From the NCBI GenBank assembly GCA_944342025.1, contig CALVMD010000004.1, positions 69,201-133,200 of the forward strand: 64,000 nt of DNA, given 5' to 3'. The notes below the pieces were generated by a model. That model was not told the origin of the DNA and did no database searches. It saw nothing but the letters and a program-made list of their open reading frames with translations. How positions within the stretch are numbered: position 1 is the first letter of the stretch; each line of letters starts with the position of its first letter. Of the stretch, positions 1 through 64,000 are shown one piece after another. Source of the DNA: an uncultured Clostridia bacterium (GTDB lineage: Bacteria; Bacillota; Clostridia; Christensenellales; Borkfalkiaceae). Position numbers and translations under genes: made by a program.

Positions 1-78
1 ACTCTGCGCCGCCGCACGGGGGCGGACATCGGCGGCGCGTGCGGCCAGCTTCGCGCCGGCAGGCTGAAACAGGAGTAA
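1..78 (+). CDS. rlmN: C-terminal end of 23S rRNA/tRNA adenine-2 methyltransferase RlmN (partial)
   Basis: The window opens inside a gene; reading from base 1 gives TLRRRTGADIGGACGQLRAG followed by RLKQE and a TAA stop. The GADIGGACGQLR signature closely matches the conserved end of RlmN, the radical-SAM enzyme that methylates A2503 of 23S rRNA (the family usually has a DIDAACGQL segment here). Only 25 residues are visible, so the call rests on this motif. A perfect palindromic hairpin follows directly, so rlmN ends its transcript before rpe. In Bacillus-type genomes rlmN lies a few genes upstream of rpe and thiN, which supports the assignment. Confidence 0.7.
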   Translation, partial: TLRRRTGADIGGACGQLRAGRLKQE

Positions 79-85
79 AAGGCAG

Positions 86-114
86 GCGGCATGTCGTACG
101 ACATGCCGCTTTTA
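86..114 (+). terminator. Intrinsic terminator after rlmN
   Basis: Bases 86-109 form a perfect 24-nt palindrome (GCGGCATGTCG and its complement around TA) followed by TTTTAT. It sits 8 bases after the rlmN stop. Confidence 0.7.
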
Positions 115-144
115 TCGTTTTCGGGCGGAAATTTCGGCAAAACA

Positions 145-173
145 TTGACATTGCGCTCCGCGTTTGGTATCAT
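145..173 (+). promoter_or_regulatory. Sigma-A promoter for rpe-thiN
   Basis: TTGACA at 145-150 and TATCAT at 168-173 are separated by 17 bases. It lies between the rlmN terminator and the rpe start at 234. Confidence 0.6.
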
Positions 174-233
174 ATTAGAAGAATGATAAATGCGGGCGCG
201 CCCGTTTGGCATGCGTCCGGAAGGAGAGGGAAA

Positions 234-890
234 ATGAATGAGATCAAGATCGCGCCCTCCGTGCTCTCTGCCGATTTTGCGGCGATGGGGTCGGAGGTCG
301 AGCGGCTGGAAAAGTGTGGAGCGGACCTGATTCACTGCGACGTGATGGACGGGACCTTCGTGCCCAAGATCACTTTCGGATGCGACATGATCGCCGCGAT
401 CCGCAGGCATACTTTTCTGCCTCTGGACGTGCATCTGATGGTCATCAATCCGCAAAATCAGGTGCGCCTGTTCGCGGAGGCGGGCGCCAGCACCATTACC
501 GTACACCGCGAGGCGTGCGGAGAAGATCTGAAAAATGTTTTGCGGCTCATCAAAAACTGCGGCGCGCACTGCGGGGTCGTCATCAATCCCGATACGTCGC
601 TGAAAGAGGTATACGACTGCCTGGACATGTGCGACACGCTGCTCATCATGAGCGTGTTTCCGGGGCTCGGCGGGCAGCGCTTTATCGAGCATGTTCTGCC
701 GAAAGTTGAGGAGGCGCGGCGTATTTTCGACGCGCAGGGCATCGAAAAGGACATCGAGATCGACGGCGGCATCACCGAAGAAAACGTCCGCCGCATCAAA
801 GACGCGGGCGCGAACGTCATCGTCACGGGCAACACCGTGTTCCGTTCGAAGGACATGGCTGCGACCATCCGCAACCTGAAAACGCTGTAA
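234..890 (+). CDS. rpe: Ribulose-phosphate 3-epimerase
   Basis: Interconverts ribulose-5-phosphate and xylulose-5-phosphate in the non-oxidative pentose phosphate pathway (cytoplasm). The 218-residue protein has the family's usual length and begins MNEIKIAPSVLSADF, the conserved first strand. HCDVMDGTFVP carries metal and catalytic residues, DVHLMV and the SVFPGLGGQRF phosphate loop follow, and EIDGGI holds the second catalytic Asp. The start at 234 is chosen because AAGGAGAGGG lies 5-10 bases upstream and the family starts here; an in-frame extension back to 39 would run through the promoter and terminator. thiN follows after 21 bases, so the two are probably co-transcribed. Confidence 0.95.
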   Translation: MNEIKIAPSVLSADFAAMGSEVERLEKCGADLIHCDVMDGTFVPKITFGCDMIAAIRRHTFLPLDVHLMVINPQNQVRLFAEAGASTITVHREACGEDLKNVLRLIKNCGAHCGVVINPDTSLKEVYDCLDMCDTLLIMSVFPGLGGQRFIEHVLPKVEEARRIFDAQGIEKDIEIDGGITEENVRRIKDAGANVIVTGNTVFRSKDMAATIRNLKTL

Positions 891-911
891 AAGCATATAC
901 GGAGAAATTGT

Positions 912-1520
912 TTGAAAGGGATCATTCTGCTCAACGGCGAGCCGTATGCCGGGCCGATCGAAAAAGAAAAAGGTGACCTTGTCCTGTCCGCCGACGGCGC
1001 GCTTCGCTGGGCGGCGGGAAAGGTGGAAATAGACATCACGGCGGGGGATTTCGATTCGCTCGGATACGTTCCCGAACATTCCGTCGTGTATCCTTCCGAA
1101 AAAAACTTTACCGACGGTGAGATCGCGCTCGATCTGCTGATCGGAAAGGGCTGCCGCGAGCTGGTCATTTACGGCGGCGGAGGCGGGCGTGAAGATCATC
1201 TTTTCGGAAATCTGCAGCTGCTCTACGCCGCGTATCTGCGGGGCGTGCATTGCGTCATGCGGACGAATTTTTGCGACGTTTACTGCGCTTCGGGGAAGAT
1301 CGTATTCGAAAACATGTCGGGCAGGACGGTCTCGCTGGCACCTGTCGGTCTGTCGGCGCATATCATGAACAGTGAAGGGATGAAGTATCCGCTCGAAGAT
1401 CTTACGCTTACGGCGGGCAGCTGCCGCGGCATCAGCAATGTCGTCGAAAGCTCCCGCGCACACGTCGATTGCACCGAGGGGGTGCTCTTCGTCTTCGAGA
1501 TCAGAGCCGGGAGGGAATAA
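912..1520 (+). CDS. thiN: Thiamine pyrophosphokinase
   Basis: Transfers pyrophosphate from ATP to thiamine, giving the cofactor thiamine diphosphate. The 202-residue length is typical. ADGALRWAA and GDFDSLGYVP match the DG and D-SD motifs of the catalytic domain, and DGEIALDLL and GGGGGREDHLFGNLQLL complete it; the C-terminal beta-rich part binds thiamine. The start is a TTG at 912 with GGAG 7 bases upstream. rpe followed by thiN is a conserved order in Bacillota. There is no TPP riboswitch-like leader before it. A GC-rich hairpin about 100 bases after the stop probably ends the transcript. Confidence 0.92.
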   Translation: MKGIILLNGEPYAGPIEKEKGDLVLSADGALRWAAGKVEIDITAGDFDSLGYVPEHSVVYPSEKNFTDGEIALDLLIGKGCRELVIYGGGGGREDHLFGNLQLLYAAYLRGVHCVMRTNFCDVYCASGKIVFENMSGRTVSLAPVGLSAHIMNSEGMKYPLEDLTLTAGSCRGISNVVESSRAHVDCTEGVLFVFEIRAGRE

Positions 1521-1618
1521 GTTCATTGAAGATCGTATGCATCAGGCCGCCAGCCGCGGTCCGTTTCGTTCTTCGCCTTTTTGTCAGACCAAAAGAAAAA
1601 AATACATAGCTTTTGCCC

Positions 1619-1653
1619 GCGCGGCGGAACAGGATCGTTCCGCCGCGCATTTT
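1619..1653 (+). terminator. Probable terminator of rpe-thiN
   Basis: A 12-bp GC-rich stem (1619-1630 with 1637-1648) around AGGATC is followed by ATTTT on the plus strand. The T run is short, so efficiency is uncertain. Confidence 0.5.
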
Positions 1654-1672
1654 GGTACTGCTTAAATGATTT

Positions 1673-1709
1673 GAAAAAAACGGGCGCTCCGCCTTTTGCG
1701 GAGCGCCCG
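1673..1709 (-). terminator. Intrinsic terminator of gltA
   Basis: A 12-bp stem (1681-1692 with 1698-1709) is followed on the minus strand by a run of T (A run at 1674-1680 on the plus strand). It lies just beyond the gltA stop. Confidence 0.85.
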
Positions 1710-1725
1710 TTGCCTGGCGTTTTGT

Positions 1726-3123
1726 TTATTCCATTTCCGTCCTTTCTTCCATGGGAATATAATTCCTGCGCTTTGCGACAGCCTGATAGGCGGGACGGAT
1801 GATCTTGCCGCCGTTGGTGATCTCTTCCAGACGGTGCGCCGACCAGCCGGAGATGCGCGAGACGGCAAAGAAGGGCGTATACAGTTCGCGCGGCAGATCG
1901 AGCATATCGTATACGAACCCCGAGAAAAAGTCCACGTTGGGGCTTACGCCCTTGTAGATCTTGCGCTTTTCCGCAATGAGTTCCGCTGCGATCTTCGCCA
2001 CGTCTGTGCGCATCGCGTATTCCTCTTCCATATGTTTTTCGATTGCAAGTTTTTCCGCAAACGTCTGCAAAATGTCCGCTCTCGGGTCGGAGAGAGAATA
2101 TACGGCATGGCCCATGCCGTAGATCAGGCCGCTGCGGTCGAATGCTTCTTTATCGAGCATTTTTGCGAGATAATCTTTCAGTTTGCCGCGGTCAAAATCG
2201 GGCACGTGTGCTTTGATGCTGTCGAACATCTCGCATACCTTGATGTTGGCGCCTCCGTGTTTGGGCCCTTTGAGCGAACCGAGCGACGCTGCTACGGAAG
2301 AATAGGTGTCCGTGCCGGAAGAAGTGACCACGTGCGTCGTGAACGTGGAATTGTTGCCGCCGCCGTGTTCGGCGTGAAGGACAAGACACAGATCGAGGAC
2401 CTGCGATTCCAGCTCGGTAAACTTGCTGTCTTCCCGCAGCATGTGCAGGATGTTTTCCGCCGTGGAAAATTCTTTTTTCGGCTTATGGATGAAGAGGGAC
2501 GCATCCGAATGATAGTAGCTGTATGCTTTTTGGCTGTATACGGTCAAAAGCGGGAATTGCGCGATCAGCTGCAGAGACTGCCGGAGTACGTTTTTCTTGG
2601 ATACGTCGTCAGGCTTCGGGTCATAGGAATATAGGCTGAGCACGCTCCTTGCCAGCATATTCATCATGTCGCGCGAGGGCGCCTTCATGATAATGTCCCT
2701 GACGAACGAAGGGGGTAATGCCCGGAAATCCGCCAGGATCTCACAGAAGCGGTCTAGGTGTACCTTCGAAGGAAGGAGCCCGAAGAGCAGGAGATAGGTA
2801 GCTTCTTCAAAAGCGAAGCGCCTTCCGATCGCGCCTTTTACCAAGTCGCGTATACTGTATCCGCGGTAATAGAGCTGACCGTCGACGGGGATCTTGTTGC
2901 CTTCTTCGTCTTTGCCGAAAGCGATGATTTCCGAGATCTCCGTGAGTCCGCAGACGACGCCGTTGCCGTTGATGTCGCGGAGTCCCCGCTTCACGTCGTA
3001 CTTTTCGTACAATTTCGGGTTGATGATATCGCTCTTGCTCGCCATTTTGGAAAGCTCCATGATGTCCTGAGAATATTTTGAAAACTTGGCGATGATCTGG
3101 TCTCTGAGGTCGGTATAATGCAT
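1726..3123 (-). CDS. gltA: Citrate synthase family protein
   Basis: Condenses oxaloacetate with acetyl-CoA to citrate; 2-methylcitrate synthase activity cannot be excluded from sequence. The 465-residue protein carries LHAEHGGGNNSTF around residue 250 and GMGHAVY around 337, which hold the two catalytic His, and a SGFVYDML segment near 397 that supplies the Asp. The N-terminal 60 residues precede the usual fold, as in several clostridial enzymes. GGAGG lies about 10 bases before the ATG. The gene has its own perfect consensus promoter and diverges from the hydrogenase operon. With fumarase elsewhere in the window it suggests a partial, biosynthetic TCA branch. Confidence 0.9.
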   Translation of the reverse strand: MHYTDLRDQIIAKFSKYSQDIMELSKMASKSDIINPKLYEKYDVKRGLRDINGNGVVCGLTEISEIIAFGKDEEGNKIPVDGQLYYRGYSIRDLVKGAIGRRFAFEEATYLLLFGLLPSKVHLDRFCEILADFRALPPSFVRDIIMKAPSRDMMNMLARSVLSLYSYDPKPDDVSKKNVLRQSLQLIAQFPLLTVYSQKAYSYYHSDASLFIHKPKKEFSTAENILHMLREDSKFTELESQVLDLCLVLHAEHGGGNNSTFTTHVVTSSGTDTYSSVAASLGSLKGPKHGGANIKVCEMFDSIKAHVPDFDRGKLKDYLAKMLDKEAFDRSGLIYGMGHAVYSLSDPRADILQTFAEKLAIEKHMEEEYAMRTDVAKIAAELIAEKRKIYKGVSPNVDFFSGFVYDMLDLPRELYTPFFAVSRISGWSAHRLEEITNGGKIIRPAYQAVAKRRNYIPMEERTEME

Positions 3124-3190
3124 CTGTATGGATTCCTCCTTTTTTCGGATTTGCGCGAAAGCTGCGCAGTGCGGCGTTTATTTATGCATA

Positions 3191-3219
3191 ATTATACAAT
3201 AAATTGATAAATTTGTCAA
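3191..3219 (-). promoter_or_regulatory. Consensus sigma-A promoter for gltA with overlapping inverted repeat
   Basis: On the minus strand TTGACA (3219-3214), 17 bases, then TATAAT (3196-3191): a perfect consensus. The -35 box lies inside the near-palindrome TTGATAAATTTGTCAA (3204-3219), a possible operator. Confidence 0.85.
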
Positions 3220-3291
3220 ACGCCGTGCAAAGCCGCGGACGCACAGGCAGAATTTTCTGAAAAAATTTTATTCAATTAACGTTCATATTTA

Positions 3292-3320
3292 TTGTAAATC
3301 GACAAAATTTATGCTAGAAT
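3292..3320 (+). promoter_or_regulatory. Promoter of the hydrogenase operon
   Basis: TTGTAA (3292-3297), 17 bases, TAGAAT (3315-3320). The -35 box starts the inverted repeat TTGTAAATCGACAA (3292-3305), which could be a regulator site. The first gene starts at 3375. Confidence 0.65.
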
Positions 3321-3374
3321 GATAGTATTGAATTTATCGCGTGGGAGTCCGCGCATTTACGGAGGTTATTATCG

Positions 3375-3878
3375 GTGGCTAAGAAGATCGACGTCCCGTT
3401 CAACGGGACGAAAGAACAGGAAGAGCGGCTGAAAAAAGCGCTTGCCGAGCTCAAAGTCGAACACGGCGGGCAGGGGCTCATGATCGCGGCGCTGCAAAGA
3501 GCGCAGGATATTTACGGGTATCTTCCCGAAGCGGTGCAGCAGATGATCGCGGACGAACTCGGCGTTTCGCTTGCGGAAGTTTACGCCGTTGCAACGTTCT
3601 ACGCGCAGTTTTCTCTGTACCCGAAGGGGCAGTACAAGATCGGCGTGTGCCTGGGCACGGCATGTTATGTAAAAGGCTCGGGCGACGTATATAAAAAGGT
3701 GTGCGATACCCTTAAAATCGAGGGCGGACAGTGCACGGACGACCTGAAATTTTCGCTGGATGCGACCCGCTGCATCGGATGCTGCGGCCTGGCGCCCGTC
3801 ATGACGATCAACGACGACGTATACGGCAAGGTCACGCCCGAAGAGGTAGAGGGCATCCTCGCCAAGTACAGGGACTGA
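3375..3878 (+). CDS. hndA: NuoE-like [2Fe-2S] subunit of bifurcating hydrogenase (HndA/HydC)
   Basis: Thioredoxin-like [2Fe-2S] electron carrier of the soluble NAD(P)-linked hydrogenase complex. The 167-residue protein matches the NuoE family: an N-terminal helical part with the AVATFYAQF segment, then four Cys ligands in GVCLGTACYVKGSG and ATRCIGCCGLAPV. The start is a GTG at 3375 with GGAGG 9 bases upstream. It is the first gene of a tight five-gene operon; the next gene starts one base after its stop. The order NuoE-like, 2Fe-2S protein, NuoF-like, hydrogenase matches Hnd and HydABC systems, which couple H2 to both NAD(P)H and ferredoxin. Confidence 0.92.
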   Translation: MAKKIDVPFNGTKEQEERLKKALAELKVEHGGQGLMIAALQRAQDIYGYLPEAVQQMIADELGVSLAEVYAVATFYAQFSLYPKGQYKIGVCLGTACYVKGSGDVYKKVCDTLKIEGGQCTDDLKFSLDATRCIGCCGLAPVMTINDDVYGKVTPEEVEGILAKYRD

Positions 3879-3879
3879 T

Positions 3880-4431
3880 ATGCGCGAACTGGCGCTCAAC
3901 ATTCTCGATATAACGGAGAATTCTCTCGCAGCGGGCGCAAAGCACGTTTCGATCGCCCTTACGGCCGATTTTACCGCGGACAGGATGAGAATCGAGATCT
4001 GCGACGACGGTTGCGGCATGGACGAAGAGACGCTTGCCAAAGTGACCGATCCCTTTACCACATCGAGGACGACACGCTCGGTCGGGATGGGCATTCCGCT
4101 CTTTAAGTATTCTGCGGAAAGTACGGGCGGAAACTTCGGCATTTTTTCAGAAAAGGGGAAAGGAACGCGCATTTTTGCCGAATACGTCATCGGCCATATC
4201 GACCGTATGCCTTTGGGGGATTTCGGAGGCGTCGTGTTGCAGTTGGCGACGATGAATCCTTCGGTGGATTTTACCGTTACGGTCGAAGCGGACGGGCGGA
4301 AAGGCGTTCTGGATACGAGCGAGATCAAAGAAATTTTGGGGGGGATCCCTCTGGATATGCCCGAAGTCAGGGCGTTTCTGAAAGATTACATTCAAGAAAA
4401 TTTAGTCAGCATATATGGAGGTAGGTTATGA
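3880..4431 (+). CDS. Histidine-kinase-type ATPase domain protein in hydrogenase operon
   Basis: A 183-residue protein whose N-terminal half is a GHKL/HATPase_c fold: ITENSLAAGA resembles the N box, ICDDGCGMDEE (about residues 40-50) the G1 box, and SVGMGIPLFK the G2 lid. There is no dimerisation/phosphoacceptor domain, sensor domain or membrane segment, so it is not a normal sensor kinase. The C-terminal part from about residue 105 is not recognised. It sits between the NuoE-like gene (1-base gap) and the hndB gene (ATGA overlap), so translation is coupled to the hydrogenase. Similar genes are known inside other clostridial hydrogenase operons; their role is unsettled. It could be a kinase, anti-sigma-like factor or assembly ATPase. 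Confidence 0.8.
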   Translation: MRELALNILDITENSLAAGAKHVSIALTADFTADRMRIEICDDGCGMDEETLAKVTDPFTTSRTTRSVGMGIPLFKYSAESTGGNFGIFSEKGKGTRIFAEYVIGHIDRMPLGDFGGVVLQLATMNPSVDFTVTVEADGRKGVLDTSEIKEILGGIPLDMPEVRAFLKDYIQENLVSIYGGRL

Positions 4432-4793
4432 AAAGTTTGGAAGAACTCAAAGCCTTGCGGGAAAAGATGAGATCCCAGACGGACAACAGGGCTGTCGCCG
4501 GTTCGGACGAAACGGTCATCAAGGTCGGCATGGCGACCTGCGGCATCGCCGCGGGTGCGCGCCCCGTCCTTACGGCGCTTCTCGACGAGGCGGAAAAGCG
4601 GCAGCTGCACAACGTCAGCATTTCGCAGACGGGCTGCATCGGGCTTTGCAGGTTAGAACCAATCGTAGAGGTGTTTAAAGGCGGACAGAAATATACATAT
4701 GTTCTCATGACGCCCGAAAAGGCGAAAAAAGTGATCGCCGAACACGTCGTCAACGGCAATCCCGTTACGGAATATCTGATCGGTAACAACTAA
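4428..4793 (+). CDS. hndB: Thioredoxin-like [2Fe-2S] ferredoxin (HndB-type)
   Basis: A 121-residue small iron-sulfur protein of the hydrogenase operon. Conserved Cys occur in GMATCGIAAGARPV and TGCIGLCRLEPIV, the pattern of thioredoxin-fold [2Fe-2S] ferredoxins; the first half has one visible Cys near residue 38 where NuoE-type proteins have two, and the count of ligands is therefore not certain. It starts by ATGA overlap with the ATPase gene, with GGAGG 6 bases upstream. HndB is a separate subunit in Hnd-type complexes, so it probably relays electrons between the NuoE-like and NuoF-like subunits. Confidence 0.85.
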   Translation: MKSLEELKALREKMRSQTDNRAVAGSDETVIKVGMATCGIAAGARPVLTALLDEAEKRQLHNVSISQTGCIGLCRLEPIVEVFKGGQKYTYVLMTPEKAKKVIAEHVVNGNPVTEYLIGNN

Positions 4794-4814
4794 GGGCGGA
4801 GGAGAATAAAATAC

Positions 4815-6605
<1,791 letters not shown>

Positions 6606-6623
6606 CGGGGAGGAAAAGAGAAC

Positions 6624-8357
6624 ATGGTACATCTGAAAATAAACAATATTCCCGTAGAGGTCAAAGAGGGGAGCACCATTTTGGAAGCGGCAAAGGTCGC
6701 CGGCATCAACATTCCCACCCTCTGCTATCTGAAAGAGATCAACGAGATCGGCGCGTGCCGCATCTGCGTGTGCGAAGTGAAGGGCGCAAGGAGCCTCGTT
6801 GCCGCGTGCGTATATCCCGTTAACGAGGGGATGGAAGTTTTCACCAATACCGAAAAGGTGAGAAAGTCCAGGAAAACGACGCTCGAATTGCTTCTTTCCG
6901 ACCATAAAAAGGAATGCCTTTCCTGCGTCCGCTCAACGAACTGCGAATTGCAGAAACTTTCCAACGAATACGGCTGCGACGAAAACCGCTTCAAGGGGGC
7001 AAGGTCCGAATACGAAGAGGATCATTCGACGAGCTATCTCGTCCGCGACAACGAGAAATGCATCCTCTGCCGCAGGTGTGTGGCAGTCTGCAAAAAGGTG
7101 CAGGAAGTGGCGGTTATCGCGCCTTCCCGCCGCGGTTTCAACACGCATATCGCCTGCGCTTTCGAATCCGATCTCAACGACGCGCCCTGCGTGGCGTGCG
7201 GCCAGTGCGTGGCGGTCTGCCCGACGGGCGCGCTCCGCGAGCGCGAGGAGATCGACAACGTCCGCGAGGCCATCAACGATCCCGAAAAGGTCGTCGTCGT
7301 GGCGGCGGCTCCCGCCGTGCGCGCGGCCATCGGCGAGGAATTCGGCTATCCCATCGGCACCAATACCGAGGGTAAAATGTTCACCGCCATGCGCATGCTC
7401 GGTTTCGACAAGGTGTTCGACGTGAACTTCGGGGCCGACCTCACCATCATGGAAGAGGCGAACGAGCTTTTGCACCGCGTGAAAGAGGGCGGCACGCTCC
7501 CCATGTTTACGAGCTGTTCTCCCGGCTGGATCCGCTTTGTGGAGTATTATTATCCCGAACTCATCCCGAACCTTTCTTCCTGCAAGTCGCCCATGCAGAT
7601 GTTCGGCGCGACGGTCAAGACCTATTGGGCGCAGAAAGAGGGGATCGATCCGAAAAATATCTATGTCGTCGGCGTCATGCCCTGTACGGCGAAAAAATTT
7701 GAAAAGACGCGCGATAACGAAAACGCGAGCGGCTATCCCGATATAGACGCCGTGCTGACGACGCGCGAACTTGCCAAGATGATCAAAAATTCGGGCATAC
7801 TGTATAACGAGCTCCCCGACGGCACGTTCGACAACCCGCTCGGCGAATTTACGGGCGCGGGCGTCATCTTCGGCGCGACGGGCGGCGTTATGGAAGCGGC
7901 GCTCCGCACCGCGGCGGAAGAACTCACGGGCAAACCGCTCGACAGCGTCGATTTCAAACAGGTTCGCGGCGTCAAGGGCATCAAAGAGGCGGAGTACGAC
8001 CTGAACGGCACAAAGGTGAAAGTCGCCGTCGCGTCGGGGCTTACCAATGCGAAGGAGCTTTGCGAAAAGATCAAAAAGGGCGAGTGCGACTATACATTTG
8101 TCGAGGTCATGTGCTGCCCGGGCGGCTGCGTCAACGGCGGCGGCCAGCCTATCCAGAGCGCATACACCCGCAGGCAGGTAGACCTGCGTTCCAAGCGCGC
8201 CAAGGCGCTGTACGACGAGGACAAAAAGGCGACCGTCCGCAAGAGCCATGAAAATCCCGCCATTCAGCAGCTTTATAAAGATTTCTTCGGCGAGCCGGGT
8301 TCGCATAAAGCGCACGAGATTCTGCACACCTCGTACGTCGACAGGAAACATAAATAA
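6624..8357 (+). CDS. hndD: [FeFe]-hydrogenase catalytic subunit (HndD/HydA, group A3-like)
   Basis: Catalyses reversible H2 formation. The 577 residues contain an N-terminal [2Fe-2S] domain (CYLKEINEIGACRICVC), a His-ligated [4Fe-4S] motif (HKKECLSCVRSTNC), a two-[4Fe-4S] domain (CILCRRCVAVC, CVACGQCVAVC), and the H-cluster with TSCSPGW near residue 297, MPCTAKKFE near 352 and CCPGGCVNGGGQP near 495. The small-subunit-like tail QLYKDFFGEP ends the protein. The second L1 position is Ser rather than the Cys of many clostridial hydrogenases. Maturation genes hydEFG are not in the window. The gene ends the operon before a hairpin terminator. Confidence 0.96.
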   Translation: MVHLKINNIPVEVKEGSTILEAAKVAGINIPTLCYLKEINEIGACRICVCEVKGARSLVAACVYPVNEGMEVFTNTEKVRKSRKTTLELLLSDHKKECLSCVRSTNCELQKLSNEYGCDENRFKGARSEYEEDHSTSYLVRDNEKCILCRRCVAVCKKVQEVAVIAPSRRGFNTHIACAFESDLNDAPCVACGQCVAVCPTGALREREEIDNVREAINDPEKVVVVAAAPAVRAAIGEEFGYPIGTNTEGKMFTAMRMLGFDKVFDVNFGADLTIMEEANELLHRVKEGGTLPMFTSCSPGWIRFVEYYYPELIPNLSSCKSPMQMFGATVKTYWAQKEGIDPKNIYVVGVMPCTAKKFEKTRDNENASGYPDIDAVLTTRELAKMIKNSGILYNELPDGTFDNPLGEFTGAGVIFGATGGVMEAALRTAAEELTGKPLDSVDFKQVRGVKGIKEAEYDLNGTKVKVAVASGLTNAKELCEKIKKGECDYTFVEVMCCPGGCVNGGGQPIQSAYTRRQVDLRSKRAKALYDEDKKATVRKSHENPAIQQLYKDFFGEPGSHKAHEILHTSYVDRKHK

Positions 8358-8368
8358 TCGCTCGGAGT

Positions 8369-8412
8369 TTGCGGGGGAGGGTGTATGCTTTTCCCCGCAA
8401 CTTTTCATTTTT
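8369..8412 (+). terminator. Terminator of the hydrogenase operon
   Basis: TTGCGGGG (8369-8376) pairs with CCCCGCAA (8393-8400), followed by CTTTTCATTTTT. The 16-base loop is long but the T-rich tail is good. Confidence 0.6.
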
Positions 8413-8424
8413 GGGGAGAATATC

Positions 8425-8451
8425 ATGTGTGGTCATATCATCATTTTTTAA
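8425..8451 (+). CDS. Possible 8-codon leader ORF
   Basis: ATG at 8425 is preceded by GGGGAG at ideal spacing and encodes MCGHIIIF before TAA. Its stop overlaps the AGGA sequence before the lipoprotein gene at 8470. It may be a coupling leader peptide or chance. Confidence 0.2.
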   Translation: MCGHIIIF

Positions 8452-8469
8452 GGAAAAAGTAAGAAAGAA

Positions 8470-9696
8470 ATGAAAAAGATTTTATCTTTGATGTTGGCCG
8501 CTGTCTGCTGTTTTAGTCTTGGTGCCTGTTCGGGAGGAGGGGGACAAACGCCGCCGGACATCGGAGAGGAAGAACAGCCCTCCGGCCCGATCGAATTGAC
8601 TTCGGTATATCAGGGAGCGGAGATCGATCTGTGCGACCCGTCCCTTCGGGAATATCTTGAAGAAGAGGATTTCGATGCGCAGTGTGCCTTCCTTCTCGAA
8701 CACGAAGGGGAGATCTACGACTATCAGAATATTTCCTTCTCCTGGGAAGGAGACGGCAGCTCGAATTACCGCGTATATTTTGCGGATAACGCCGCGTTCG
8801 AGGACGCGCTCGTTGTCGAAACGTCCGAGTGCAGCCTGTCGGGCGGGCTGTTCATGCCGGGCGAAACGTATTACTGGAAGGTGATCGGCGACGATGCGGA
8901 GAGCGAGTCGGAAACGGATTTTTTCCGCGTTTTGGACGAACCCGTGCGATTTTTGGACATTACGGGAGCGAACAACGTGCGCGATGCAGGCGGCTGGACG
9001 ACGGAGAGCGGGCAGCGCGTGCGATGGGGCATGCTGTACCGCGGCAGTCAGCTGAACGGATATATGGGTACGCCTATGCCTGAAGAGGGTATCGAGCAGA
9101 TGCGCGACGTTCTCGGCATTAAGAGCGAGATCGACCTGCGCATTCCGGATGTGGACGACGCGGGGCAGATGCAGAACTACCTCGACCCCGAAGCGCCGTA
9201 TCTGAAAGCGACGATCCACCCTTATACCACGCTGATCGAAGATTTTGATCCGAGCGACGAAAAGCATAGCTACTACGAAGAGAGCGCGGAGGCGATCCGC
9301 AGTATTTTTGCTTTGTTGAGCGACGAATCCAATTATCCCGTCTATTATCACTGCAATTCGGGCGCGGACAGGGCGGGTTCGCTCACCTACCTTCTCAACG
9401 GGCTGCTCGGCGTGTCGTACGAAGATCTGACGAGGGATTTCGAGATCACCTCTTTCAGCGTCATGGGAAACCGCTGGCGCGGCAGCGCGGAGAGCGGGTT
9501 TACCGACGGTATCATGAGCGACGGCACGAGCGGCTTTACCTACGTCGCCTGGGGAAAGATGCACGAACTGTTCATGAAGTATTATGCCACCGAAAGCGGG
9601 CTTTTGTCCGACGCAATCGAAAATTATCTTCTGACCGTCTGCGACGTTCCCGCCGAGCACATTCAAAAATTCCGCGAGATCATGCTGGTCGGGTGA
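8470..9696 (+). CDS. Secreted lipoprotein with tyrosine-phosphatase (C-X5-R) domain
   Basis: Predicted surface lipoprotein of 408 residues. The signal peptide ends in a lipobox LGAC with the lipidated Cys at residue 20, followed by a Gly/Pro/Glu-rich linker. Residues about 75-155 look like a beta-sandwich of the fibronectin III kind (YRVYFADN, ETYYWKV). From about 160 a tyrosine/serine phosphatase domain follows: NNVRDAGGW and RGSQLNG are typical early motifs of this family, and HCNSGADRAGS (His 294, Cys 295, Arg 301) is the catalytic P-loop. Substrate is unknown; secreted members act on phosphoproteins, phosphoinositides or inositol phosphates. It is flanked by terminator-like hairpins, so it is probably monocistronic. 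Confidence 0.85.
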   Translation: MKKILSLMLAAVCCFSLGACSGGGGQTPPDIGEEEQPSGPIELTSVYQGAEIDLCDPSLREYLEEEDFDAQCAFLLEHEGEIYDYQNISFSWEGDGSSNYRVYFADNAAFEDALVVETSECSLSGGLFMPGETYYWKVIGDDAESESETDFFRVLDEPVRFLDITGANNVRDAGGWTTESGQRVRWGMLYRGSQLNGYMGTPMPEEGIEQMRDVLGIKSEIDLRIPDVDDAGQMQNYLDPEAPYLKATIHPYTTLIEDFDPSDEKHSYYEESAEAIRSIFALLSDESNYPVYYHCNSGADRAGSLTYLLNGLLGVSYEDLTRDFEITSFSVMGNRWRGSAESGFTDGIMSDGTSGFTYVAWGKMHELFMKYYATESGLLSDAIENYLLTVCDVPAEHIQKFREIMLVG

Positions 9697-9725
9697 ATTT
9701 CGGCTGTCGATTGACAGCCGAAATT
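9696..9725 (+). repeat. 13-bp inverted repeat overlapping a stop codon and a -35 box
   Basis: AATTTCGGCTGTC (9696-9708) pairs perfectly with 9713-9725 around GATT. There is no T run, so it is a weak terminator candidate. Its right arm contains the TTGACA box of the next promoter. Confidence 0.6.
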
Positions 9726-9739
9726 CCGTATGTTATAAT
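9711..9739 (+). promoter_or_regulatory. Perfect consensus promoter of the glycosyltransferase-kdsB-aldolase cassette
   Basis: TTGACA (9711-9716), 17 bases, TATAAT (9734-9739), with an extended TGT before the -10. Confidence 0.85.
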
Positions 9740-9760
9740 GGATTGCAAAGGGACGCCCCT

Positions 9761-9783
9761 TTTTGGTTGCATGGCAACCAAAA
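9761..9783 (+). other. Perfect hairpin in the 5' leader
   Basis: TTTTGGTTGC (9761-9770) and GCAACCAAAA (9774-9783) form a 10-bp stem with a 3-base loop, about 15 bases into the predicted transcript and 38 bases before the start codon. Confidence 0.5.
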
Positions 9784-9821
9784 GATTCTTTATCGGTGCA
9801 GAAAAATCATAGAGGAAAAAA

Positions 9822-11297
9822 ATGATCGTATACCATATAGGACATTTCGGCGCGCTGAGCAAGGCGCTCTTGATCCATTTAACGCTCCACAGAAATGAAA
9901 AATGCGCTATTTTGATTGATACCTTGCTTTGTAATCATGAAACAAAGAATTTCATCGGCGGGTTTACGGAAAGGGCGGCGCGGTTTGCGACGATCATCCC
10001 GTACAGCGACGACGAGTTTAAGGACGAAACGGGACTTGAAAGCATTAAAACGCACGTGCAGAACTTTTTTTCCCGGATATTGCAGGAACACGGCGTTGAC
10101 CTGAAACAGGCCGAAAAGGTCTATACGATGTTTGATACGTTCAATGCGTTCGGCGCTTATGCTCTGATGGAACATATCCCGCTGACCTTTGTCGATGCGT
10201 TCGGCGTATTGGCGAAAGACAGGTACAGGCCGCGCGGCCCGCAGTGGACTTATTACGACGAATTGCTGGAAGAGGTCGGCGCATTGGGATATGGCTGCAA
10301 AAATGAAAATTGTTCTTTTTTGTATCGCGACAGCGTGGCCGAAGGGATTGGAGAGGGAAAGATTGATTTCGAAACGCTGCGCATGCGGCTGGACGGCGAG
10401 GCGATCGGCGTTTTGCTCGATCTTTACGGTTTTAATCCGGAGGGGAACGGGGAATTGTGCAATCTGCTCGTCTTTTCTTCGGGCTGGATCATGGCGAACA
10501 AAAAGATAGATAAACAGGGATATTTCTATTATTACCGCCTCGCGCTCGATTTTTTTGCGCAGTCCGGGCATAAAGTTCTCTTAAAGCCGCACCCCAATAC
10601 GGGGATAACGCAGGCAGAGGCTGAAAAATACTTCGGCGACGCGCTCGTGATCCCCAGTTATTTTCCTTCCGAATTTATTCCGTTTCTGAAAGGGGTTCAG
10701 GTCGATCAGGTGATCGCCACATCCCTGTCGGGTGTTCCGACCGGAATTTATGGCTGCAAGTATTTTACCGCATTTGAAATTTTCACCGAAGAGAAGATAT
10801 TTAAACGATTGTATTTTGCCTTGCAGGTGGAAAAATTTTTGCAGCCGCAGTATAAAAAGTTTTATCACCAAGGGTTGCACAACCGGTTTGCCTGGGCTAT
10901 GCAGGACGGGATTTTTTCGAAATTCCGCCTGCACTCTGTGTGGTCGCCCCTTCGGGAATTCGAGCAAGACAGCGTCACGATCATAGACAATTATTTGTGG
11001 AACGGACCGTCGGACAGGGAAAAACTGATCGCCGCGCTGAAAAAGATCGACAACAATGCCGTCGTGATTTTTTTAGACGCGAAAGATAAAGGGAACTATC
11101 TTTTTGACGAATATAAAGAGGGCGCTGTATTGATCAAAACACTGTATTTTGCTGAGCAGCCTTGCGGCGAACAGGGGGAAAAGCGGATCGAAAAAATACA
11201 TGTCTTTTGCAAAGATCCGTCGGTATTCGAGCGGCTGCGCGATTTCCGTTATCGGGAATATATGCAGTATACCCAAAAGGTCTATTATTCCTATTGA
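9822..11297 (+). CDS. Putative sialyl-/Kdo-type glycosyltransferase
   Basis: A 491-residue cytoplasmic protein with no clear membrane segment. LLKPHPNTG near residue 253 is the hydrophobic-Lys-Pro-His-Pro motif found in GT52 and polysialyltransferase-like GT-B enzymes that use CMP-activated sugars; the N-terminus (HIGHFGALSKALLIHL) and the LVFSSGW segment fit a two-Rossmann fold. I do not recognise the exact family. The next gene encodes a KdsB-like CMP-sugar synthetase, which agrees with a CMP-sugar donor. AGAGGAAAAAAATG gives a good start. Base composition is more AT-rich than the flanking housekeeping genes, suggesting transfer. A CDP-glycerol-type transferase is the main alternative. Confidence 0.6.
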   Translation: MIVYHIGHFGALSKALLIHLTLHRNEKCAILIDTLLCNHETKNFIGGFTERAARFATIIPYSDDEFKDETGLESIKTHVQNFFSRILQEHGVDLKQAEKVYTMFDTFNAFGAYALMEHIPLTFVDAFGVLAKDRYRPRGPQWTYYDELLEEVGALGYGCKNENCSFLYRDSVAEGIGEGKIDFETLRMRLDGEAIGVLLDLYGFNPEGNGELCNLLVFSSGWIMANKKIDKQGYFYYYRLALDFFAQSGHKVLLKPHPNTGITQAEAEKYFGDALVIPSYFPSEFIPFLKGVQVDQVIATSLSGVPTGIYGCKYFTAFEIFTEEKIFKRLYFALQVEKFLQPQYKKFYHQGLHNRFAWAMQDGIFSKFRLHSVWSPLREFEQDSVTIIDNYLWNGPSDREKLIAALKKIDNNAVVIFLDAKDKGNYLFDEYKEGAVLIKTLYFAEQPCGEQGEKRIEKIHVFCKDPSVFERLRDFRYREYMQYTQKVYYSY

Positions 11298-11352
11298 GCG
11301 GATGAGTGATCGCATATCGTATAGTGTTATCAAAAAGAGAGGAAGAATAAAG

Positions 11353-12102
11353 ATGAAAATGATCGGCGTGATACCGGCAAGATACCAATCCAGCCGTTTT
11401 CCCGGAAAGCCGCTCGCGGATATCTGCGGAAAGCCCATGATCTGGTGGGTGTACAACCAAACGCGCAAAGTGAAAGAATTGTCGGAAACGCTCGTGGCGA
11501 CGGACGATAAAAGGATCTCCGATGTATGCGATCGTTTGGGCATTCCGTATGTCATGACATCGGAAAAGCACAGAAACCATGTAGAGAGGCTGTACGAAGT
11601 TTCGGAAAAGGTTGCGGCGGACCTGTATGTCTGCGTCTGCGGCGACGAGCCGCTGATCCTTCCCGAAACGATCGAAAAAGTCATCCCTTCCGATCGGATC
11701 GACCAAAGTCGCTGTTTTGCGTGCAGCGTGCAGAGGCCGTTCACCAATCCTGCGGAAGTGATCGACATCAATACGATCAAATTGGTCACCGACGTGAACG
11801 GCGTCAGCCTGTATATGTCGCGCATTCCGATCCCTTATCCCAACAAATCTTTGGATTTCCCCTATATGGAAAAAGTAGGGGTGGAATCGTACAATAAAAA
11901 GGCGCTGGATTTTTTCTACCATACGTCTCCGGGATTTTTGGAAAAGACGGAGGACATCGTGTTGCTCCGATTTGTCGAGAACAACGTCCCCGTGCATTAC
12001 CGCACCGACGATCATTATACGTTGTCCGTCGATACGCCGAAAGATCTCGAAGTCGTAAAAAAGATCATCGAGAGCGATCCCGAACGGGACAAAAGAGGAT
12101 AA
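11353..12102 (+). CDS. kdsB: KdsB-like CMP-ulosonic acid synthetase
   Basis: Transfers CMP from CTP to an acidic keto-sugar. The 249-residue length equals KdsB, and MKMIGVIPARYQSSRFPGKP is the nucleotide-binding signature of 3-deoxy-manno-octulosonate cytidylyltransferase; ICGKPMIWWVY, VATDD, CGDEPLI and VDTPKDLE follow in family order. The start at 11353 has AGAGGAAG upstream; the reading frame extends further back but that part overlaps the preceding gene. The aldolase gene starts 3 bases after its stop. No kdsA, kdsD or neuB is visible, so the substrate may be Kdo made elsewhere or a different keto acid made by the neighbouring aldolase. Confidence 0.85.
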   Translation: MKMIGVIPARYQSSRFPGKPLADICGKPMIWWVYNQTRKVKELSETLVATDDKRISDVCDRLGIPYVMTSEKHRNHVERLYEVSEKVAADLYVCVCGDEPLILPETIEKVIPSDRIDQSRCFACSVQRPFTNPAEVIDINTIKLVTDVNGVSLYMSRIPIPYPNKSLDFPYMEKVGVESYNKKALDFFYHTSPGFLEKTEDIVLLRFVENNVPVHYRTDDHYTLSVDTPKDLEVVKKIIESDPERDKRG

Positions 12103-12105
12103 TTT

Positions 12106-13695
12106 ATGAAACAGATCGGTCTTTTAGACTGTACGCTGCGGGACGGCGGTTATGTCAACGATTGGAATTTCGGGCACAGCGTGATAACGGGAACGTATAA
12201 GCGGTTAGAGGCGTCGGGCGTGGAGTATATCGAGGTCGGATTCCTCGACGACAGGCAGCCGTTCGATATCAACAGGACGATCGCCCCGAATACGCAGTCG
12301 TTTGACGAGATTTTCAAAAACGTGAAAAAAGGCCGCGCCGTCCCCGTGGCGATGATCGATTTCGGCACGTGTGCGCTGGAAAACATCGGCCCCGCCGACC
12401 AATCGTTCATCGAAGGGATCCGCGTTATATTTAAAAAAGAGAAGATCGGGCAGGCTCTGCCCTTTTGCAGGGCCGTCAAAGAAAAGGGGTACAAACTCTT
12501 TATTCAGGCGATTTCCATCACGGCATACAGTGATATGGAGATGCTCGAATATATTCAAAAAATCAACGAGATCAAGCAGTATGCCTTTTCCATCGTCGAC
12601 ACGTACGGACTTTTGGACAACAGAAAGATCGCGCACTATTTCGACCTTTTCGACAACAACCTCGATCCGGAGATCCGCGTCGGATACCATGCGCACAACA
12701 ATTTTCAGCTCGCGTTCAGCAATACGGTCAAATTTTTCAATCTGTATACGAAGCGCGCGCTGATCGCCGACTGCACGGTGTACGGCATGGGCAAGAGCGC
12801 GGGAAATTGCCCGAGCGAACTGATCGCCATGCACCTCAACGAGACGTACGGCACCAAATACGATCTTTCGCAGTTTCTGGAAATCCTGGATGCCGATCTG
12901 TTGTCCGTCTACCAGCGCCATTACTGGGGATATAAGTATAATTTTTATATATCCGCAATGCAGAACTGTCATCCCAATTATGTGCAGTATTTGTTGGACA
13001 AAAAGACGCTTACGGTAAGCGCGGTCAATAAAATTCTGGAAAGCATCCCGCAGGAGCGCAAGCTCTCTTACGACGCGGCTTATATCGAGAAAGCTTATCT
13101 GGATTATCAGAACAACGTGATCGACGATGCACAGGTGATCAAAAAACTTGCCCGGAAATTCGAAGGGAAGAGGGTGCTCCTGCTCGGTCCGGGGGCGAGT
13201 ATTCGGGAGAAAAAGAGCGAGATCCTCGCTTATGCCGGGGCAAAAGACGTTTTGACGGTATCCGTCAATTTTTATCCGAAAGATTATGCCTGCGGGCTGG
13301 TCTTTATCAGCAACGCAAAGCGTTACAGCCGTTTTGCCGATACGCTGGAAGACGGCATGGCGGCGGAACTTGCGGTCACCTCGAATGTAGAGGCGTTCGA
13401 CCGCCGCCCCGATTACGTGGTGAATTACGAGTCCCTCAGCAGCTCTTTGCCGCATAATTCGGATAACGCGCTCTTGCTGTGTATGATGTTTCTCGTGCGC
13501 ACGGGGGTCAAAAAGGTCATGCTGGCGGGGTTCGACGGGTACTTGCCCGGAAAGGAAGATTATTACCAAAGCAGTTATTCTTTCGCCGGGAACGAGGCGT
13601 ATAAATTGGAGATGAACGGCATCGTGCGGGAGGGGCTGCAATACCTGAAAGAGAAGATCTCCTTCGAATTTGTCACGCCCTCTCTGTACGAATAA
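12106..13695 (+). CDS. Pyruvate aldolase (HMGL/DmpG-like) fused to a DUF115-like domain
   Basis: A 529-residue two-domain protein. Residues 1 to about 300 form an HMGL-type TIM barrel: DCTLRDGGYVNDWNF carries the metal-binding Asp and catalytic Arg, HAHNNFQLA the His-x-His metal ligands, and GMGKSAGNCPSEL the conserved exit loop; this resembles 4-hydroxy-2-oxovalerate aldolases, which add pyruvate to aldehydes. From about 345 a Rossmann-like domain (GKRVLLLGPGASIREK) resembles DUF115/MptE-like domains seen in nonulosonate transferases and pyrophosphokinases. It lies 3 bases after the kdsB-like gene. Inference: it makes a 4-hydroxy-2-keto acid sugar for CMP activation. Confidence 0.75.
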   Translation: MKQIGLLDCTLRDGGYVNDWNFGHSVITGTYKRLEASGVEYIEVGFLDDRQPFDINRTIAPNTQSFDEIFKNVKKGRAVPVAMIDFGTCALENIGPADQSFIEGIRVIFKKEKIGQALPFCRAVKEKGYKLFIQAISITAYSDMEMLEYIQKINEIKQYAFSIVDTYGLLDNRKIAHYFDLFDNNLDPEIRVGYHAHNNFQLAFSNTVKFFNLYTKRALIADCTVYGMGKSAGNCPSELIAMHLNETYGTKYDLSQFLEILDADLLSVYQRHYWGYKYNFYISAMQNCHPNYVQYLLDKKTLTVSAVNKILESIPQERKLSYDAAYIEKAYLDYQNNVIDDAQVIKKLARKFEGKRVLLLGPGASIREKKSEILAYAGAKDVLTVSVNFYPKDYACGLVFISNAKRYSRFADTLEDGMAAELAVTSNVEAFDRRPDYVVNYESLSSSLPHNSDNALLLCMMFLVRTGVKKVMLAGFDGYLPGKEDYYQSSYSFAGNEAYKLEMNGIVREGLQYLKEKISFEFVTPSLYE

Positions 13696-13725
13696 AGAAA
13701 AGTTTTTGATTTTCAATTATGGAAC

Positions 13726-13765
13726 GAAGGCGCCCGCAGCTGCGGGCGCCTTCGGCTTGCATAAA
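13726..13765 (+). terminator. Probable terminator of the surface-sugar cassette
   Basis: Bases 13726-13753 are a perfect 28-nt palindrome (GAAGGCGCCCGCAG and complement). There is no immediate T run, so termination may depend on other factors. Confidence 0.45.
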
Positions 13766-13912
13766 AGGGCGGGTTTTTGCGCAAAATTTTGGTATGAAAA
13801 AAAGAGTGGGCGCGCACGACCCCGAGGGGGTCAGGACGCGCGACGAGCGCGAGACGTTCGTCAAAACGTTTTCGGCATCGCAGGAGCGGAACGAAAGGGG
13901 CGGAGACTGAAT

Positions 13913-14362
13913 ATGCAGCAGGGGAAAGTCAATCAGAATTATCTCGACTATGTGCGTTCGTTCGCCGCGCCGACCAAGCATTTCCACAATTGCCTGCGCG
14001 CTTTTACGGTGGGCGGCGGCATCTGCTGCGTCGGGCAGTTTATCCGCATCATGCTGGAAAATTGGGCGCACCTTTCGGGCGACGAGCTTGCGGGCACCGT
14101 TTCGGCCGTGCTCATCTTTTTGGGGTGTCTCCTTACGGGCCTGGGGGTATACGACCGCATCGGCAAAGCGGCGGGGGCGGGCTCTATCGTGCCTATAACG
14201 GGGTTTGCCAACAGCGTCGCCTCGCCCGCGCTCGAATTTAAAGCGGAAGGGTTGATCACGGGCCTTGCTTCAAAAATGTTCGTCGTCGCGGGGCCGATCA
14301 TCGTGTACGGGGCCCTGGGCGGCGCCGCGGTGGGACTGATCTATTATCTGTTGCGCCTTTGA
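13913..14362 (+). CDS. spoVAC: Stage V sporulation protein AC
   Basis: Inner-membrane channel protein that moves dipicolinic acid during spore formation and germination. The 149-residue length matches SpoVAC (about 150). KVNQNYLDYVRSFAAPTKHF near the start and ITGFANSVASPALEFKAEG are strong family signatures, and four hydrophobic segments are visible (about 32-52, 65-83, 90-110, 125-147). GGGGCGGAG lies 8 bases before the ATG. It is alone: spoVAD and spoVAE, which normally follow in clostridia, are absent here and a terminator follows directly. This implies a sporulating ancestor at least; a lone copy may be a paralogue. Confidence 0.92.
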   Translation: MQQGKVNQNYLDYVRSFAAPTKHFHNCLRAFTVGGGICCVGQFIRIMLENWAHLSGDELAGTVSAVLIFLGCLLTGLGVYDRIGKAAGAGSIVPITGFANSVASPALEFKAEGLITGLASKMFVVAGPIIVYGALGGAAVGLIYYLLRL

Positions 14363-14400
14363 TTGTGCCGGGTAAAGTGACGAAACAATTTCTATGAGAG

Positions 14401-14444
14401 TCCCGCCCGCAAGGCTTTTGCTTGCGGGCGGGATTCGTTTGTTT
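14401..14444 (+). terminator. Terminator of spoVAC
   Basis: A 13-bp GC-rich stem (14401-14413 with 14421-14433) followed by TTCGTTTGTTT. Confidence 0.75.
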
Positions 14445-14456
14445 AAGGCAACCGCG

Positions 14457-14777
14457 CTAAGCGATCAGCGCGATGATCTGTTCGGCGATAAATACCGTTG
14501 CGATGCTTGCCACAGATACGACGAGAAGTCCGCGCTTGCAATAAGACAATACGAGCGCGACGGCTGTTCCCGCGATGCCCGACCAAAGGGACGCCGTGGA
14601 GAAGAGGATGCCGGGGAAGATCATGACCGCCAGCACGCTGTAAGGGATGTAATACAAAAAAGACTGTAAAAAACGGTTGCGGATCTGTTTTCTGACGAGC
14701 AGCAGCCCCACGCATTTGGTCGCGTAAGTCACTGCCGCCATGATGAGACAGCCGAAGAGCATATCGGATAAAGTCAT
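14457..14777 (-). CDS. azlD: Branched-chain amino acid exporter, small subunit AzlD
   Basis: A 106-residue membrane protein with about four hydrophobic helices, starting MTLSDMLFGCLIMAAVTYAT and containing the family-typical RNRFLQSFLYYIPYSVLAVM. It is the small partner of AzlC and together they export branched-chain amino acids or their analogues. The start is set by ATGA overlap with the azlC stop and by GGAGGCGGCGA upstream; the longer open frame back to 15122 is antisense-like noise through azlC. Confidence 0.9.
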   Translation of the reverse strand: MTLSDMLFGCLIMAAVTYATKCVGLLLVRKQIRNRFLQSFLYYIPYSVLAVMIFPGILFSTASLWSGIAGTAVALVLSYCKRGLLVVSVASIATVFIAEQIIALIA

Positions 14778-15508
14778 TCGCCGCCTCCCTGTCCGCCCGT
14801 TTCGTCCGCCTGTTCCTGCGCGATCTCTTTCACGGGGAAGAGAAGCGCGACGGCGGTCGTGCAGACGACGGCGCAGATGATGATGACCCAGCCCTGCGAA
14901 AGTTCTTTGAGTACGGGCGTGAAGTAGAACAGACAGCTGGCCGCCGTGGAGAGCGCGACGAGCAGAAATACCCGCGCATCCTCGCGCGAGGCGGGGATGA
15001 TGATGGCGACGAACATGGCAAACAGAGCGATGTTCAGCGCGCTCATGACAAAGTCGGGCAGGATGTTTCCGAGCAGCGCCCCGAGCGCCGTTCCGCCCAG
15101 CCAGCCCGAAAAGGAACAGCACATCAGCCCCGCCATATAGGGGAAAGTGAGCTTCCGCGGCTGGCGGATGCAGACGGCGTAATTTTCATCGGTCACGCCG
15201 AAGGAAAGGAGCGCCCGCTGCCACAGGGGGAATCCGCCTCCCATTTTTTGTGAAAGGGACACGGACATCAGCGAATAGCGGATATTGATGATGAGCATGG
15301 TGACGAGCAGTTCTGCGACCCCGGCTCCCGCCGCGATGAGGTCTGTCCCCGCGACCTGTCCCGTGCCCGTAAAGTTGGTCAGGGATATGAGTACGGGGAA
15401 CCAGGGCGGGAAACCGTTTGCAAGTGCGGTGATCGCATAAGCAAACGAGACGGGGAGATAGCCGAGCGCGATGGGCAGCCCGTCTTTTACGCCGCGCGAA
15501 AATTTCAT
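14774..15508 (-). CDS. azlC: Branched-chain amino acid exporter, large subunit AzlC
   Basis: A 244-residue permease with several membrane helices. FSRGVKDGLPIALGYLPVSF at the start, the FTGTGQVAG segment and the helix around GVTDENYAV are AzlC signatures. The start at 15508 is preferred because AGAAGG lies 10 bases upstream; an in-frame ATG eleven codons earlier lacks this. It is translationally coupled to azlD and driven by a TATAAT promoter 40 bases upstream. The gene pair is transcribed against its neighbours, as an independent two-gene operon; no Lrp-type regulator gene (azlB) is nearby. Confidence 0.92.
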   Translation of the reverse strand: MKFSRGVKDGLPIALGYLPVSFAYAITALANGFPPWFPVLISLTNFTGTGQVAGTDLIAAGAGVAELLVTMLIINIRYSLMSVSLSQKMGGGFPLWQRALLSFGVTDENYAVCIRQPRKLTFPYMAGLMCCSFSGWLGGTALGALLGNILPDFVMSALNIALFAMFVAIIIPASREDARVFLLVALSTAASCLFYFTPVLKELSQGWVIIICAVVCTTAVALLFPVKEIAQEQADETGGQGGGE

Positions 15509-15546
15509 ATGCGTATTCCTTCTTTTGTTTGAAAAGTGCAAGCATG

Positions 15547-15575
15547 ATTATAGCACATGTGACGGCGTTTGTGAA
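15547..15575 (-). promoter_or_regulatory. Promoter of azlCD
   Basis: Minus strand TTCACA (15575-15570), 17 bases, TATAAT (15552-15547). Confidence 0.7.
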
Positions 15576-15636
15576 CGGAAAACGTGCCGAAACGGACAAA
15601 TCGGAACGAAAAAAACGCGCGGGTGCGGCTGTCGGC

Positions 15637-15665
15637 TTGCGTTCGCCCCCGCAATATGTTATAAT
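15637..15665 (+). promoter_or_regulatory. Promoter of class I lysyl-tRNA synthetase gene
   Basis: TTGCGT (15637-15642), 17 bases containing CCCCCGC and an extended TGT, then TATAAT (15660-15665). It shares its spacer pattern with promoters at 21474 and 23136. Confidence 0.75.
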
Positions 15666-15695
15666 AAGGCGAAATCAAGTGCCAGAGGTTGAAAT

Positions 15696-17726
15696 ATGTA
15701 TTGGGCTGATAAGTTGGCGGAAGAAGTCATCCGCCGCAAACCGGATAAGGAAGAATACGTCTGTGCGGCGGGTATTTCTCCGTCGGGATCCGTTCATATC
15801 GGCAATTTCCGCGACATCGCGACGAGTTGGTTCGTGTGCCGCGCACTGCAAAAGAAGGGCAAAAAGGCAAAATTACTCTTTTCGTGGGACGAGTACGACC
15901 GCCTGCGCAAAGTGCCGAAAAACGTCTCCGATCATCTCGGTAACAATTCTTACGAAAAATATATCGGTTATCCCTATGTCGACATTCCCGACCCGTTCGG
16001 TCAGGACGAGAGTTACGCCGCCCATTTTGAAAAAGAATTTATGGAGGAGGTCAAAAAGTTCGGCATCGAAATGGACTACCGCTACCAGGCGAAGGAGTAC
16101 CGCTCCGGCCGCTATGCCGAGCACGTGATTTTTGCCCTCAAAAACCGCAAAAAAATCTTCGATATTCTCGATAAGCACCGCACGCAGGACGCCACGGAGG
16201 AGGAGCGCGAAAACTACTACCCCGTGTCCATCTTCTGCCCGCACTGCCATAAAGATTCGACGAAAATCGTCTCCCTCTCCGACGACTGCACCAAGGCGCA
16301 TTACACCTGCGAGTGCGGGCATGAGGGCGACTTCGATTTTACCAAAGATTTCAACTGCAAATTGCAGTGGAAGGTCGACTGGCCTATGCGCTGGATGGTC
16401 GAAGGCGTCGATTTCGAGCCGGGCGGAAAGGACCACGCCTCCAAAAACGGCAGTTACGACACCGCGAAAGACATCTCCCGCGAGGTGTTCGGTTACGAGC
16501 CGCCGCTGTTCCAGGGTTACGAGTTCATCGGGATCAAGGGCAACGTGAGCGTCGGCAAAATGAGCGGCTCTTCGGGGCTGAACATGACGCCCGATTTCCT
16601 GCTCAAACTGTATCCGCCCGAGCTCATCCTGTGGCTGTACGCAAAGACGGAGCCTTTGAAGGCGTTCGACTTCTGTCTTTCGGACGAAATCCTGCGCCAG
16701 TACTTCGAGTTCGGCAAAATGCTGACAAGCTACATGAACGGCACCGCGGACGAAAACACTGCGCGCATCATGGAAAACAGCCTCATCGAGGGGCGCAAGT
16801 TCGTGCCCGTGCCGATGAGCCAGCTCGTCGATTTGGGGTCGGTGGTCGATTTCAACCCCGAAATGATGGAAAAGTTGTTCGAAAAGATCGGCACGCCGTA
16901 CAAAATCGAGGACTTTAAAGAGCTGTTCGAGCGCGCCAAATTCTGGCTGCGCACCTGCTCGCCCGAAAGCGAGTACGTCATCCTCGAAAAGCGCAACTGG
17001 CCGTATTGGCGCACCATGAACGACAAGGAGCGCGAGTGCGTCCGTCTTTTGAAGGAGTACATCGAAAAGGGCGGCTACACCCTCGATTCGCTGCAGGCGG
17101 AGCTGTACGCCATCCCCAAGCAGGTATATCCCGACATTGCAGAGGATAAAAACGCGCTTAAAGCTGTGCAGAGCAAGTTCTTTAAGGACGTGTACAACCT
17201 GACGCTTGCGCGCGACAAGGGGCCGAGGCTTTACCTGTACCTGTACGCCGTTGAGCCGTCGCGCTATCTCAAACTTCTCGATTTCTCTCTGCCCGAATCG
17301 GAAGACCCCGACGCAAAGGAGGAGGTCAAAGAGGAAGTCAAGGAGGAAAAGAGTGCACCCGTCGAGGATAAATACGTCCCCGAGGCTGCGCCCTTCAAGG
17401 AAGTGATCGAAATCGGCGATTTCGATCAGTGCGACATCCGCGTATGCAAAGTGCTTTCCGCAAAGCCCATGCGCAAGACGAATAAATTGATGAAAATCAC
17501 CTTGCACGACGGCGCGGGCGAGCGCGTCATCGTGTCGTCCATCGCCGACCAGTACGAGCCGGAACAGCTCGTCGGCAGGAAAATTATCGTGCTCGTCAAC
17601 TTAAAGCCGCATAAGTTCGGCAACGAGTATTCGAACGGCATGCTTTTGGCGTCGGGCAATACCGACGGCACCTGCCGCATCCTGTTCGCCGCCGACGACG
17701 CCGAAATCGGCTCGCTCGTGCACTGA
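15696..17726 (+). CDS. lysK: Class I lysyl-tRNA synthetase with C-terminal tRNA-binding domain
   Basis: Charges tRNA-Lys with lysine. The 676-residue protein has class I motifs: GISPSGSVHIGNFRD near residue 30 and SVGKMSGSSG near 287, and the class I LysRS insertion with Cys pairs (CPHCH, CECGH) that may bind zinc. The standard enzyme is about 520-540 residues; here an acidic Lys/Glu linker at about 540-565 leads to a Trbp111/EMAPII-like OB domain (IGDFDQCDIRVCKVLSAKP, NLKPHKFGNEYSNGM) as found at the end of MetRS. Class I LysRS is common in archaea and scattered in bacteria. AGAGG lies 6 bases before the ATG; no T-box leader is present. Confidence 0.93.
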   Translation: MYWADKLAEEVIRRKPDKEEYVCAAGISPSGSVHIGNFRDIATSWFVCRALQKKGKKAKLLFSWDEYDRLRKVPKNVSDHLGNNSYEKYIGYPYVDIPDPFGQDESYAAHFEKEFMEEVKKFGIEMDYRYQAKEYRSGRYAEHVIFALKNRKKIFDILDKHRTQDATEEERENYYPVSIFCPHCHKDSTKIVSLSDDCTKAHYTCECGHEGDFDFTKDFNCKLQWKVDWPMRWMVEGVDFEPGGKDHASKNGSYDTAKDISREVFGYEPPLFQGYEFIGIKGNVSVGKMSGSSGLNMTPDFLLKLYPPELILWLYAKTEPLKAFDFCLSDEILRQYFEFGKMLTSYMNGTADENTARIMENSLIEGRKFVPVPMSQLVDLGSVVDFNPEMMEKLFEKIGTPYKIEDFKELFERAKFWLRTCSPESEYVILEKRNWPYWRTMNDKERECVRLLKEYIEKGGYTLDSLQAELYAIPKQVYPDIAEDKNALKAVQSKFFKDVYNLTLARDKGPRLYLYLYAVEPSRYLKLLDFSLPESEDPDAKEEVKEEVKEEKSAPVEDKYVPEAAPFKEVIEIGDFDQCDIRVCKVLSAKPMRKTNKLMKITLHDGAGERVIVSSIADQYEPEQLVGRKIIVLVNLKPHKFGNEYSNGMLLASGNTDGTCRILFAADDAEIGSLVH

Positions 17727-17751
17727 AAAATTAAACGATACAAAGCGAGGT

Positions 17752-17779
17752 AAGTCCTGCCGTTTTCGGGCGGGACTTT
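17752..17779 (+). terminator. Possible terminator after lysK
   Basis: A 10-bp stem with one G-T pair (17752-17761 with 17769-17778) around GTTTTC, followed only by TTG. Weak. Confidence 0.35.
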
Positions 17780-17805
17780 GCCATAATCGGCAAAAAGGAG
17801 AAAGA

Positions 17806-19706
17806 ATGGGAGCAGATATAAGTATCAAAGTCACGGTTGGAATCGTGAGCCGCGGCAACGAGCCGTTTCTCGAAGAGTGCCTCCGCACGGTAGCATCGCA
17901 GAATTTGGACGGGCTGGAAGTCATCGTCGCGGATATCAGCGACGAAGGCGGCCGCCAAGAATTGTTCACGAACTGGCTCGGCAAAAGACAAAAGTGCCTG
18001 TACAGGCACTTGCCGCGGTGCGCGGCAGGTGCCTGTACAGGCACTTGCCGCGGTGCGCGGCAGGTGCGGCGAAAAACTATTTATTAGAAATCGCGGCGGG
18101 GGAATACGTCGCTTTCCTCGGCGAGGATATCTGCTATTTGCCGGGCGGGTTGGAAAAACTGTACACGCAGGCAAAGGAGAGCGGCGCGGATATGGTGATC
18201 GGCCGCGCGGCGGCGGGGAATTTCGGAGGAAAAGAGTATCCCGCGGCGTGGACGGTAGACGGTGCGCTCGTACCGCAGAAAGAGCCGTTTGCGGCGGAAG
18301 ACATTGGCGAGCGCGCGCTCCTTTTGTGTAAAGGTTGGTCGGGGGACAAGCTGTTCCGCACGGCGTATCTGCGGGAGAACGGCCTGCGGTTTTCGGAAGG
18401 AGCGTTTCCGTCGGCGGGCGTGGTATTCGGCGTACTCGCGGGAGGAAAAACAGCGGTGAGCCGGGAGGCGGTATTGAGAACGCAGGACGAGGATTGTATC
18501 AGATACCGCAAAAACCTGATGAAGAGCGCAACGGACGTATATCTGGCGATGCTCTCGGCGGAAGAAGTGCTGAAACGGAGCGGTAAGGCCGAGGCGCTGA
18601 AAAAATCGTTTCTCACATGGTGTATAGAATTTGCGGTATGGGCGTACCAAAAGAGCGGAGAGAAAAAGAGAGAAACGCGCGAAATCATCCGGGAAAAGAT
18701 AGAACCGTGGCTGAAAATCACGGAACACGGCGTGAGCGATTATCTGACGCGCAAGCGCTTTTTCAAATACTGCGAACTTTGCTCGGAGGACGACGAAAAA
18801 AAGGTCGCGCGGCGTTTCGTGGAATTTGATAAGGCAAAAAAGGTGATCTCGATTTGGGGCAGCTGTGTGTCGCGGGAATTTTTCAATGCAGATAAAGAAG
18901 CCTTTTGCGTAAATGGGTATGTGTTTCAATGCCCGATGAATATTTATTACGGATATCTGCCCGTAAATGAGCAGAAAATTCCGCTCGATGTGTTTGAAAA
19001 AAGTGCAGAATCTGCATTTTGGGAACGCAGCTGTTACATTGCATTTAATAAAATGCCCTTAGAGTACTTGAAAACGCATGCGAGCGATTATTTATTATTC
19101 GATATTGCAGATACACGGTTTAGACATTATTATGAATTGATAAGAAAGGACGGATTAAAGACCAGAATCAATTTAGATACGCATATGCAGAGTTGTTTTG
19201 AAGCGTGTGTAGAAAAAAACTATATTGAAAGGGAGAATCTAAACAGGCAGGAATGGTTTAAGAACGGACGGCATATAATCAGCAGCGATGAATGGGAGCA
19301 ATATATAGATCTGTTCCTTTCGGATATTTTACGATACTGGCCCATGCGGAAAATGGTTTTGGTAGAAGCGAAGTTTCTAAAAATTTATGAAGAAAACGGG
19401 CAAAAGAAATCATTCTCCGATTCTTTTGCGTCAGCGCAGACTTTGGCTTGTGAATTAGAAAAAAAGCTCCGCGAAAAATTAAAAGGAGTAGCATTTCTTG
19501 CAATGCCGCAGAATGCTTACGGATTCAAAAACGATAAAGTCAATGCTCATCCGTTACATTATTGCAAGACAGTAAACGAATACAAAATGCAGGCGCTCAA
19601 AAAGATCGTCTATGAGCATGCGAGCAACGAAGAGATCCGGAGACTTTGCGACGAGTACGACAAAAAATTGCAGGAAGAGCTGGCGCTTCTTGCGCCCGCA
19701 GATTAA
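17806..19706 (+). pseudogene. Glycosyltransferase family 2 / DUF6270 fusion, frameshifted by a 35-bp tandem duplication
   Basis: From 17806 (AAGGAG 5 bases upstream) the frame encodes a GT2 start (KVTVGIVSRGNEPFLEECLR, GLEVIVADISDEGG) but stops at 18087. The rest, in another frame from about 18064 to 19706, continues GT2 (AAKNYLLEIAAGEYVAFLGED) and ends in a DUF6270 domain from about 18835 (ISIWGSCVSREFF), an SGNH-hydrolase-like fold. A 35-bp unit at 17994-18028 is repeated exactly at 18029-18063; removing one copy restores a single frame of about 620 residues. It may be a true pseudogene, a phase-variable gene or an assembly error. The DUF6270 half is clearly AT-richer than its surroundings, suggesting transfer. 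Confidence 0.8.
17994..18067 (+). repeat. Two exact 35-bp tandem repeats with internal palindromes
   Basis: Units at 17994-18028 and 18029-18063 are identical, and the first four bases recur at 18064-18067. Each unit contains the 16-nt perfect palindrome GTGCCTGTACAGGCAC and a TGCCGCG/CGCGGCA hairpin. Unit length is not a multiple of three, so copy number sets the reading frame. Confidence 0.95.
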
Positions 19707-19776
19707 GCTATGCCTTTTCATGTGAAAAAACGGTTTGTCATGCGCGCGGCGTATGTTTGCGATAAAAAATAAGCAT

Positions 19777-19805
19777 TAGACATTTTATGCCTTCGGTGTT
19801 ACAAT
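19777..19805 (+). promoter_or_regulatory. Promoter of cupin-aldo/keto reductase operon
   Basis: TAGACA (19777-19782), 17 bases, TACAAT (19800-19805). Confidence 0.55.
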
Positions 19806-19834
19806 AAGGACGAAAAAACAAGGAGGCGATCGGA

Positions 19835-20254
19835 ATGGATTACAAAGAGTTTGAAAAGAGCAACGTTTTCGGACTGGGGAGCGAGAACAGCGCTTTCGCG
19901 CAGTATTTTATCGGCAAGTCTTACCTCAATCCGCTGACAAAAGAGGGGCTTTTCTTTGCGAACGTGACGTTTGAGCCTGCATGCCGCAATAACTGGCACA
20001 TCCACCATGCGAAGAGCGGCGGCGGACAGATTTTGCTTTGCGTTGCGGGCAGCGGTTGGTATCAGGAATGGGGCAAAGAGGCGCAGAGCCTGAACCCCGG
20101 CGACGCGGTCGTCATTCCTGCGGGCGTCAAGCATTGGCACGGCGCAAAGAAAGACAGCTGGTTCTCTCACATCGCGGCGGAAGTCCCCGGCGAAGAGACG
20201 AAAAACGAGTGGCTCGAACCCGTTTCGGACGAAGAATACGACAAGCTCGGCTGA
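19835..20254 (+). CDS. Cupin domain protein
   Basis: A 139-residue single-domain cupin. NNWHIHHAKSGGGQILL supplies the first metal-binding His motif and LNPGDAVVIPAGVKHWHGA the second (PGD..IP...KH), so a metal-binding beta barrel is likely. The function is not fixed by the fold; related small cupins occur beside aldo/keto reductases and carboxymuconolactone decarboxylase-like proteins. It has AAGGAGG upstream of the ATG and is followed after 15 bases by the aldo/keto reductase gene, so the two are co-transcribed and may act on the same carbonyl or peroxide compound. Confidence 0.8.
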   Translation: MDYKEFEKSNVFGLGSENSAFAQYFIGKSYLNPLTKEGLFFANVTFEPACRNNWHIHHAKSGGGQILLCVAGSGWYQEWGKEAQSLNPGDAVVIPAGVKHWHGAKKDSWFSHIAAEVPGEETKNEWLEPVSDEEYDKLG

Positions 20255-20269
20255 CAGGAGGGCGAACGG

Positions 20270-21232
20270 ATGCAGTATACCGAACTTGGAAACAGCGGCA
20301 TAAAGGTTTCGCGTTTTTGCCTCGGGTGCATGAGCTTCGGCGATCCGAAAAGCCGGATGCACGCGTGGACGCTCGATGCGGACGAGAGCGAAAAGATCAT
20401 CCGTCACGCGCTCGGGCTGGGCATCAATTTTTTTGATACGGCAAACACCTACTCTGCGGGCACGAGCGAAGAATATCTCGGCCGCGCGATCAGAAAGAAC
20501 GTCGCGCGGGATAAGGTCGTCCTCGCGTCGAAGGTGTATTTCAACGATGGGAACCTGTCCGAAGCGGCGATCGAGCGCGAAATCGAAGGCACATTAAAGC
20601 GTCTCGGCACCGATTATCTTGACCTGTATATCGTACACCGCTTCGATTACGGCACGCCGATCGAAGAGACGATGTCGGCGCTCGACGGGCTCGTAAAGGC
20701 GGGCAAGGTGCGCGCTTTGGGCGCATCGGCGATGTACGGCTATCAGTTTTACAACATGCAGCTGTGCGCGCGGGATAACGGTCTGACGCCCTTCGTTTCC
20801 ATGCAGAACCATTACAACCCGCTTTATCGCGAAGACGAGCGGGAGCTGATCCCGATTTGCCGTCAGATGAACGTGGCGCTGACGCCTTACAGTCCGCTTG
20901 CGGCGGGCAGGGTGGCGCGTGCGGATTGGCATGCGGAGACCATGCGCAGCAAGACGGACAAAGTTGCGCATTCCAAGTACGATTCGACCGAAGAGACGGA
21001 TCGGCATATCGCCGCGCGCATCGGCGAACTTGCCGAAAAATACGGCGCCACGATGTCGCAGATCGCTTTTGCGTGGCACTTTGCCAAAGGCGTGGCGGCC
21101 CCCATCGTGGGTGCGACTAAGGAAAAATATCTCGACGAAGCGGCGGGCGCGTTCGATGTGCATCTTACGGCGGAAGACGTCGCATACATCGACGAACTGT
21201 ACGTTCCGCACAAGATCGTCGGCGCGCTCTGA
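20270..21232 (+). CDS. Aldo/keto reductase
   Basis: NAD(P)H-dependent oxidoreductase, 320 residues, the usual family length. The catalytic tetrad is visible: FDTANTY (Asp and Tyr), LASKVYF (Lys) and YIVHRFDYGTPIEE (His). PIVGATKEKYLDEA matches the C-terminal cofactor-binding part. It resembles the YdbC/general-stress subfamily more than sugar reductases; the substrate is not predictable. GGAGGGCG precedes the ATG. It is the second gene of a two-gene operon with a cupin and ends at a very strong terminator. Confidence 0.93.
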   Translation: MQYTELGNSGIKVSRFCLGCMSFGDPKSRMHAWTLDADESEKIIRHALGLGINFFDTANTYSAGTSEEYLGRAIRKNVARDKVVLASKVYFNDGNLSEAAIEREIEGTLKRLGTDYLDLYIVHRFDYGTPIEETMSALDGLVKAGKVRALGASAMYGYQFYNMQLCARDNGLTPFVSMQNHYNPLYREDERELIPICRQMNVALTPYSPLAAGRVARADWHAETMRSKTDKVAHSKYDSTEETDRHIAARIGELAEKYGATMSQIAFAWHFAKGVAAPIVGATKEKYLDEAAGAFDVHLTAEDVAYIDELYVPHKIVGAL

Positions 21233-21257
21233 GCGCTTTCGGACATATAGAAAGAAT

Positions 21258-21305
21258 AAAAAGGCGGGGCTTCTTCCGACAAGGAGAGAAGCCCCGCCTT
21301 TTTGC
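21258..21305 (+). terminator. Strong intrinsic terminator
   Basis: A 17-bp perfect stem (21258-21274 with 21287-21303) with an A-rich left flank and T5 at the end, after the aldo/keto reductase gene. The next 170 bases hold only a CCGAATC/GATTCGG inverted repeat (around 21357 and 21389) and no visible gene. Confidence 0.9.
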
Positions 21306-21473
21306 CGTTTAAAGAGAATGATCGGATAAAAAAGACGCTCTGCCGATGCGGAAGTCCGAATCTGCCGCAGTGGCGCTCTATACGTTCCGATTCGGCTCTC
21401 TGTGCGCGTTTTGGCGTATTCTTCTCAAAGAATGGTTAATTAAAGTTGATTTCTAAAAAAATTATGGGAAGTG

Positions 21474-21502
21474 TTGCGCCGAAGCCCGCTATCTGTTATA
21501 AT
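21474..21502 (+). promoter_or_regulatory. Promoter of NUDIX gene
   Basis: TTGCGC (21474-21479), 17 bases containing GCCCGC and an extended TGT, then TATAAT (21497-21502). Confidence 0.8.
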
Positions 21503-21520
21503 AAAAAGGAGGAAAACGGC

Positions 21521-21931
21521 ATGAAAAGGTTACACGTGGTCGGCGCGGCGATCGTAGAGGGCGGCAGAGTACTCGCCGCAAAGCGGGGCGAAAGCCGTTA
21601 TGAATACGTCGCGCACAAATATGAATTTGTAGGCGGTAAAGTGGAGACGGGCGAAAGCGAAGAGGATGCGCTCCGCCGCGAAGTGTTTGAAGAGTTGGGT
21701 GCGCAGGTTGAAGTCGGCGAGCAGTTCATGCGTTGCACGCATGTCTATCCCGATTTCGAGATCGAGCTGTCCGTCTATTTTTGCAGACTTCTGACCGATT
21801 ACCGCATAACCGAGCACGAATCGCTTGCATGGATACCGCTGTCGGAGCTGGATGCCGCTCTGTGGGCGCCTGCCGATGCGCCGATGGTGGAAAAACTGCG
21901 CTCTGTCGGAGAGAAGGGCGCATCCGTATAA
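21521..21931 (+). CDS. MutT-like NUDIX hydrolase
   Basis: A 136-residue NUDIX protein, probably hydrolysing an oxidised nucleoside triphosphate (8-oxo-dGTP type). The NUDIX box begins at GGKVETGESEEDALRREVFE and ends ELGAQV, with all of the G-x5-E-x7-RE-x2-EE-x-G pattern. HVVGAAIVEGGRVLAAKRG and the WIPLSELDAALW end are typical of MutT. The start at 21521 is set by AAAGGAGG 8 bases upstream; an upstream in-frame ATG lies before the promoter. The alcohol dehydrogenase gene follows after 36 bases with its own ribosome site. Confidence 0.9.
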   Translation: MKRLHVVGAAIVEGGRVLAAKRGESRYEYVAHKYEFVGGKVETGESEEDALRREVFEELGAQVEVGEQFMRCTHVYPDFEIELSVYFCRLLTDYRITEHESLAWIPLSELDAALWAPADAPMVEKLRSVGEKGASV

Positions 21932-21967
21932 AAAATCGCGGCGCATGCCGCGCGGAAGGAGTTTGAC

Positions 21968-23065
21968 ATGGAGTTTCGCTACTATATGCCCGTCAGGATC
22001 GTGTGCGGGCGCGATTGCGTAAAAAAGGGCGCGGAGGAATTTGCCGCGTTCGGCAAAAAGTGCCTCATCGTCACGGGGAAGAGTTCTGCCGGAAACGGGG
22101 CGCTTGCCGACGTGCAGGCGGCGCTTGCCCGAAACGGGCAGGAATGGACGGTTTTCGACCGGATCCCGCCCAATCCCACCGTAGAGAGCGTACGGGAAGG
22201 GGGCAGGCTGGCACGCGAATGCGGGGCGGAGTTTATCGTCGCGATCGGCGGCGGTTCGCCTATGGACGCGGCGAAGGCGATCGCTATGCTCGCGCGGCAG
22301 GATGCGGGCGAGGATATTTTTTCCTATAAGAGCGGCGCAGACGTGCTGCCTATGGTGCACATCCCTACGACGGCGGGCACGGGCAGCGAAGTGACGCCGT
22401 ATGCCATTCTGACCAATGACGAAAAAGAGACCAAAACGAGCATTTCCAATCCCGCATTTTTCCCGAAAACCGCCTTTCTGGACGGGAAATATATGCGCGG
22501 GCTCGGTCAGGAGACGACGGCGTATACCGCCATCGATGCGATGTCGCACGCGATGGAGGGCATGCTTTCCGTGCGTGCCGGCGAACTGACCGACGCGCTC
22601 GCAAAGGAGAGCCTGCGCATTCTCCGCGGCGAACTTCCCGCATTGACGAAGGGCGAATATACCGACGAAGACCGCGACGCACTTTTGTACGCGGCTGCGC
22701 TCGCGGGCATGGTCATCGCCAATACGGGTACCTGCGCGGTGCATTCGATGGGGTATTCGCTCACCTATTTCCACGGTGCGCCGCACGGCAGGGCAAACGG
22801 CCTTCTGCTGCCCGAATTTTTTGCCGTGTGCGAGGAAAAACTGCCCGGCCGCGCAAAGGAGATTCTGGGGGCGGCGGGTTTTGCGTCGCACGAAGAGCTT
22901 GCCGCGGCGCTTGCACCCCTGCTCGGAGAGCGGGAAAAGATCGGAGAAGGGCTTCTGCGCGGATATGCGCACAAGGCGTCCGTCAATAAAAACATCAAAA
23001 ATTGCAGGGTATTTTTCGGCGAAGAAGATCTGTTTCGGGTATTCAGCCGTTCCGTCGGCGAATAG
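21968..23065 (+). CDS. Iron-containing alcohol dehydrogenase
   Basis: Group III Fe-dependent dehydrogenase of 365 residues that reduces an aldehyde or ketone with NAD(P)H during fermentation. GGGSPMDAAKAI is the nucleotide-binding loop, PTTAGTGSEVTPYAI follows, and the iron ligands are in DAMSHAMEGM (Asp, His), SMGYSLTYFHGAPHGRAN (His, His). The family ranges from butanol dehydrogenase to propanediol and lactaldehyde reductases; sequence alone does not choose. AAGGAG lies 7 bases before the ATG. It may be transcribed with the NUDIX gene. Confidence 0.92.
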   Translation: MEFRYYMPVRIVCGRDCVKKGAEEFAAFGKKCLIVTGKSSAGNGALADVQAALARNGQEWTVFDRIPPNPTVESVREGGRLARECGAEFIVAIGGGSPMDAAKAIAMLARQDAGEDIFSYKSGADVLPMVHIPTTAGTGSEVTPYAILTNDEKETKTSISNPAFFPKTAFLDGKYMRGLGQETTAYTAIDAMSHAMEGMLSVRAGELTDALAKESLRILRGELPALTKGEYTDEDRDALLYAAALAGMVIANTGTCAVHSMGYSLTYFHGAPHGRANGLLLPEFFAVCEEKLPGRAKEILGAAGFASHEELAAALAPLLGEREKIGEGLLRGYAHKASVNKNIKNCRVFFGEEDLFRVFSRSVGE

Positions 23066-23135
23066 GCTGTGTCGCAATTTTGCGGAATATGTCATAAAAT
23101 CGTGTATACGTTTATGCGGAATTTTGACAAAAGGC

Positions 23136-23165
23136 TTGCGTTTCATGCCCGCTTGATGTTATAAT
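23136..23165 (+). promoter_or_regulatory. Promoter of the L15-like membrane protein gene
   Basis: TTGCGT (23136-23141), 18 bases with GCCCGC and TGT, TATAAT (23160-23165). Confidence 0.75.
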
Positions 23166-23187
23166 AAGACGAAAGGAGGACAGTGCA

Positions 23188-24780
23188 ATGAAGGTTGCTT
23201 TACATAAAAACGCTTTGCTCGCATCGTTTTGGGACGAGCTTACGGGTGATTCCAACGGCATCACGCTCATGATCCTCATCATCGCGGCGGTCGCCGCGCT
23301 GGCGTTGATCGTTGCCGTTCTGATACTCTTTTGCCGACGTTCCAGGATCGTATTGAATCTTGGCGACGGCAAAGTTTCGGTCATTAAGACGGGGCGGTAT
23401 AAGGCGGTAACGCTGCCCACGCCGAAAAAGGAAGGGGATTCGTTCGGCGGGTGGTATGCGGACAAAGAATTTACGAAGGAGGTTTCCTCTCCGTTTCAGG
23501 CAAAGGCGGCCCTCATCACGCTGTTTGCCAAGTGGGTAAACGAAGAGGCGGAAGTTGTTGCGGCGGAACAGGAAAAACTCGTTGCGGCGGAAGAGCCTGC
23601 TGTTTTGCCGGAGGACGTGCCCGGGCAAACGGAAGAGCCGATTCCGGAAGAAATATCCGACATGCAGGAAGAGCCCGCCGCAGTCGGTGAGGTCGAAACC
23701 GAAACGGGAGAAGAACCTGCCGCCGCGGCAGAGAGTGAAACCGTGACGGAAGAATCCGTTGCCGAAGAGGAGTCCGTTCCGGCCGAGGCGCAGCTTGCCG
23801 AAGAGGAGCCGGAGGAAGAAGAGGACGAAACGGAGACAGCCGAGGGCGACGAGATCGACAACGCGCTCGTGACGCTGGTCAGCGGCACAAAGGTTTTCGT
23901 GCAGTACCGCCGCAGTTTCCGCGCCCGCCTCATTCAGTCGGACGACGAGATGAAAGAGTATTACAATCGCCTGCGCAGCGAACTTTTATCTTATGTCGGC
24001 GTGAAGGAGCGCGTGAGCTGGAATTACGACAGTTTCAATATCGGAAGAAGGCAGTTTGCCAAAGTCAATGCGAACCGCCGCAGCCTGATTCTGTATCTGG
24101 CGCTTTCTCCCGACGAGATAGACGAAAAGTATAACTTCCGCGACGTATCCGAAAAGAAACGCTATGCCGCCGTGCCCGTCCGCTATAAGATCACGGGCAG
24201 CCGCAGTTTCAAGTACGCGACCGAACTGATCGAACAGGCGGCGCAAAAATTCGGTGCGGATTTCAAACGGTTCGAAGAGACGCTTGAAATTCCCTATGAA
24301 GACAGGGACGCGCTCATCAAAAAACGTTTGATCCGCGTTTACGCCAAGCGCGAAACGGGCGAAACAGTCACGGAAGAAGAGCTCGAACAGTACATAGAAG
24401 AGGGCGCTACGGTCGAGAGCCTGTCCGCCTATACCGTCACCGACCAGGTCAGCGTGAATGAAGCGGAAACGCTCATTTCCGACGCGACGGCAAAACAGCT
24501 CGTCGCGCTGGCGGAGGAGGGCGCGGTGCGCTCGGCTGTCGGCAAACGTTCGTGCATCAATCTGGACACGATCTCCGCCAATTATAAAGAGGGTGCCCGC
24601 GTGGACCTTGCTTCTCTTAAAGAGAAAGGCCTGATCGATCGGAAAACGGCCTCGTATAAAGTGCTGGCGCGCGGCAGTCTGGATAAATCGCTCACGATCG
24701 AGGCGAACGATTTTTCGCTCCCTGCGGTGAAAATGATCGCACTTACGGGCGGCAAGGTCGTGAAGATCAGAAAAAACTGA
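23188..24780 (+). CDS. Membrane-anchored protein with acidic linker and ribosomal L15-like C-terminus
   Basis: A 530-residue protein of unknown function. One hydrophobic helix at about 25-48 is followed by a short InlB-repeat-like stretch (FGGWYADKEFTKEV, near residue 87), a long Glu/Ala-rich acidic linker (about 115-228), a central domain of unrecognised fold with many Arg and Tyr (about 235-370), and a C-terminal part from about 440 (INLDTISANY, VDLASLKEKGLI, YKVLARGSLDKSLTIEA) that resembles the end of ribosomal protein L15. Topology is probably one N-terminal anchor; which side of the membrane the rest lies on is unclear. AAAGGAGG precedes the ATG, and it is a single-gene transcript. Confidence 0.75.
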   Translation: MKVALHKNALLASFWDELTGDSNGITLMILIIAAVAALALIVAVLILFCRRSRIVLNLGDGKVSVIKTGRYKAVTLPTPKKEGDSFGGWYADKEFTKEVSSPFQAKAALITLFAKWVNEEAEVVAAEQEKLVAAEEPAVLPEDVPGQTEEPIPEEISDMQEEPAAVGEVETETGEEPAAAAESETVTEESVAEEESVPAEAQLAEEEPEEEEDETETAEGDEIDNALVTLVSGTKVFVQYRRSFRARLIQSDDEMKEYYNRLRSELLSYVGVKERVSWNYDSFNIGRRQFAKVNANRRSLILYLALSPDEIDEKYNFRDVSEKKRYAAVPVRYKITGSRSFKYATELIEQAAQKFGADFKRFEETLEIPYEDRDALIKKRLIRVYAKRETGETVTEEELEQYIEEGATVESLSAYTVTDQVSVNEAETLISDATAKQLVALAEEGAVRSAVGKRSCINLDTISANYKEGARVDLASLKEKGLIDRKTASYKVLARGSLDKSLTIEANDFSLPAVKMIALTGGKVVKIRKN

Positions 24781-24804
24781 AACTGAACAAAACAGCACAG
24801 AAGA

Positions 24805-24834
24805 AAGCGCGCCGAGTTTATTCGGCGCGCTTTT
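24805..24834 (+). terminator. Terminator of the L15-like membrane protein gene
   Basis: An 11-bp stem (24805-24815 with 24822-24832) ending in TTTT. Confidence 0.75.
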
Positions 24835-24944
24835 CGCCTGCCGGGCGAGGATGTCTGAACAGAATTCAGCGAACAAGCGAGAGGCTTGCGCCAAAGGTGA
24901 GTGCCGAGTGCAAGGCGCAAAGCATGTGTAAATTTCGGAGAAAA

Positions 24945-24982
24945 GAAAGGGCAGAGCCCGCCGCGTTTTGCGGCGGGCTCTG
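24945..24982 (-). terminator. Terminator of the membrane XRE regulator gene
   Basis: A 13-bp perfect stem (24952-24964 with 24970-24982); on the minus strand it runs into CCCTTTCTTTTC. Confidence 0.65.
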
Positions 24983-25023
24983 TAAACTTAAAAGTGTATG
25001 AGGAGCAGGCACCGAGGCGGCGC

Positions 25024-26520
25024 TCAGCCGTTTCTGCGGGCAGGTACGCGCAGAGCCTTTTCCTTTTTGAGAAAGACGGCGACGGAAACGGCGAGGGAGA
25101 CGGCGTATAAACCGATCACCGCCAGGAGCGCCCATTGCAGCCCGTCGTTCAGCTCGGTGGCACGATGTATCGCGTCCAGCTCGGGGAGGGGCGGGTTGTA
25201 GCTCAGTCGGCAATTTGCGATGATCACGTCTTCCGTTCCGTCGGCAAGGTTAAAGCCGCCGTAAGTTTCCGCGACGATGTCGACGATCCCGCCCTGAAGC
25301 TCCGGATTGAGCGCATAGAAGGAAAATTCGGATTCTTCGCCGTCGACGGCCGCCGTCGCGTAATATCGGTAAACGGTCACGAGGGTGCCGTCCTCGCCGT
25401 CCTCGCAGCGGTAATATGCTCTCCATTCTTCGGGAAACGCGGGGAAGAGATAAACGGTCCTGCATTTTTGCAGATCGGTCGTTGCGTCGGACGGGTGCGC
25501 TTCCTCGCTGACGAGAGAATGTTCGTATTCGGAGAAAAGTTCGCTGTTTTCGGCGAAATCGATCATGCTTTCCCGCGTGTCGAAGTTTTTCGTGTACATT
25601 GAATACATCCCTTCGGGATTCTGATCGATGGCGACGGCCAAAGAGAGGATCGCGGCGGCAGCGACAAGAAGGGGAATGCCGAACAGGAGCAGGGCGGTGC
25701 GATAGCGCTTTTGCGAGCGGAGGACTGTCTGCATTTTTGCATTGTCCGCCTGTGCGCTTTTCGCAGCCCGTGTCTCAGCTGCATCGTTTGCCGTTTGAAA
25801 AGACGTCTGCGCCGCCTGTTTGCGCATGTGCAGGCGTACGGGGTATACGACTAAAAGATCGACGGCGAGCCCGGCAGCCGCGCCCGCGCAGCCGTAGCCG
25901 AGCGCGTACCCGAATGTATAGCCGAAGTGAACGGGCACGAACGCGTGGGGAAAGATAAATCCGAATGCGGTTATGTTCGCGCAGACGATCAGAAACATCG
26001 CTTTGGATAAAGATTCCTTAATCTTTTCCGTGCCGCCGCTCTCCGTTTCGCCCGAAACGGAAAATTTAATGCGGCGGGTCACGATGGCGCCGACGACGAC
26101 GGACGCCGCCAGAAAGATCAGGCCGATAAAAAACCCGATCAGGCTTTCGAGCGCGGCGCATCCGATCGCGAGCGTCACGATCGCGCCCGCGCCCGTCAGC
26201 GCGCCGCACGTCCAGCACATCGTCGAAAGGTCGGTGCGGGATTTTTCCAAAAGCCGCGCCATCGCCTTTTCGCGTTTAGCGCGGGATATGGTTTCGCTCT
26301 CCGTTTCGGGGATGCGCTTTCCGCGAAGGATCTCGTCGCAGGTCACGCCGTAAAGCTCGGCGAGCGCGGGCAGCATGGAAATGTCGGGGCAGGATGCGCC
26401 CGTTTCCCAACTGCTTACCGTTTTGTTGGAAACGCCGAGCAGGTTCGCCGCCTCCAGCTGCGTATATCCCTTCGATTTGCGCAGGGCGGCCAGAAATTCG
26501 CCCATTTCATGATTTGACAT
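25024..26520 (-). CDS. XRE-family regulator fused to a multi-helix membrane domain
   Basis: A 498-residue protein. Residues about 8-60 form a helix-turn-helix of the Cro/XRE type (LRKSKGYTQLEAANLLGVSN, KTVSSWETGASCPDISMLP). Hydrophobic segments follow at roughly 105-165 (paired), 200-245 (paired) and about 290-315, then a large soluble domain, and a last helix near the C-terminus. A membrane-tethered transcription regulator sensing an envelope signal is the likely type; targets are unknown. The start at 26520 (MSNHEMGEF) has AAGGAG 7 bases upstream; 20 further in-frame residues upstream would cover the promoter. It is monocistronic, between its own promoter and terminator. Confidence 0.8.
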   Translation of the reverse strand: MSNHEMGEFLAALRKSKGYTQLEAANLLGVSNKTVSSWETGASCPDISMLPALAELYGVTCDEILRGKRIPETESETISRAKREKAMARLLEKSRTDLSTMCWTCGALTGAGAIVTLAIGCAALESLIGFFIGLIFLAASVVVGAIVTRRIKFSVSGETESGGTEKIKESLSKAMFLIVCANITAFGFIFPHAFVPVHFGYTFGYALGYGCAGAAAGLAVDLLVVYPVRLHMRKQAAQTSFQTANDAAETRAAKSAQADNAKMQTVLRSQKRYRTALLLFGIPLLVAAAAILSLAVAIDQNPEGMYSMYTKNFDTRESMIDFAENSELFSEYEHSLVSEEAHPSDATTDLQKCRTVYLFPAFPEEWRAYYRCEDGEDGTLVTVYRYYATAAVDGEESEFSFYALNPELQGGIVDIVAETYGGFNLADGTEDVIIANCRLSYNPPLPELDAIHRATELNDGLQWALLAVIGLYAVSLAVSVAVFLKKEKALRVPARRNG

Positions 26521-26551
26521 AACAGTCTCCTTATCCGATTGGTATGTCTGA

Positions 26552-26580
26552 ATTTTACCACAAGCGGGAGTGCTTTTCAA
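26552..26580 (-). promoter_or_regulatory. Promoter of the membrane XRE regulator gene
   Basis: Minus strand TTGAAA (26580-26575), 17 bases with CCCGC, then TAAAAT (26557-26552). Confidence 0.7.
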
Positions 26581-26687
26581 GTTTCATGCCGGCAAAATCG
26601 TTCCGAGCAGCTTGGAATCGTTCCGAAATGCGGGGGAATGCCGCGCCTTTTTAGAAGGAGCGGCGTCGGATCGTCTGAGTCGGAGCC

Positions 26688-26721
26688 ATAAAATTCCCGC
26701 GGCGGTTTTCCGCCGCGGGAA
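26688..26721 (-). terminator. Terminator of the fumarase operon
   Basis: A 12-bp perfect stem (26694-26705 with 26710-26721) around TTTT; on the minus strand it ends in AATTTTAT. Confidence 0.65.
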
Positions 26722-26763
26722 GGTGCAAAAATTCGGCTTTCATGCTCCGATCCGGCCGTTTTG

Positions 26764-27288
26764 TTACTTTTTATATATGTTTCCGCCCTTGCAGTCGATC
26801 GCGACGACGCAGGGAAAATCTTTCACTTCAAAGCGGTATACGGCTTCGCTCAAAAGGTCGGGGAAAGCGACAAGCTCGCTCTTTTTTACGGCGTTGCCGT
26901 ACAGCGCTCCCGCCCCGCCGATCGCCGCAAAATAGACGGCGCGGTTGCGGACGATCGCGTCGCAGACTTCTTCGCTGCGTTCGCCTTTGCCGATCATGCC
27001 TTTCAGCCCGAGATCGAGGAGGCGGGGCGCAAAGGAGTCCATGCGTGCGCTCGTGGTCGGCCCGCAACTGCCGCACGCCTTGCCTTCGGGCGCGGGGCAG
27101 GGGCCGGCGTAGTAGATCGTCTCGCCTGCAAGGGAAAAGGGCAGGTTTTCTCCGCGGTCAAGGTATTCGCAGATGCGCTTGTGCGCACAGTCTCTGCCCG
27201 TCAGCAAAACGCCCGACAGGAGCACGCCCTCGCCCGCCGTCAGGTTTTCGATCGCCTCCCGCGTGAGAGGCAGTGTGATCTTTTTCAT
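26764..27288 (-). CDS. fumB: Class I fumarate hydratase, beta subunit
   Basis: The 174-residue C-terminal half of an iron-sulfur fumarase, working with the alpha subunit encoded upstream. TAGEGVLLSGVLLTGRDCAHK and YYAGPCPAPEGKACGSCGPTTSARMD are diagnostic for the beta domain of fumarase/tartrate dehydratase; IGKGER and FAAIGGAGALYG complete it. It catalyses fumarate to L-malate; tartrate dehydratase is the alternative for this family. The start has AGGAGGG 6-7 bases upstream and lies 11 bases after the alpha stop. The two-subunit form is usual in anaerobic clostridia and archaea. Confidence 0.93.
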   Translation of the reverse strand: MKKITLPLTREAIENLTAGEGVLLSGVLLTGRDCAHKRICEYLDRGENLPFSLAGETIYYAGPCPAPEGKACGSCGPTTSARMDSFAPRLLDLGLKGMIGKGERSEEVCDAIVRNRAVYFAAIGGAGALYGNAVKKSELVAFPDLLSEAVYRFEVKDFPCVVAIDCKGGNIYKK

Positions 27289-27299
27289 GTTTTCCCTCC

Positions 27300-28139
27300 T
27301 CAGATAGTCGTCTTTGCGCACCGCACGCAGTGGCACTGGATATTGACCGCCACGGGCAGTCCCGCGATGTGTGTGGGCGCGATCTCGCAGGAAACGCCGA
27401 TCGCCGTCGTCTGTCCGCCGAAGCCCTGCGGCCCGATGCCGAGTTCGTTGATCTTTTTCAGCGCTCGTTCTTCGATCTCGGCGACGTCTTTGCGGGGATT
27501 GTGCGAGCCGACTTCGCGCGTCAGCGCTTTTTTTGCGAGAAGGGCGCACCCGTCGAAGGTGCCGCCGATGCCCACGCCGACGTATACGGGCGGGCAGGGC
27601 TTGCTGCCGGCAAGCCGCACCGTCTCGACGATCGCGTCGATCACGCCTTCGGTCCCCTTGGCGGGGGTGAGCATGTAAATGCGCGACATGTTCTCGCTCC
27701 CGAATCCCTTGGGGAGAAAGGTCAGGCGTATCTTGTCCCCCGCGGTAAGTTCGGTATGAATGGCGGCGGGCGTATTGTCCGCCGTGTTCACCCTCGTCAG
27801 CGGGTCGCAGATGCTCTTGCGGAAACAAAAATCTTCGTACGCCCTGCGAACGCCGGCGTTGACCGCGTCGGCAAAAAGCTCTCCTTCGATCTGCACGTCC
27901 TGCCCGATCTCGGCAAGGACCACGGCGTAGCCCGTGTCCTGGCAGACCGCCATGTTCTCCTGTTTCGCGATTTCGGCATTTTGCAGCAGGGTGTCGAGTG
28001 CGAATTTTGCGCTCTCTCCTTTCTCTTCGTCGGCCGCACGCTCCAGGGCGGCTTTGCAGGAGGGGATAAGCCCGAGGCACGCCTCTTTTGTCAGGGCATA
28101 CACCGCGTTTTCGATTTCGGACGAATGGATCCTTCTCAT
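27300..28139 (-). CDS. fumA: Class I fumarate hydratase, alpha subunit
   Basis: The 279-residue N-terminal half of [4Fe-4S] fumarase. The Cys ligands are visible in NMAVCQDTGYAVV and GTFDGCALLAKKAL plus VNIQCHCVRC near the end; FLPKGFGSENMS and GIGPQGFGGQTTAIGV are conserved substrate-site segments. The start at 28139 (MRRIHSSEIE) is chosen for GGAAGG 6 bases upstream; two other ATG codons lie 4 and 12 codons earlier. It is the first gene of a two-gene operon and has a hairpin in its leader. The oxygen-labile cluster fits an anaerobe. Confidence 0.93.
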   Translation of the reverse strand: MRRIHSSEIENAVYALTKEACLGLIPSCKAALERAADEEKGESAKFALDTLLQNAEIAKQENMAVCQDTGYAVVLAEIGQDVQIEGELFADAVNAGVRRAYEDFCFRKSICDPLTRVNTADNTPAAIHTELTAGDKIRLTFLPKGFGSENMSRIYMLTPAKGTEGVIDAIVETVRLAGSKPCPPVYVGVGIGGTFDGCALLAKKALTREVGSHNPRKDVAEIEERALKKINELGIGPQGFGGQTTAIGVSCEIAPTHIAGLPVAVNIQCHCVRCAKTTI

Positions 28140-28154
28140 GGTTTCCTTCCTCAT

Positions 28155-28173
28155 GCGGCGCGAAACGCGCCGC
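28155..28173 (-). other. GC hairpin in the fumarase leader
   Basis: GCGGCGCG (28155-28162) and CGCGCCGC (28166-28173) form an 8-bp stem with a 3-base loop right before the ribosome site of fumA. It could affect translation or mRNA stability. Confidence 0.4.
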
Positions 28174-28196
28174 AAAGCAGTTTTCTTTCGTATGAT

Positions 28197-28225
28197 ATTA
28201 TAGCAAAAATTTTTGAAAAGGAAAA
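28197..28225 (-). promoter_or_regulatory. Promoter of the fumarase operon
   Basis: Minus strand TTTTCC (28225-28220), 17 bases, TATAAT (28202-28197). The -35 is weak. Confidence 0.5.
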
Positions 28226-28233
28226 GATTTTTA

Positions 28234-28262
28234 TTTACTTAAAGCGGGTTTTGCTATATAAT
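28234..28262 (+). promoter_or_regulatory. Promoter abutting the CPBP protease start codon
   Basis: TTTACT (28234-28239), 17 bases, TATAAT (28257-28262). The ATG at 28270 begins 7 bases after the -10 box, so the predicted transcript would be nearly leaderless. Confidence 0.65.
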
Positions 28263-28269
28263 ATTTGGC

Positions 28270-29220
28270 ATGAAACCCAACGATATGCAACAAAACGGCG
28301 GCAGGCGGGGACTTCTTGCCCAGCCGCGCAAAACGGTGAGCGGAATGGTCTATTCGGGCGCCATTATTTTTATGCTCGCCGTAAGCTTACTGTTTTCCAT
28401 TGTTCTTTCCGCAGTCGTCAGCGCGTCGGGCACGCCGCTCGAAGAATTGCAGGCGCGGGATTGGTACAAATATCTCTCGTATTTGCTGTATCAGGTCGCC
28501 TATATCGCGGTGGTGCTCATTTTCACTTTTGTGTATAAGGAAAAGCCGCGCGCTTACGGCTACCGCAAGACGAGCCCGAAGTATTTTTTGATCGCGGCGC
28601 TCCTCGCGTTCGGGCTTTTGTTCAGCCTGAATTGGGCAAACGGGCTGTTTGTCCGCTTTCTGGAACTGATCGGGTACGAGGCGCCCGCCTCTTCGCTCCC
28701 GTCGCTTGCGGGGGGCGGCATCGTCGGGGTGCTGATTGTCGTCGCCGTTCTGCCCGCGTTTATGGAAGAAACGATCTTCCGCGGCATCATGCTGGACGGG
28801 ATCAAGGACATCGGCACCGTCGCCGCCTGTCTTTTGGGGGGCTTGCTCTTTTCCATCTTTCATCAGAGCCCTGCGCAGACGGTCTATCAGTTTATCTGCG
28901 GGGCAGTCTTTACCCTCGTCGCCATCCGCGCCGATTCGGTTTGGCCGCCCGTATTCATGCACTTTGTCAACAACGCGATCATCATTTTTGACGGAAAGTA
29001 CGGTTTTCTCACAAACATGAGCAATACCGTGTACATTGTCCTTGTCGCCGTTTCGGCCGTCGTGCTGTTGGCGACGCTCGCCTATCTCATCTTTATCGAT
29101 AAACGGAACAACCGCAAAAAAGAGGGGGAGATCGGGCCGTTTGCCTGGGCGGCGCTCCCCGGGATCATCCTGTGCGGCATCATGTGGATCGCAGCTCTTG
29201 TGACGGGAATCGCGGGGTGA
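28270..29220 (+). CDS. CPBP-family intramembrane metalloprotease
   Basis: A 316-residue membrane protein with about eight hydrophobic segments. The Abi/CPBP motifs are complete: MEETIFRGIM (EExxxR) near residue 167, FHQSPAQT near 195, and HFVNNAI (HxxxN) near 233. Members are Rce1-like proteases involved in bacteriocin immunity, peptide maturation or signalling; the substrate here is unknown. There is no ribosome binding site before the ATG and the -10 box almost touches it, suggesting a leaderless message. rlmH follows after 3 bases and may depend on this promoter. Confidence 0.9.
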   Translation: MKPNDMQQNGGRRGLLAQPRKTVSGMVYSGAIIFMLAVSLLFSIVLSAVVSASGTPLEELQARDWYKYLSYLLYQVAYIAVVLIFTFVYKEKPRAYGYRKTSPKYFLIAALLAFGLLFSLNWANGLFVRFLELIGYEAPASSLPSLAGGGIVGVLIVVAVLPAFMEETIFRGIMLDGIKDIGTVAACLLGGLLFSIFHQSPAQTVYQFICGAVFTLVAIRADSVWPPVFMHFVNNAIIIFDGKYGFLTNMSNTVYIVLVAVSAVVLLATLAYLIFIDKRNNRKKEGEIGPFAWAALPGIILCGIMWIAALVTGIAG

Positions 29221-29223
29221 GCG

Positions 29224-29661
29224 ATGCAGAAGGTCAACATCGTCTGTGTGGGCAAGCTCAAAGAAAAATTCTGGACGGACGCGGTCGCGGAATACTGCAA
29301 GCGTATTTCCCGTTTTGCAGACATACGCGTGAAAGAACTCCCCGAAAAGCGCACGCTGAAAGAGGAATCGGAGCCCATCCTTCGGGAAATGCGAGGGACC
29401 TCGGTCGTCCTAGCGGTGGAGGGGGAAAAACTTTCGAGCAAAAAATTTGCGCAAAAAATGAAGGGGTATGCCGACGCGGGGAAGGAGATCACGTTTGTCA
29501 TCGGTTCTTCCTGCGGGCTGGATGAAAGCGTCAAGGCGCGGGCGGACCTCTTGCTGTCTTTTTCCGACATGACTTTTCCGCACCAACTCATGCGCGTCAT
29601 CCTGTGCGAACAGATCTACCGCGCTTATATGATCAACGCGGGCAGCGAATATCATAAGTAA
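29224..29661 (+). CDS. rlmH: 23S rRNA pseudouridine-1915 N3-methyltransferase
   Basis: A SPOUT-family methyltransferase acting on helix 69 of the large ribosomal subunit. The 145-residue protein is a little shorter than the usual 155-159. VNIVCVGKLKEKFW opens the fold, FVIGSSCGLDESV forms the SAM knot, and SFSDMTFPHQLMRVILCEQI with INAGSEYHK at the end are hallmark RlmH motifs. The shortening is internal (between residues 45 and 65), while both ends are intact. The gene starts 3 bases after the protease stop. Confidence 0.95.
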   Translation: MQKVNIVCVGKLKEKFWTDAVAEYCKRISRFADIRVKELPEKRTLKEESEPILREMRGTSVVLAVEGEKLSSKKFAQKMKGYADAGKEITFVIGSSCGLDESVKARADLLLSFSDMTFPHQLMRVILCEQIYRAYMINAGSEYHK

Positions 29662-29674
29662 AGAGACTCGCCGT

Positions 29675-29705
29675 TTGTTTCAATCTGCGCTCTGTATCAT
29701 ATAAT
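29675..29705 (+). promoter_or_regulatory. Promoter abutting the M14 peptidase start codon
   Basis: TATAAT (29700-29705) lies only 5 bases before the ATG at 29711; TTGTTT (29675-29680) is a poor -35 at 19-base spacing. A leaderless transcript is predicted. Confidence 0.45.
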
Positions 29706-29710
29706 AAAGT

Positions 29711-30550
29711 ATGGACGCAGTGGAAAGGGTGTACCGCTTTTATGAAAACTGGCGGGGAGAAAAGTTTGTATACGGCAGGAGTGCGCTCGGTGCGCCGCTC
29801 GTCGGCTTTTTTGTCGGACGGCACGGTTATCCCGAAATCGCGGCGCAATACGCGATCCACGCGCGCGAGTGGGTCACGTCGCTTATGGCGCTTGCCCACG
29901 CGGAGGCGGGGCTTGCCCGGGGCGGCGCGTACATTCTGCCCCTTGTAAATCCCGACGGCGCGGCGCTGTGCATCCGCGGCGAACGGTTTTTAAAGGGAAT
30001 GGCGGAGGACGATGCGGCTTTTTTGCGGCGCGTCAACGGCGGCCGCGATTTTTCTTTATGGAAGGCGAACGCGTGTGCCGTTGACTGCAATGTGAATTTT
30101 CCGGCGCTTTGGGGAACGGGCCGATCCAACGCGTTCGCTCCCGCGCCGCAGAATTATGTGGGGAAGTTTCCCCTTTCCGAGCGGGAAAGCCGTGCACTGG
30201 CGCGGTTCACGCTGAAAGTGCGCCCCGCCGCCACGGTGAGCTATCACACGAAGGGGCGGGAGATCTATTGGGATTTTTATCAGACGGGCGCCGAAAGGGA
30301 GCGTGATCTTTTCCTTGCACGGTCGCTCGCAAAGACGACGGGCTATCGCCTCGGCAGTGCGCCGGGGAGTGCGGGCGGCTATAAAGACTGGTGTATCCGT
30401 TCGCTCGGCATTCCCGCGTTTACGATCGAGGCGGGGGCGGACGCGCTCTCTCATCCGATCAGAGAGGCGGCTTTGCCGACCCTTACGGAGGAAAACAGCG
30501 GCGCTTTATCCGCCCTGATCGAGGCATTGATAAAATGGAAGACAAGATAA
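29711..30550 (+). CDS. M14-family zinc carboxypeptidase-like protein
   Basis: A 279-residue peptidase-like protein with no signal peptide. AIHAREWVTSL holds the first zinc ligands (HxxE), DCNVNFPALWG replaces the usual DLNRNFP, SYHTKGREIYW supplies the third His, and FTIEAGAD the catalytic Glu region. In this family cytoplasmic members cleave gamma-D-glutamyl-diaminopimelate bonds during muropeptide recycling; the Arg-to-Val change in the NRNFP motif (normally a substrate carboxylate contact) leaves the specificity open. It overlaps tadA by 16 bases, so they are co-transcribed. Confidence 0.85.
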   Translation: MDAVERVYRFYENWRGEKFVYGRSALGAPLVGFFVGRHGYPEIAAQYAIHAREWVTSLMALAHAEAGLARGGAYILPLVNPDGAALCIRGERFLKGMAEDDAAFLRRVNGGRDFSLWKANACAVDCNVNFPALWGTGRSNAFAPAPQNYVGKFPLSERESRALARFTLKVRPAATVSYHTKGREIYWDFYQTGAERERDLFLARSLAKTTGYRLGSAPGSAGGYKDWCIRSLGIPAFTIEAGADALSHPIREAALPTLTEENSGALSALIEALIKWKTR

Positions 30551-31002
30551 AATTCATGCGCGCGGCGATCGCCCGCGCGAAAAAAGGACAGAAAAAGGGC
30601 GAGGTGCCCGTCGGGGCGGTCATCGTCGCGGACGGAAAGGTCGTCTCTTCGGGCTATAACAGGCGGACCGAGACGCAGACGGCGCTCTCTCACGCCGAGA
30701 TGTACGCGATCGACCGCGCCTGCAAAAAATTCAAGAGCTGGCGATTGCCCGAATGCGACCTGTACGTCACGCTCGAGCCCTGCCCGATGTGCATGGGGGC
30801 GGCGCTGAACGCGCGCGTCCGCAAGATCTATTTCGGCGCCTACGAGCAGAAGGGCCGTTCGATGACGAAAGAACTGGCGGAGAGCAATCTCCTGAATCAC
30901 ACGCTGGAAGTGGAAGGCGGCGTTCTGGAAGAGGAATGTTCGGCGCTTTTGACCGGATTTTTCCGTGAAATGCGCCAAAAGACGAAGGGGGAGAAGGAAT
31001 AG
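30535..31002 (+). CDS. tadA: tRNA adenosine(34) deaminase
   Basis: Converts A34 to inosine in tRNA-Arg(ACG), allowing decoding of CGN codons. The 155-residue protein has the zinc/catalytic motifs SHAEMYAI (HAE) and LEPCPMCMGAAL (PCxxC). GEVPVGAVIV and the family C-terminal part LNHTLEVEGGVLEEEC agree. The start at 30535 lies inside the end of the peptidase gene; the longer open frame back to 30391 is noise. A free cytosine/guanine deaminase is the only realistic alternative, and the length and motifs favour TadA. Confidence 0.93.
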   Translation: MEDKIKFMRAAIARAKKGQKKGEVPVGAVIVADGKVVSSGYNRRTETQTALSHAEMYAIDRACKKFKSWRLPECDLYVTLEPCPMCMGAALNARVRKIYFGAYEQKGRSMTKELAESNLLNHTLEVEGGVLEEECSALLTGFFREMRQKTKGEKE

Positions 31003-31060
31003 ACCTTTTCCCCTCTTATTTTTTAAAAAAGAAAATATTTGGGCGGCGGTGCGGAATCAT

Positions 31061-31089
31061 TTGACTAAACGGAGGAAAAAACGTAAAAT
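31061..31089 (+). promoter_or_regulatory. Promoter of prs
   Basis: TTGACT (31061-31066), 17 bases, TAAAAT (31084-31089). Confidence 0.7.
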
Positions 31090-31095
31090 AGGTAT

Positions 31096-31305
31096 GCATA
31101 TCCGAGACGAGGCAAATCGTTGGTCGGAGTGCGTGCGATCGGACGGGTGAACGTTTCGTTCGCGAAGGGGGCTTGCGGAGCAAAAAAGTTCCGCGCGGCT
31201 TTTACAATTCAAAAGCCGTTATCAGTGTCGGTCTAAAAACAAGGAAAAGGCTTTGCGCACAGGTGCGGGGCCGAATGCTCGATCAAAAGGTTTTCGGAGG
31301 TACAT
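31096..31305 (+). other. Long structured 5' leader of prs
   Basis: About 210 untranslated bases separate the promoter from the prs start. Small inverted repeats are visible: CCGA/TCGG around 31102-31134, GAACG/CGTTC around 31149, and GGCTTTT/AAAAGCC around 31197-31216. No known riboswitch class was recognised and no T run follows the last hairpin. Confidence 0.35.
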
Positions 31306-32259
31306 ATGATAACACACGGCAACGAGATCAAACTTTTCGCGGGGAATTCCAACCGCCCTCTGGCGGAGGCGATCGCGAAAAAGCTGAACACCGAACTGGG
31401 CAGCGTAGAAGTAGGGCGCTTTTCAGACGGTGAAACGGCTGTCCACCTGGACGAGACTGTCCGCGGACGCGATCTCTTCATCATCCAGTCTACGTCTGCG
31501 CCCGTCAACGACAATCTGATGGAACTTCTCATCCTCATCGATGCGGCGCGCCGCGCAAGCGCGGGCAGGATCACGGCGGTCATGCCTTATTTCGGTTATG
31601 CCCGTCAGGACAGAAAAGCGCGTTCCCGCGATCCGATCACGGCAAAACTCGTTGCCGACCTCATCACCGCCGCCGGCGCGGACAGGGTGCTGACCATGGA
31701 TCTGCACGCGGCGCAGATTCAGGGCTTTTTCAATATCCCGCTCGATCATCTGCTCGGCGGGCCTACCCTTTATAATTATTTTAAATCCAAAAAGATCGTC
31801 GACGAAAATTTTGTCGTCGTGTCTCCCGATATCGGCTCCGTCACTCGCGCGCGCAACGTCGCGATGAAGCTCAACTGCCAGATGGCGATCATCGATAAGC
31901 GCCGTCCCAAGGCGAACGTGATGGAAGTCATGAACATCATCGGCGACATAGAGGGCAAAAAGTGCCTGATGATCGACGACATGATCGATACCGCCGGCAC
32001 CATCTGCCAGGGCGCGCAGGCGCTGATGGACCACGGCGCGAAAGAGGTGTACGCGGGCTGCACGCATGCTGTATTCAGCGGCCCCGCGATGGAACGTCTT
32101 GAAAAGGCGCCCATCAAGGAATTGGTCGTTCTGAACACCATCAATCTTCCGCCCGAAAAGAAACTGGACAAGATCACGGTCATTTCGGTGGCGGACATCT
32201 TTGCCGCGGCGATCGAAAACGTCTATCTCGACAAACCGATGTCGAAGATTTACGACTAA
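31306..32259 (+). CDS. prs: Ribose-phosphate pyrophosphokinase
   Basis: Makes PRPP from ribose-5-phosphate and ATP for purine, pyrimidine, histidine and NAD synthesis. The 317 residues are typical of the class I enzyme: [14 protein letters not shown], the ATP site [25 protein letters not shown], the flexible-loop segment [15 protein letters not shown], and the PRPP-binding loop [19 protein letters not shown] lies 8 bases before the ATG. A long leader suggests regulation. pth and mfd follow, a common neighbourhood in Bacillota. Confidence 0.97.
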
Positions 32260-32310
32260 AAGGGCTCGCGAAATTCTCGCCGAGCTGACGGCTGCGAATT
32301 TCTGCGATAA

Positions 32311-32476
32311 AAGGGGAAACCCGAGCGGTTTTCCCCTCACAGCGGCATTTTTAAGTGCACGCATATTATTATAATGCCGCTGTTTCACCCCTTCCGTGAG
32401 GCAAGGGATTGCCAAATTGAGTGCAAGAGCAAAAAGTGCGATTTTTACTCTTGCGAGGATTATTATAATATAAAAT
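32311..32476 (+). other. Intergenic region with nested inverted repeats and two TATAAT boxes
   Basis: GGGGAAACC/GGTTTTCCCC (32313-32336) is a possible prs terminator without a good T tail. AGCGGCATT/AATGCCGCT (32341-32349, 32373-32381) is enclosed by CCTCAC/GTGAGG (32335, 32396). A second hairpin pairs GCAAGAG with CTCTTGC (about 32423-32454) through an A5/T5 stem. TATAAT occurs at 32370 and 32464; the latter probably drives pth. Confidence 0.45.
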
Positions 32477-32554
32477 CGTATAGTCTATTTTTGCCGCGTT
32501 TTTTAAAAACGCGGCGTTCGCGCGTTTGCGGAAAAAGCGCGGAGGTGATTTGCT

Positions 32555-33121
32555 ATGTATCTTATCGTGGGGCTCGGAAATCCCGAAAAACAATACGAGA
32601 CGACATTCCATAACATGGGTTTTCTCGCCGTCGGAGAGGCGGCCGAAAAACTCGGCGTAAAATTCAAAAAAAAGGAATGCGAGGCGTCCGTCGCCGAGGC
32701 GTTTGTTCGCGGGGAAAAGGTCATCCTTGCCCGCCCCATCACCTATATGAACGCGAGCGGCAGGGCTGTCAAACAGCTGATGGCAAAATACAAGGTGCCG
32801 CCCGAACGCCTCATCGTGATCTACGACGATTTCGATCTCCCGAAGGGCAAACTTCGCATCCGCGCGTCGGGCAGCGCGGGCACGCATAACGGCATGCGCA
32901 GCATCATCGGCGAGATCGGCACGCAGGAATTCCCGCGCATCCGGATCGGCATCAAAGACCCTGAAATCAATATCCCCATCATCAATTACGTCCTTACGAA
33001 TATCAGAAAAGAGGATTATCCGCTCTTTGCGGACGCCTGTTCGGAGGCGGCGGACGCCGCCGTCGCGTTTGCGGGGGGCGAGGATATCGAGCGCGTGATG
33101 AGCGCGTTCAACAAGAACTGA
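32555..33121 (+). CDS. pth: Peptidyl-tRNA hydrolase
   Basis: Releases tRNA from stalled peptidyl-tRNA. The 188-residue protein has the usual length; MYLIVGLGNPEKQYETTFHN carries the catalytic His 20, PITYMNASGRAV and IYDDFDLPKGKLRIR (catalytic Asp) follow, and GSAGTHNGMRSI closes the active site. GGAGGTGAT lies 8 bases before the ATG. mfd starts 25 bases downstream, and the prs-pth-mfd order is conserved in many Bacillota. Confidence 0.97.
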   Translation: MYLIVGLGNPEKQYETTFHNMGFLAVGEAAEKLGVKFKKKECEASVAEAFVRGEKVILARPITYMNASGRAVKQLMAKYKVPPERLIVIYDDFDLPKGKLRIRASGSAGTHNGMRSIIGEIGTQEFPRIRIGIKDPEINIPIINYVLTNIRKEDYPLFADACSEAADAAVAFAGGEDIERVMSAFNKN

Positions 33122-33146
33122 GCGGGATCCCGCTCCGGAGCAGAAC

Positions 33147-36100
33147 ATGCCCAAAGATTTTTTCAGTGCGCATAATCTGGGGAGCGACTGGCTCGACCTT
33201 TCGGAAGATCTCCGCCGCGGCACGCCGACGGCGGTTTTCGGCGTGTCCGCACCGCACAGGGCGCTGATCGCCGCCGCCTGTTTTACGGGGAAAACGGTCT
33301 ATGTGTGCGACAATGCGCAGACCGCCGCCCGCATGGCGGAGGAGATCGCGGGGTTCTCGGGCGCAGCTCCCGCGCTTTTGTGCGCAAAGGACGAAGTCCT
33401 TTTATATAAAGACGCCGTATCCAAAGACGCCCTTTACAGGCGGCTGAACGCGCTGTACGAGATCTCCCGCGGCGCCGCGATCGTCGTGGCGGATATCGAG
33501 AGCCTTTTGCAGATCTTTCCCAAAAAACTTCCCGTTCTCTCGTTGCAGGAAGGGGAAGAGATCGATTTTTCTTCCCTCTCTGCCCGCCTTGTCGGCATGG
33601 GGTATACGCGCACGGCGTCGGTGGAGTCCAAGGGGAGTTTTGCCCTCCGCGGAGACATCCTCGACATCTATCCCGTCAACTTCGAAAATCCGGTCCGCAT
33701 CGATTTTTTCGGAGACACGGTCGAAAAGATCAAACCGTATAATTTTATTACGGGCGAACGGTTGCCTCTCATCTCCCGCGCGGAGATCGCCGCGGCGACC
33801 GACGTGTTTTTCGAAGAGGGAGAGCGGCGCAGGGTCAAAGAGATTTTGTTCGACGAGCTGCACGATTTCAAAAACGCGGAGGCGTATAACCGAGCCGCTT
33901 CGATTTCGGGAGAAGTTGCTGCAAAACTGGATTCGGGCACGCCTTTCGGCGGTGCGGCTTTCCTTTTGCCCGTGCTGGAAAACGCGGCGTCCTTTGACGA
34001 GTTCATCGGCGACGCCGTGTATGTGTTCGACGAGTGCAAGCCGATCAAAGACCGCATGGACGCCCTTTACAAGGAGCACGAAGAGCGTTTTCACCGCCTT
34101 TTGCAGGGGGGAGAAGTTTTCGCCTTTTCCGAGGGGCAGATCCTGTCTCCCGACGCCTTTGAAGAGAAAATTTCCGCTTTCCGCTGCGCCGCTTTGCAGT
34201 CGTTTGCCTCCCGCACGTATTTTTTCGAGCCGCTGAAAGTCTATAACATGCACTCCACGCCCGTGGGGCGGTATCTGAACAGTTTCATGAATCTCGCAAA
34301 CGACGTAAAGGGCTGGCGCGCGAACGGCTATCGGGTCATGCTCTATTGCGGGAACATCTCGCGCGCGGAAAAAATGCGCGAACTTCTTTCCGACGAGGGC
34401 ATCCCTTACGTCCGCTGTCCGCAGGAGCTGGGCGCGCTCAAAGGCGTTACCGTCCTTTCCGAAGAGCTGGACAGGGGGCTGATCCTGCACGAGAGCCGCC
34501 TTGCCGTCATCGGCACGGGAGACATGTACACTAAGTCGCCCGTCAGAAAGCGCATCCGCCGCAAGCGGAACGACATGTTCACCTCGCCCGAAGTGGGCGA
34601 TTATGCCGTGCACGAAACGCACGGCGTGGGCAGGATCGTCGGCACCAAGATGATCGAGACGACGGACGGGACGAAGGAGTATATCGCGCTCGAATACCGC
34701 GGCGGCGACGTTTTGTACGTTCCCGTCGAACAGATGGATATCCTGTCCCGCTATATGGGCGAGGCGCAGCCCTCCCTTTCCAAGATCGGCGGCGCTGAGT
34801 TCGAAAAGGTCAAGGCGCGGGTCAAGGCATCCCTCAAAGAGATGGCGTTCGATCTCAAAAAACTGTACGCCGAGCGGGCGGAAAAGAGCGGGTTCGAATT
34901 TGCTCCGTGCGAAGAGGCGATGGCGGAATTCGAATCGGCTTTCGAGTACGAAGAGACGCCCGACCAGCTCTCTTCCGTTGCCGAGATCAAGGCGGACATG
35001 TGTTCGAAAAAGGTCATGGACCGTTTGCTTTGCGGCGACGTCGGGTACGGCAAGACGGAAGTCGCGTTCCGCGCGGCATACCTTTGCGTGCTCAACGGCA
35101 AGCAGGCGGCGCTCATGTGCCCGAACACGATCCTGTGCCGGCAGCATTACGAGACGGCGCTGAAACGTTTTGCCGATTTCGGCGTGAATGTAGAAGTTCT
35201 CAACCGGTTTAAATCTCCCGCCGAGCAGGACAAGACGCTCGCGCGGCTGAAAGCGGGCAAGATCGATCTCATCATCGGCACGCACAGGCTCCTTTCCGAC
35301 GACGTAAAGTTCAAAGATCTGGGACTTCTGATTCTGGACGAGGAACAGCGCTTCGGCGTCGAGCATAAAGAAAAGATCAAAAACATGAAGAGCGACATCG
35401 ACTGTCTGACGATGACCGCCACGCCCATCCCGAGGACGCTGCACATGTCCCTTTCGGGCATACGCGACATCAGCACGATCGAAACGCCGCCGACGAACAG
35501 GCTGCCCGTTCAGACGTACGTCGTCGAAGAGACGGAAACGCTCATCCGCGACGCGTGCGTGCGCGAGCTTTCGCGCGGGGGGCAGGTGTTCATTCTTTAC
35601 AACAGGGTCGAAAGTATTTATACCTTCGCCGCAAAGATCGGCGAGATCGTCCCCGAGGGCAAGATCTCCGTTGCGCACGGCAGGATGGATAAAGCGGTGC
35701 TGGAAAACAGCATCATGAAATTTTACGGGGGAGAGACGGACATCCTCGTTTCCACGACCATCATCGAGAACGGCATCGATCTGCCCCGCGCGAATACGCT
35801 CATCGTCATCGACGCGGACCGGCTGGGGATCTCGCAGCTTTATCAGCTGCGGGGGAGAGTGGGGCGCGGTTCGGCGCTCGCGCACGCTTATTTTACCTTC
35901 AAACCCGAAAAAGTGATGACGGAAACGGCTTCAAAGCGTTTGCAGGCGATCATGGAGTTCACGGAACTCGGATCCGGATTCAAGATCGCCATGCGCGATC
36001 TAGAGATCCGCGGCGCGGGAAGCGTTTTGGGGCGCGAACAGCACGGACACATGGACAAAGTGGGGTACGAGCTGTACGCAAAACTTCTCAAAGAGGAACT

Positions 36101-36566
36101 GACGGGCGAAGAACAGACGGTCGCCGACCTCGATATCCGCGCCGACGCGTTTATTCCCGAAAAGTATATCGAGGCGAGCGCGTCGCGCTTGGATTGCTAT
36201 AAGCAGATCGCCGAGATCCGCTCGGTGGACGATTATAAGCGCGTGTGCCTTTCCATGGAAGAAAATTACGGAAAAATGCCGCAGGAGGTACTGAATCTTC
36301 TCGTCATCGCCGTGCTCAAATCGTACGCGGCGAAATTCAACGTGCGCAGGATCGCGGCGGGCGCGAAGGGCGGTAAGATGGAGCTGCCCTCCGTCAACAG
36401 TCTTGCCGACGCGCGTCTGGCGGCGGCGCTGGAAAAATTTCCGTCCGTGCGGCTGGATATGTCCAAAGCGCCCGTGCTGGATTTTCCCGCCGGCAAAGAC
36501 GCGCAGCAGGTCATGCTTGCCATGACGAAATTTTTGCGGTTTGCCGAAGGCGTCAAAACGGCGTGA
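33147..36566 (+). CDS. mfd: Transcription-repair coupling factor
   Basis: A 1139-residue DNA translocase that removes RNA polymerase stalled at lesions and recruits UvrABC. The N-terminal UvrB-like region (RLVGMGYTRTASVESKGSF, GDILDIYPVN) is followed by the RNA polymerase-binding domain (VGDYAVHETHGVGRIVG), then the RecG-like motor with Walker A GDVGYGKTEVAFRAA near 630, DEEQRFGV, TATPIPRTLHMSL and the translocation motif; the C-terminal D7 domain ends the protein. Length is normal (about 1100-1200). A foldase-like lipoprotein gene follows, as in other Bacillota. Confidence 0.97.
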   Translation: MPKDFFSAHNLGSDWLDLSEDLRRGTPTAVFGVSAPHRALIAAACFTGKTVYVCDNAQTAARMAEEIAGFSGAAPALLCAKDEVLLYKDAVSKDALYRRLNALYEISRGAAIVVADIESLLQIFPKKLPVLSLQEGEEIDFSSLSARLVGMGYTRTASVESKGSFALRGDILDIYPVNFENPVRIDFFGDTVEKIKPYNFITGERLPLISRAEIAAATDVFFEEGERRRVKEILFDELHDFKNAEAYNRAASISGEVAAKLDSGTPFGGAAFLLPVLENAASFDEFIGDAVYVFDECKPIKDRMDALYKEHEERFHRLLQGGEVFAFSEGQILSPDAFEEKISAFRCAALQSFASRTYFFEPLKVYNMHSTPVGRYLNSFMNLANDVKGWRANGYRVMLYCGNISRAEKMRELLSDEGIPYVRCPQELGALKGVTVLSEELDRGLILHESRLAVIGTGDMYTKSPVRKRIRRKRNDMFTSPEVGDYAVHETHGVGRIVGTKMIETTDGTKEYIALEYRGGDVLYVPVEQMDILSRYMGEAQPSLSKIGGAEFEKVKARVKASLKEMAFDLKKLYAERAEKSGFEFAPCEEAMAEFESAFEYEETPDQLSSVAEIKADMCSKKVMDRLLCGDVGYGKTEVAFRAAYLCVLNGKQAALMCPNTILCRQHYETALKRFADFGVNVEVLNRFKSPAEQDKTLARLKAGKIDLIIGTHRLLSDDVKFKDLGLLILDEEQRFGVEHKEKIKNMKSDIDCLTMTATPIPRTLHMSLSGIRDISTIETPPTNRLPVQTYVVEETETLIRDACVRELSRGGQVFILYNRVESIYTFAAKIGEIVPEGKISVAHGRMDKAVLENSIMKFYGGETDILVSTTIIENGIDLPRANTLIVIDADRLGISQLYQLRGRVGRGSALAHAYFTFKPEKVMTETASKRLQAIMEFTELGSGFKIAMRDLEIRGAGSVLGREQHGHMDKVGYELYAKLLKEELTGEEQTVADLDIRADAFIPEKYIEASASRLDCYKQIAEIRSVDDYKRVCLSMEENYGKMPQEVLNLLVIAVLKSYAAKFNVRRIAAGAKGGKMELPSVNSLADARLAAALEKFPSVRLDMSKAPVLDFPAGKDAQQVMLAMTKFLRFAEGVKTA

Positions 36567-36635
36567 GCCGGGTGCGGCTGCGGAAAAAAGCCCCGCTTTT
36601 CTCTAAAATTTTAACGAGTTTATCATAAAATACGA

Positions 36636-36664
36636 TTGCAATTGCGGAGCAAATAAGCTATAAT
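36636..36664 (+). promoter_or_regulatory. Promoter of the foldase-like lipoprotein gene
   Basis: TTGCAA (36636-36641), 17 bases, TATAAT (36659-36664). Confidence 0.75.
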
Positions 36665-36703
36665 GTTATATATTGCGATTAAAACGGTATTCGGAGTGTT
36701 TCA

Positions 36704-38971
36704 ATGAAGAAAAAACTGATCACGATCATAAGCGTTTTGTTGGCGGCCGTTTTCGGGCTCGGCATATTCGCCGGGTGCGACCTCATCACGGTCGATAACA
36801 AACGGGATATGGAACAGGTCGTCGCCGAGGTCAACATCGGCAGCGATCAGACCGCGCTCGAGAATATGTTCGATACGCTGTTCGGCGATTATACGTTGTC
36901 GACGGACGTTACGGACAAACTTTCCGAGATCGTCACGACCGAGAATATTTATAAGCGCGATCTCGTCGCTTATTTCATCAATTACGGTTACAGCTATGTT
37001 TCGAGCGGCTCTTATACGTATGCGCAAGTTTTCGAAATGCTCATGGATTCGCTCGTCAGCCGTAAGATCCTTTTGCAGTACGCAATGCTGTATTACCTCA
37101 GCGAAGGGGAGATCGTCGTAGATCGCGACAGCTTGAGCCCGGATGTGCTCGAAAATCTTGAAGATTATGGTTACGAGATCGTATACGACAAAAACGGGCA
37201 GGAGACAGACGGTATCCGCGTGAAGAGCGGTCTGTCGGTAGACGGCTTCTTGGAGGCGAAAAATGCCGACGGCGCCGAAGGCGACGCGCAGGTCTTGCAG
37301 ATGATCCGCTATTTCCTTACCGAAGACGAGCGCAAGTATGCGGAATATCAGCTTCGTCTCGCGATCAACAACTCGATCGACACCTATGAGGAAGAGATTA
37401 TTGCTCTCGAATCGGGAGACTCTTCGTCCGATTCTTCAAGCGACCGCACTGTCCCTACGGGTGCGAACGAGACGGATGCGAACTATTATCCGAAGACGGA
37501 AAGCGGCGAACTGGATTATCAGATCTATACCGGTTCCAACTATACGGAAGATCTCGGAGAATACGAAAAACTGGACGGGTCGACTCCCGTAACGAGAAGA
37601 AGGGCATATAACAGTTTCATCAATGCGCTTTCTCGCAATTATCTTAAAGACGAAAGCGAATCTCCCGCAGATATTACGGCGCTGGAGTATTACGCGGTCG
37701 AGCTGAAAGCGCAGTATGAACAGGTGATGATCGACAAGTTTGCGGATACTTTGGCTTTGAATATGTCTGCTTTGCAGGAAGAATCCGATATGGCGCGGCG
37801 GTATAACCTTTTGTACGATACGCAGAGAGCGACCGCAAGCAACGGCACTTCCTCCGATTTTACTACGACGATGGACAGCATGTCCGATACGTCGTTCGTA
37901 CTCTACTCCCCGTCGTCGGGCTACGGTTTCGTTCAGAACATTCTTTTGCCTTTCAACGCTCGGCAGACTGCGTCCCTTACGGCATTCCGCAACAGCAACA
38001 CGACGGCCGCCTATTATGCGGAACGCAACAGGATGGCGCAGTATATTCTCGGCTCTGACCAGCGCTCTTCCTGGTTCAACGGTTCGGAAGATTACAGCTT
38101 CGATGCGGACGAGGCGGGCGTCGATTATTACGGCAAAGAGGACGGCACCGCGCTTTCGAAATATCTGTTCTTTAAAGACAGTTATACGGGCGGCGGCGAC
38201 GGGATCGATCGCTATGCGGGCAAGTATCCCTATCACGGCAGCGTGAGCGACGAGGACGGCGACGGCGTGTACGAGCTGATCCCCGAAAAGATCACGATCG
38301 ACGATTTTCTGAACGAACTCGACGGGTATCTCGGATTTATCGACGAAGATCTTTCTTTGGAGGAGAGTTCGAGGGACGGAGCTTTCTATACGAGAACGGC
38401 GAGCGACTTTGTCCTGAATGTGTCCTCGACGGAAGGGACTGAATACGACTTTTCTAAGACGATTTATTATAAAGGTTCTGTCGCGGGACTCGGCGACGTC
38501 ACGCCTTCCTCCTTGTTGGCGGCGGACAGTGCGTCTTATAATGCGATCTCCGTGTTCAACGATCTGATGTTTGCATATTCTACGGATACGGGCTGTCTCA
38601 ACACCTATCTCGGTTATTCCATCGCTGCGGAAGGGTATTCCACTTCTTATGTCGAAGAATTCCAGTATGCGGCTCAGGAAGCGGTCGCTGCGGGCACGGG
38701 TACCGTTTGCGTGGTTCTCACCGATTACGGCTGGCACATCATCTATGTCAGTTTGCAGCTCCCTGCCGAAGAAGTATATGCGGGCGGTTTCGACTATGAT
38801 GCAAGAAACGATGAAGGCACGTTCTCGTATTATTTCTATCAAGCTCTGAAAGATGAAGTCTCCTCTTCTTATACGAGCGAAATGCAGAACAGAGTCATCG
38901 ATCTTCTGAATAACGATTCGAACGTAACGATCTATGAAAGCAGATATTCCGATCTTTCCAGCCTCGGCTGA
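36704..38971 (+). CDS. Large lipoprotein with peptidyl-prolyl isomerase (PrsA/SurA)-like features
   Basis: A 755-residue predicted lipoprotein: a hydrophobic signal ends in FAGC (Cys 25). The chain is rich in Ser, Tyr, Asp and Glu. The N-terminal region (about 60-260) is helical like the SurA/PrsA chaperone module, a Ser/Asp linker follows near 245, and near residue 680 VCVVLTDYGWHIIYVSLQL resembles the parvulin GYHII signature. This together with its place after mfd suggests an extracellular foldase, though it is more than twice the usual PrsA length and the isomerase core is divergent. It has its own promoter and a strong terminator. Confidence 0.7.
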   Translation: MKKKLITIISVLLAAVFGLGIFAGCDLITVDNKRDMEQVVAEVNIGSDQTALENMFDTLFGDYTLSTDVTDKLSEIVTTENIYKRDLVAYFINYGYSYVSSGSYTYAQVFEMLMDSLVSRKILLQYAMLYYLSEGEIVVDRDSLSPDVLENLEDYGYEIVYDKNGQETDGIRVKSGLSVDGFLEAKNADGAEGDAQVLQMIRYFLTEDERKYAEYQLRLAINNSIDTYEEEIIALESGDSSSDSSSDRTVPTGANETDANYYPKTESGELDYQIYTGSNYTEDLGEYEKLDGSTPVTRRRAYNSFINALSRNYLKDESESPADITALEYYAVELKAQYEQVMIDKFADTLALNMSALQEESDMARRYNLLYDTQRATASNGTSSDFTTTMDSMSDTSFVLYSPSSGYGFVQNILLPFNARQTASLTAFRNSNTTAAYYAERNRMAQYILGSDQRSSWFNGSEDYSFDADEAGVDYYGKEDGTALSKYLFFKDSYTGGGDGIDRYAGKYPYHGSVSDEDGDGVYELIPEKITIDDFLNELDGYLGFIDEDLSLEESSRDGAFYTRTASDFVLNVSSTEGTEYDFSKTIYYKGSVAGLGDVTPSSLLAADSASYNAISVFNDLMFAYSTDTGCLNTYLGYSIAAEGYSTSYVEEFQYAAQEAVAAGTGTVCVVLTDYGWHIIYVSLQLPAEEVYAGGFDYDARNDEGTFSYYFYQALKDEVSSSYTSEMQNRVIDLLNNDSNVTIYESRYSDLSSLG

Positions 38972-38984
38972 GAATAAGTGAAAA

Positions 38985-39023
38985 GCGCCCCGTTTCCGTT
39001 CACGGAAACGGGGCGCACTTTTT
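38985..39023 (+). terminator. Strong terminator of the foldase-like gene
   Basis: A 14-bp perfect stem (38985-38998 with 39003-39016) followed by ACTTTTTAT. Confidence 0.9.
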
Positions 39024-39066
39024 ATAGATTGAGATCGAAGGCTGAAAGGGCCATCGCAATACACTG

Positions 39067-39093
39067 CGGCCGTCGGCTGAAAGCCGACGGCCG
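39067..39093 (-). other. 12-bp hairpin downstream of the NUDIX gene
   Basis: CGGCCGTCGGCT (39067-39078) and its complement (39082-39093) enclose GAA. It is placed to end the minus-strand NUDIX transcript but lacks a T run on either strand. Confidence 0.4.
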
Positions 39094-39138
39094 ATTTCGT
39101 TATATAATCAAAATTTCCTCGTTTCCGTGCGGAGATTT

Positions 39139-39666
39139 CTATGGGATGCAGATGGTGCCGCAGCCGTCTTTTTGCGCAAACAGAAAAGACAGAAAACCGC
39201 GCCGATAGGGAATGAATTTTTGTTCCGACCACAGCCGCAGGATCTCCTCTTCCGACGCCCATCGTGCATCGGAAACTTCGGCTCTCTGCAACGGCAGGCG
39301 GGCGGTGTCGAAACGGGGGATATGTAGAAAATAAAAATCGTCGAACCCTTCGGGATAATTGCAGGTGAAGCGCGGGCGCTCTTGCGAAAGGCTGATCTGA
39401 ATGCCCGGTTCTTCTGCGGCTTCCCGTTCGGCGGCGGTGCGGCTGCACTCTCCGCAAAGGGCGCCGCCTCCCGCGCTCACATCCCAAAGATCGGGCCATG
39501 CGCACTGTTCATGCGCGCGTTTTTGGATGAGCAGTTCTCCTTTTTCGTTGAACAGACAGACGTGTACGGTCAGGCAAAAGCGCCCTTTTGGCATGGGGTC
39601 GCCGCGGCGGTGCGTCTCGCCCGTTTTATTTCTGTCGATGTCATAAAGATCGATGATTTCTTCCAT
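39139..39666 (-). CDS. NUDIX hydrolase, isopentenyl-diphosphate isomerase-like
   Basis: A 175-residue protein. DLYDIDRNKTGETHRRGDPM at the start and HVCLFNEKGELLIQKR are typical of the YfcD/IDI-like NUDIX group. The NUDIX box AGGGALCGECSRTAAERE followed by AAEEPGI is complete. Such proteins are often annotated as isomerases but lack proof; a general nucleotide or diphosphate hydrolase is as likely. The start at 39666 has CGGAG 5 bases upstream; the longer open frame runs through the tRNA-Gly gene and is not real. Confidence 0.88.
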   Translation of the reverse strand: MEEIIDLYDIDRNKTGETHRRGDPMPKGRFCLTVHVCLFNEKGELLIQKRAHEQCAWPDLWDVSAGGGALCGECSRTAAEREAAEEPGIQISLSQERPRFTCNYPEGFDDFYFLHIPRFDTARLPLQRAEVSDARWASEEEILRLWSEQKFIPYRRGFLSFLFAQKDGCGTICIP

Positions 39667-39719
39667 GTTGGCTCCGAGGATTGTCGTTTTAAGCGAGCCG
39701 CAAAAGCGGCAGAGCGGAA

Positions 39720-39755
39720 AAGAAAAAGCGACCGTTTGCAAAAGACGGTCGCTTT
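39720..39755 (-). terminator. Terminator of tRNA-Gly
   Basis: An 8-bp stem (39728-39735 with 39745-39752) followed on the minus strand by TTTTTCTTTT. Confidence 0.8.
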
Positions 39756-39773
39756 GGGCGCATTCCGCGCGAT

Positions 39774-39848
39774 TGGAGCAAGAGACGGGAATCGAACCCG
39801 CGGGAACCAGCTTGGGAAGCTGGCGCCATACCATTAGGCGACTCTTGC
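39774..39848 (-). tRNA. tRNA-Gly (anticodon CCC)
   Basis: On the minus strand GCAAGAG (39848-39842) pairs with CTCTTGC (39784-39778) as acceptor stem; discriminator U and an encoded CCA (39776-39774) follow. CCAGC-TTCCCAA-GCTGG forms the anticodon arm with CCC at 39816-39814, reading GGG codons. GGTTCGATTCC is the T-arm loop region. It has its own promoter and terminator. Confidence 0.95.
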
Positions 39849-39869
39849 ATTTGCTTTGATGTGCTTATT

Positions 39870-39898
39870 ATTATACAGCATTCTGCCGTATTTTGCAA
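39870..39898 (-). promoter_or_regulatory. Promoter of tRNA-Gly
   Basis: Minus strand TTGCAA (39898-39893), 17 bases, TATAAT (39875-39870), 22 bases before the tRNA. Confidence 0.8.
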
Positions 39899-39900
39899 AT

Positions 39901-39939
39901 AAAAAGAGGGGAAAAATAAAATTTTCCGCCCTCTTTTTT
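39901..39939 (-). terminator. Terminator, probably of the mtnN-luxS-ung-apgM operon
   Basis: AAAAAGAGGG (39901-39910) pairs with CCCTCTTTTTT (39929-39939) and an inner GGAAAA/TTTTCC stem; T-rich on both strands. The 200 bases between it and the apgM stop hold nothing recognisable. Confidence 0.65.
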
Positions 39940-40137
39940 GCTTAAAAACGTGCGGTCAGAGACCGGAAACGGGCCGTGCATAAAATTTTCGCGCAGCGAG
40001 TTCCGAGATGCTTTCGTGAATCAGACCGATCGTCCCGTGCGATCCGCCTCCGTTTTATGCGGAGTCGTTTCGGGGAAATATGCGATCGGCTGCTATATGT
40101 GTCCGGCGTACGGCGCAGGCCGTTTACAGCCGCCGTT

Positions 40138-41361
40138 CTAGTTGCTTTTGCCTGCGCTCAGCATTTTTTGCAGCAGCTGCGGGCCTTCCTGCAAAAAGAC
40201 GCCCGAATTTTTCGCCGCATCTTCGTTGTAGCGGTCGGCCCCGCAGCCGAGGTCTGCGGCAGTCGAATACAAAAGGTAGGGGACGGGGTCGGCGACGTGC
40301 GTGCGCACGGCGATCGGCGTCGGGCGGTCTGGACAGATCAGCATGATGAACGGTTCGCCTGCCGCCGCAAGGCCTTCCGTCAGCGGCCCGACCACTTTTT
40401 CGTCGATCTGCTCGATGGAGTATACTTTGTGGGCGATGTCGCCCTGATGCCCGCATTCGTCGGGAGCTTCCATATGGATGTAAACAAAATCAAGTCCGCC
40501 GAGAAGGGCGTTCAGCGCGGCGTTTGCTTTGCCCGCAAAATCGGTGTCGTAATTGCCCGTCGCGCCCGCAACGTTTATGATCTTCATGCCCGCGAGGATG
40601 CCGATCCCCTTTACCAGGTCGACTGCCGAAATGACGCCGCCTTTCAGCCCGTATTTCTGTTCAAAATTTTCGAGAGAAGGCTTGGTCCCTTCGCCCCAGA
40701 ACCAGACCGAATTGGCGGGATTTTTCCCCGCGGCGATGCGTGCGCGGTTGATCGGGTGATCTTTTAAGAGTTCGTACGACTTTTTCATCATGGAGAGGTA
40801 TCGTGCGCCGAGCGGGCCTTCGGGCAGGTGCCCTTTGATCGGTTTTCCCGTAATGTCGTGGGGAGGGGTGAGATCGTGCCCGGTCTTTCCGTTTTGTACG
40901 ACCAGACAATGGCGGTAGCTCACGCCCGCGTAGAGGGTCATGTCCTCTTCGTCGAGATGCTCTTTGAGATAAGACACGAGCGCTTGCGCTTCGCGCGTCG
41001 GGATTTCGCCCGCGCTGTAATCGAGCATGCGCTTGTCCTCGTAATTTTCTTCGTCGCTGACCGTCACCAGGTTGCAGCGCAGCGTGACGTCCGTGTTTTC
41101 GAGCGCGATGCCGATGGAAACGGCTTCCAGCGGCGAACGCCCTGTGTAGCAGTCGTGCGGGTCGTATCCCATGACCGAGAGATTCGCCACGTCGCTGCCC
41201 GGCTTGAAACCGTTCGGCACTGTTTTGCACAGTCCGATCTCCGCGTGCTTTGCAAGCGTGTCGATATGTGGCGTCTTTGCGTATTGCAGGGGCGTTTTGC
41301 CGCCCAGTTCTTTCAGTTTATAATCGGCCATTCCGTCGCCGAGTACGATGATGTATTTCAT
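40138..41361 (-). CDS. apgM: Cofactor-independent phosphoglycerate mutase, archaeal ApgM type
   Basis: A 407-residue metalloenzyme of the alkaline-phosphatase superfamily. MKYIIVLGDGMADYKLKELG with the metal-binding Asp, PGSDVANLSVMGYDP (nucleophile Ser region), YIHMEAPDECGHQGD and LICPDRPTPI (in place of the common DH pair) match ApgM. It would interconvert 3- and 2-phosphoglycerate, but bacterial members of this family have also been linked to homoserine kinase activity, so the role is open; no threonine genes are near. AAGGAATTC precedes the ATG. It is the last gene of a four-gene operon, 53 bases after ung. Confidence 0.85.
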   Translation of the reverse strand: MKYIIVLGDGMADYKLKELGGKTPLQYAKTPHIDTLAKHAEIGLCKTVPNGFKPGSDVANLSVMGYDPHDCYTGRSPLEAVSIGIALENTDVTLRCNLVTVSDEENYEDKRMLDYSAGEIPTREAQALVSYLKEHLDEEDMTLYAGVSYRHCLVVQNGKTGHDLTPPHDITGKPIKGHLPEGPLGARYLSMMKKSYELLKDHPINRARIAAGKNPANSVWFWGEGTKPSLENFEQKYGLKGGVISAVDLVKGIGILAGMKIINVAGATGNYDTDFAGKANAALNALLGGLDFVYIHMEAPDECGHQGDIAHKVYSIEQIDEKVVGPLTEGLAAAGEPFIMLICPDRPTPIAVRTHVADPVPYLLYSTAADLGCGADRYNEDAAKNSGVFLQEGPQLLQKMLSAGKSN

Positions 41362-41414
41362 AATGAATTCCTTTTAAATGGATAGAGTGCAGGCCGCGCG
41401 TATGCGCGTTCGGT

Positions 41415-42080
41415 TTAAAGCTGCCAATCGATGGGCGCTATACCGTGAGAGGCAAGGTATTCGTTGGTTTTGGAAAAGTGCCTGCATCCGAAAAATCCGT
41501 TGTATGCAGACAGGGGAGAGGGGTGCGCGCATTCCAGGATGAGGTGTTTCCGCCCGTCGATGAGCGGCTTTTTCGAGCGCGCGTTGCCGCCCCAGAGGAT
41601 GAATACGAGGTGTTCGCGCTTTTCGCTGAGAATGCGGATCACGTTGTCGGTGAACCATGTCCAGCCGCAGTCCTTGTGCGAGTTGGCGCGGTGCGCCCGC
41701 ACGGTCAGCGCGGTGTTCAGGAGGAGAACGCCCTGCTTTGCCCATTTGGTCAGATCGCCCGATTTTGGAATGGTGCAGCCCACGTCCGCTTTGAGTTCTT
41801 TGAAGATATTGATAAGCGACGGGGGCGGTTCCACGCCCTCTTTGACCGAAAAGCATAGCCCGTGCGCCTGTCCTTCGTTGTGGTAGGGGTCCTGCCCGAG
41901 GATGACGGCCTTGACGTCTGCAAGGGGCGTCAGTTTGAAACAATTGTAAATGTCGTACATATCGGGGTAGACGACGTGATGCGAATATTCGTCTTTGAGA
42001 AATTCGCGTATCTTTTTGTAATTTTCGCTTTCGAACAGGGGCGCGAGCGCCTCGTCCCAGCCGCCGCCGAGTTTGATCAT
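41415..42080 (-). CDS. ung: Uracil-DNA glycosylase, family 1
   Basis: Removes uracil from DNA. The 221-residue protein has the family 1 active site GQDPYHNEGQAHGLCFS (water-activating Asp), GVLLLNTALTVRAHRANSH, and the HPSPLSAYNGFFGCRHF loop containing the catalytic His. Length is normal (about 220-230). It starts 4 bases after the luxS stop, so it belongs to the mtnN-luxS operon although there is no functional link. Confidence 0.96.
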   Translation of the reverse strand: MIKLGGGWDEALAPLFESENYKKIREFLKDEYSHHVVYPDMYDIYNCFKLTPLADVKAVILGQDPYHNEGQAHGLCFSVKEGVEPPPSLINIFKELKADVGCTIPKSGDLTKWAKQGVLLLNTALTVRAHRANSHKDCGWTWFTDNVIRILSEKREHLVFILWGGNARSKKPLIDGRKHLILECAHPSPLSAYNGFFGCRHFSKTNEYLASHGIAPIDWQL

Positions 42081-42084
42081 TTTT

Positions 42085-42528
42085 TTATTCCCCCCGATCG
42101 TTAATGGTATTCAGAAGGGCAAGGTAAGCGGCGCATTCTTTTTTTGCGTCCGCAAGGTCGTGTTCGAGGTAATTTCCGCACTCTTCCTTTTTTGCGCCCG
42201 GCACCTCTTCCAAAAGAAGACTGTCCGCAAATGCTTTTTTGAGCATGCCGAGGACTTCGTTATAGCTGAGATCTTGCGTCAGCAGATAAAAGCCCGTGCG
42301 GCAGCCCATGGGGCCGAAGTAGACGATGCTTTCCTTTTGCTCTCCGTTGCGCAGGATGGTCGCCAGCATGTGTTCGATGCTGTGCAGGGCGCCCTGCCCG
42401 ATGTAGTCGCCCTCGTTAGGTCGCTTGAAACGAAGATCGAAGGTCGCGATGCCGTTTTTTGACACGGACATATACAGCCCGGGCATGAGTTTGTTGTGGT
42501 CTTTCTGAAAGGAAGGTATTTTATCCAT
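42085..42528 (-). CDS. luxS: S-ribosylhomocysteine lyase
   Basis: Splits S-ribosylhomocysteine into homocysteine and DPD, the precursor of the AI-2 signal. The 147-residue protein has the metal ligands HSIEHMLAT (His-x3-His) and GPMGCRTGFYLL (Cys), with FDLRFKRPNEG near the start. The ATG at 42528 is preferred over a TTG one codon earlier because GGAG sits 6 bases upstream of it. It overlaps the mtnN end by 8 bases; mtnN supplies its substrate, so the pair is the activated-methyl-cycle unit. Confidence 0.96.
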   Translation of the reverse strand: MDKIPSFQKDHNKLMPGLYMSVSKNGIATFDLRFKRPNEGDYIGQGALHSIEHMLATILRNGEQKESIVYFGPMGCRTGFYLLTQDLSYNEVLGMLKKAFADSLLLEEVPGAKKEECGNYLEHDLADAKKECAAYLALLNTINDRGE

Positions 42529-43177
42529 CAAGTTCTCCGAATATCTTTTCCATATTTTCGCCGAGCGCGGCGAGTGCCCGCTGCGTGAATTGTCTGTACT
42601 GCGTTACGCTTTCCGCGCCGATCTTGTTGGAGACGGCTTTGTATGCCGAAAAGGGTGTCCCCGTAAAATATGCGACGTGCGCGATCGCGGCGCCTTCCAT
42701 GTCGCGCACATCCGCGCCGAGTTCGTTCAAAAGCGGGATGTCTGCGAGGGAACTAGTCAATTTATCTCCCGTGGCGAGCGTTGCGCGGGGGAAAACCGTG
42801 TTCGCGCAAGCGAGCGGAAAGTAGGGGCCGGGATATTCGTTCAGGGTCCCTTTCTGCGTCCCGTTCACTTCGCTCAGGTCGAAATCATATTGCACCGCGC
42901 GCGAAACGCGGAAGACGGCCGCGATGTCCGTCCGCGCTGAAATGCCGCCCGCAAGTCCGAAATTCAGCAGTCTGTCCGCGCCGAGCTTTGCCGCGGCGAG
43001 CATGGCCGAAGCCGCGGCATTGGTCTTGCCCACGCCGGACAGCACCAGATAAAAATCTTTTCCGAAGGCGTTTCCCGCATAGATCTTTTTTCCGTACAGT
43101 GTGCGCTCTTCGGAAACGTGTGCACGGGACAGCAATTCGTCCGCCTCGTTTTGCATGGCAACGATGATGCTCAGCAT
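42521..43177 (-). CDS. mtnN: 5'-methylthioadenosine/S-adenosylhomocysteine nucleosidase
   Basis: Hydrolyses MTA and SAH to adenine and the ribosyl thioether. The 218-residue protein (usual about 230) starts MLSIIVAMQNEADELL; VLSGVGKTNAAASAML, NFGLAGGI and the C-terminal VRDMEGAAIAHVAY (catalytic Glu) are family signatures, with SNKIGAES (Asp position shifted to Gly-Ala) less standard. GGAGGAG lies 7 bases before the ATG at 43177; the longer open frame upstream crosses the promoter. It heads the operon mtnN-luxS-ung-apgM. Confidence 0.93.
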   Translation of the reverse strand: MLSIIVAMQNEADELLSRAHVSEERTLYGKKIYAGNAFGKDFYLVLSGVGKTNAAASAMLAAAKLGADRLLNFGLAGGISARTDIAAVFRVSRAVQYDFDLSEVNGTQKGTLNEYPGPYFPLACANTVFPRATLATGDKLTSSLADIPLLNELGADVRDMEGAAIAHVAYFTGTPFSAYKAVSNKIGAESVTQYRQFTQRALAALGENMEKIFGELDG

Positions 43178-43202
43178 ATTCTCTCCTCCGTTTCTCCTTT
43201 TT

Positions 43203-43232
43203 ATTTTATCATAAAACGGGCCGCGTTTGCAA
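43203..43232 (-). promoter_or_regulatory. Promoter of mtnN-luxS-ung-apgM
   Basis: Minus strand TTGCAA (43232-43227), 18 bases, TAAAAT (43208-43203). Confidence 0.7.
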
Positions 43233-43292
43233 ATTCTCCGCATAAAAAAACGGCGCCGCGGGCATAATATTTCAAAAAAACAGGAGGCAGGC

Positions 43293-44540
43293 ATGAACCC
43301 CTTTCAGGAGAAATCCAAACCCATCGAAAAGATCTACAAAAACTGGAAGAACATCAACGTAAAACCGTACGACAAAGAGGCGGTGGACCCGTATACCCGC
43401 GTCCGCATCATCCTGATGAACGGGACCGAATTCGAGGCGATCTGGAACACGGTGCGCTTTACCCGCCACTGCACGAACAACGACGTTCGCCGCGCCATGG
43501 CGATGATCCGCCGCGGCGAACAGCAGCAGCAAAAGCGGATCGCAAACCTGAAACCGCGAAACGAGAGTGCGCTCGAACACACGATCGGGTATGAACAGCT
43601 CGCGGTCGATCTCACTGCCATTTTGGCGCAGAGGGAAAAGAACGGATACGTGAAAAAACAGCTCGATTTCGCGCTCCTGGAAGATTTCGACCATCTTTAC
43701 CGCTATGCGGATCTTCTGAATTTCGAACGCGGCGTCCAAGCGGAAAAACTTGTCGGGAGCTATACCGAGATCATGCCGGGACGACCCACCGTCTCCGAGC
43801 CGAGACATCCCTTCGACGACGTGCGCTTTTATATCAACAATTTCCTGAACGATCCCGTCACCCGCCTGAACGTGGGCATCATCACGGCAGCGGAACAGCA
43901 GACGATGAATTACTACCTGAACATCGCAAACCTGCACGATTCGGAACTCGGCAGAAAACTGTATTCGGAGATCGCCATGATCGAAGAGCAACATGTGACG
44001 GGGTACGGCTGTCTTTCCGATCCGACGGTGAGCATGTATGACTGCATGGTCATGCACGAGTATACGGAATGCTACTTGTACTGGTCGTGCTATCAGGACG
44101 AGACGGACGCGCGCGTCAAAGACATCTGGCTGATGCATTTTGAAGAGGAATTGTCGCATCTTCGCTATGCCGCCGAACTTTTGGAGCGCTACGACGGAAA
44201 GGTTTGGCAGCAGCTGTTCCCCGAAGGCGGCGAATTCCCCGAACTGCTGCATTTTGCGCCTCAGAAAGAATATGTCCGCGAAGTGTTGAAGAGCGTACGC
44301 CTTTCGGGAAATGCAGAGTCGTTCGAAGACGTGAACGAACTGCCCGACAGGCATCGTTTCTTTTCTTACAACAAAGAGGTACAGGGGAACGTGAATACGC
44401 TCGCCAGTCATATGGTCATCGAAAAGAGCATCAAAAAATCGGGCAGGGACTACCGTTTTGAAGAAAAAGCGCATCCCGTCCGCGAACTCAAAGACGAAAA
44501 GAAGGACAACACCGACGTCGCCCGCATCAAGGGCGCTTGA
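43293..44540 (+). CDS. Ferritin-like (diiron fold) protein of unknown function
   Basis: A 415-residue soluble protein I do not recognise by name. ESALEHTIGYEQLAVDLTAI (about residues 90-108), MIEEQHVTGYG (about 230) and MHFEEELSHLRYAAELLERY (about 285-303) contain Glu and ExxH pairs spaced as in the four-helix diiron/ferritin superfamily. The N-terminal 60 residues are basic and Trp/Tyr-rich, and the C-terminal 100 are charged. It may be an oxidase, hydroxylase or iron store, or a structural relative that lost metal. AGGAGG precedes the ATG at 43293 and a strong terminator follows, so it is a single-gene unit. Confidence 0.7.
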   Translation: MNPFQEKSKPIEKIYKNWKNINVKPYDKEAVDPYTRVRIILMNGTEFEAIWNTVRFTRHCTNNDVRRAMAMIRRGEQQQQKRIANLKPRNESALEHTIGYEQLAVDLTAILAQREKNGYVKKQLDFALLEDFDHLYRYADLLNFERGVQAEKLVGSYTEIMPGRPTVSEPRHPFDDVRFYINNFLNDPVTRLNVGIITAAEQQTMNYYLNIANLHDSELGRKLYSEIAMIEEQHVTGYGCLSDPTVSMYDCMVMHEYTECYLYWSCYQDETDARVKDIWLMHFEEELSHLRYAAELLERYDGKVWQQLFPEGGEFPELLHFAPQKEYVREVLKSVRLSGNAESFEDVNELPDRHRFFSYNKEVQGNVNTLASHMVIEKSIKKSGRDYRFEEKAHPVRELKDEKKDNTDVARIKGA

Positions 44541-44556
44541 AAAGCTCTGCAATGCT

Positions 44557-44584
44557 GCCCGCCGTTTGTACGGCGGGCTTTTTT
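44557..44584 (+). terminator. Strong terminator of the ferritin-like gene
   Basis: A 9-bp GC stem (44557-44565 with 44570-44578) followed by six T. Confidence 0.9.
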
Positions 44585-44614
44585 ATATTGCGCGGGCGCA
44601 TGCGGGCAAATAAC

Positions 44615-44643
44615 TTTACTTTGCGGGCGCATTATGATATAAT
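44615..44643 (+). promoter_or_regulatory. Promoter of exonuclease-methyltransferase operon
   Basis: TTTACT (44615-44620), 17 bases, TATAAT (44638-44643). Confidence 0.7.
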
Positions 44644-44672
44644 GCAAAGGAATATATCGGCGGTCGGCGGCT

Positions 44673-45647
44673 ATGCAGTACGTTTTTTTCGATATCGAGT
44701 GCGCGTGCGTTTATAAAAATGTGGCCAAGATCTGCGTCTTCGGCTATTGCGTGTGCGACGAGCAATTCAATATTCTGAAAAAAGAGGATATCCTCATCAA
44801 TCCGAACGGGAAGTTTCATCTGACCGATCGGGGCGGAGAGGGTATCGTTTTGCCGTATGACTATGCGGAATTTAAAAAATATCCCGACTTTCCGCACTTT
44901 TATCCCAAGATCAAGGAAATTTTGGAAGGGGAAGACAAGCTCGTGTTCGGACACGCCGCCGTCAACGACGTCAAATATTTATGCCTCGAAACGCGTCGGT
45001 ACAAGCTGCCTTCTTTCAGTTTCCGTTTTGCCGACACGCAGGTCATGTATATGGCTATGACCAATACGTTTGACCGCCAGGCGGGATTGGAGGCGCTCAC
45101 GGAGATCTTCGAGGTCGAATATACGCCGCATTGCGCGGCCGATGATGCGTACGCCACGATGAAGATCGCCGAGGCCATGTGCGACAAAGAGGGAAAAACT
45201 TTGCCCGAGCTGATCGAGCATTGCCGGCTCCGCCTCGGAAAGATCGGGGATTATCAGTTTTCCGGCTGTTCTTCGCAGGCGCGGGCAAAATACATCAGCG
45301 ACAAGGCGAAGGCAAAGCGCGAGAAGGGGGAACGCCGCGCGAAATTCAATGATTTCGTCTACGGCTACCGCGTAAAACCGCAGTCCCGCGAATTCAAGGG
45401 ACGCAGATTCAGTTTTTCCAGGAGCATCGAAGAGGACGTGCCGCTCGCAAAGCGCCTTGTCAAGGCGATCGTGGCGCGCGGCGGCAGATATTCGATGAAA
45501 CTTTCCGGCTGTAACGTCTTTATCGAAGAGGACGGCGATACGAGCGTGCGCCGCGACGCCGCGCACAAATTGCTCGGCGAGGGCGCGATCGACGAGATCT
45601 ATACGCTCTCCGATTTCAAGCGCGTCCTTTGGGCGGAGGAAGAATGA
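44673..45647 (+). CDS. DEDDh 3'-5' exonuclease with BRCT-like C-terminus
   Basis: A 324-residue DnaQ-fold protein. FFDIECACV gives the first Asp and Glu, GHAAVNDVKYL the second Asp, and HCAADDAYATMKIAEAM the His and last Asp of the DEDDh set. After a basic linker (about 205-245, rich in Lys and Arg) the C-terminal 80 residues (RRFSFSRSIEEDVPLAKRLV, IVARGGRYSMKLSGCNVFIE) look like a BRCT domain, which binds DNA ends or partner proteins. This pairing suggests a repair nuclease rather than a polymerase proofreader. It has a weak ribosome site and overlaps the next gene by ATGA. Confidence 0.82.
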   Translation: MQYVFFDIECACVYKNVAKICVFGYCVCDEQFNILKKEDILINPNGKFHLTDRGGEGIVLPYDYAEFKKYPDFPHFYPKIKEILEGEDKLVFGHAAVNDVKYLCLETRRYKLPSFSFRFADTQVMYMAMTNTFDRQAGLEALTEIFEVEYTPHCAADDAYATMKIAEAMCDKEGKTLPELIEHCRLRLGKIGDYQFSGCSSQARAKYISDKAKAKREKGERRAKFNDFVYGYRVKPQSREFKGRRFSFSRSIEEDVPLAKRLVKAIVARGGRYSMKLSGCNVFIEEDGDTSVRRDAAHKLLGEGAIDEIYTLSDFKRVLWAEEE

Positions 45648-46933
45648 TGCTCCCCGAAAAGTATGCGGAGCGGATCCGTGCGTCCCTTGCGGACGCAGAC
45701 AGTTATATGGAGTGTATGGCGCAGCCCCCCGCAAAGGGTGCGCGCGTCAACAGCCTGAAAATATCGGACGAAGAATTTTTATCCCGCGGGTTTTTGCAGA
45801 CCGAAGGAAAAGTCCCGTGGGCGGAGCACGGCTATTATATCGCAGACGAAAAGCCCGGCAAGAGCATATACTTCCATGCGGGGCTTTTTTATGTGCAGGA
45901 GCCGAGCGCGATGTGCGCGGCGCCCCTTTTGGACGCGAAACCGGGCGAACGCGTTCTCGATCTTTGTTCCGCGCCCGGCGGAAAGGGGACGCAGTTGGCT
46001 GCCGCCATGCGGGGCGCGGGAATCCTCGTCCTCAATGAAAAGATTCCGTCCCGGGCGGCGGTGCTTTCGGAAAACGTCGAGCGGATGGGCATAGCCAACG
46101 CCGTCGTGCTGTGCGCCGATCCCGCCGCGCTCGAAGAGCGCTTTTGCGGATATTTTGATAAGATTCTCGTGGATGCACCTTGCTCGGGCGAGGGGATGAT
46201 GCGCAAAGAAGCTGCCGCCTTAGCCGAGTGGAGCGAAGAAAACGTTAAAATGTGTGCGGGCCGCCAGCGCAAAATTCTGGAAAGCGCGGCGAAAATGCTG
46301 CGGCCGGGCGGCAGGCTCGTCTATTCCACCTGCACTTTTTCCGAAGAGGAGGACGAGGAAAATGCGGCATGGTTGGCCTCGCGCGGTTTTGCGCTCTTGC
46401 AAGAGGAAAAGCTTTGGCCGCACCGCGTGCGCGGCGAAGGGCACTTTGCGGCACTTTTGCAAAAGGACGAGGGCGCGGAATGTGCGGGACGTATCGGCAA
46501 AAATCCGCCTGCAGATAAAAAGGCGGCCGCGCTGTGGCGCACTTTTGCGAAGGGGAACCTCCTTTCCCTGCCCGAAGGAGGAGAACTTCTCTCTTTCGGG
46601 GATGCGTTGTATCTCGTTCCCGAGGAGCTTTTTTCGTTGAAGGGACTCAAAGTTTTGCGGGCGGGCATCCGCCTGGGGACCGTGAAAGGGGACAGGTTCG
46701 AGCCCGATCACGCGCTGGCGATGGCGGCGGGGGTGCGCTTTGCAAGCGTCTGTGCTCTTACGGAAGAGGGCGCGGCGGCGTATCTTCGGGGAGAAGAGGT
46801 CGCCTCGGACGGCGCGAAGGGATGGTGCGCTGCCGAGAGAGACGGCTTTGCGCTCGGTTTGGGGAAAATCGCGGGCGGCGTCATGAAAAACAAGTACCCC
46901 AAGGGACTGCGCGTAAATCGGGCCGCTTTTTGA
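45644..46933 (+). CDS. RsmF/NOL1-type rRNA cytosine-5 methyltransferase
   Basis: A 429-residue SAM-dependent methyltransferase for cytosine in rRNA. The N-terminal PUA-like part is followed by the SAM-binding loop DLCSAPGGKGTQLAAAM, the catalytic VDAPCSGEGMMRKE and the second Cys in YSTCTFSEEEDEENAAW. The C-terminal 150 residues form the RsmF-like RNA-binding region ending in KYPKGLRVNRAAF. ATG at 45644 overlaps the exonuclease stop; a second ATG directly after it has better spacing to GGAGGA and may be the true start. Confidence 0.92.
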   Translation: MMLPEKYAERIRASLADADSYMECMAQPPAKGARVNSLKISDEEFLSRGFLQTEGKVPWAEHGYYIADEKPGKSIYFHAGLFYVQEPSAMCAAPLLDAKPGERVLDLCSAPGGKGTQLAAAMRGAGILVLNEKIPSRAAVLSENVERMGIANAVVLCADPAALEERFCGYFDKILVDAPCSGEGMMRKEAAALAEWSEENVKMCAGRQRKILESAAKMLRPGGRLVYSTCTFSEEEDEENAAWLASRGFALLQEEKLWPHRVRGEGHFAALLQKDEGAECAGRIGKNPPADKKAAALWRTFAKGNLLSLPEGGELLSFGDALYLVPEELFSLKGLKVLRAGIRLGTVKGDRFEPDHALAMAAGVRFASVCALTEEGAAAYLRGEEVASDGAKGWCAAERDGFALGLGKIAGGVMKNKYPKGLRVNRAAF

Positions 46934-46954
46934 CGGATACGCACCGGTTTTCGC

Positions 46955-46983
46955 TTGCAATTTGCGATCGAAAAGATTAAAAT
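46955..46983 (+). promoter_or_regulatory. Promoter of aspS
   Basis: TTGCAA (46955-46960), 17 bases, TAAAAT (46978-46983). Confidence 0.65.
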
Positions 46984-47017
46984 AGACATTGAAATTTATC
47001 GGAGAGGTTTAACGGAT

Positions 47018-48349
47018 ATGGAGAAAATGGACGGCGAGATCAGAACGAACTGCGTCGCATACAAAGATTTCCCCGCGCACGCGGGCGAAGAGGTGGTCAT
47101 CAAAGGGATGATCCACCGCATCCGCGAGATGACGGGCTTTGCCTTCGTCATTATCCGCACTGCACGCGAGGTGATTCAGTGCGTGTATTCGCCCGATTTT
47201 TCCGATTACCGCATGGACGATACGGTAGTCGAAGGGTGCGCGGTCAAAGTTACGGGCAAAATCGTCAAAGATCAGACGCGCGACGATCGTTACGAAATGC
47301 AGATCCACGGGATCGAAGTGCTCTCGACGCCCGCCGAGCAGATGCCCATCGTCATCAATAAAAAGCAGCTGGACAATATACCGCTCGATCTCAATCTGAA
47401 CATGCGCCCCGTAACGCTGCGCAACCCGAAGGAACGCGCGGTCTTCAAGATCCAGGAAGGCATTGCGCGCGGTTTTCGCGAGTTTTTATTTGCGCAGGGC
47501 TTTACCGAGATCCGTACGCCCAAGATCAACGCTCAGGGCGCCGAGGGCGGCGCAAACATCTTCAAGCTCGATTATTTCGGAAAGCAGGTGTTCCTCGCGC
47601 AGAGCCCGCAATTTTATAAACAGATGCTCGTTCCTATTTATGAACGCGTGTTCGAGGTCGGGCCGGTGTTCCGCGCAGAGCATCACGATACGTCGCGCCA
47701 TCTCAACGAATATATCAGCATGGATTTCGAGATGGGCTTCATCGACAGCTTTTACGACATCATGAACATGGAGACGGGCGCACTGAAATATATCATGGCG
47801 CTTTTGAAAAGGGATTACGCCGAAGAGATCGCCCTTCTCAACGTCAACCTTCCCGAGATCGGAGAAATCCCGATCGTCAAGTTCATGGATGCGAAGGACA
47901 TCATCGTCAAAAAGTTCAAGAAAAAAATCACCGACTTCCGCGATTTCGAGCCGGAAGAGGAACAGCTGCTCGGCAAGTGGGCGAAACAGGAATATAATTC
48001 AGACTTCCTGTTCGTCACTCATTATCCGTCCGAAAAGAGGCCGTTCTACGCGATGGACGACCCTGCGGATCCGAAGTATACCCTCAGTTTCGACCTTTTG
48101 TTCCGCGGCATCGAAATCACGACGGGCGGACAGCGTATCCATGATTACAATGAACAGGTCGCCAAGATGAAAGCGCGCGGCATGAACCCGGACGACTTCG
48201 AAAGCTACCTGATGGCGCATAAATACGGCATGCCGCCGCACGGCGGATTGGGGCTCGGGCTGGAGCGCATCACCATGCACCTTCTCGGTTTCAAAAATGT
48301 GCGCTATGCGTCCATGTTCCCGAGAGATATCAACAGAGTGACTCCTTAA
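47018..48349 (+). CDS. aspS: Archaeal-type aspartyl-tRNA synthetase (probably non-discriminating)
   Basis: Class II synthetase of 443 residues, much shorter than the usual bacterial AspRS (about 590) because the GAD insertion is absent. An N-terminal OB fold (VVIKGMIHRIREMTGFAFVI) binds the anticodon; FLAQSPQFYKQM, FRAEHHDTSRHLNEYISMDF and GLGLGLERITMHLLG are the class II motifs in AspRS rather than AsnRS form. Archaeal-type enzymes in bacteria often charge both tRNA-Asp and tRNA-Asn and rely on GatCAB amidation, so Asn-tRNA may be made indirectly. GGAGAGG lies 10 bases before the chosen ATG; a second ATG is three codons later. No T-box is present. Confidence 0.9.
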   Translation: MEKMDGEIRTNCVAYKDFPAHAGEEVVIKGMIHRIREMTGFAFVIIRTAREVIQCVYSPDFSDYRMDDTVVEGCAVKVTGKIVKDQTRDDRYEMQIHGIEVLSTPAEQMPIVINKKQLDNIPLDLNLNMRPVTLRNPKERAVFKIQEGIARGFREFLFAQGFTEIRTPKINAQGAEGGANIFKLDYFGKQVFLAQSPQFYKQMLVPIYERVFEVGPVFRAEHHDTSRHLNEYISMDFEMGFIDSFYDIMNMETGALKYIMALLKRDYAEEIALLNVNLPEIGEIPIVKFMDAKDIIVKKFKKKITDFRDFEPEEEQLLGKWAKQEYNSDFLFVTHYPSEKRPFYAMDDPADPKYTLSFDLLFRGIEITTGGQRIHDYNEQVAKMKARGMNPDDFESYLMAHKYGMPPHGGLGLGLERITMHLLGFKNVRYASMFPRDINRVTP

Positions 48350-48364
48350 GTTGTGCTTTATTTT

Positions 48365-48395
48365 GCCCTCGCCGCGAAAGCGGCGAGGGCTTTGC
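48365..48395 (+). terminator. Terminator of aspS
   Basis: An 11-bp perfect stem with GAAA tetraloop (48365-48375 with 48380-48390) followed by only CTTTGCT. Confidence 0.55.
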
Positions 48396-48456
48396 TGCAA
48401 AAAGCTTGCTGAAGGGGGCAGAGTCGGCTCTTTATTCTATAAAACGGGAGAAAACA

Positions 48457-49020
48457 ATGGATCGCATAGGAGAAAAGATCTATCGGCTTCGAAAACGAGA
48501 GGGGTTATCGCAGGAAGAGTTGGGGAGCCGTGTGGGCGTAACGAGGCAAACGGTGTCGAAATGGGAGACGGGGACAATGTGTCCCGAGTCAGATAAAATC
48601 AAGGCGCTGAGCGGTGTTTTAGGCGTTTCCGTCGATTATTTCTTTTTTGACGTGCCTCCGTCGCCGATGGCGGAAGAGGCGGCGCTCGCGTCGGAAGGGT
48701 TCTCGTTGCAAAAGGAAGAGGAATTGTCGCCGGAGCTTTTTGATCGGGAAGAGAGGGGACGCGGCAAAGTTTCTTTAAAAACGATTTTCTTTACGGTGGT
48801 CGGTTCGCTTGCTGCGGCTTTGGTGTTGACGGTGATGGTCGTTTGCGCGATCATTTTGATTTCCATCGGGACGAACGGCGCAGACGAAACGGTCATTGCC
48901 GTATTTGTCAATATCGATGAGAAAGGGAATTTGTGGATTGTTTTAGCTGTTTCGGCGGTTGTTTTTGCAAGTTTGCTGGCTTATTTGATTGTTAAGCTGA
49001 AAAAATTTTTAAAAAAGTGA
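48457..49020 (+). CDS. Small XRE-family regulator with two membrane helices
   Basis: A 187-residue protein: the N-terminal helix-turn-helix (MDRIGEKIYRLRKREGLSQE, RVGVTRQTVSKWETGTMCPE) spans about residues 5-60, an acidic linker follows, and two hydrophobic helices lie at about 108-132 and 158-178 with a basic end (KLKKFLKK). It resembles membrane-tethered XRE proteins that sit beside genes for envelope or exported proteins. GGGAG precedes the ATG. The next gene encodes a small exported protein, which might be under its control, but a terminator separates them. Confidence 0.82.
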   Translation: MDRIGEKIYRLRKREGLSQEELGSRVGVTRQTVSKWETGTMCPESDKIKALSGVLGVSVDYFFFDVPPSPMAEEAALASEGFSLQKEEELSPELFDREERGRGKVSLKTIFFTVVGSLAAALVLTVMVVCAIILISIGTNGADETVIAVFVNIDEKGNLWIVLAVSAVVFASLLAYLIVKLKKFLKK

Positions 49021-49058
49021 CTTGAATACAGAAAAGACGATCATGATGTGCGTAAATG

Positions 49059-49103
49059 CCGCGTTTTGTTGACAGATTGCAAACAAAACGCGGTTGCTTT
49101 TTT
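49059..49103 (+). terminator. Terminator of the small XRE gene
   Basis: A 12-bp stem (49059-49070 with 49082-49093) followed by TTGCTTTTTT. Its tail doubles as the -35 box of the next promoter. Confidence 0.75.
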
Positions 49104-49123
49104 GTCGAACGCTATGATACAAT
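49094..49123 (+). promoter_or_regulatory. Promoter of the small exported protein gene
   Basis: TTGCTT (49094-49099), 18 bases, TACAAT (49118-49123). Confidence 0.5.
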
Positions 49124-49154
49124 ACACGACGTAATTTCAAAACGGAGGAAATAG

Positions 49155-49655
49155 ATGAAAGCGTTGTATGTATTTTTTGCGTCGCTTCTTCTGATCGCAG
49201 GAATGTTTTTTGCTTCGGATAAGCCTGAAACGGCTGAAACGAATGATACCGGAATTCCTGCCTTCAGCAGGAGTTTGACGGAAGAAGAGGTCGAAACGAG
49301 AGGCATAATGACTATATTGTCGCTTTCCATCTCAGGAGGAGACGGTATGATCACGGCGACGGTCAAAAACGAGTTTACGCTCGGAAATTCTACCGTCAGG
49401 ATCAGATTGTATCTGTACGCCTCCTATGAATTCCAGGAGTCTTACCTCGACATGGAGTTGCAAGATTATGCAATGAAAAGCGATCTGAACATTTTCAAAA
49501 CCTATTCGCTGTCGCTGTCGACGAACGGCGAACAGAAATTTTGGATGGCTCGGGTGCGCTATAAGGTTGACAACGGAGATTGGCAGGTGAAAGAGACCAA
49601 CTGCATTTTGTACAGCGCCGAAGGCGAAGAACTGGAATGGGAAACAAGCAAATGA
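49155..49655 (+). CDS. Small exported protein of unknown function
   Basis: A 166-residue protein with an N-terminal signal or anchor (LYVFFASLLLIAGMFFASD) and no lipobox Cys. The mature part is probably all-beta: strands such as GMITATVKNEFTLGNSTVRI and SLSLSTNGEQKFWMARVRYK resemble an immunoglobulin-like domain. No family is recognised. GGAGG lies 8 bases before the ATG, and it is flanked by its own promoter and a strong terminator. It follows a membrane XRE gene, an arrangement that may be functional. Confidence 0.7.
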   Translation: MKALYVFFASLLLIAGMFFASDKPETAETNDTGIPAFSRSLTEEEVETRGIMTILSLSISGGDGMITATVKNEFTLGNSTVRIRLYLYASYEFQESYLDMELQDYAMKSDLNIFKTYSLSLSTNGEQKFWMARVRYKVDNGDWQVKETNCILYSAEGEELEWETSK

Positions 49656-49674
49656 GAAAATTGTAATATAGATC

Positions 49675-49706
49675 AAAAGCGGCCGGAAGATTCCGGCCGC
49701 TTTTGC
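49675..49706 (+). terminator. Strong, probably bidirectional terminator
   Basis: AAAAGCGGCCGGAA (49675-49688) pairs with 49691-49704, ending in TTTT on both strands. Confidence 0.85.
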
Positions 49707-49735
49707 GCTGTATTGTAAACACACGTTCGTATTAT

Positions 49736-49932
49736 TGTGGATAAAAATTTTTAACATAAAACGCAAAAAATGTAATACCGGGCCGAATTCTGTTGATTTG
49801 TGCGGAATTTGGGGATAACAATGCATAAATTGTGGATAACTTTTTTTAATATTGTTTAAAAACGACTAAAACAGTCCGAAACGATGTGGATAAAGCGGGG
49901 TTATCCACATTCTTCCACAAAGTTATAAACAA
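49736..49932 (+). other. Cluster of DnaA boxes in an AT-rich, gene-free region
   Basis: This 480-base gap has no gene. Four exact TTATCCACA boxes occur: 49736-49744, 49831-49839 and 49885-49893 (reverse) and 49901-49909 (forward). The last two form an inverted pair around a 7-base spacer. Near matches lie at 49810-49818 (TGGGGATAA) and 49924-49932 (TTATAAACA). Between boxes 2 and 3 is a very AT-rich stretch (49838-49862), a candidate unwinding element. dnaA and dnaN are not in the window, so this may be an origin, a DnaA-titrating locus or a DnaA-controlled promoter region. Confidence 0.65.
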
Positions 49933-50072
49933 TTTTGCACGACTTTGGCGGGACAAGCGGTTTATTGAGGCGAAACAAACGCAAAAAAGGAACGGGATTG
50001 CGCACGGTGCATATTTTCCGTATACGGGTAAACGGTCGGCGGGATATCGGGAAAAAATATTCTGAAAATAGA

Positions 50073-50101
50073 TTGTATTTTTGCAGGTAAGATGGTATAA
50101 T
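50073..50101 (+). promoter_or_regulatory. Promoter of SPFH protein gene
   Basis: TTGTAT (50073-50078), 17 bases, TATAAT (50096-50101). Confidence 0.7.
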
Positions 50102-50135
50102 TATATCGTACAAAAATTGCCTAGGGGGATATGGA

Positions 50136-51149
50136 ATGGCTCTTTTTCTGAAAATCATCGAATGGAAAAACGATGACCGCGGAGAGATCGCACATCTTGT
50201 CAAAGTAAACGGGAGAGACGTCAACGGCGGATCGAAAATTATTGTGCGTCCTGCACAGATGGCGATTTTTGTGCATAAAGGGCAGATCGCCGACATATTC
50301 GGAGAAGGCACGCATGTGCTCGATACGGGGATCTTGCCGATTCTTTCCGCGCTCGCGGGGTGGAAGTACGGATTTCGTACGCCGACCTCGGTCGATCTTT
50401 ATTTTGTCGATCTGAATCAATTCACGGGGATGAAGTGGGGCACCGCGAATCCCGTCATTTTGCGCGATCCGGAGTTCGGCATGGTGCGGGTCACGGGATA
50501 CGGCGGTTATTCCTTCCGAGTGGGGGATGCGGCAGCTTTTCTGAGGGAACTGCTCGGGACGAAAGCGTCTTTCCGTACCGAGGATATAGGCGCATATCTT
50601 AAAAAGATCGCGGTGTCGGGTCTAAGCGACTGTCTGGGCGAGAGCGGGCTTTCCGTACTCGACTTAGCGGGAAATCTCGACGAACTGAGCAAAAAGACGG
50701 CAGATTCCGTTCGGGGTTCGTTCCATAAACTCGGCCTCGTATTGGAAAACTTTGTGATCGAAAATCTTTCCGTGCCGCAGGAAGTGCAAAAAGCGATCGA
50801 CGAGCGCACGAAGTACGGCATTGTCGGCGGCAGTGCAGACATCATGATGAAGGTCGCGGCTGCCGAAGCGATGAAGGCTGCGGCGGAAAATCCCGGCGGC
50901 GGCGCGGGCATCATCGGTGCGGGCATGGGCCTTGGGCTCGGCTCTGAGTTCGGAAGGGCGATGGGCGATGCGATGAAGCAACCGGAAAAGGGCGGCGTTT
51001 GCCCGCATTGCGGTGCACGGGTTTCGCCCGGCGCAAAATTTTGCGGGGAATGCGGGTCCGGGCTTTCCGTTTCCCGCAAGTGTGCAAAATGCGGCGCACA
51101 GGTGGGGGCGTCCGATAAATTCTGCCCCGAATGCGGCGCGAAACTGTGA
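50136..51149 (+). CDS. SPFH-domain protein with C-terminal double zinc ribbon
   Basis: A 337-residue soluble protein of the YdjL/virion-core-like SPFH group. Residues about 1-235 form the SPFH-type domain (IIVRPAQMAIFVHKGQIADI, FGEGTHVLDTG), followed by an Ala/Gly-rich segment (about 240-280) and two zinc ribbons: CPHCGARVSPGAKFCGECG and CAKCGAQVGASDKFCPECG. There is no membrane helix, so it likely assembles on membranes or in the cytoplasm as an oligomeric scaffold; the role in bacteria is not settled. AGGGGG lies 7 bases before the ATG. Confidence 0.88.
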   Translation: MALFLKIIEWKNDDRGEIAHLVKVNGRDVNGGSKIIVRPAQMAIFVHKGQIADIFGEGTHVLDTGILPILSALAGWKYGFRTPTSVDLYFVDLNQFTGMKWGTANPVILRDPEFGMVRVTGYGGYSFRVGDAAAFLRELLGTKASFRTEDIGAYLKKIAVSGLSDCLGESGLSVLDLAGNLDELSKKTADSVRGSFHKLGLVLENFVIENLSVPQEVQKAIDERTKYGIVGGSADIMMKVAAAEAMKAAAENPGGGAGIIGAGMGLGLGSEFGRAMGDAMKQPEKGGVCPHCGARVSPGAKFCGECGSGLSVSRKCAKCGAQVGASDKFCPECGAKL

Positions 51150-51173
51150 CCGCGCGCGGTATAATACAGCTGT

Positions 51174-51193
51174 AAAAGGCATACCGGCCTTTT
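51174..51193 (+). terminator. Weak terminator after SPFH gene
   Basis: AAAAGGC (51174-51180) pairs with GCCTTTT (51187-51193) around ATACCG. The stem is only 7 bp. A TATAAT at 51160-51165 has no clear -35. Confidence 0.4.
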
Positions 51194-51227
51194 CATGATA
51201 GAAAAAATTTTTTTGGAGGAAAATAAA

Positions 51228-51428
51228 ATGGCTAAAATCACGGCGGATACGCTCATCATGGATTGCCTGAAACTCAACCCCGATTCGGCGGAGATTCTCA
51301 TGTCTTACGGCATGCATTGCCTCGGCTGCGCGATGGCGCACGGCGAGACGATCGGCGAGGCGGTCAGCGTGCACGGCAAAGATCTCGACGAGCTGCTTGA
51401 AAAGCTGAATGCCGGCATCGAAGAGTGA
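51228..51428 (+). CDS. DUF1858 / redox-disulfide domain protein
   Basis: A 66-residue single-domain protein: ITADTLIMDCLKLNPDSAEI and SYGMHCLGCAMAHGETIGEA match the DUF1858 (hybrid-cluster-protein-associated redox disulfide) family, with a conserved CxxC pair in HCLGC. Such proteins probably bind a metal or form a redox disulfide, often with hybrid cluster proteins or iron-sulfur repair; none is next to it here. The start at 51228 has TTGGAGGA 8 bases upstream; 11 further codons upstream are open but precede the ribosome site. Confidence 0.9.
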   Translation: MAKITADTLIMDCLKLNPDSAEILMSYGMHCLGCAMAHGETIGEAVSVHGKDLDELLEKLNAGIEE

Positions 51429-51441
51429 CGCACGGCAGATA

Positions 51442-51484
51442 AAAAGGGCGCCCTTCCGCAAACTTGCGGAAGGGCGCCCTTTTG
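51442..51484 (+). terminator. Very strong bidirectional terminator
   Basis: A 20-bp perfect stem (51442-51461 with 51464-51483) with A4 at the left and T4 at the right, between convergent genes. Confidence 0.92.
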
Positions 51485-51515
51485 CATATACCTGAATTCG
51501 TTCATATACCCGGGA

Positions 51516-52307
51516 CTATCTTTCCCGTATGACTTCTTTGGGTGGTTTGTCGTAATATTTCGAGAATGTGCGGTAAAACGTAGTCATCGAATCGAATCCG
51601 TTGGAAAAGACGAGCGAAGACAGGTTCAGGTTTTCCGTCTTCTTTGCCTCGGCGACGAGGTTGCGGACGCGTACGCCGTTGATGTATGCGTTTAACGATT
51701 CGCCGATATAAGAATTGAAAAGACGGGAAAAATAGTATTTGTTATATCCGAATTCTGAGGAAAGGCGGTCGAGGGAGATCGGCTCGCGGCAATGTTCGTC
51801 GATATAGTTGAGCGCGGCGACGATCGGTTCGATGTTCGGTGCGGGGGCGGCGGGTTCGCAACGGTAATGGCTGAGCAAATTTCCGACGATGATGTCGATG
51901 TAGCCCTTTTTCACGAGTTCGGGCGCGTCGGCAAGTTCTGACAGGGCGCGGAAATGCGGCAAAAGAGTGCGGTTGAACGATTCGTCTTTCAGGTGAACGG
52001 GCAAAGTCTCTGATTGAAAGATGCGTCGGAAATCGTCCGAATATCGTTGGCCGATGATGAGGACGTAATCTCCGTAATGCGGAGCGGGGACAAGCGAGTG
52101 CACGCTGCAGCGCCGTACGAAGATGATCTGGTCGCGTTTGCAAAAATACGGAATTCCGTTCACCTCGCACCGGACGGCGCCTTCGCTGATGTAAAGGATC
52201 TCGATGCAGCGGTGAAAGTGCGGCGGGGTGTTCGCGTCGCGGCCGAAAAAAAATTCTACGGTGTCCGCACGGTCATGTTGCGGTTCATAAAGAGGCAGTT
52301 TTTTCAT
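51516..52307 (-). CDS. AraC-family transcription regulator
   Basis: A 263-residue regulator. The N-terminal cupin sensor (TPPHFHRCIEILYISEGAVR, with a His pair) is followed by two AraC helix-turn-helix motifs: ISLDRLSSEFGYNKYYFSRL and LNLSSLVFSNGFDSMTTFYR ending KYYDKPPKEVIRER. It diverges from the Gfo/Idh operon and most likely controls it in response to a sugar. The start at 52307 (MKKLPLYEPQ) fits the family's N-terminus, but no ribosome binding site is visible before it; an alternative start within the longer open frame would need to cross the shared promoter region. Confidence 0.88.
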   Translation of the reverse strand: MKKLPLYEPQHDRADTVEFFFGRDANTPPHFHRCIEILYISEGAVRCEVNGIPYFCKRDQIIFVRRCSVHSLVPAPHYGDYVLIIGQRYSDDFRRIFQSETLPVHLKDESFNRTLLPHFRALSELADAPELVKKGYIDIIVGNLLSHYRCEPAAPAPNIEPIVAALNYIDEHCREPISLDRLSSEFGYNKYYFSRLFNSYIGESLNAYINGVRVRNLVAEAKKTENLNLSSLVFSNGFDSMTTFYRTFSKYYDKPPKEVIRER

Positions 52308-52340
52308 GATGTCAATAATTGATATAAAATTCTGAAAAAA

Positions 52341-52356
52341 TGCGTGGAAATACGCA
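52341..52356 (+). promoter_or_regulatory. Inverted repeat, candidate AraC operator
   Basis: TGCGT-GGAAAT-ACGCA (52341-52356) lies midway between the divergent regulator and operon starts, just before a TATTAT/TATATC -10-like region at 52369-52375. Confidence 0.4.
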
Positions 52357-52415
52357 ATTTTCAGTGTTATTATATCATTGTAGAAACAGAAAGTCAATTT
52401 AAGGAGCATAGGATT

Positions 52416-53474
52416 ATGAAGATCGCTGTCATCGGATACGGCGGGATGGGCACGTTTCATACGGAGTGTCTGAAACAATATGCAAAGACGGGAAGCGAGC
52501 CTTTGACGCTGGCCGGCATATACGACATCGACGCCTCGCGCGAAAAAGCGGCCGAGGCGAACGGGCTTTACGCTTATCGCTCGGCAGACGAGCTGCTTTC
52601 GGACAAGTCGGTGGGGGCGGTGATCATCGCGACGCCCAACGACGTACATGCCGAATATGTCAAAGCGGCGGCCGAGGCGGGTAAACACGTTGTTTCGGAA
52701 AAGCCGATCGGGCTTTCTCTCAGACAGGCGGAAGAGATGTACGGCTATGCCGAAAAGGCAGGGATCGTATTCGAAGTCCATCAGAACCGCCGCTGGGACG
52801 ACGATTTTCTAACAGTCAAAAATATTTACGATCATGCGGGATATATCGGCGACGTGTATCGCCTTGAATCGCGCGTGATGGGCGGAAACGGAATTCCCGG
52901 CGATTGGCGCAAAAAGGCGGCGCATGGCGGCGGCATGATGCTGGACTGGGGCGTGCACCTGATCGACCAAATGCTGCAAATGGTCAAAAGTTCCGTGTCT
53001 TCGCTGTATTGCGAGTACAGCTACATTTATGGCGAAGAGGTGGAGGACGGATGCCGCTTGAGCGTGAAATTTGAAAACGGCGTGGAATATTTCGTCACGG
53101 TCTCGACCGACTGTTTCCGTCCGCTGCCCCGCTGGCAGGTATACGGCACGGAGGGCACTGCGACGGTCGCGGGGTGGGATCTGTCGGGCGGTATGACCCG
53201 CGCGATCGTCAGACATGACGACAACATCGCGGGGATCCGGGCAGGCAACGGCTTTACCCGCACGATGGCGCCGCGTATCGGCGACACTGTGGAGGAAAAA
53301 GTTCTTCCCGTCGTGCATGCCGAGCCGTTCGCGTTCTACAAAAACTTTGCTGCAGCGTGTGCAGGGAAAGAGCCCGCTGCGATCAAAAAAGAAGAAGTCC
53401 TGCGCGTATTCCGCCTGATGGAAGCGGCAGCGCGTTCGGCGAAAGAAAATATCGTCATCAAAGAAAAAATTTAA
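52416..53474 (+). CDS. Gfo/Idh/MocA-family sugar oxidoreductase
   Basis: NAD(P)-dependent dehydrogenase of 352 residues acting on a sugar, cyclitol or glycoside. AVIGYGGMGTFHTECL is the Rossmann loop, SEKPIGLSLRQAEEM holds the catalytic Lys (EKP), and HGGGMMLDWGVHLIDQML the Asp/His pair. It is the first gene of a five-gene operon with two sugar isomerase-like proteins, a second Gfo/Idh and a ThuA-like protein. AAGGAG lies 9 bases before the ATG. Specificity (inositol, 3-keto-glycoside chemistry or other) is not readable from sequence. Confidence 0.92.
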   Translation: MKIAVIGYGGMGTFHTECLKQYAKTGSEPLTLAGIYDIDASREKAAEANGLYAYRSADELLSDKSVGAVIIATPNDVHAEYVKAAAEAGKHVVSEKPIGLSLRQAEEMYGYAEKAGIVFEVHQNRRWDDDFLTVKNIYDHAGYIGDVYRLESRVMGGNGIPGDWRKKAAHGGGMMLDWGVHLIDQMLQMVKSSVSSLYCEYSYIYGEEVEDGCRLSVKFENGVEYFVTVSTDCFRPLPRWQVYGTEGTATVAGWDLSGGMTRAIVRHDDNIAGIRAGNGFTRTMAPRIGDTVEEKVLPVVHAEPFAFYKNFAAACAGKEPAAIKKEEVLRVFRLMEAAARSAKENIVIKEKI

Positions 53475-53521
53475 CCCCTGCGGTTTTCTGCGGGAAATAT
53501 TTTATGAAAGGGAGTAATATC

Positions 53522-54493
53522 ATGAAGATCAGCGTTGTGAGCGGCATCCTCGGCGATTACAGCCTGGACGAAAGCCTCTCTTACCTTTCTGCGCTCGGCG
53601 TGGATGAATTTGAATTGGGCGTCGGGGGATACCCCGGCAAGGCGCATGCCGACGCGCTCGTTCTGAGCCGGGACAAGGCGGCAAGGCAGAAACTTCTGGA
53701 CACTTTTAAAAAGCACGGCATGGGTATATCGGCACTCGCGGTACACGGCAACTGCGTGCATCCCGACAAAGCGGTCGCCGCTTCGTTCGAGGCGGATTTC
53801 GAGGCCGCGTGCGTCCTTGCGGGACAGATCGGCATCGACCGCATCGTCACGTTTTCGGGTTGCCCTGGTTCCGACCCCGACGCAAAGGCGCCCAGCTGGA
53901 TCACCTGTGCGTGGCCGCCCGATTATCCCAAGGCGCTGGAATGGCAGTGGAACGAAGTCCTCATTCCTTATTGGGAAAAGGCAGTCAAATTTGCCGCGGA
54001 CAACGGCGTCAGGCGCATCGCGCTCGAAATGCATCCGGGCTTCAACGTATATAATCCCGCCACTTGTCTTCGCCTGAGAGATGCCGTAGGCGATCTCATC
54101 GGCGCGAATATCGATCCTTCTCATCTTTTCTGGCAGGGGATGGACATTCTCGATGTCATCCGTATCCTCGGTGAAAAGAAGGCGATCTATTATTTCCACG
54201 CGAAAGATACGCAGATCATGGAAAACGTCGTGCGCAAAAACGGCGTTTTGGATACCAAATCTTTCACGGAGGCGGCGGACAGGTCTTGGATCTTCCGTAC
54301 CCTCGGTTACGGTCACGACGTGGGGCTGTGGAAACAGATCTTTTCCATGCTCAAAATCATGGGATACGACGATACGATCTCTATCGAACACGAAGACGGC
54401 CTGATGTCGCCGAAAGAGGGATTGGAAAAAGCGATCAAACTCGTCAAAGAGAGCATCATCACCGAGAGCAACACGAATATGTGGTGGGCGTAA
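53522..54493 (+). CDS. Sugar phosphate isomerase/epimerase-family TIM barrel (1)
   Basis: A 323-residue AP-endonuclease-2-type barrel. Metal ligands are visible in ALEMHPGFNVYNP (Glu), GANIDPSHLFWQGMD (Asp, His), YYFHAKDTQIM (His) and ISIEHEDGLM (Glu). Members include xylose isomerase-like, inosose dehydratase and 3-keto-glycoside-cleaving enzymes. GGGAG precedes the ATG at 53522; an ATG six codons upstream is less well placed. It follows the first Gfo/Idh gene by 47 bases and precedes a second, shorter barrel by 13. Confidence 0.9.
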   Translation: MKISVVSGILGDYSLDESLSYLSALGVDEFELGVGGYPGKAHADALVLSRDKAARQKLLDTFKKHGMGISALAVHGNCVHPDKAVAASFEADFEAACVLAGQIGIDRIVTFSGCPGSDPDAKAPSWITCAWPPDYPKALEWQWNEVLIPYWEKAVKFAADNGVRRIALEMHPGFNVYNPATCLRLRDAVGDLIGANIDPSHLFWQGMDILDVIRILGEKKAIYYFHAKDTQIMENVVRKNGVLDTKSFTEAADRSWIFRTLGYGHDVGLWKQIFSMLKIMGYDDTISIEHEDGLMSPKEGLEKAIKLVKESIITESNTNMWWA

Positions 54494-54506
54494 CAGGAGG
54501 ATAAAA

Positions 54507-55235
54507 ATGAAATTCGGAGTTCAGTTATACAGCCTCCGCGAGATGGCAGAAAAGCAGGGGGCGGAGGCGGTTCTGGCCGCGGTGTCCCGTGCAGGCTACA
54601 ACGGCGTGGAGTTTGCGGGGTTTTACGGCATGACGCCCGAACAGATGAAGACTCTTCTGGAAAAGTACGATTTGGAAGGGATTTCGGCGCATATCCGTCC
54701 CGAGCAGGTCAAGGAGATGCTCCCGTATATCGACGCGCTCGGCATCCGTTATGTGTTTATCCCCTGGGTGGGAACGGAAGAGTTCGAAACGCCCGAAAAA
54801 TATGCCGCCCTATTGGAAGCGGTAAAAGAGGCGAAGCCGCTGTTGGATGAGCGCGGGATTGTCTTCGGCTATCACAACCATGCGCACGAATATGCAGACG
54901 GACACGATTATATCGGGAAGATCACGGATGAAGGGGATCTGAAAGCGGAATTGGATGTGTTCTGGGCCACGGTCGCGGGGAAAGACCCCGTAGCGGAAAT
55001 GAAAAGGCTTTCCGGAAAACTTTCGCTCGTTCACATCAAGGAGGCTGCGAAGGAAGCCCCGGCGGAGCGTCCGCAGCCGATCGTAGGCCAAGGCGCGGTG
55101 GATATGAAGGGCGTATTTGCCGAGGCGAAAAAACAGGGCATTCCCTGGGCGGTTTTAGAGGTCGAGCACTATCCCTGCCCGGAAGAGGAATATCTTTCGG
55201 CGAGCCTTGAAAATATGAAAAAATTATCAAAATAA
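54507..55235 (+). CDS. Sugar phosphate isomerase/epimerase-family TIM barrel (2)
   Basis: A 242-residue compact barrel starting KFGVQLYSLREMAEKQG. The GYHNHAHEY segment, ELDVFWATVAGKDP, SLVHIKEA and LEVEHYPCPE give the His, Asp, His and Glu metal set typical of inosose dehydratase/3-ketoglucoside hydratase-like enzymes. The VQLYSLRE start is frequent in proteins of 3-keto-sugar loci. AGGAGG lies 8 bases before the ATG. It probably acts on the keto-sugar made by the operon's Gfo/Idh enzymes. Confidence 0.9.
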   Translation: MKFGVQLYSLREMAEKQGAEAVLAAVSRAGYNGVEFAGFYGMTPEQMKTLLEKYDLEGISAHIRPEQVKEMLPYIDALGIRYVFIPWVGTEEFETPEKYAALLEAVKEAKPLLDERGIVFGYHNHAHEYADGHDYIGKITDEGDLKAELDVFWATVAGKDPVAEMKRLSGKLSLVHIKEAAKEAPAERPQPIVGQGAVDMKGVFAEAKKQGIPWAVLEVEHYPCPEEEYLSASLENMKKLSK

Positions 55236-55279
55236 CGGGAGCGTTTCCCGCAAAATCGTACAAAAAAGGAGAATTAAAC

Positions 55280-56365
55280 ATGGATAAGAAAATCAGGATC
55301 GGTGTGATCGGATGCGGCGGCATCGCAAACACCAAACACATGCCTGCAGAAAAGCGCAACCCCGCGTCGGAAATGGTGGCTTTTTGCGATATCATCGAAG
55401 AGCGCGCCCTCAAAGCGCGCGATGAATTCGGTACGCCCGAATGCGCCGTATATACCGACTATAAAGAGCTTTTGAAGGATAAGAGCATCGACGCAGTGCT
55501 CGTCCTCACGCCCAACAATGCGCATTGCGCAATTACGGTGGACGCTCTGAACGCGGGGAAACACGTTCTCTGCGAAAAACCGATGGCAATGAACTATGAA
55601 GAGGCGAAAAAAATGCTCGCCGCGCGCGACAAATCGGGCAAGGTGCTCACGATCGGGTATCAGAACCGTTTCCGCCAGGATGCGTTGTATCTCAAGCGTC
55701 TCGCGGACGAGGGGACGTTCGGCGACATCTATTATGCGGAAGCGATCGCGATCCGCCGCCGCGCGGTGCCGACCTGGGGCGTTTTCATCGATAAAGAAAA
55801 GCAGGGGGGAGGTCCTCTCATCGACATCGGCACGCACGCGCTCGATCTCACTCTCTTTATGATGAATAATTACGAGCCCGCTTACTGCGTGGGCAAGACG
55901 TTTCATAAACTCAACAATCAGAAAGAGACGGGCAATGCCTGGGGCGATTGGGATGCGGAAAAATTCACCGCGGAAGACAGCGCGTTCGGCTTTGTCGTCA
56001 TGAAAAACGGCGCCGTCGTCTATCTCAAATCCAGCTGGGCGCTCAATATGGCGGATCCCATCGAAGCGGTCACGACCATCTGCGGCGACAAAGCGGGCGC
56101 GGATATGCTCAAAGGCCTCCGTATCAATACCGTCATGGCGGGTAAACAGGTCATGATCACGCCCGATCTCAACGGCGGGTCGGTCGCTTTCTTTGAAGGA
56201 ACGGGCGGCGGACTGCCGGAAGATCTCGAATCGGCGACGTTCACGAACGCGATCCTCGGCAAGGGCAAGCTGTACGTCACCGCCGATCAGGCGGCGGTCG
56301 TCACGCGCATTCTCGAAGGGATCTATAAGTCCGAAGAGACGGGCAAACCTTACTTTTTTGACTGA
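55280..56365 (+). CDS. Second Gfo/Idh/MocA-family sugar oxidoreductase
   Basis: A 361-residue dehydrogenase: GVIGCGGIANTKHMPAEKRN is the nucleotide-binding loop, HVLCEKPMAMNYEEAKKML gives the EKP Lys, and GGGPLIDIGTHALDLTLFMM the catalytic Asp/His region. It is only distantly similar to the first oxidoreductase of the operon, so the two may oxidise and re-reduce different positions, as in oxidation-elimination-reduction schemes. AAAAGGAG lies 9 bases before the ATG; the ThuA-like gene follows after 8 bases. Confidence 0.93.
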   Translation: MDKKIRIGVIGCGGIANTKHMPAEKRNPASEMVAFCDIIEERALKARDEFGTPECAVYTDYKELLKDKSIDAVLVLTPNNAHCAITVDALNAGKHVLCEKPMAMNYEEAKKMLAARDKSGKVLTIGYQNRFRQDALYLKRLADEGTFGDIYYAEAIAIRRRAVPTWGVFIDKEKQGGGPLIDIGTHALDLTLFMMNNYEPAYCVGKTFHKLNNQKETGNAWGDWDAEKFTAEDSAFGFVVMKNGAVVYLKSSWALNMADPIEAVTTICGDKAGADMLKGLRINTVMAGKQVMITPDLNGGSVAFFEGTGGGLPEDLESATFTNAILGKGKLYVTADQAAVVTRILEGIYKSEETGKPYFFD

Positions 56366-56373
56366 GGTGAAAA

Positions 56374-57096
56374 ATGAACGTAACGGTCGTCTGCGAACAT
56401 AATGCGTCCATGGATTCGCAAGAGGGCAAAAGGGCTTACCCGGAAGGGTTGGGCGTTTGCCTGCAAGAGATGCTGCGGGAAGCCGGCTGTGCCGTGACCC
56501 TCGTCACGATCGGCGAGAACGGGGCAGACGCGCTTACCGACGAGATCATCGACGGCACCGACGTCATGTTCTGGTGGGGCCACTGGCATCATCTGAAAGT
56601 GTCGGACGAGGTCGTAAATAAAGTTGCCGACCGCGCTCTGCGCGGCATGGGAATGGTATTCCTGCATTCCGCGCACGATTCCAAAATATTCAAGAGGCTG
56701 CTCGGATCTTCCTGTTCTCTCAAATGGAGAGAGGACGGCGAGCATGAGCGGCTTTGGTGCGTCGATCCGACGCATCCCATCGCGCGAGGGCTGGGCGAAT
56801 CTATCGACATTCCGCAGGAGGAGATGTACGGTGAGCCCTTCGATATCCCCACGCCCGACGAATTGGTGTATATCGGCTGGTTCAAAGGGGGAGAAGTGTT
56901 CCGCGGCGGCTGTGTTTTCAAGCGCGGCGCGGGAAAACTTTTCTATTTCAATCCGGGACACGAGACGTATCCTACGTACAAGATCCCCGAAGTCAGGCAG
57001 ATTCTGCGGCAGGCCTGCAAATATGTCGAGCCCGCACAGCCGCTCAAAGAAAAGATCTTCTGTCCGCATATCCCCGAATTCAGCGTCAAAGACTGA
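56374..57096 (+). CDS. ThuA-like protein
   Basis: A 240-residue protein of the ThuA family (class I glutamine amidotransferase-like fold). TDVMFWWGHWHHLKVSDEVV, GMGMVFLHSAHDSKIF and VDPTHPIARGL are family segments; the usual GATase Cys is not evident, as is normal for ThuA. ThuA works with the Gfo/Idh enzyme ThuB in disaccharide use through 3-keto intermediates in rhizobia. As the last gene of this operon it supports a keto-sugar pathway. GAGGTG precedes the ATG, and a strong terminator follows 8 bases after the stop. Confidence 0.9.
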   Translation: MNVTVVCEHNASMDSQEGKRAYPEGLGVCLQEMLREAGCAVTLVTIGENGADALTDEIIDGTDVMFWWGHWHHLKVSDEVVNKVADRALRGMGMVFLHSAHDSKIFKRLLGSSCSLKWREDGEHERLWCVDPTHPIARGLGESIDIPQEEMYGEPFDIPTPDELVYIGWFKGGEVFRGGCVFKRGAGKLFYFNPGHETYPTYKIPEVRQILRQACKYVEPAQPLKEKIFCPHIPEFSVKD

Positions 57097-57104
57097 ACGA
57101 TCAT

Positions 57105-57140
57105 AAAAAAGCGGTCTCCTTTTTCGGAGACCGCTTTTTT
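57105..57140 (+). terminator. Strong bidirectional terminator
   Basis: A 15-bp perfect stem (57105-57119 with 57126-57140) flanked by A6 and T6, shared by the convergent ThuA-like and MATE genes. Confidence 0.93.
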
Positions 57141-58533
57141 AACGTCGGGTTGTGTCTTTTTTTGCATTTTGAACGACAGCGCTCTGTCCGCTTTCTGCGT
57201 CGCTGTGCTCTGACGGGAGCGGGGGATGTTTTTTTCGGATCCGGATAAACAGGAGTGCGCCGACCGCAGCGACGATCGCCTCCGTTGCGGGAAAAGACAG
57301 CCATACGCCCGTGATCTCCCACAGGCAGGAGAATAAGAAGGCGGCGGGGATGATGACGGCAAACCCGCGAAGGAGAGAAAGGATGTGGGACGGAAGGGGC
57401 TTTTCCATCGCCGCGAAAAAGGAACACAGGACGATGTTCAGCCCCGCGAACGGCGCGGCGATAAAGTACAGCCTTAATCCGCGCGCGGCGATCGGGCCGA
57501 GGTCGGGGTCGTGTTCGCTGTTGAAGATCTCCGCGATGGGCAGGGCGAATACGGCGATGATGATATAAACGACGGCAGAAAACGCAATTGCCGAAATTGC
57601 CGCGAGAGCGAAGAGGGAGAAGCATTTTTTCTTTTCGCCCTCGCCGTGGCTGCGGCTGACGAGAGGCTGTGTGCCCTGTGCGATGCCCGTAAAGACGGAC
57701 AGGACGACGAGAGAGATGTTCGCAACAACACCGTATGCCGCGACGCCCGTATTGCCGAGAAGTCCGTAGATAATAAAGTTAAAGACGATGATGACGATGG
57801 CGGAGGAGAGTTGTTCGACGAGAGAGGGAAATCCGAGCGCAAAGTCGGCACCCATGTGTTTGGCGCTCGGCTTTGCAAGGACAAAGCGGAATCCGTTTTT
57901 CCCGCGGAGGATGTGCCAGGCGGAAAAGCAGATGCCGATGACGGGCGCGACGCCCGTTGCAAGCACGGCGCCGAACATGCCGAGACCGCAGGGAAAAATG
58001 AATACATAGTCGAGTACGATGTTGGTAAGGCTGCCGCTTACGGTGGCAAACATTGCAAGGCGCGGATCGCCGTCGTTGCGGACGAAACACATCAGGATAT
58101 TATTGAAAACAAAGGCGGGGGAAAATAAAAGCAGCACCTTCAGGTAAATATCCGTCAGCGAGTATGTGTCGGAGTCCGCGCCCAAAAGCTGCGCCAGCTG
58201 TCCTGACAGGAGCCCTCCGAGCAGCATAAATACGGCGGAAAAAGCCGCGCCTAAATATGCGGTATTTGTAAAAACGGCGTTCGCTTTTTCGTCTTCGCCC
58301 CGGCTTTTATACACGGCGTATTTGGTGGCGCCGCCGATCCCGAGCATCAGACCTGTGCCGTGCATCACGTTATAAACGGGGATGGCTAAATTCAGCGCGG
58401 CGAGCCCGTTCGTTCCGAGCCCCTTCGAAATAAAAAAAGTGTCCGCCAAAATATAGCACGACATCCCGATCATGCCGAGGACGCTTAAAGAGGCATATTT
58501 GGCAAACTGTCCGAATAACTTTTTATCTTTCAT
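57139..58533 (-). CDS. MATE-family efflux transporter
   Basis: A 464-residue multidrug/toxin exporter with twelve hydrophobic segments in two homologous halves. KYASLSVLGMIGMSCYILAD, NGLAALNLAIPVYNVMHGTG and GTQPLVSRSHGEGEKKK are MATE signatures, closest to the MepA-like group. The start at 58533 is chosen over an ATG six codons upstream because that codon overlaps the GGAG ribosome site. The C-terminal 40 residues are polar and cytoplasmic. Its long structured leader suggests ligand-controlled transcription. Confidence 0.92.
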   Translation of the reverse strand: MKDKKLFGQFAKYASLSVLGMIGMSCYILADTFFISKGLGTNGLAALNLAIPVYNVMHGTGLMLGIGGATKYAVYKSRGEDEKANAVFTNTAYLGAAFSAVFMLLGGLLSGQLAQLLGADSDTYSLTDIYLKVLLLFSPAFVFNNILMCFVRNDGDPRLAMFATVSGSLTNIVLDYVFIFPCGLGMFGAVLATGVAPVIGICFSAWHILRGKNGFRFVLAKPSAKHMGADFALGFPSLVEQLSSAIVIIVFNFIIYGLLGNTGVAAYGVVANISLVVLSVFTGIAQGTQPLVSRSHGEGEKKKCFSLFALAAISAIAFSAVVYIIIAVFALPIAEIFNSEHDPDLGPIAARGLRLYFIAAPFAGLNIVLCSFFAAMEKPLPSHILSLLRGFAVIIPAAFLFSCLWEITGVWLSFPATEAIVAAVGALLFIRIRKKHPPLPSEHSDAESGQSAVVQNAKKDTTRR

Positions 58534-58539
58534 GATATA

Positions 58540-58649
58540 AATGCTCCGCATAAAAAATGCGCCGGGCCTGTCCGCATCTTCTGAGGCCTAACGATGCGGG
58601 ACCCTGCGCTTGAATTGCCCGGCGGCAATACATGCTGTCTTATCGGCAT
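58540..58649 (-). ncRNA. Structured leader of MATE gene, candidate riboswitch (possibly guanidine-IV/mepA motif)
   Basis: Read on the minus strand, about 110 bases between promoter and ribosome site hold a small ATTGCC/GGCAAT hairpin (about 58632-58615) and then a long interrupted stem (58609-58559: GCGC, GGG, GTC and CGCATC pairing with their complements) that runs into ATTTTTT. The last part is an intrinsic terminator before the gene. Guanidine-IV (mepA motif) riboswitches are known upstream of MATE genes in clostridia; I could not verify the consensus, so the class is a suggestion. Confidence 0.5.
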
Positions 58650-58650
58650 G

Positions 58651-58679
58651 AGGATAGCAAAAATCTCCGCGCTTGTCAA
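58651..58679 (-). promoter_or_regulatory. Promoter of the MATE gene
   Basis: Minus strand TTGACA (58679-58674), 17 bases, TATCCT (58656-58651). Confidence 0.7.
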
Positions 58680-58728
58680 TCGTTTGCACAGCTTAGCTTG
58701 ATTTTGCGCGAAAATTTTCGGCTGACCC

Positions 58729-58757
58729 TTGACAAACCGTCATTTTTGGTGTTTAAT
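58729..58757 (+). promoter_or_regulatory. Promoter of the cytidylate kinase-like gene
   Basis: TTGACA (58729-58734), 17 bases, TTTAAT (58752-58757). Confidence 0.65.
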
Positions 58758-58806
58758 AGAAGAAAAAGGGGTGTTAAGTCGCGTCCCCTTATCCGGAGGC
58801 ACAGCT

Positions 58807-59388
58807 ATGAACAGCAAAGTCATTACGGTCAGCCGTCAGTTCGGCAGCGGCGGCAGGGAATTCGGCATCAAACTTGCGAAGGCGTTGGGGATTCCTTTTT
58901 ACGATAAAGACCTCATCTCTATGGCGGCGCAAAACAGTAACCTTTCCGAGGAGTTCATGCGCAATTACGAAGAGAGTGCGCCCGGCATATTCTCGCGCAC
59001 GCTGTATTCGTATTATCAGATGCCCATGACCGATCAGATCTATATCGCGCAGTCCAATCTCATCCGTCAGCTTGCGGATAAAGGCCCCTGCGTCCTGATC
59101 GGCAGATGTTCGGACGCCATTTTGCCCGCCAGCGTAAAAATCTACGTGCATGCGCCTATGTCTTTCCGCGTGCAGAGAAAGTTGGGGATGGAAACGGGCG
59201 TCGCGCCCGAAAAGATGGAGGCGCATATCAAGGCGACGGATAAAAAGCGCAAAAAATATTACGAGTATTACACGGATAAAAAATGGGGAATGGCGGAGAA
59301 TCACGACCTTTGCATGGACAGCAGCCTAGTCGGGATCGACGGCTGTGTGGAGACGGCGCTCGCTTATCTCAAAAACTTGAAAAAATAA
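58807..59388 (+). CDS. Cytidylate kinase-like protein
   Basis: A 193-residue P-loop protein. ITVSRQFGSGGREFGIKLAK is the degenerate Walker A of the cytidylate-kinase-2-like family (GSGGRE), with VLIGRCSDAIL and KKRKKYYEYYTDKKWGMAE typical of that group. These proteins are related to CMP kinase but the canonical cmk is a different gene, and their substrate is not established. GGAGG lies 7 bases before the ATG at 58807; the open frame upstream crosses the promoter. It is monocistronic. Confidence 0.88.
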   Translation: MNSKVITVSRQFGSGGREFGIKLAKALGIPFYDKDLISMAAQNSNLSEEFMRNYEESAPGIFSRTLYSYYQMPMTDQIYIAQSNLIRQLADKGPCVLIGRCSDAILPASVKIYVHAPMSFRVQRKLGMETGVAPEKMEAHIKATDKKRKKYYEYYTDKKWGMAENHDLCMDSSLVGIDGCVETALAYLKNLKK

Positions 59389-59404
59389 TTTCGGCAAAAT
59401 TGCG

Positions 59405-59430
59405 GCGCGGGCGGATTCGCCCGCGCTTTT
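59405..59430 (+). terminator. Terminator of the cytidylate kinase-like gene
   Basis: A 9-bp GC stem (59405-59413 with 59418-59426) with loop GATT, followed by TTTT. Confidence 0.8.
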
Positions 59431-59446
59431 GCGGTGCTTTTTTTGA

Positions 59447-59476
59447 TTGACAGAAGGTGCTTTTCCGCATTATAAT
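59447..59476 (+). promoter_or_regulatory. Promoter of mnmA
   Basis: TTGACA (59447-59452), 18 bases, TATAAT (59471-59476). Confidence 0.8.
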
Positions 59477-59507
59477 TGTTTTTGATAAAACAGCGAGGAC
59501 AAACGGA

Positions 59508-60596
59508 TTGGAAAAAGCAAAAACGGTCGTCGTCGGCATGAGCGGCGGCGTAGACAGTTCGGTCGCGGCGCTCCTATTAAAAGAGCAGGGGTACAACGTC
59601 GTCGGGCTTTTTATGGTCAATTGGGAAGAAGAGGGCGGCGCCTGTACGGCGGAAGAGGATTACGAAGACGTCAGGCGCGTATGCAATAAGATCGGCATTC
59701 CGTATTTTACCGTAAATTTCTCAAAAGAGTATCGGGAGCGCGTTTTTTCCTATTTTTTGGAAGAATACGAGCTGGGCAGGACGCCCAATCCGGATGTTCT
59801 GTGCAACCGCGAGATCAAGTTCGGGCCTTTCAAGCAGCATGCGCTCGCGCTGGGGGCGGATTACATCGCCACGGGGCATTATTGCGGCATTTTGCACGAG
59901 GGAAACAGACATTATCTTTTGAAGGCGGCCGATGCGAACAAAGATCAGACCTATTTTCTCAATCAGGTCACGCAGGAACAGTTTGAAAACGTCCTCTTTC
60001 CGCTCGGAAAGATGCAAAAGGGCGAAGTGCGCGCCATTGCCGAAAGATACGGGCTTTCCACTGCAAAGAAAAAGGACAGCACGGGTATCTGTTTCATCGG
60101 TGAGAGGAATTTCCGCAATTTCCTGAAATCGTATCTGCCCGCGTCGCCCGGCAAGATCATGACCTGCGACGGGAAAGTGCTCGGCGAACATATCGGGCTG
60201 ATGTATTATACCCTCGGCCAGCGCAAGGGGCTGGATATAGGCGGGCAGAAAGGGGATGCGGAAGGCGGCAGATGGTTCGTTATCGAAAAAGATCTGAAAA
60301 ACAACATTCTCTATGTTGCGCACGGCGGAGAAGAAAGGCTGTATGCGCGCAGGTGCCGCGTTTCGGGCATGAACTGGATTCCCGAGAGACCGCAGGCGGC
60401 GGAATTTTCCTGTACGGCAAAATTTCGGTACCGGCAGGGGGAACAGCCGGTGCGCGTTGTGCAGAGTGCGGACGGTAAGAGCGTCACCGTCGCGGCGGAT
60501 GAGCCGCAGCGCGCGCTCACGCCCGGGCAGTACGCCGTGTTTTACGACGGCGAAAAATGTATCGGGGGCGGCGTCATTGAAGAAGTGCTCGGTTGA
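59508..60596 (+). CDS. mnmA: tRNA-specific 2-thiouridylase
   Basis: Adds sulfur to U34 of tRNA-Lys, -Glu and -Gln. The 362-residue protein has the PP-loop [15 protein letters not shown], the first catalytic Cys in [24 protein letters not shown], and the second Cys in [17 protein letters not shown], then the C-terminal beta-barrel ([14 protein letters not shown]). The start is taken as TTG at 59508, 9 bases after GAGG, because the only upstream in-frame ATG (59457) lies inside the promoter. Length then equals the family norm. Confidence 0.95.
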
Positions 60597-60666
60597 TGCC
60601 CGCGCGGATGAGAGATCGATAAAAATGTTCCGCGCCGCACGGTGCGGAAAAGGAGGATATAGAGTT

Positions 60667-61224
60667 ATGAGAAAGAACTTCGGAGCAAAGACGTATCTTT
60701 ATCCGATGCCCGTTCTGATCGTCGCGACGTACGGCGAAGACGGGAAACCCGACGCGATGAACGCCGCCTGGGGAGGGATCGCGGACGCAAATAAGATCGC
60801 GCTGTGCTTGTCCGAATCGCACAAGACGACGAAGAATATCCTCGCTCGCAAAGCATTCACGGTCAGCATGGCGGATGCGGAGCATGTCGTCGCGTGCGAT
60901 TATGTCGGCGTCGTGTCCGCGAATCAGGAACCGGACAAATTTGAAAAGGCGGGATTTCATGCCGTCAAAAGCGAATTTGTCGATGCGCCCGTCATCGAAG
61001 AATTGCCCATGACGCTCGAATGCGTTTTGGAGAAGGTGACGGAGGACGGGCTTTTGATCGGCAGTATCGTCAATGTCAGCGCGGACGAGCGCATTTTGGA
61101 CGAAAAGGGCAAGATCGATCCCGCGAAGCTGCGCCCGATCACCTTCGATTCGGTCAACAATGTGTATCTCGTTCTCGGCGAAAAGGTGGGGAACGCGTTT
61201 AAAGACGGGTTGAAACTCGAATAA
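60667..61224 (+). CDS. Flavin reductase-like FMN-binding protein
   Basis: A 185-residue split-barrel flavoprotein of the flavin reductase-like/flavoredoxin family. MPVLIVATYGEDGKPDAMNA and ALCLSESHKTTKNILARKAF form the FMN site, and AEHVVACDYVGVVSANQEPD is typical. It probably moves electrons between NAD(P)H or ferredoxin and small acceptors in the cytoplasm. AAGGAGG lies 10 bases before the ATG; the gene follows mnmA by 70 bases and may be read from the same promoter. A strong terminator follows. Confidence 0.9.
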   Translation: MRKNFGAKTYLYPMPVLIVATYGEDGKPDAMNAAWGGIADANKIALCLSESHKTTKNILARKAFTVSMADAEHVVACDYVGVVSANQEPDKFEKAGFHAVKSEFVDAPVIEELPMTLECVLEKVTEDGLLIGSIVNVSADERILDEKGKIDPAKLRPITFDSVNNVYLVLGEKVGNAFKDGLKLE

Positions 61225-61244
61225 ATCTAAAAGAAGAGCAAGGA

Positions 61245-61276
61245 CCGGGCTGCAAAAAACTGCAGCCCGGTTTTTT
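61245..61276 (+). terminator. Strong terminator after flavin reductase-like gene
   Basis: A 10-bp perfect stem (61245-61254 with 61261-61270) followed by six T. Confidence 0.9.
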
Positions 61277-61341
61277 GCGGCACATTTGTCTTTCTTCCGT
61301 GCATACTATGGAAAAGAATACGGCTGCGGAAGGAGATCGGA

Positions 61342-62553
61342 ATGAACGGAAGAAGACGCGGGACAACGCTCGCCGCTTGTCTGGCGGGGGTGGCAAATCA
61401 GGCGGTCATCACGAACGTGACGGCGCTCCTTTTTGTTCCGTTTTCACGGCTGTACGGCTTTTCGCTCGCGCAATTGGGCGTGCTGACGGCGGTCAATTTC
61501 GCCGCGCAGATGTGTGCGGATATTTTTTTGCTGTTTTTTATCGACAGGCTGTCCTATAAAGGCATGGCACTCTTTGCCGCGGCGCTGAGTGCAGGGGGAC
61601 TTCTTTTTTACGGGGCGGTGCCCGTCCTCTTTTCGGGCGGGGCGGTTTACGGCGGGATCGCTGCGGCGACGGCGGTATTCGCTTTTTCGGGAGGGATGCT
61701 CGAGATCGTCCTTTCCGGGGCGGCAGAGCGGCTTCCGCGCGGATCTCCCGTGTCTATCTGCCTTTTACATACCGCTTATGCATGGGCGCAGGCGGCGCTG
61801 GCGCTCCTGCTCTTCGGGTTCGTCTTTATCTGCGGAGCGGAACATTGGAATATCTCCGTCATGGCGCTTGCGGCGGTGCCCGTGCTTGCCTTTATTTTGC
61901 TTCTTCGTGCCGATCTCGGTCCGCCCGCGCACGGTAAAGCGCGGAGAAAGAGGGGGTCGAATCGTTTGCCTTCCGCCTTTTTTTTGTTGGCTGTCGCGGC
62001 CATTTTTTTCGGCCACGGTTCTGAAGTGACGATGAATCAATGGATCAGTACGCTTTTTTCCGAAACGGCGGGGGAAGCCGGGTACGCGGGCGAATTTATC
62101 GGCGCTGCGCTCTTTGCGGCGTTCCTGGGTGCGGGAGGGATCTTTTATGTCAGGATTTCCGCCAAAGGGGATTTTCCTCTGCCCGTACTCGTATTTTCGG
62201 GACTTTTGACGTTTCTGTGCTATCTTGCCGTTTCCGCAGGGGGAGGCCAGCTCGCATTTGCCGCGGCGGCCGCGTGCGGCTTGTTCGTGGGCGTGCTGTC
62301 TCCCGGGATCATGACCGCTTCGGGCGAAAACCTGCCGCGCACGGGCGGCAGGATGCTGGCGTCTCTCGCCGTCGCGGCGGACATGGGGGCTGCGGCTCTG
62401 CCTGCCGCCGCAGGCGCTCTGTCGGAAATCACGGGGTTCGGAGGGGCGTTCCGTATTTTGTCTGCGGCGCCTTTGTGCTGTGCACTTGCGGCGGCGGCCA
62501 TGGTCCGGCTCAGGCGGCCCCCGCGCCGCTGTCTCCGTAAGATGAAAATGTAA
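61342..62553 (+). CDS. Major facilitator superfamily transporter
   Basis: A 403-residue permease with about twelve hydrophobic segments in two halves separated by a basic loop near residue 195 (GKARRKRGSNR). The first-half motif is partly kept (AAQMCADIFLLFFIDRLSYK). HGSEVTMNQWISTLFSE in the second half resembles fucose/sugar-type MFS members (FGHGSEVTMNQWI). Substrate is unknown. AAGGAG precedes the ATG. No clear promoter was found between it and the preceding terminator, and no terminator follows. Confidence 0.85.
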   Translation: MNGRRRGTTLAACLAGVANQAVITNVTALLFVPFSRLYGFSLAQLGVLTAVNFAAQMCADIFLLFFIDRLSYKGMALFAAALSAGGLLFYGAVPVLFSGGAVYGGIAAATAVFAFSGGMLEIVLSGAAERLPRGSPVSICLLHTAYAWAQAALALLLFGFVFICGAEHWNISVMALAAVPVLAFILLLRADLGPPAHGKARRKRGSNRLPSAFFLLAVAAIFFGHGSEVTMNQWISTLFSETAGEAGYAGEFIGAALFAAFLGAGGIFYVRISAKGDFPLPVLVFSGLLTFLCYLAVSAGGGQLAFAAAAACGLFVGVLSPGIMTASGENLPRTGGRMLASLAVAADMGAAALPAAAGALSEITGFGGAFRILSAAPLCCALAAAAMVRLRRPPRRCLRKMKM

Positions 62554-62591
62554 AAATATCGTTAATTTCTTGGTTGCGCAGTGACGTTTGT

Positions 62592-62621
62592 TTGCTTATT
62601 TTTGATTTTATGTGGTATAAT
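62592..62621 (+). promoter_or_regulatory. Promoter of CmpB-type membrane protein gene
   Basis: TTGCTT (62592-62597), 18 bases, TATAAT (62616-62621) with an extended TGG. Confidence 0.6.
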
Positions 62622-62651
62622 AACGCATATTGCAGTGCCACAGAGGAAGCT

Positions 62652-63374
62652 ATGAAAGAGAAAGACAGACATACCGAAATTCCGGCCGAAGCGCAGGGCG
62701 ACGAACGGTGCGCAGTCTCGGCGCCCGAGTCGAAAGAGCAAGGGAAAAAAGGTTTTTTCGCGATCAGAATATTCAATTACAGGCTCGTTACGCTGATGAT
62801 CATGTGCATCATCATGTCTTTTATCGGGTTTGTTGTGGAAAACATATTCCGCCTGGCGCGAGACGGCATGATCAACAGCCGTCGGCAGATCCTGCCCTTT
62901 TTGTTTGCGTACGGCATCGCCGTCTTTGTGATGTACGTGGTGTTGGGCACGCCCAAGGAGATGCGTTTTTTTTGCTGGAAATTATTTAAGAAAGACAGCA
63001 AGCTGTCGTCTGCGGCAAAGTATACGCTGTATGCGCTTATCCTGTTTGCGTTTATCTTTTTCGGCGAAGTGCTTTTCGGAACGTTCGTGGAATGGGTATC
63101 GGGCATCGTGCTGTGGGATTATACGGGCATTCCGCTTCGTTTTACCAAGTATACCAGCGTACCCACGGCGCTCGGTCTTACGGCGGGGATCATGCTCTTC
63201 ATGCGTTTCGTGTTCGAACCGCTCATGAAAAAACTGGATAAGATCCCCGATAAAGTTGCGCTCGGCATTGATATCGGGCTGGGGATTCCCATCGTTTTGG
63301 ACTGGATTTTGATGCTCGTTCTGATGCTCGGGTTCGGCATTTCCAAAAACTGGTGGCTTATACAGGTGTTTTGA
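62652..63374 (+). CDS. Membrane protein of the putative ABC permease (CmpB-like) family
   Basis: A 240-residue protein: a polar N-terminal 35 residues, then about six hydrophobic helices. SFIGFVVENIFRLARDGMIN, GEVLFGTFVEWVSGIVLWDY and the TGIPLRFTKYTSVP segment follow the pattern of the CmpB/DUF family often labelled putative ABC transporter permease, though no ATPase partner is near. AGAGGAAG lies 4-5 bases before the ATG at 62652. Its function is unknown. Confidence 0.75.
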   Translation: MKEKDRHTEIPAEAQGDERCAVSAPESKEQGKKGFFAIRIFNYRLVTLMIMCIIMSFIGFVVENIFRLARDGMINSRRQILPFLFAYGIAVFVMYVVLGTPKEMRFFCWKLFKKDSKLSSAAKYTLYALILFAFIFFGEVLFGTFVEWVSGIVLWDYTGIPLRFTKYTSVPTALGLTAGIMLFMRFVFEPLMKKLDKIPDKVALGIDIGLGIPIVLDWILMLVLMLGFGISKNWWLIQVF

Positions 63375-63377
63375 AAA

Positions 63378-63418
63378 ATAAAAAGGACGTCTCTTCGGAA
63401 AGCGGAGACGTCCTTTCA
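63378..63418 (+). terminator. Bidirectional terminator between convergent genes
   Basis: A 12-bp stem (63382-63393 with 63405-63416); on the minus strand it ends in CCTTTTTATTTTT, on the plus strand in TTTC. Confidence 0.8.
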
Positions 63419-63430
63419 ATATTCTTAAAT

Positions 63431-64000
63431 TTATGCTGCGCGGGTGTCGCCTTTGTCCGCTGCGTCTTTTGCGAGCGGTTTGCCCGTAAAGTTATCGGTA
63501 AAAGCGGAGATGCCCTTTGCGCGGAGCGCACGGATGCCGAAATACAGCGGTACGCCCAGTCCGTAGACCCAGACTGCCTGCGTTACGAGAAGAGATGCGA
63601 ACATGAACCAGTATCCCGCGTAAGCGCTGCCGCCCAAAAGGAGCACGCAGGGGATGACGAACGCATTGACAAAGACGGGGAAGATCCCGCCGACCGCCAG
63701 TTTGAGCGGGGTATTTTTGATGAGTTTTCCCGCAAGGAACGTGAGAACCGCCGCGACGAGCGAACAAAGGCTCCCCAGCCCGATGTCCCATGCGTTGCCG
63801 GTGATGATGTTGGCGATCAGACATCCCACATACAGCGCGGGGATGGCCTCCGGATAGAAGAGGGGGAGCATCGTGAGCGCTTCGGCGGGGCGGATCTGAA
63901 ATCCGAGCGTGCCGAAGGCGAGCGCGCCGAGCGGCCAGGTGAGCACAACGTACAGTGCGGCAATGATGCCGGCCCTGCACAGCATTTTGGTGTTGGGTCT
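63431..64000 (-). CDS. queT: QueT-family transporter (5' end beyond window)
   Basis: A membrane protein importing queuosine precursors, of which 190 codons are visible. RAGIIAALYVVLTWPLGALA, the FQIRPAEALTMLPLFYPEA segment and GCLIANIITGNAWDIGLGSL are diagnostic for QueT (PF06177-like), with about five helices. The first in-window ATG is at 63985, but the frame stays open to the window edge and QueT proteins usually have several more residues before RAG, so the true start probably lies outside. The polar tail after residue 165 is unusual only in length. Any preQ1 riboswitch would be beyond the edge. Confidence 0.9.
   Translation of the reverse strand, partial: RPNTKMLCRAGIIAALYVVLTWPLGALAFGTLGFQIRPAEALTMLPLFYPEAIPALYVGCLIANIITGNAWDIGLGSLCSLVAAVLTFLAGKLIKNTPLKLAVGGIFPVFVNAFVIPCVLLLGGSAYAGYWFMFASLLVTQAVWVYGLGVPLYFGIRALRAKGISAFTDNFTGKPLAKDAADKGDTRAA

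Follow-up and report, generated by a model that had tools for sequence, protein, structure and literature searches.

The Kdo pathway, in which a ulosonate phosphate is freed by a HAD phosphatase and then transferred to CMP, is embodied in KdsA, KdsC and KdsB, with KpsU in capsule systems. The nonulosonate pathways (NeuB/NeuA, PseI/PseF and LegI/LegF) share the use of CMP activation. To our knowledge, all well-known CMP-activated sugars derive from PEP-dependent synthases of the KdsA/NeuB type. Two other groups of systems bear on the cassette described here: the DmpG, BphI and MhpE aldolases and PDB 3dxi (the N-terminal domain of BVU_2661, whose entry title gives no function), with which it shares a fold and an RD plus HxH pattern, and the erwiniose, caryophyllose and yersiniose pathways (ErwE, MMAR_2332, YerE), which recall the branched-sugar clusters that house many of its aldolase relatives. 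One report gives 4-hydroxy-2-keto acids as the donors of ErwE (PMC12247030).

The cassette lies on the forward (+) strand, as do all features below, of the window, by which we mean the whole 64,000-nucleotide stretch of DNA analysed, which comes from a gut bacterium. It comprises genes for a KPHP-motif glycosyltransferase-like protein (491 aa; 9822..11297), a KdsB-like cytidylyltransferase (249 aa; 11353..12102) and a 529-aa HMGL aldolase fusion (12106..13695), with gaps of 55 and 3 nt that are approximate, as are the overlaps given below, since starts were set at the longest or first non-overlapping ORF. The KdsB-like start at 11353 was our choice and follows AGAGGAAG; an in-frame ATG also occurs at 11302. 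A single perfect promoter before three closely spaced genes, as claimed in the preliminary description, is indeed present: a sigma-70-type element at 9711..9739 (TTGACA-17-TATAAT, a 17-nt spacer, TG before the -10 box) matches the consensus at 12 of 12 positions. Eight promoter-like matches were found in 9600-14000 against 4.7 expected from shuffles, and the other seven score 9, so that the 12/12 element alone stands out. Its -35 box is overlapped by a perfect 14-bp inverted repeat (9695..9726), either an upstream terminator or an operator. Downstream, an 87-nt leader (folding z -2.39) contains a hairpin of 11 pairs with a 3-nt loop (9760..9784). The promoter stretch is 85% identical to that of a same-genus genome up to about 9786, and this similarity stops just past the hairpin; Rfam gave no match in 8000-16000.

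Relatives of the cassette occur in several bacterial phyla. Fusion counts were drawn from 80 relatives, those that ranked highest for similarity to the query among at least 577, and the context fractions are therefore not population frequencies; removal of 6 short and 3 duplicate entries reduced 90 fusions to 81. Neighbours were labelled from sequence clusters of which only representatives were compared with family models (HAD, ThDP, SDR, RfbH, AroB-like, PseF-like, SIS and rpe-like), and RfbF-like genes were labelled by eye. A CMP-sugar synthetase gene accompanies 19 of the 81 fusions listed and lies directly upstream in 18 of these (18 loci), with gaps of -38 to 73 nt by our start choices. 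A search that began from the synthetase placed all four full-length KdsB-type genes of the 301 family genomes, the window included, in a run with a fusion, three directly upstream and one separated by a single gene; beside one further KdsB-type gene, a fusion and a HAD gene adjoin. A similar trio is found on 3/3 Leisingera plasmids, and in some relatives synthetases that are weakly PseF-like (46-76 bits, where the cut-off is 205.7) stand in for KdsB. The pair of synthetase and fusion genes is thus conserved in other genomes. A HAD phosphatase gene, a frequent third partner that the same description had not mentioned, is directly downstream of 10 of the 19 CMP-type fusions listed; the other nine, the window's among them, have none there, and no HAD-cluster gene adjoins the window cassette.

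The second gene does encode a full-length KdsB-like protein, as first described, matching PF02348 at 1.5e-41. Its closest PDB chain is 1gq9, the capsule enzyme K-CKS. The protein passes the broader subfamily model PRK05450.1-5 (221.8 vs 193) and falls below the kdsB equivalog cut-off (TIGR00466; 133 bits against 155.2), as do all 11 linked KdsBs that were scored, the window copy and 10 others. In a tree, the linked KdsBs that resemble the window's make up a separate clade, outside the canonical KdsB clade. The Gln of the QGDEP motif, kept in 9/9 canonical KdsBs, is Cys in the window and C, N, G or M in 14/14 distinct linked KdsBs of its clade, which have also lost the HxCG[ST]DR-type motif. 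In KdsB and NeuA this Gln contacts the sugar (PMC2901514). Its loss in the window's clade could also mean a non-ulosonate substrate. It is no universal mark of linked synthetases, because the Leisingera linked KdsB retains Gln (3/3), and since PseF itself is not known to carry it, the residue is not diagnostic for PseF-like partners. The cassette's own synthetase is the single CTP_transf_3 gene in the window genome, a 77.9% complete MAG.

The preliminary description had proposed a genome search for kdsA and neuB, and neither was found in this MAG. KdsA (TIGR01362 over cut-off) is absent from all 301 family genomes, the window's included, 81 of which show weaker matches, none above 121 bits where the cut-off is 314. 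The nonulosonate pathways differ likewise, in that no NeuB-family gene was detected in the window genome or the six relatives searched. A hidden KdsA in the window genome was rejected, because the only DAHP_synth_1 match, whose gene adjoins a pheA-like one, is a DAHP synthase of the AroFGH type; such loci are also single in the six relatives. Among the matches listed, 13 genomes carry CMP-type fusions: eight hold canonical kdsA and kdsB, five of them besides a linked KdsB, and five hold neither over cut-off. As eight of the 13 also carry the canonical pair, the product is probably not Kdo. An alternative Kdo pathway, in which the aldolase replaces KdsA by joining pyruvate to arabinose 5-phosphate and the KdsB-like enzyme makes CMP-Kdo for a Gram-positive glycan, would be in keeping with the KdsB family membership and subfamily score, the nearness to 1gq9, the Gln in Leisingera, and KpsF/KdsD-like SIS genes near two linked loci (a short one in L067, a full-length one in L107). 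We nevertheless regard it as unlikely, although the best placed of the rival readings, given the separate clade, the 11/11 scores below cut-off, the lost Gln and HxCG[ST]DR-type motif, the five listed genomes in which linked KdsBs coexist with the canonical pair, and the lack of any KpsF/KdsD-like gene seen beside the window cassette.

The N-terminal half of the fusion (residues 1-339, boundary approximate; 12106..13122) matches PF00682 at 1.1e-19 and contains both DCTLRDGG and HAHNN, which bears out its description as an HMGL-type aldolase. Fold and profile comparisons gave 4jn6 (E 3.6e-14) and 3dxi (TM 0.81 by target); among characterised proteins, aldolases come nearest by both fold and profile, and synthases rank lower. 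A catabolic 4-hydroxy-2-oxovalerate aldolase is excluded by cut-offs, neighbours and tree: the fusion scores 64.6 and 77.9 bits against 286 (DmpG) and 229, an acetaldehyde dehydrogenase gene adjoins three reference aldolases whereas none was noticed beside the fusion, where the neighbours are of glycan type, and grouping of the window with MhpE/DmpG, the outcome named beforehand as fatal to the proposal, was rejected (AU p = 0.00027; tree of 30 rows, 3 catabolic). The Leisingera aldolase domain is separated from the other fusions and sits on the branch that leads to the catabolic enzymes (91/82), and phages gave two partial aldolase-domain matches only.

Unlike those aldolases, the fusion carries an additional C-terminal domain (residues 340-529; 13123..13695), distantly MptE/DUF115-like. 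The DUF115-like label of the preliminary description fares less well than the aldolase assignment: MptE-like (PF01973), which we take to be the former DUF115, matches 3/40 relatives at E <= 1 (best 1.4e-6), and the window copy is not among these. Profile matches of the domain to a sialyltransferase (9c08, 0.025) and a pterin pyrophosphokinase (8sd5, 0.069) are weak and no Foldseek match reached E <= 0.001, so that neither a GT42 sialyltransferase nor an MptE kinase is assigned; the domain perhaps binds nucleotides. This lack of an assigned function, the Gln loss at the sugar/metal site and the Tyr or Phe that fusions carry at the position of DmpG His21, presumably catalytic, would suit a reading in which the substrate of the KdsB-like enzyme is a non-ulosonate, be it a sugar phosphate, a phosphonate or some other acid, while the HMGL domain serves as a Claisen-type synthase or in regulation. 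We hold this to be less probable again than a Kdo pathway, since aldolases outrank synthases among the domain's nearest characterised relatives and R12, D13, H195 and H197 of the RD...HxH metal-site pattern are invariant in 48/48.

The aldolase family is commoner beside a ThDP carboligase and/or RfbH (51 of the 81 fusions listed) than beside CMP-sugar synthetases, an association that the preliminary description lacked, and the fusion itself is therefore not specific to nonulosonate-type sugars. These branched-sugar-type clusters often add SDR and RfbF-like genes; within them, 33 fusions have a HAD gene and six a gene for an AroB-like sugar-phosphate lyase, and none has both, which suggests a phosphorylated aldol product. 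That the fusion makes a hydroxy-2-keto acid for a ThDP carboligase and branched sugars, as the 51 clusters and the donors of ErwE would allow, with the KdsB neighbour a bystander or the maker of a different nucleotide sugar, is the least probable reading, because no ThDP- or RfbH-cluster gene lies within six genes on the same strand of the window's or the other 18 CMP-type fusions listed, and the synthetase gene either overlaps the fusion gene or lies very close to it.

The KPHP motif of the first gene was confirmed. The protein matched nothing in Pfam or NCBIfam and nothing significantly in the PDB. It has matches in 6 of the 301 family genomes (window included; 3 of the 6 weak), and in all six a CTP_transf_3 gene accompanies it, directly downstream in five and in the same gene run in one. 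From this company it is probably a CMP-sugar transferase. Two of these genomes (G164 and G179) pair glycosyltransferase and synthetase with no fusion, NeuB or KdsA match.

We therefore return to the reading that we favour, with some confidence: the cassette would be a surface-glycan pathway parallel to the Kdo pathway, with a similar logic and a KdsB-family synthetase, starting from a pyruvate-aldolase fold rather than a PEP synthase. Its HMGL-fold domain would add pyruvate to an aldose phosphate, yielding a phosphorylated 3-deoxy-2-ulosonate; a HAD phosphatase, adjacent in many relatives and presumably encoded elsewhere in this genome, would free the ulosonate; the divergent KdsB-like enzyme would couple it to CMP; and the KPHP glycosyltransferase would move the sugar onto a surface polymer. 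Against this reading count the loss of the sugar-contacting Gln in the window's clade and its retention in Leisingera, the branch on which the Leisingera aldolase domain sits, the Tyr or Phe at the His21 position, the loci with no adjoining HAD gene, the two genomes that lack a fusion, and the greater frequency of ThDP or RfbH neighbours. The proposal that a new keto-acid sugar is made independently of KdsA and NeuB and activated with CMP thus stands as far as the gene association, the fold and metal-site pattern, the separate KdsB clade, the absence or coexistence of kdsA and the aldolase's position outside the catabolic clade are concerned, while from these we infer the activity, the acceptor aldehyde and substrate, the direction and order of the steps, any role of the C-terminal domain, and the product, a 6- or 7-carbon acid at a guess.

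A broader view, which we offer tentatively and with less conviction, is of a widespread and unrecognised PEP-free route to CMP-activated 3-deoxy-2-ulosonic acids through a pyruvate aldolase of the HMGL type. The acid so formed, probably with six or seven carbons, as in a 3-deoxy-heptulosonate, might have two fates: activation with CMP by a divergent KdsB or PseF-like enzyme, or use by ThDP enzymes, which would decarboxylate it and transfer the remainder onto CDP-keto-dideoxyhexoses. The route might run beside the Kdo pathway in Gram-negative relatives and alone in Gram-positive gut bacteria. If true, a pyruvate aldolase would be a second entry into the CMP-activated sugar class, present both in gut Gram-positives that lack kdsA and in Gram-negatives from the environment, and an undescribed sugar would be predicted. 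A large uncharacterised aldolase family, with at least 577 matching stretches, fused or not, would gain a likely role, and one keto-acid-making module would link CMP-ulosonates with long-branched sugars.

The source genome (G000) is a 1.57 Mb MAG, 77.9% complete, in which the window corresponds to G000:C4:69201-133200. A promoter matching the consensus at 12/12 positions (9711-9739) precedes a cassette of three same-strand genes: a KPHP glycosyltransferase-like gene (9822-11297), a KdsB-like synthetase gene (11353-12102), and an HMGL aldolase gene fused to a C-terminal domain, here called the fusion (12106-13695). Their GC content is 47.5-50.7%, compared with 54.4% for the window.

A contig scan for relatives of the fusion supplied the best 80 of at least 577 confirmed relatives as loci. 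Together with loci from the family genomes these gave 90 fusion-type proteins, which were clustered and, less 6 short and 3 duplicate sequences, reduced to 81. Neighbours within six genes on the same strand defined three contexts in this sample of the best 80 of at least 577 relatives plus family loci: a ThDP enzyme and/or RfbH lay near 51/81 fusions, a CMP-sugar synthetase near 19/81 (18 loci, one of which, L098, has two), and neither near 11/81. The preliminary description had proposed looking for the same three-gene order elsewhere; its synthetase-fusion pair recurs: a KdsB-like or PseF-like synthetase is the immediate upstream neighbour in 18 of the 19 CMP-type fusions listed, at gaps of -38 to 73 nt (8/18 overlapping, with start sites of our choosing). 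The immediate downstream neighbour is an HAD phosphatase in 10 of these 19. On the fusion tree the CMP label requires 4 changes against a shuffled mean of 17.2, and the five-member clade that holds the window fusion (SH-aLRT 100) is CMP-only and spans Clostridia and Bacteroidales. The association is real, conserved, and multi-phylum; its biochemical reading, a proposed variant of CMP-ulosonate biosynthesis, is coherent.

Searches from the synthetase side gave the same picture. Full-length KdsB-type genes (>130 bits) occur in 4/301 family genomes, the window's included, and all four lie in a gene run with a fusion: three are its direct upstream neighbours, and in G097 a single PseF-like gene intervenes. 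Full-length fusions occur in 11/301. The hypergeometric chance of this co-occurrence is 1e-6, or 2.7e-5 when the window is omitted, both values being optimistic because of shared ancestry. An additional KdsB, found by profile in the genome of locus L123, adjoins a fusion and an HAD gene. Plasmids provided confirmation from outside the scan sample. Of 18 matching plasmid records, the three from Leisingera all carry fusion, KdsB, and HAD genes in that order, nearly touching, and annotated one by one as single genes only. The Leisingera fusion is 24% identical to the window's and, in the one copy read, keeps the C-terminal motifs. Its aldolase domain lies outside the grouping of the other fusions, and the trio may therefore be a distant or convergent version.

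The linked KdsBs, those adjoining a fusion, are distinct from canonical Kdo-pathway enzymes. Against TIGR00466 (kdsB) the linked proteins scored 128-146 bits (10 matches, all <155.2; the window's 133), versus 215-244 bits for 8 canonical matches. The KdsB tree separates a linked clade (94/90), with the Leisingera protein on its side, from a canonical clade (99/98). All 9 canonical KdsBs, E. coli included, carry the motif QGDEP. The linked KdsBs of the window's clade keep GDEP and VDT but have C, N, G, or M in place of the Gln in 14/14 distinct genes. According to PMC2901514, the Gln of E. coli KdsB makes a double hydrogen bond to the sugar; in NeuA, replacing the counterpart of this residue lowers kcat about fivefold and raises Km 40-fold (Ala) or impairs kcat 800-20,000-fold (Leu, Glu, Asn). 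Since the Leisingera linked KdsB has the Gln, its loss is, among these sequences, a mark of the window's clade and not of the whole system. The sugar that the linked KdsBs would activate is probably not Kdo. Every genome that contributed one of the 13 CMP-type loci to the contig scan (best 80 of at least 577) was searched: KdsA exceeds its cut-off in exactly the 8 with a canonical KdsB, and neither does so in the other 5, three of which have KdsA-model matches of 101-121 bits versus a cut-off of 314. Linked and canonical KdsBs coexist in five of the 8 (loci L058, L059, L083, L098, and L123); in the other three (L077, L090, and L107) the fusion partner is PseF-like.

Fusion residues 1-339 are modelled as a DmpG-type aldolase fold (mean pLDDT 89.7; best fold matches 4jn6, 4lrt, 3dxi, and 1nvm, 3.6e-14 to 1.2e-13). 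R12, D13, H195, and H197 are invariant in 48/48 aligned relatives and correspond in the alignment to DmpG's RD and HxH motifs, whose residues have metal and substrate roles. The position of DmpG His21 is Tyr in 44/48 and Phe in 4/48, which speaks for a mechanism or substrate unlike that of DmpG. Scores far below the equivalog cut-offs, and rejection of a tree constraining the window domain with MhpE and two DmpG sequences (AU p = 0.00027), indicate that the window aldolase is, by its sequence, not catabolic; the firm membership of a catabolic hydroxy-oxovalerate aldolase clade that had been named as a refutation was not seen. Residues 340-529 form a separate, confidently predicted domain (pLDDT 91.5) with weak sequence matches to MptE/DUF115 and GT42 and no significant match in a fold search. 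The fusion described earlier stands, and its DUF115 label is weak. A second HMGL aldolase-like gene in the same genome (contig C2; L008 5434-6414) is unfused, encodes 326 aa, and lies by an apparent histidine operon; it has similar matches in many family genomes and falls in a separate clade.

Family profile searches with the cassette glycosyltransferase gave no significant match. Sequence matches to it occur in 6/301 family genomes, the window's included (G164 51%, G179 49%, the other three weak). A CTP_transf_3 gene is directly downstream in 5/6 (G000, G141, G164, G179, and, at a contig end, G201) and within the same gene run in G097, which by guilt-by-association makes the glycosyltransferase a good CMP-sugar transferase candidate. 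The glycosyltransferase-synthetase pair is also present in G164 and G179 (loci L143 and L144), genomes in which searches for fusion, NeuB, and KdsA gave no match; this counts against its strict dependence on the fusion. The synthetase following directly there is PseF-like (L143 8427-10625, L144 8789-10935).

Genome G085, of the same genus, retains the left flank together with the promoter and the leader hairpin at 82-85% identity until about 9786, beyond which only a 184-aa piece, 32% like the C-terminal half of the fusion, replaces the cassette. The right flank, out to 24 kb, had no blastn match in the G085 stretch compared. The locus thus has the look of a glycan slot whose content varies while the promoter ahead of it stays fixed. 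The segment kept despite different downstream genes (9695-9786) includes a 14-bp palindrome overlapping the promoter. Elsewhere in the window, a family-2 glycosyltransferase/DUF6270 gene (17806-19706) contains a palindromic unit in two perfect 35-nt copies (17994-18063), near the point where GT2 similarity changes reading frame; this is possibly phase variation or an assembly issue.

The ThDP context bears on the product. Its 51 listed fusions are accompanied by an HAD gene (33), an AroB-like gene (6), or neither (12), and never both (chance 0.001, relatedness ignored). The one AroB-like representative scored (L072 12506-13570) matched TIGR04425, "sugar phosphate phospholyase (cyclizing)", at 457 bits versus 400. 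Such genes, also found in L074, L088, L100, L131, and L135, cluster with fusion and ThDP enzyme, never with HAD, and these clusters may make carbocyclic branched sugars. AroB acts on a 3-deoxy-heptulosonate phosphate. HAD and AroB-like enzymes should both act on phosphorylated sugars; this and the analogy with AroB's substrate make a phosphorylated 3-deoxy-2-ulosonate the probable aldol product. According to two reports, ErwE joins 4-hydroxy-2-keto acids to CDP-4-keto-3,6-dideoxyglucose (PMC12247030), and caryophyllose has a hydroxylated C6 chain (PMC7821131). A C7 keto acid losing CO2 would yield such a chain, hence our guess of a C6-C7 acid. A Desulfobaculum plasmid cluster (L190 5846-10014) of RfbH, split transketolase, and an unfused aldolase relative suggests another branched-sugar route. 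Nucleotidyltransferase-like and KpsF/KdsD-like SIS genes precede a PseF-like synthetase-fusion-HAD run at L067 (5813-8368, with an additional small HAD-like gene) and L107 (881-4908), and may hint at the identity of the aldehyde precursor.

In the open-access literature searched, we found no description of this aldolase-KdsB pathway. The proposed pathway would be a new form of CMP-ulosonate biosynthesis.
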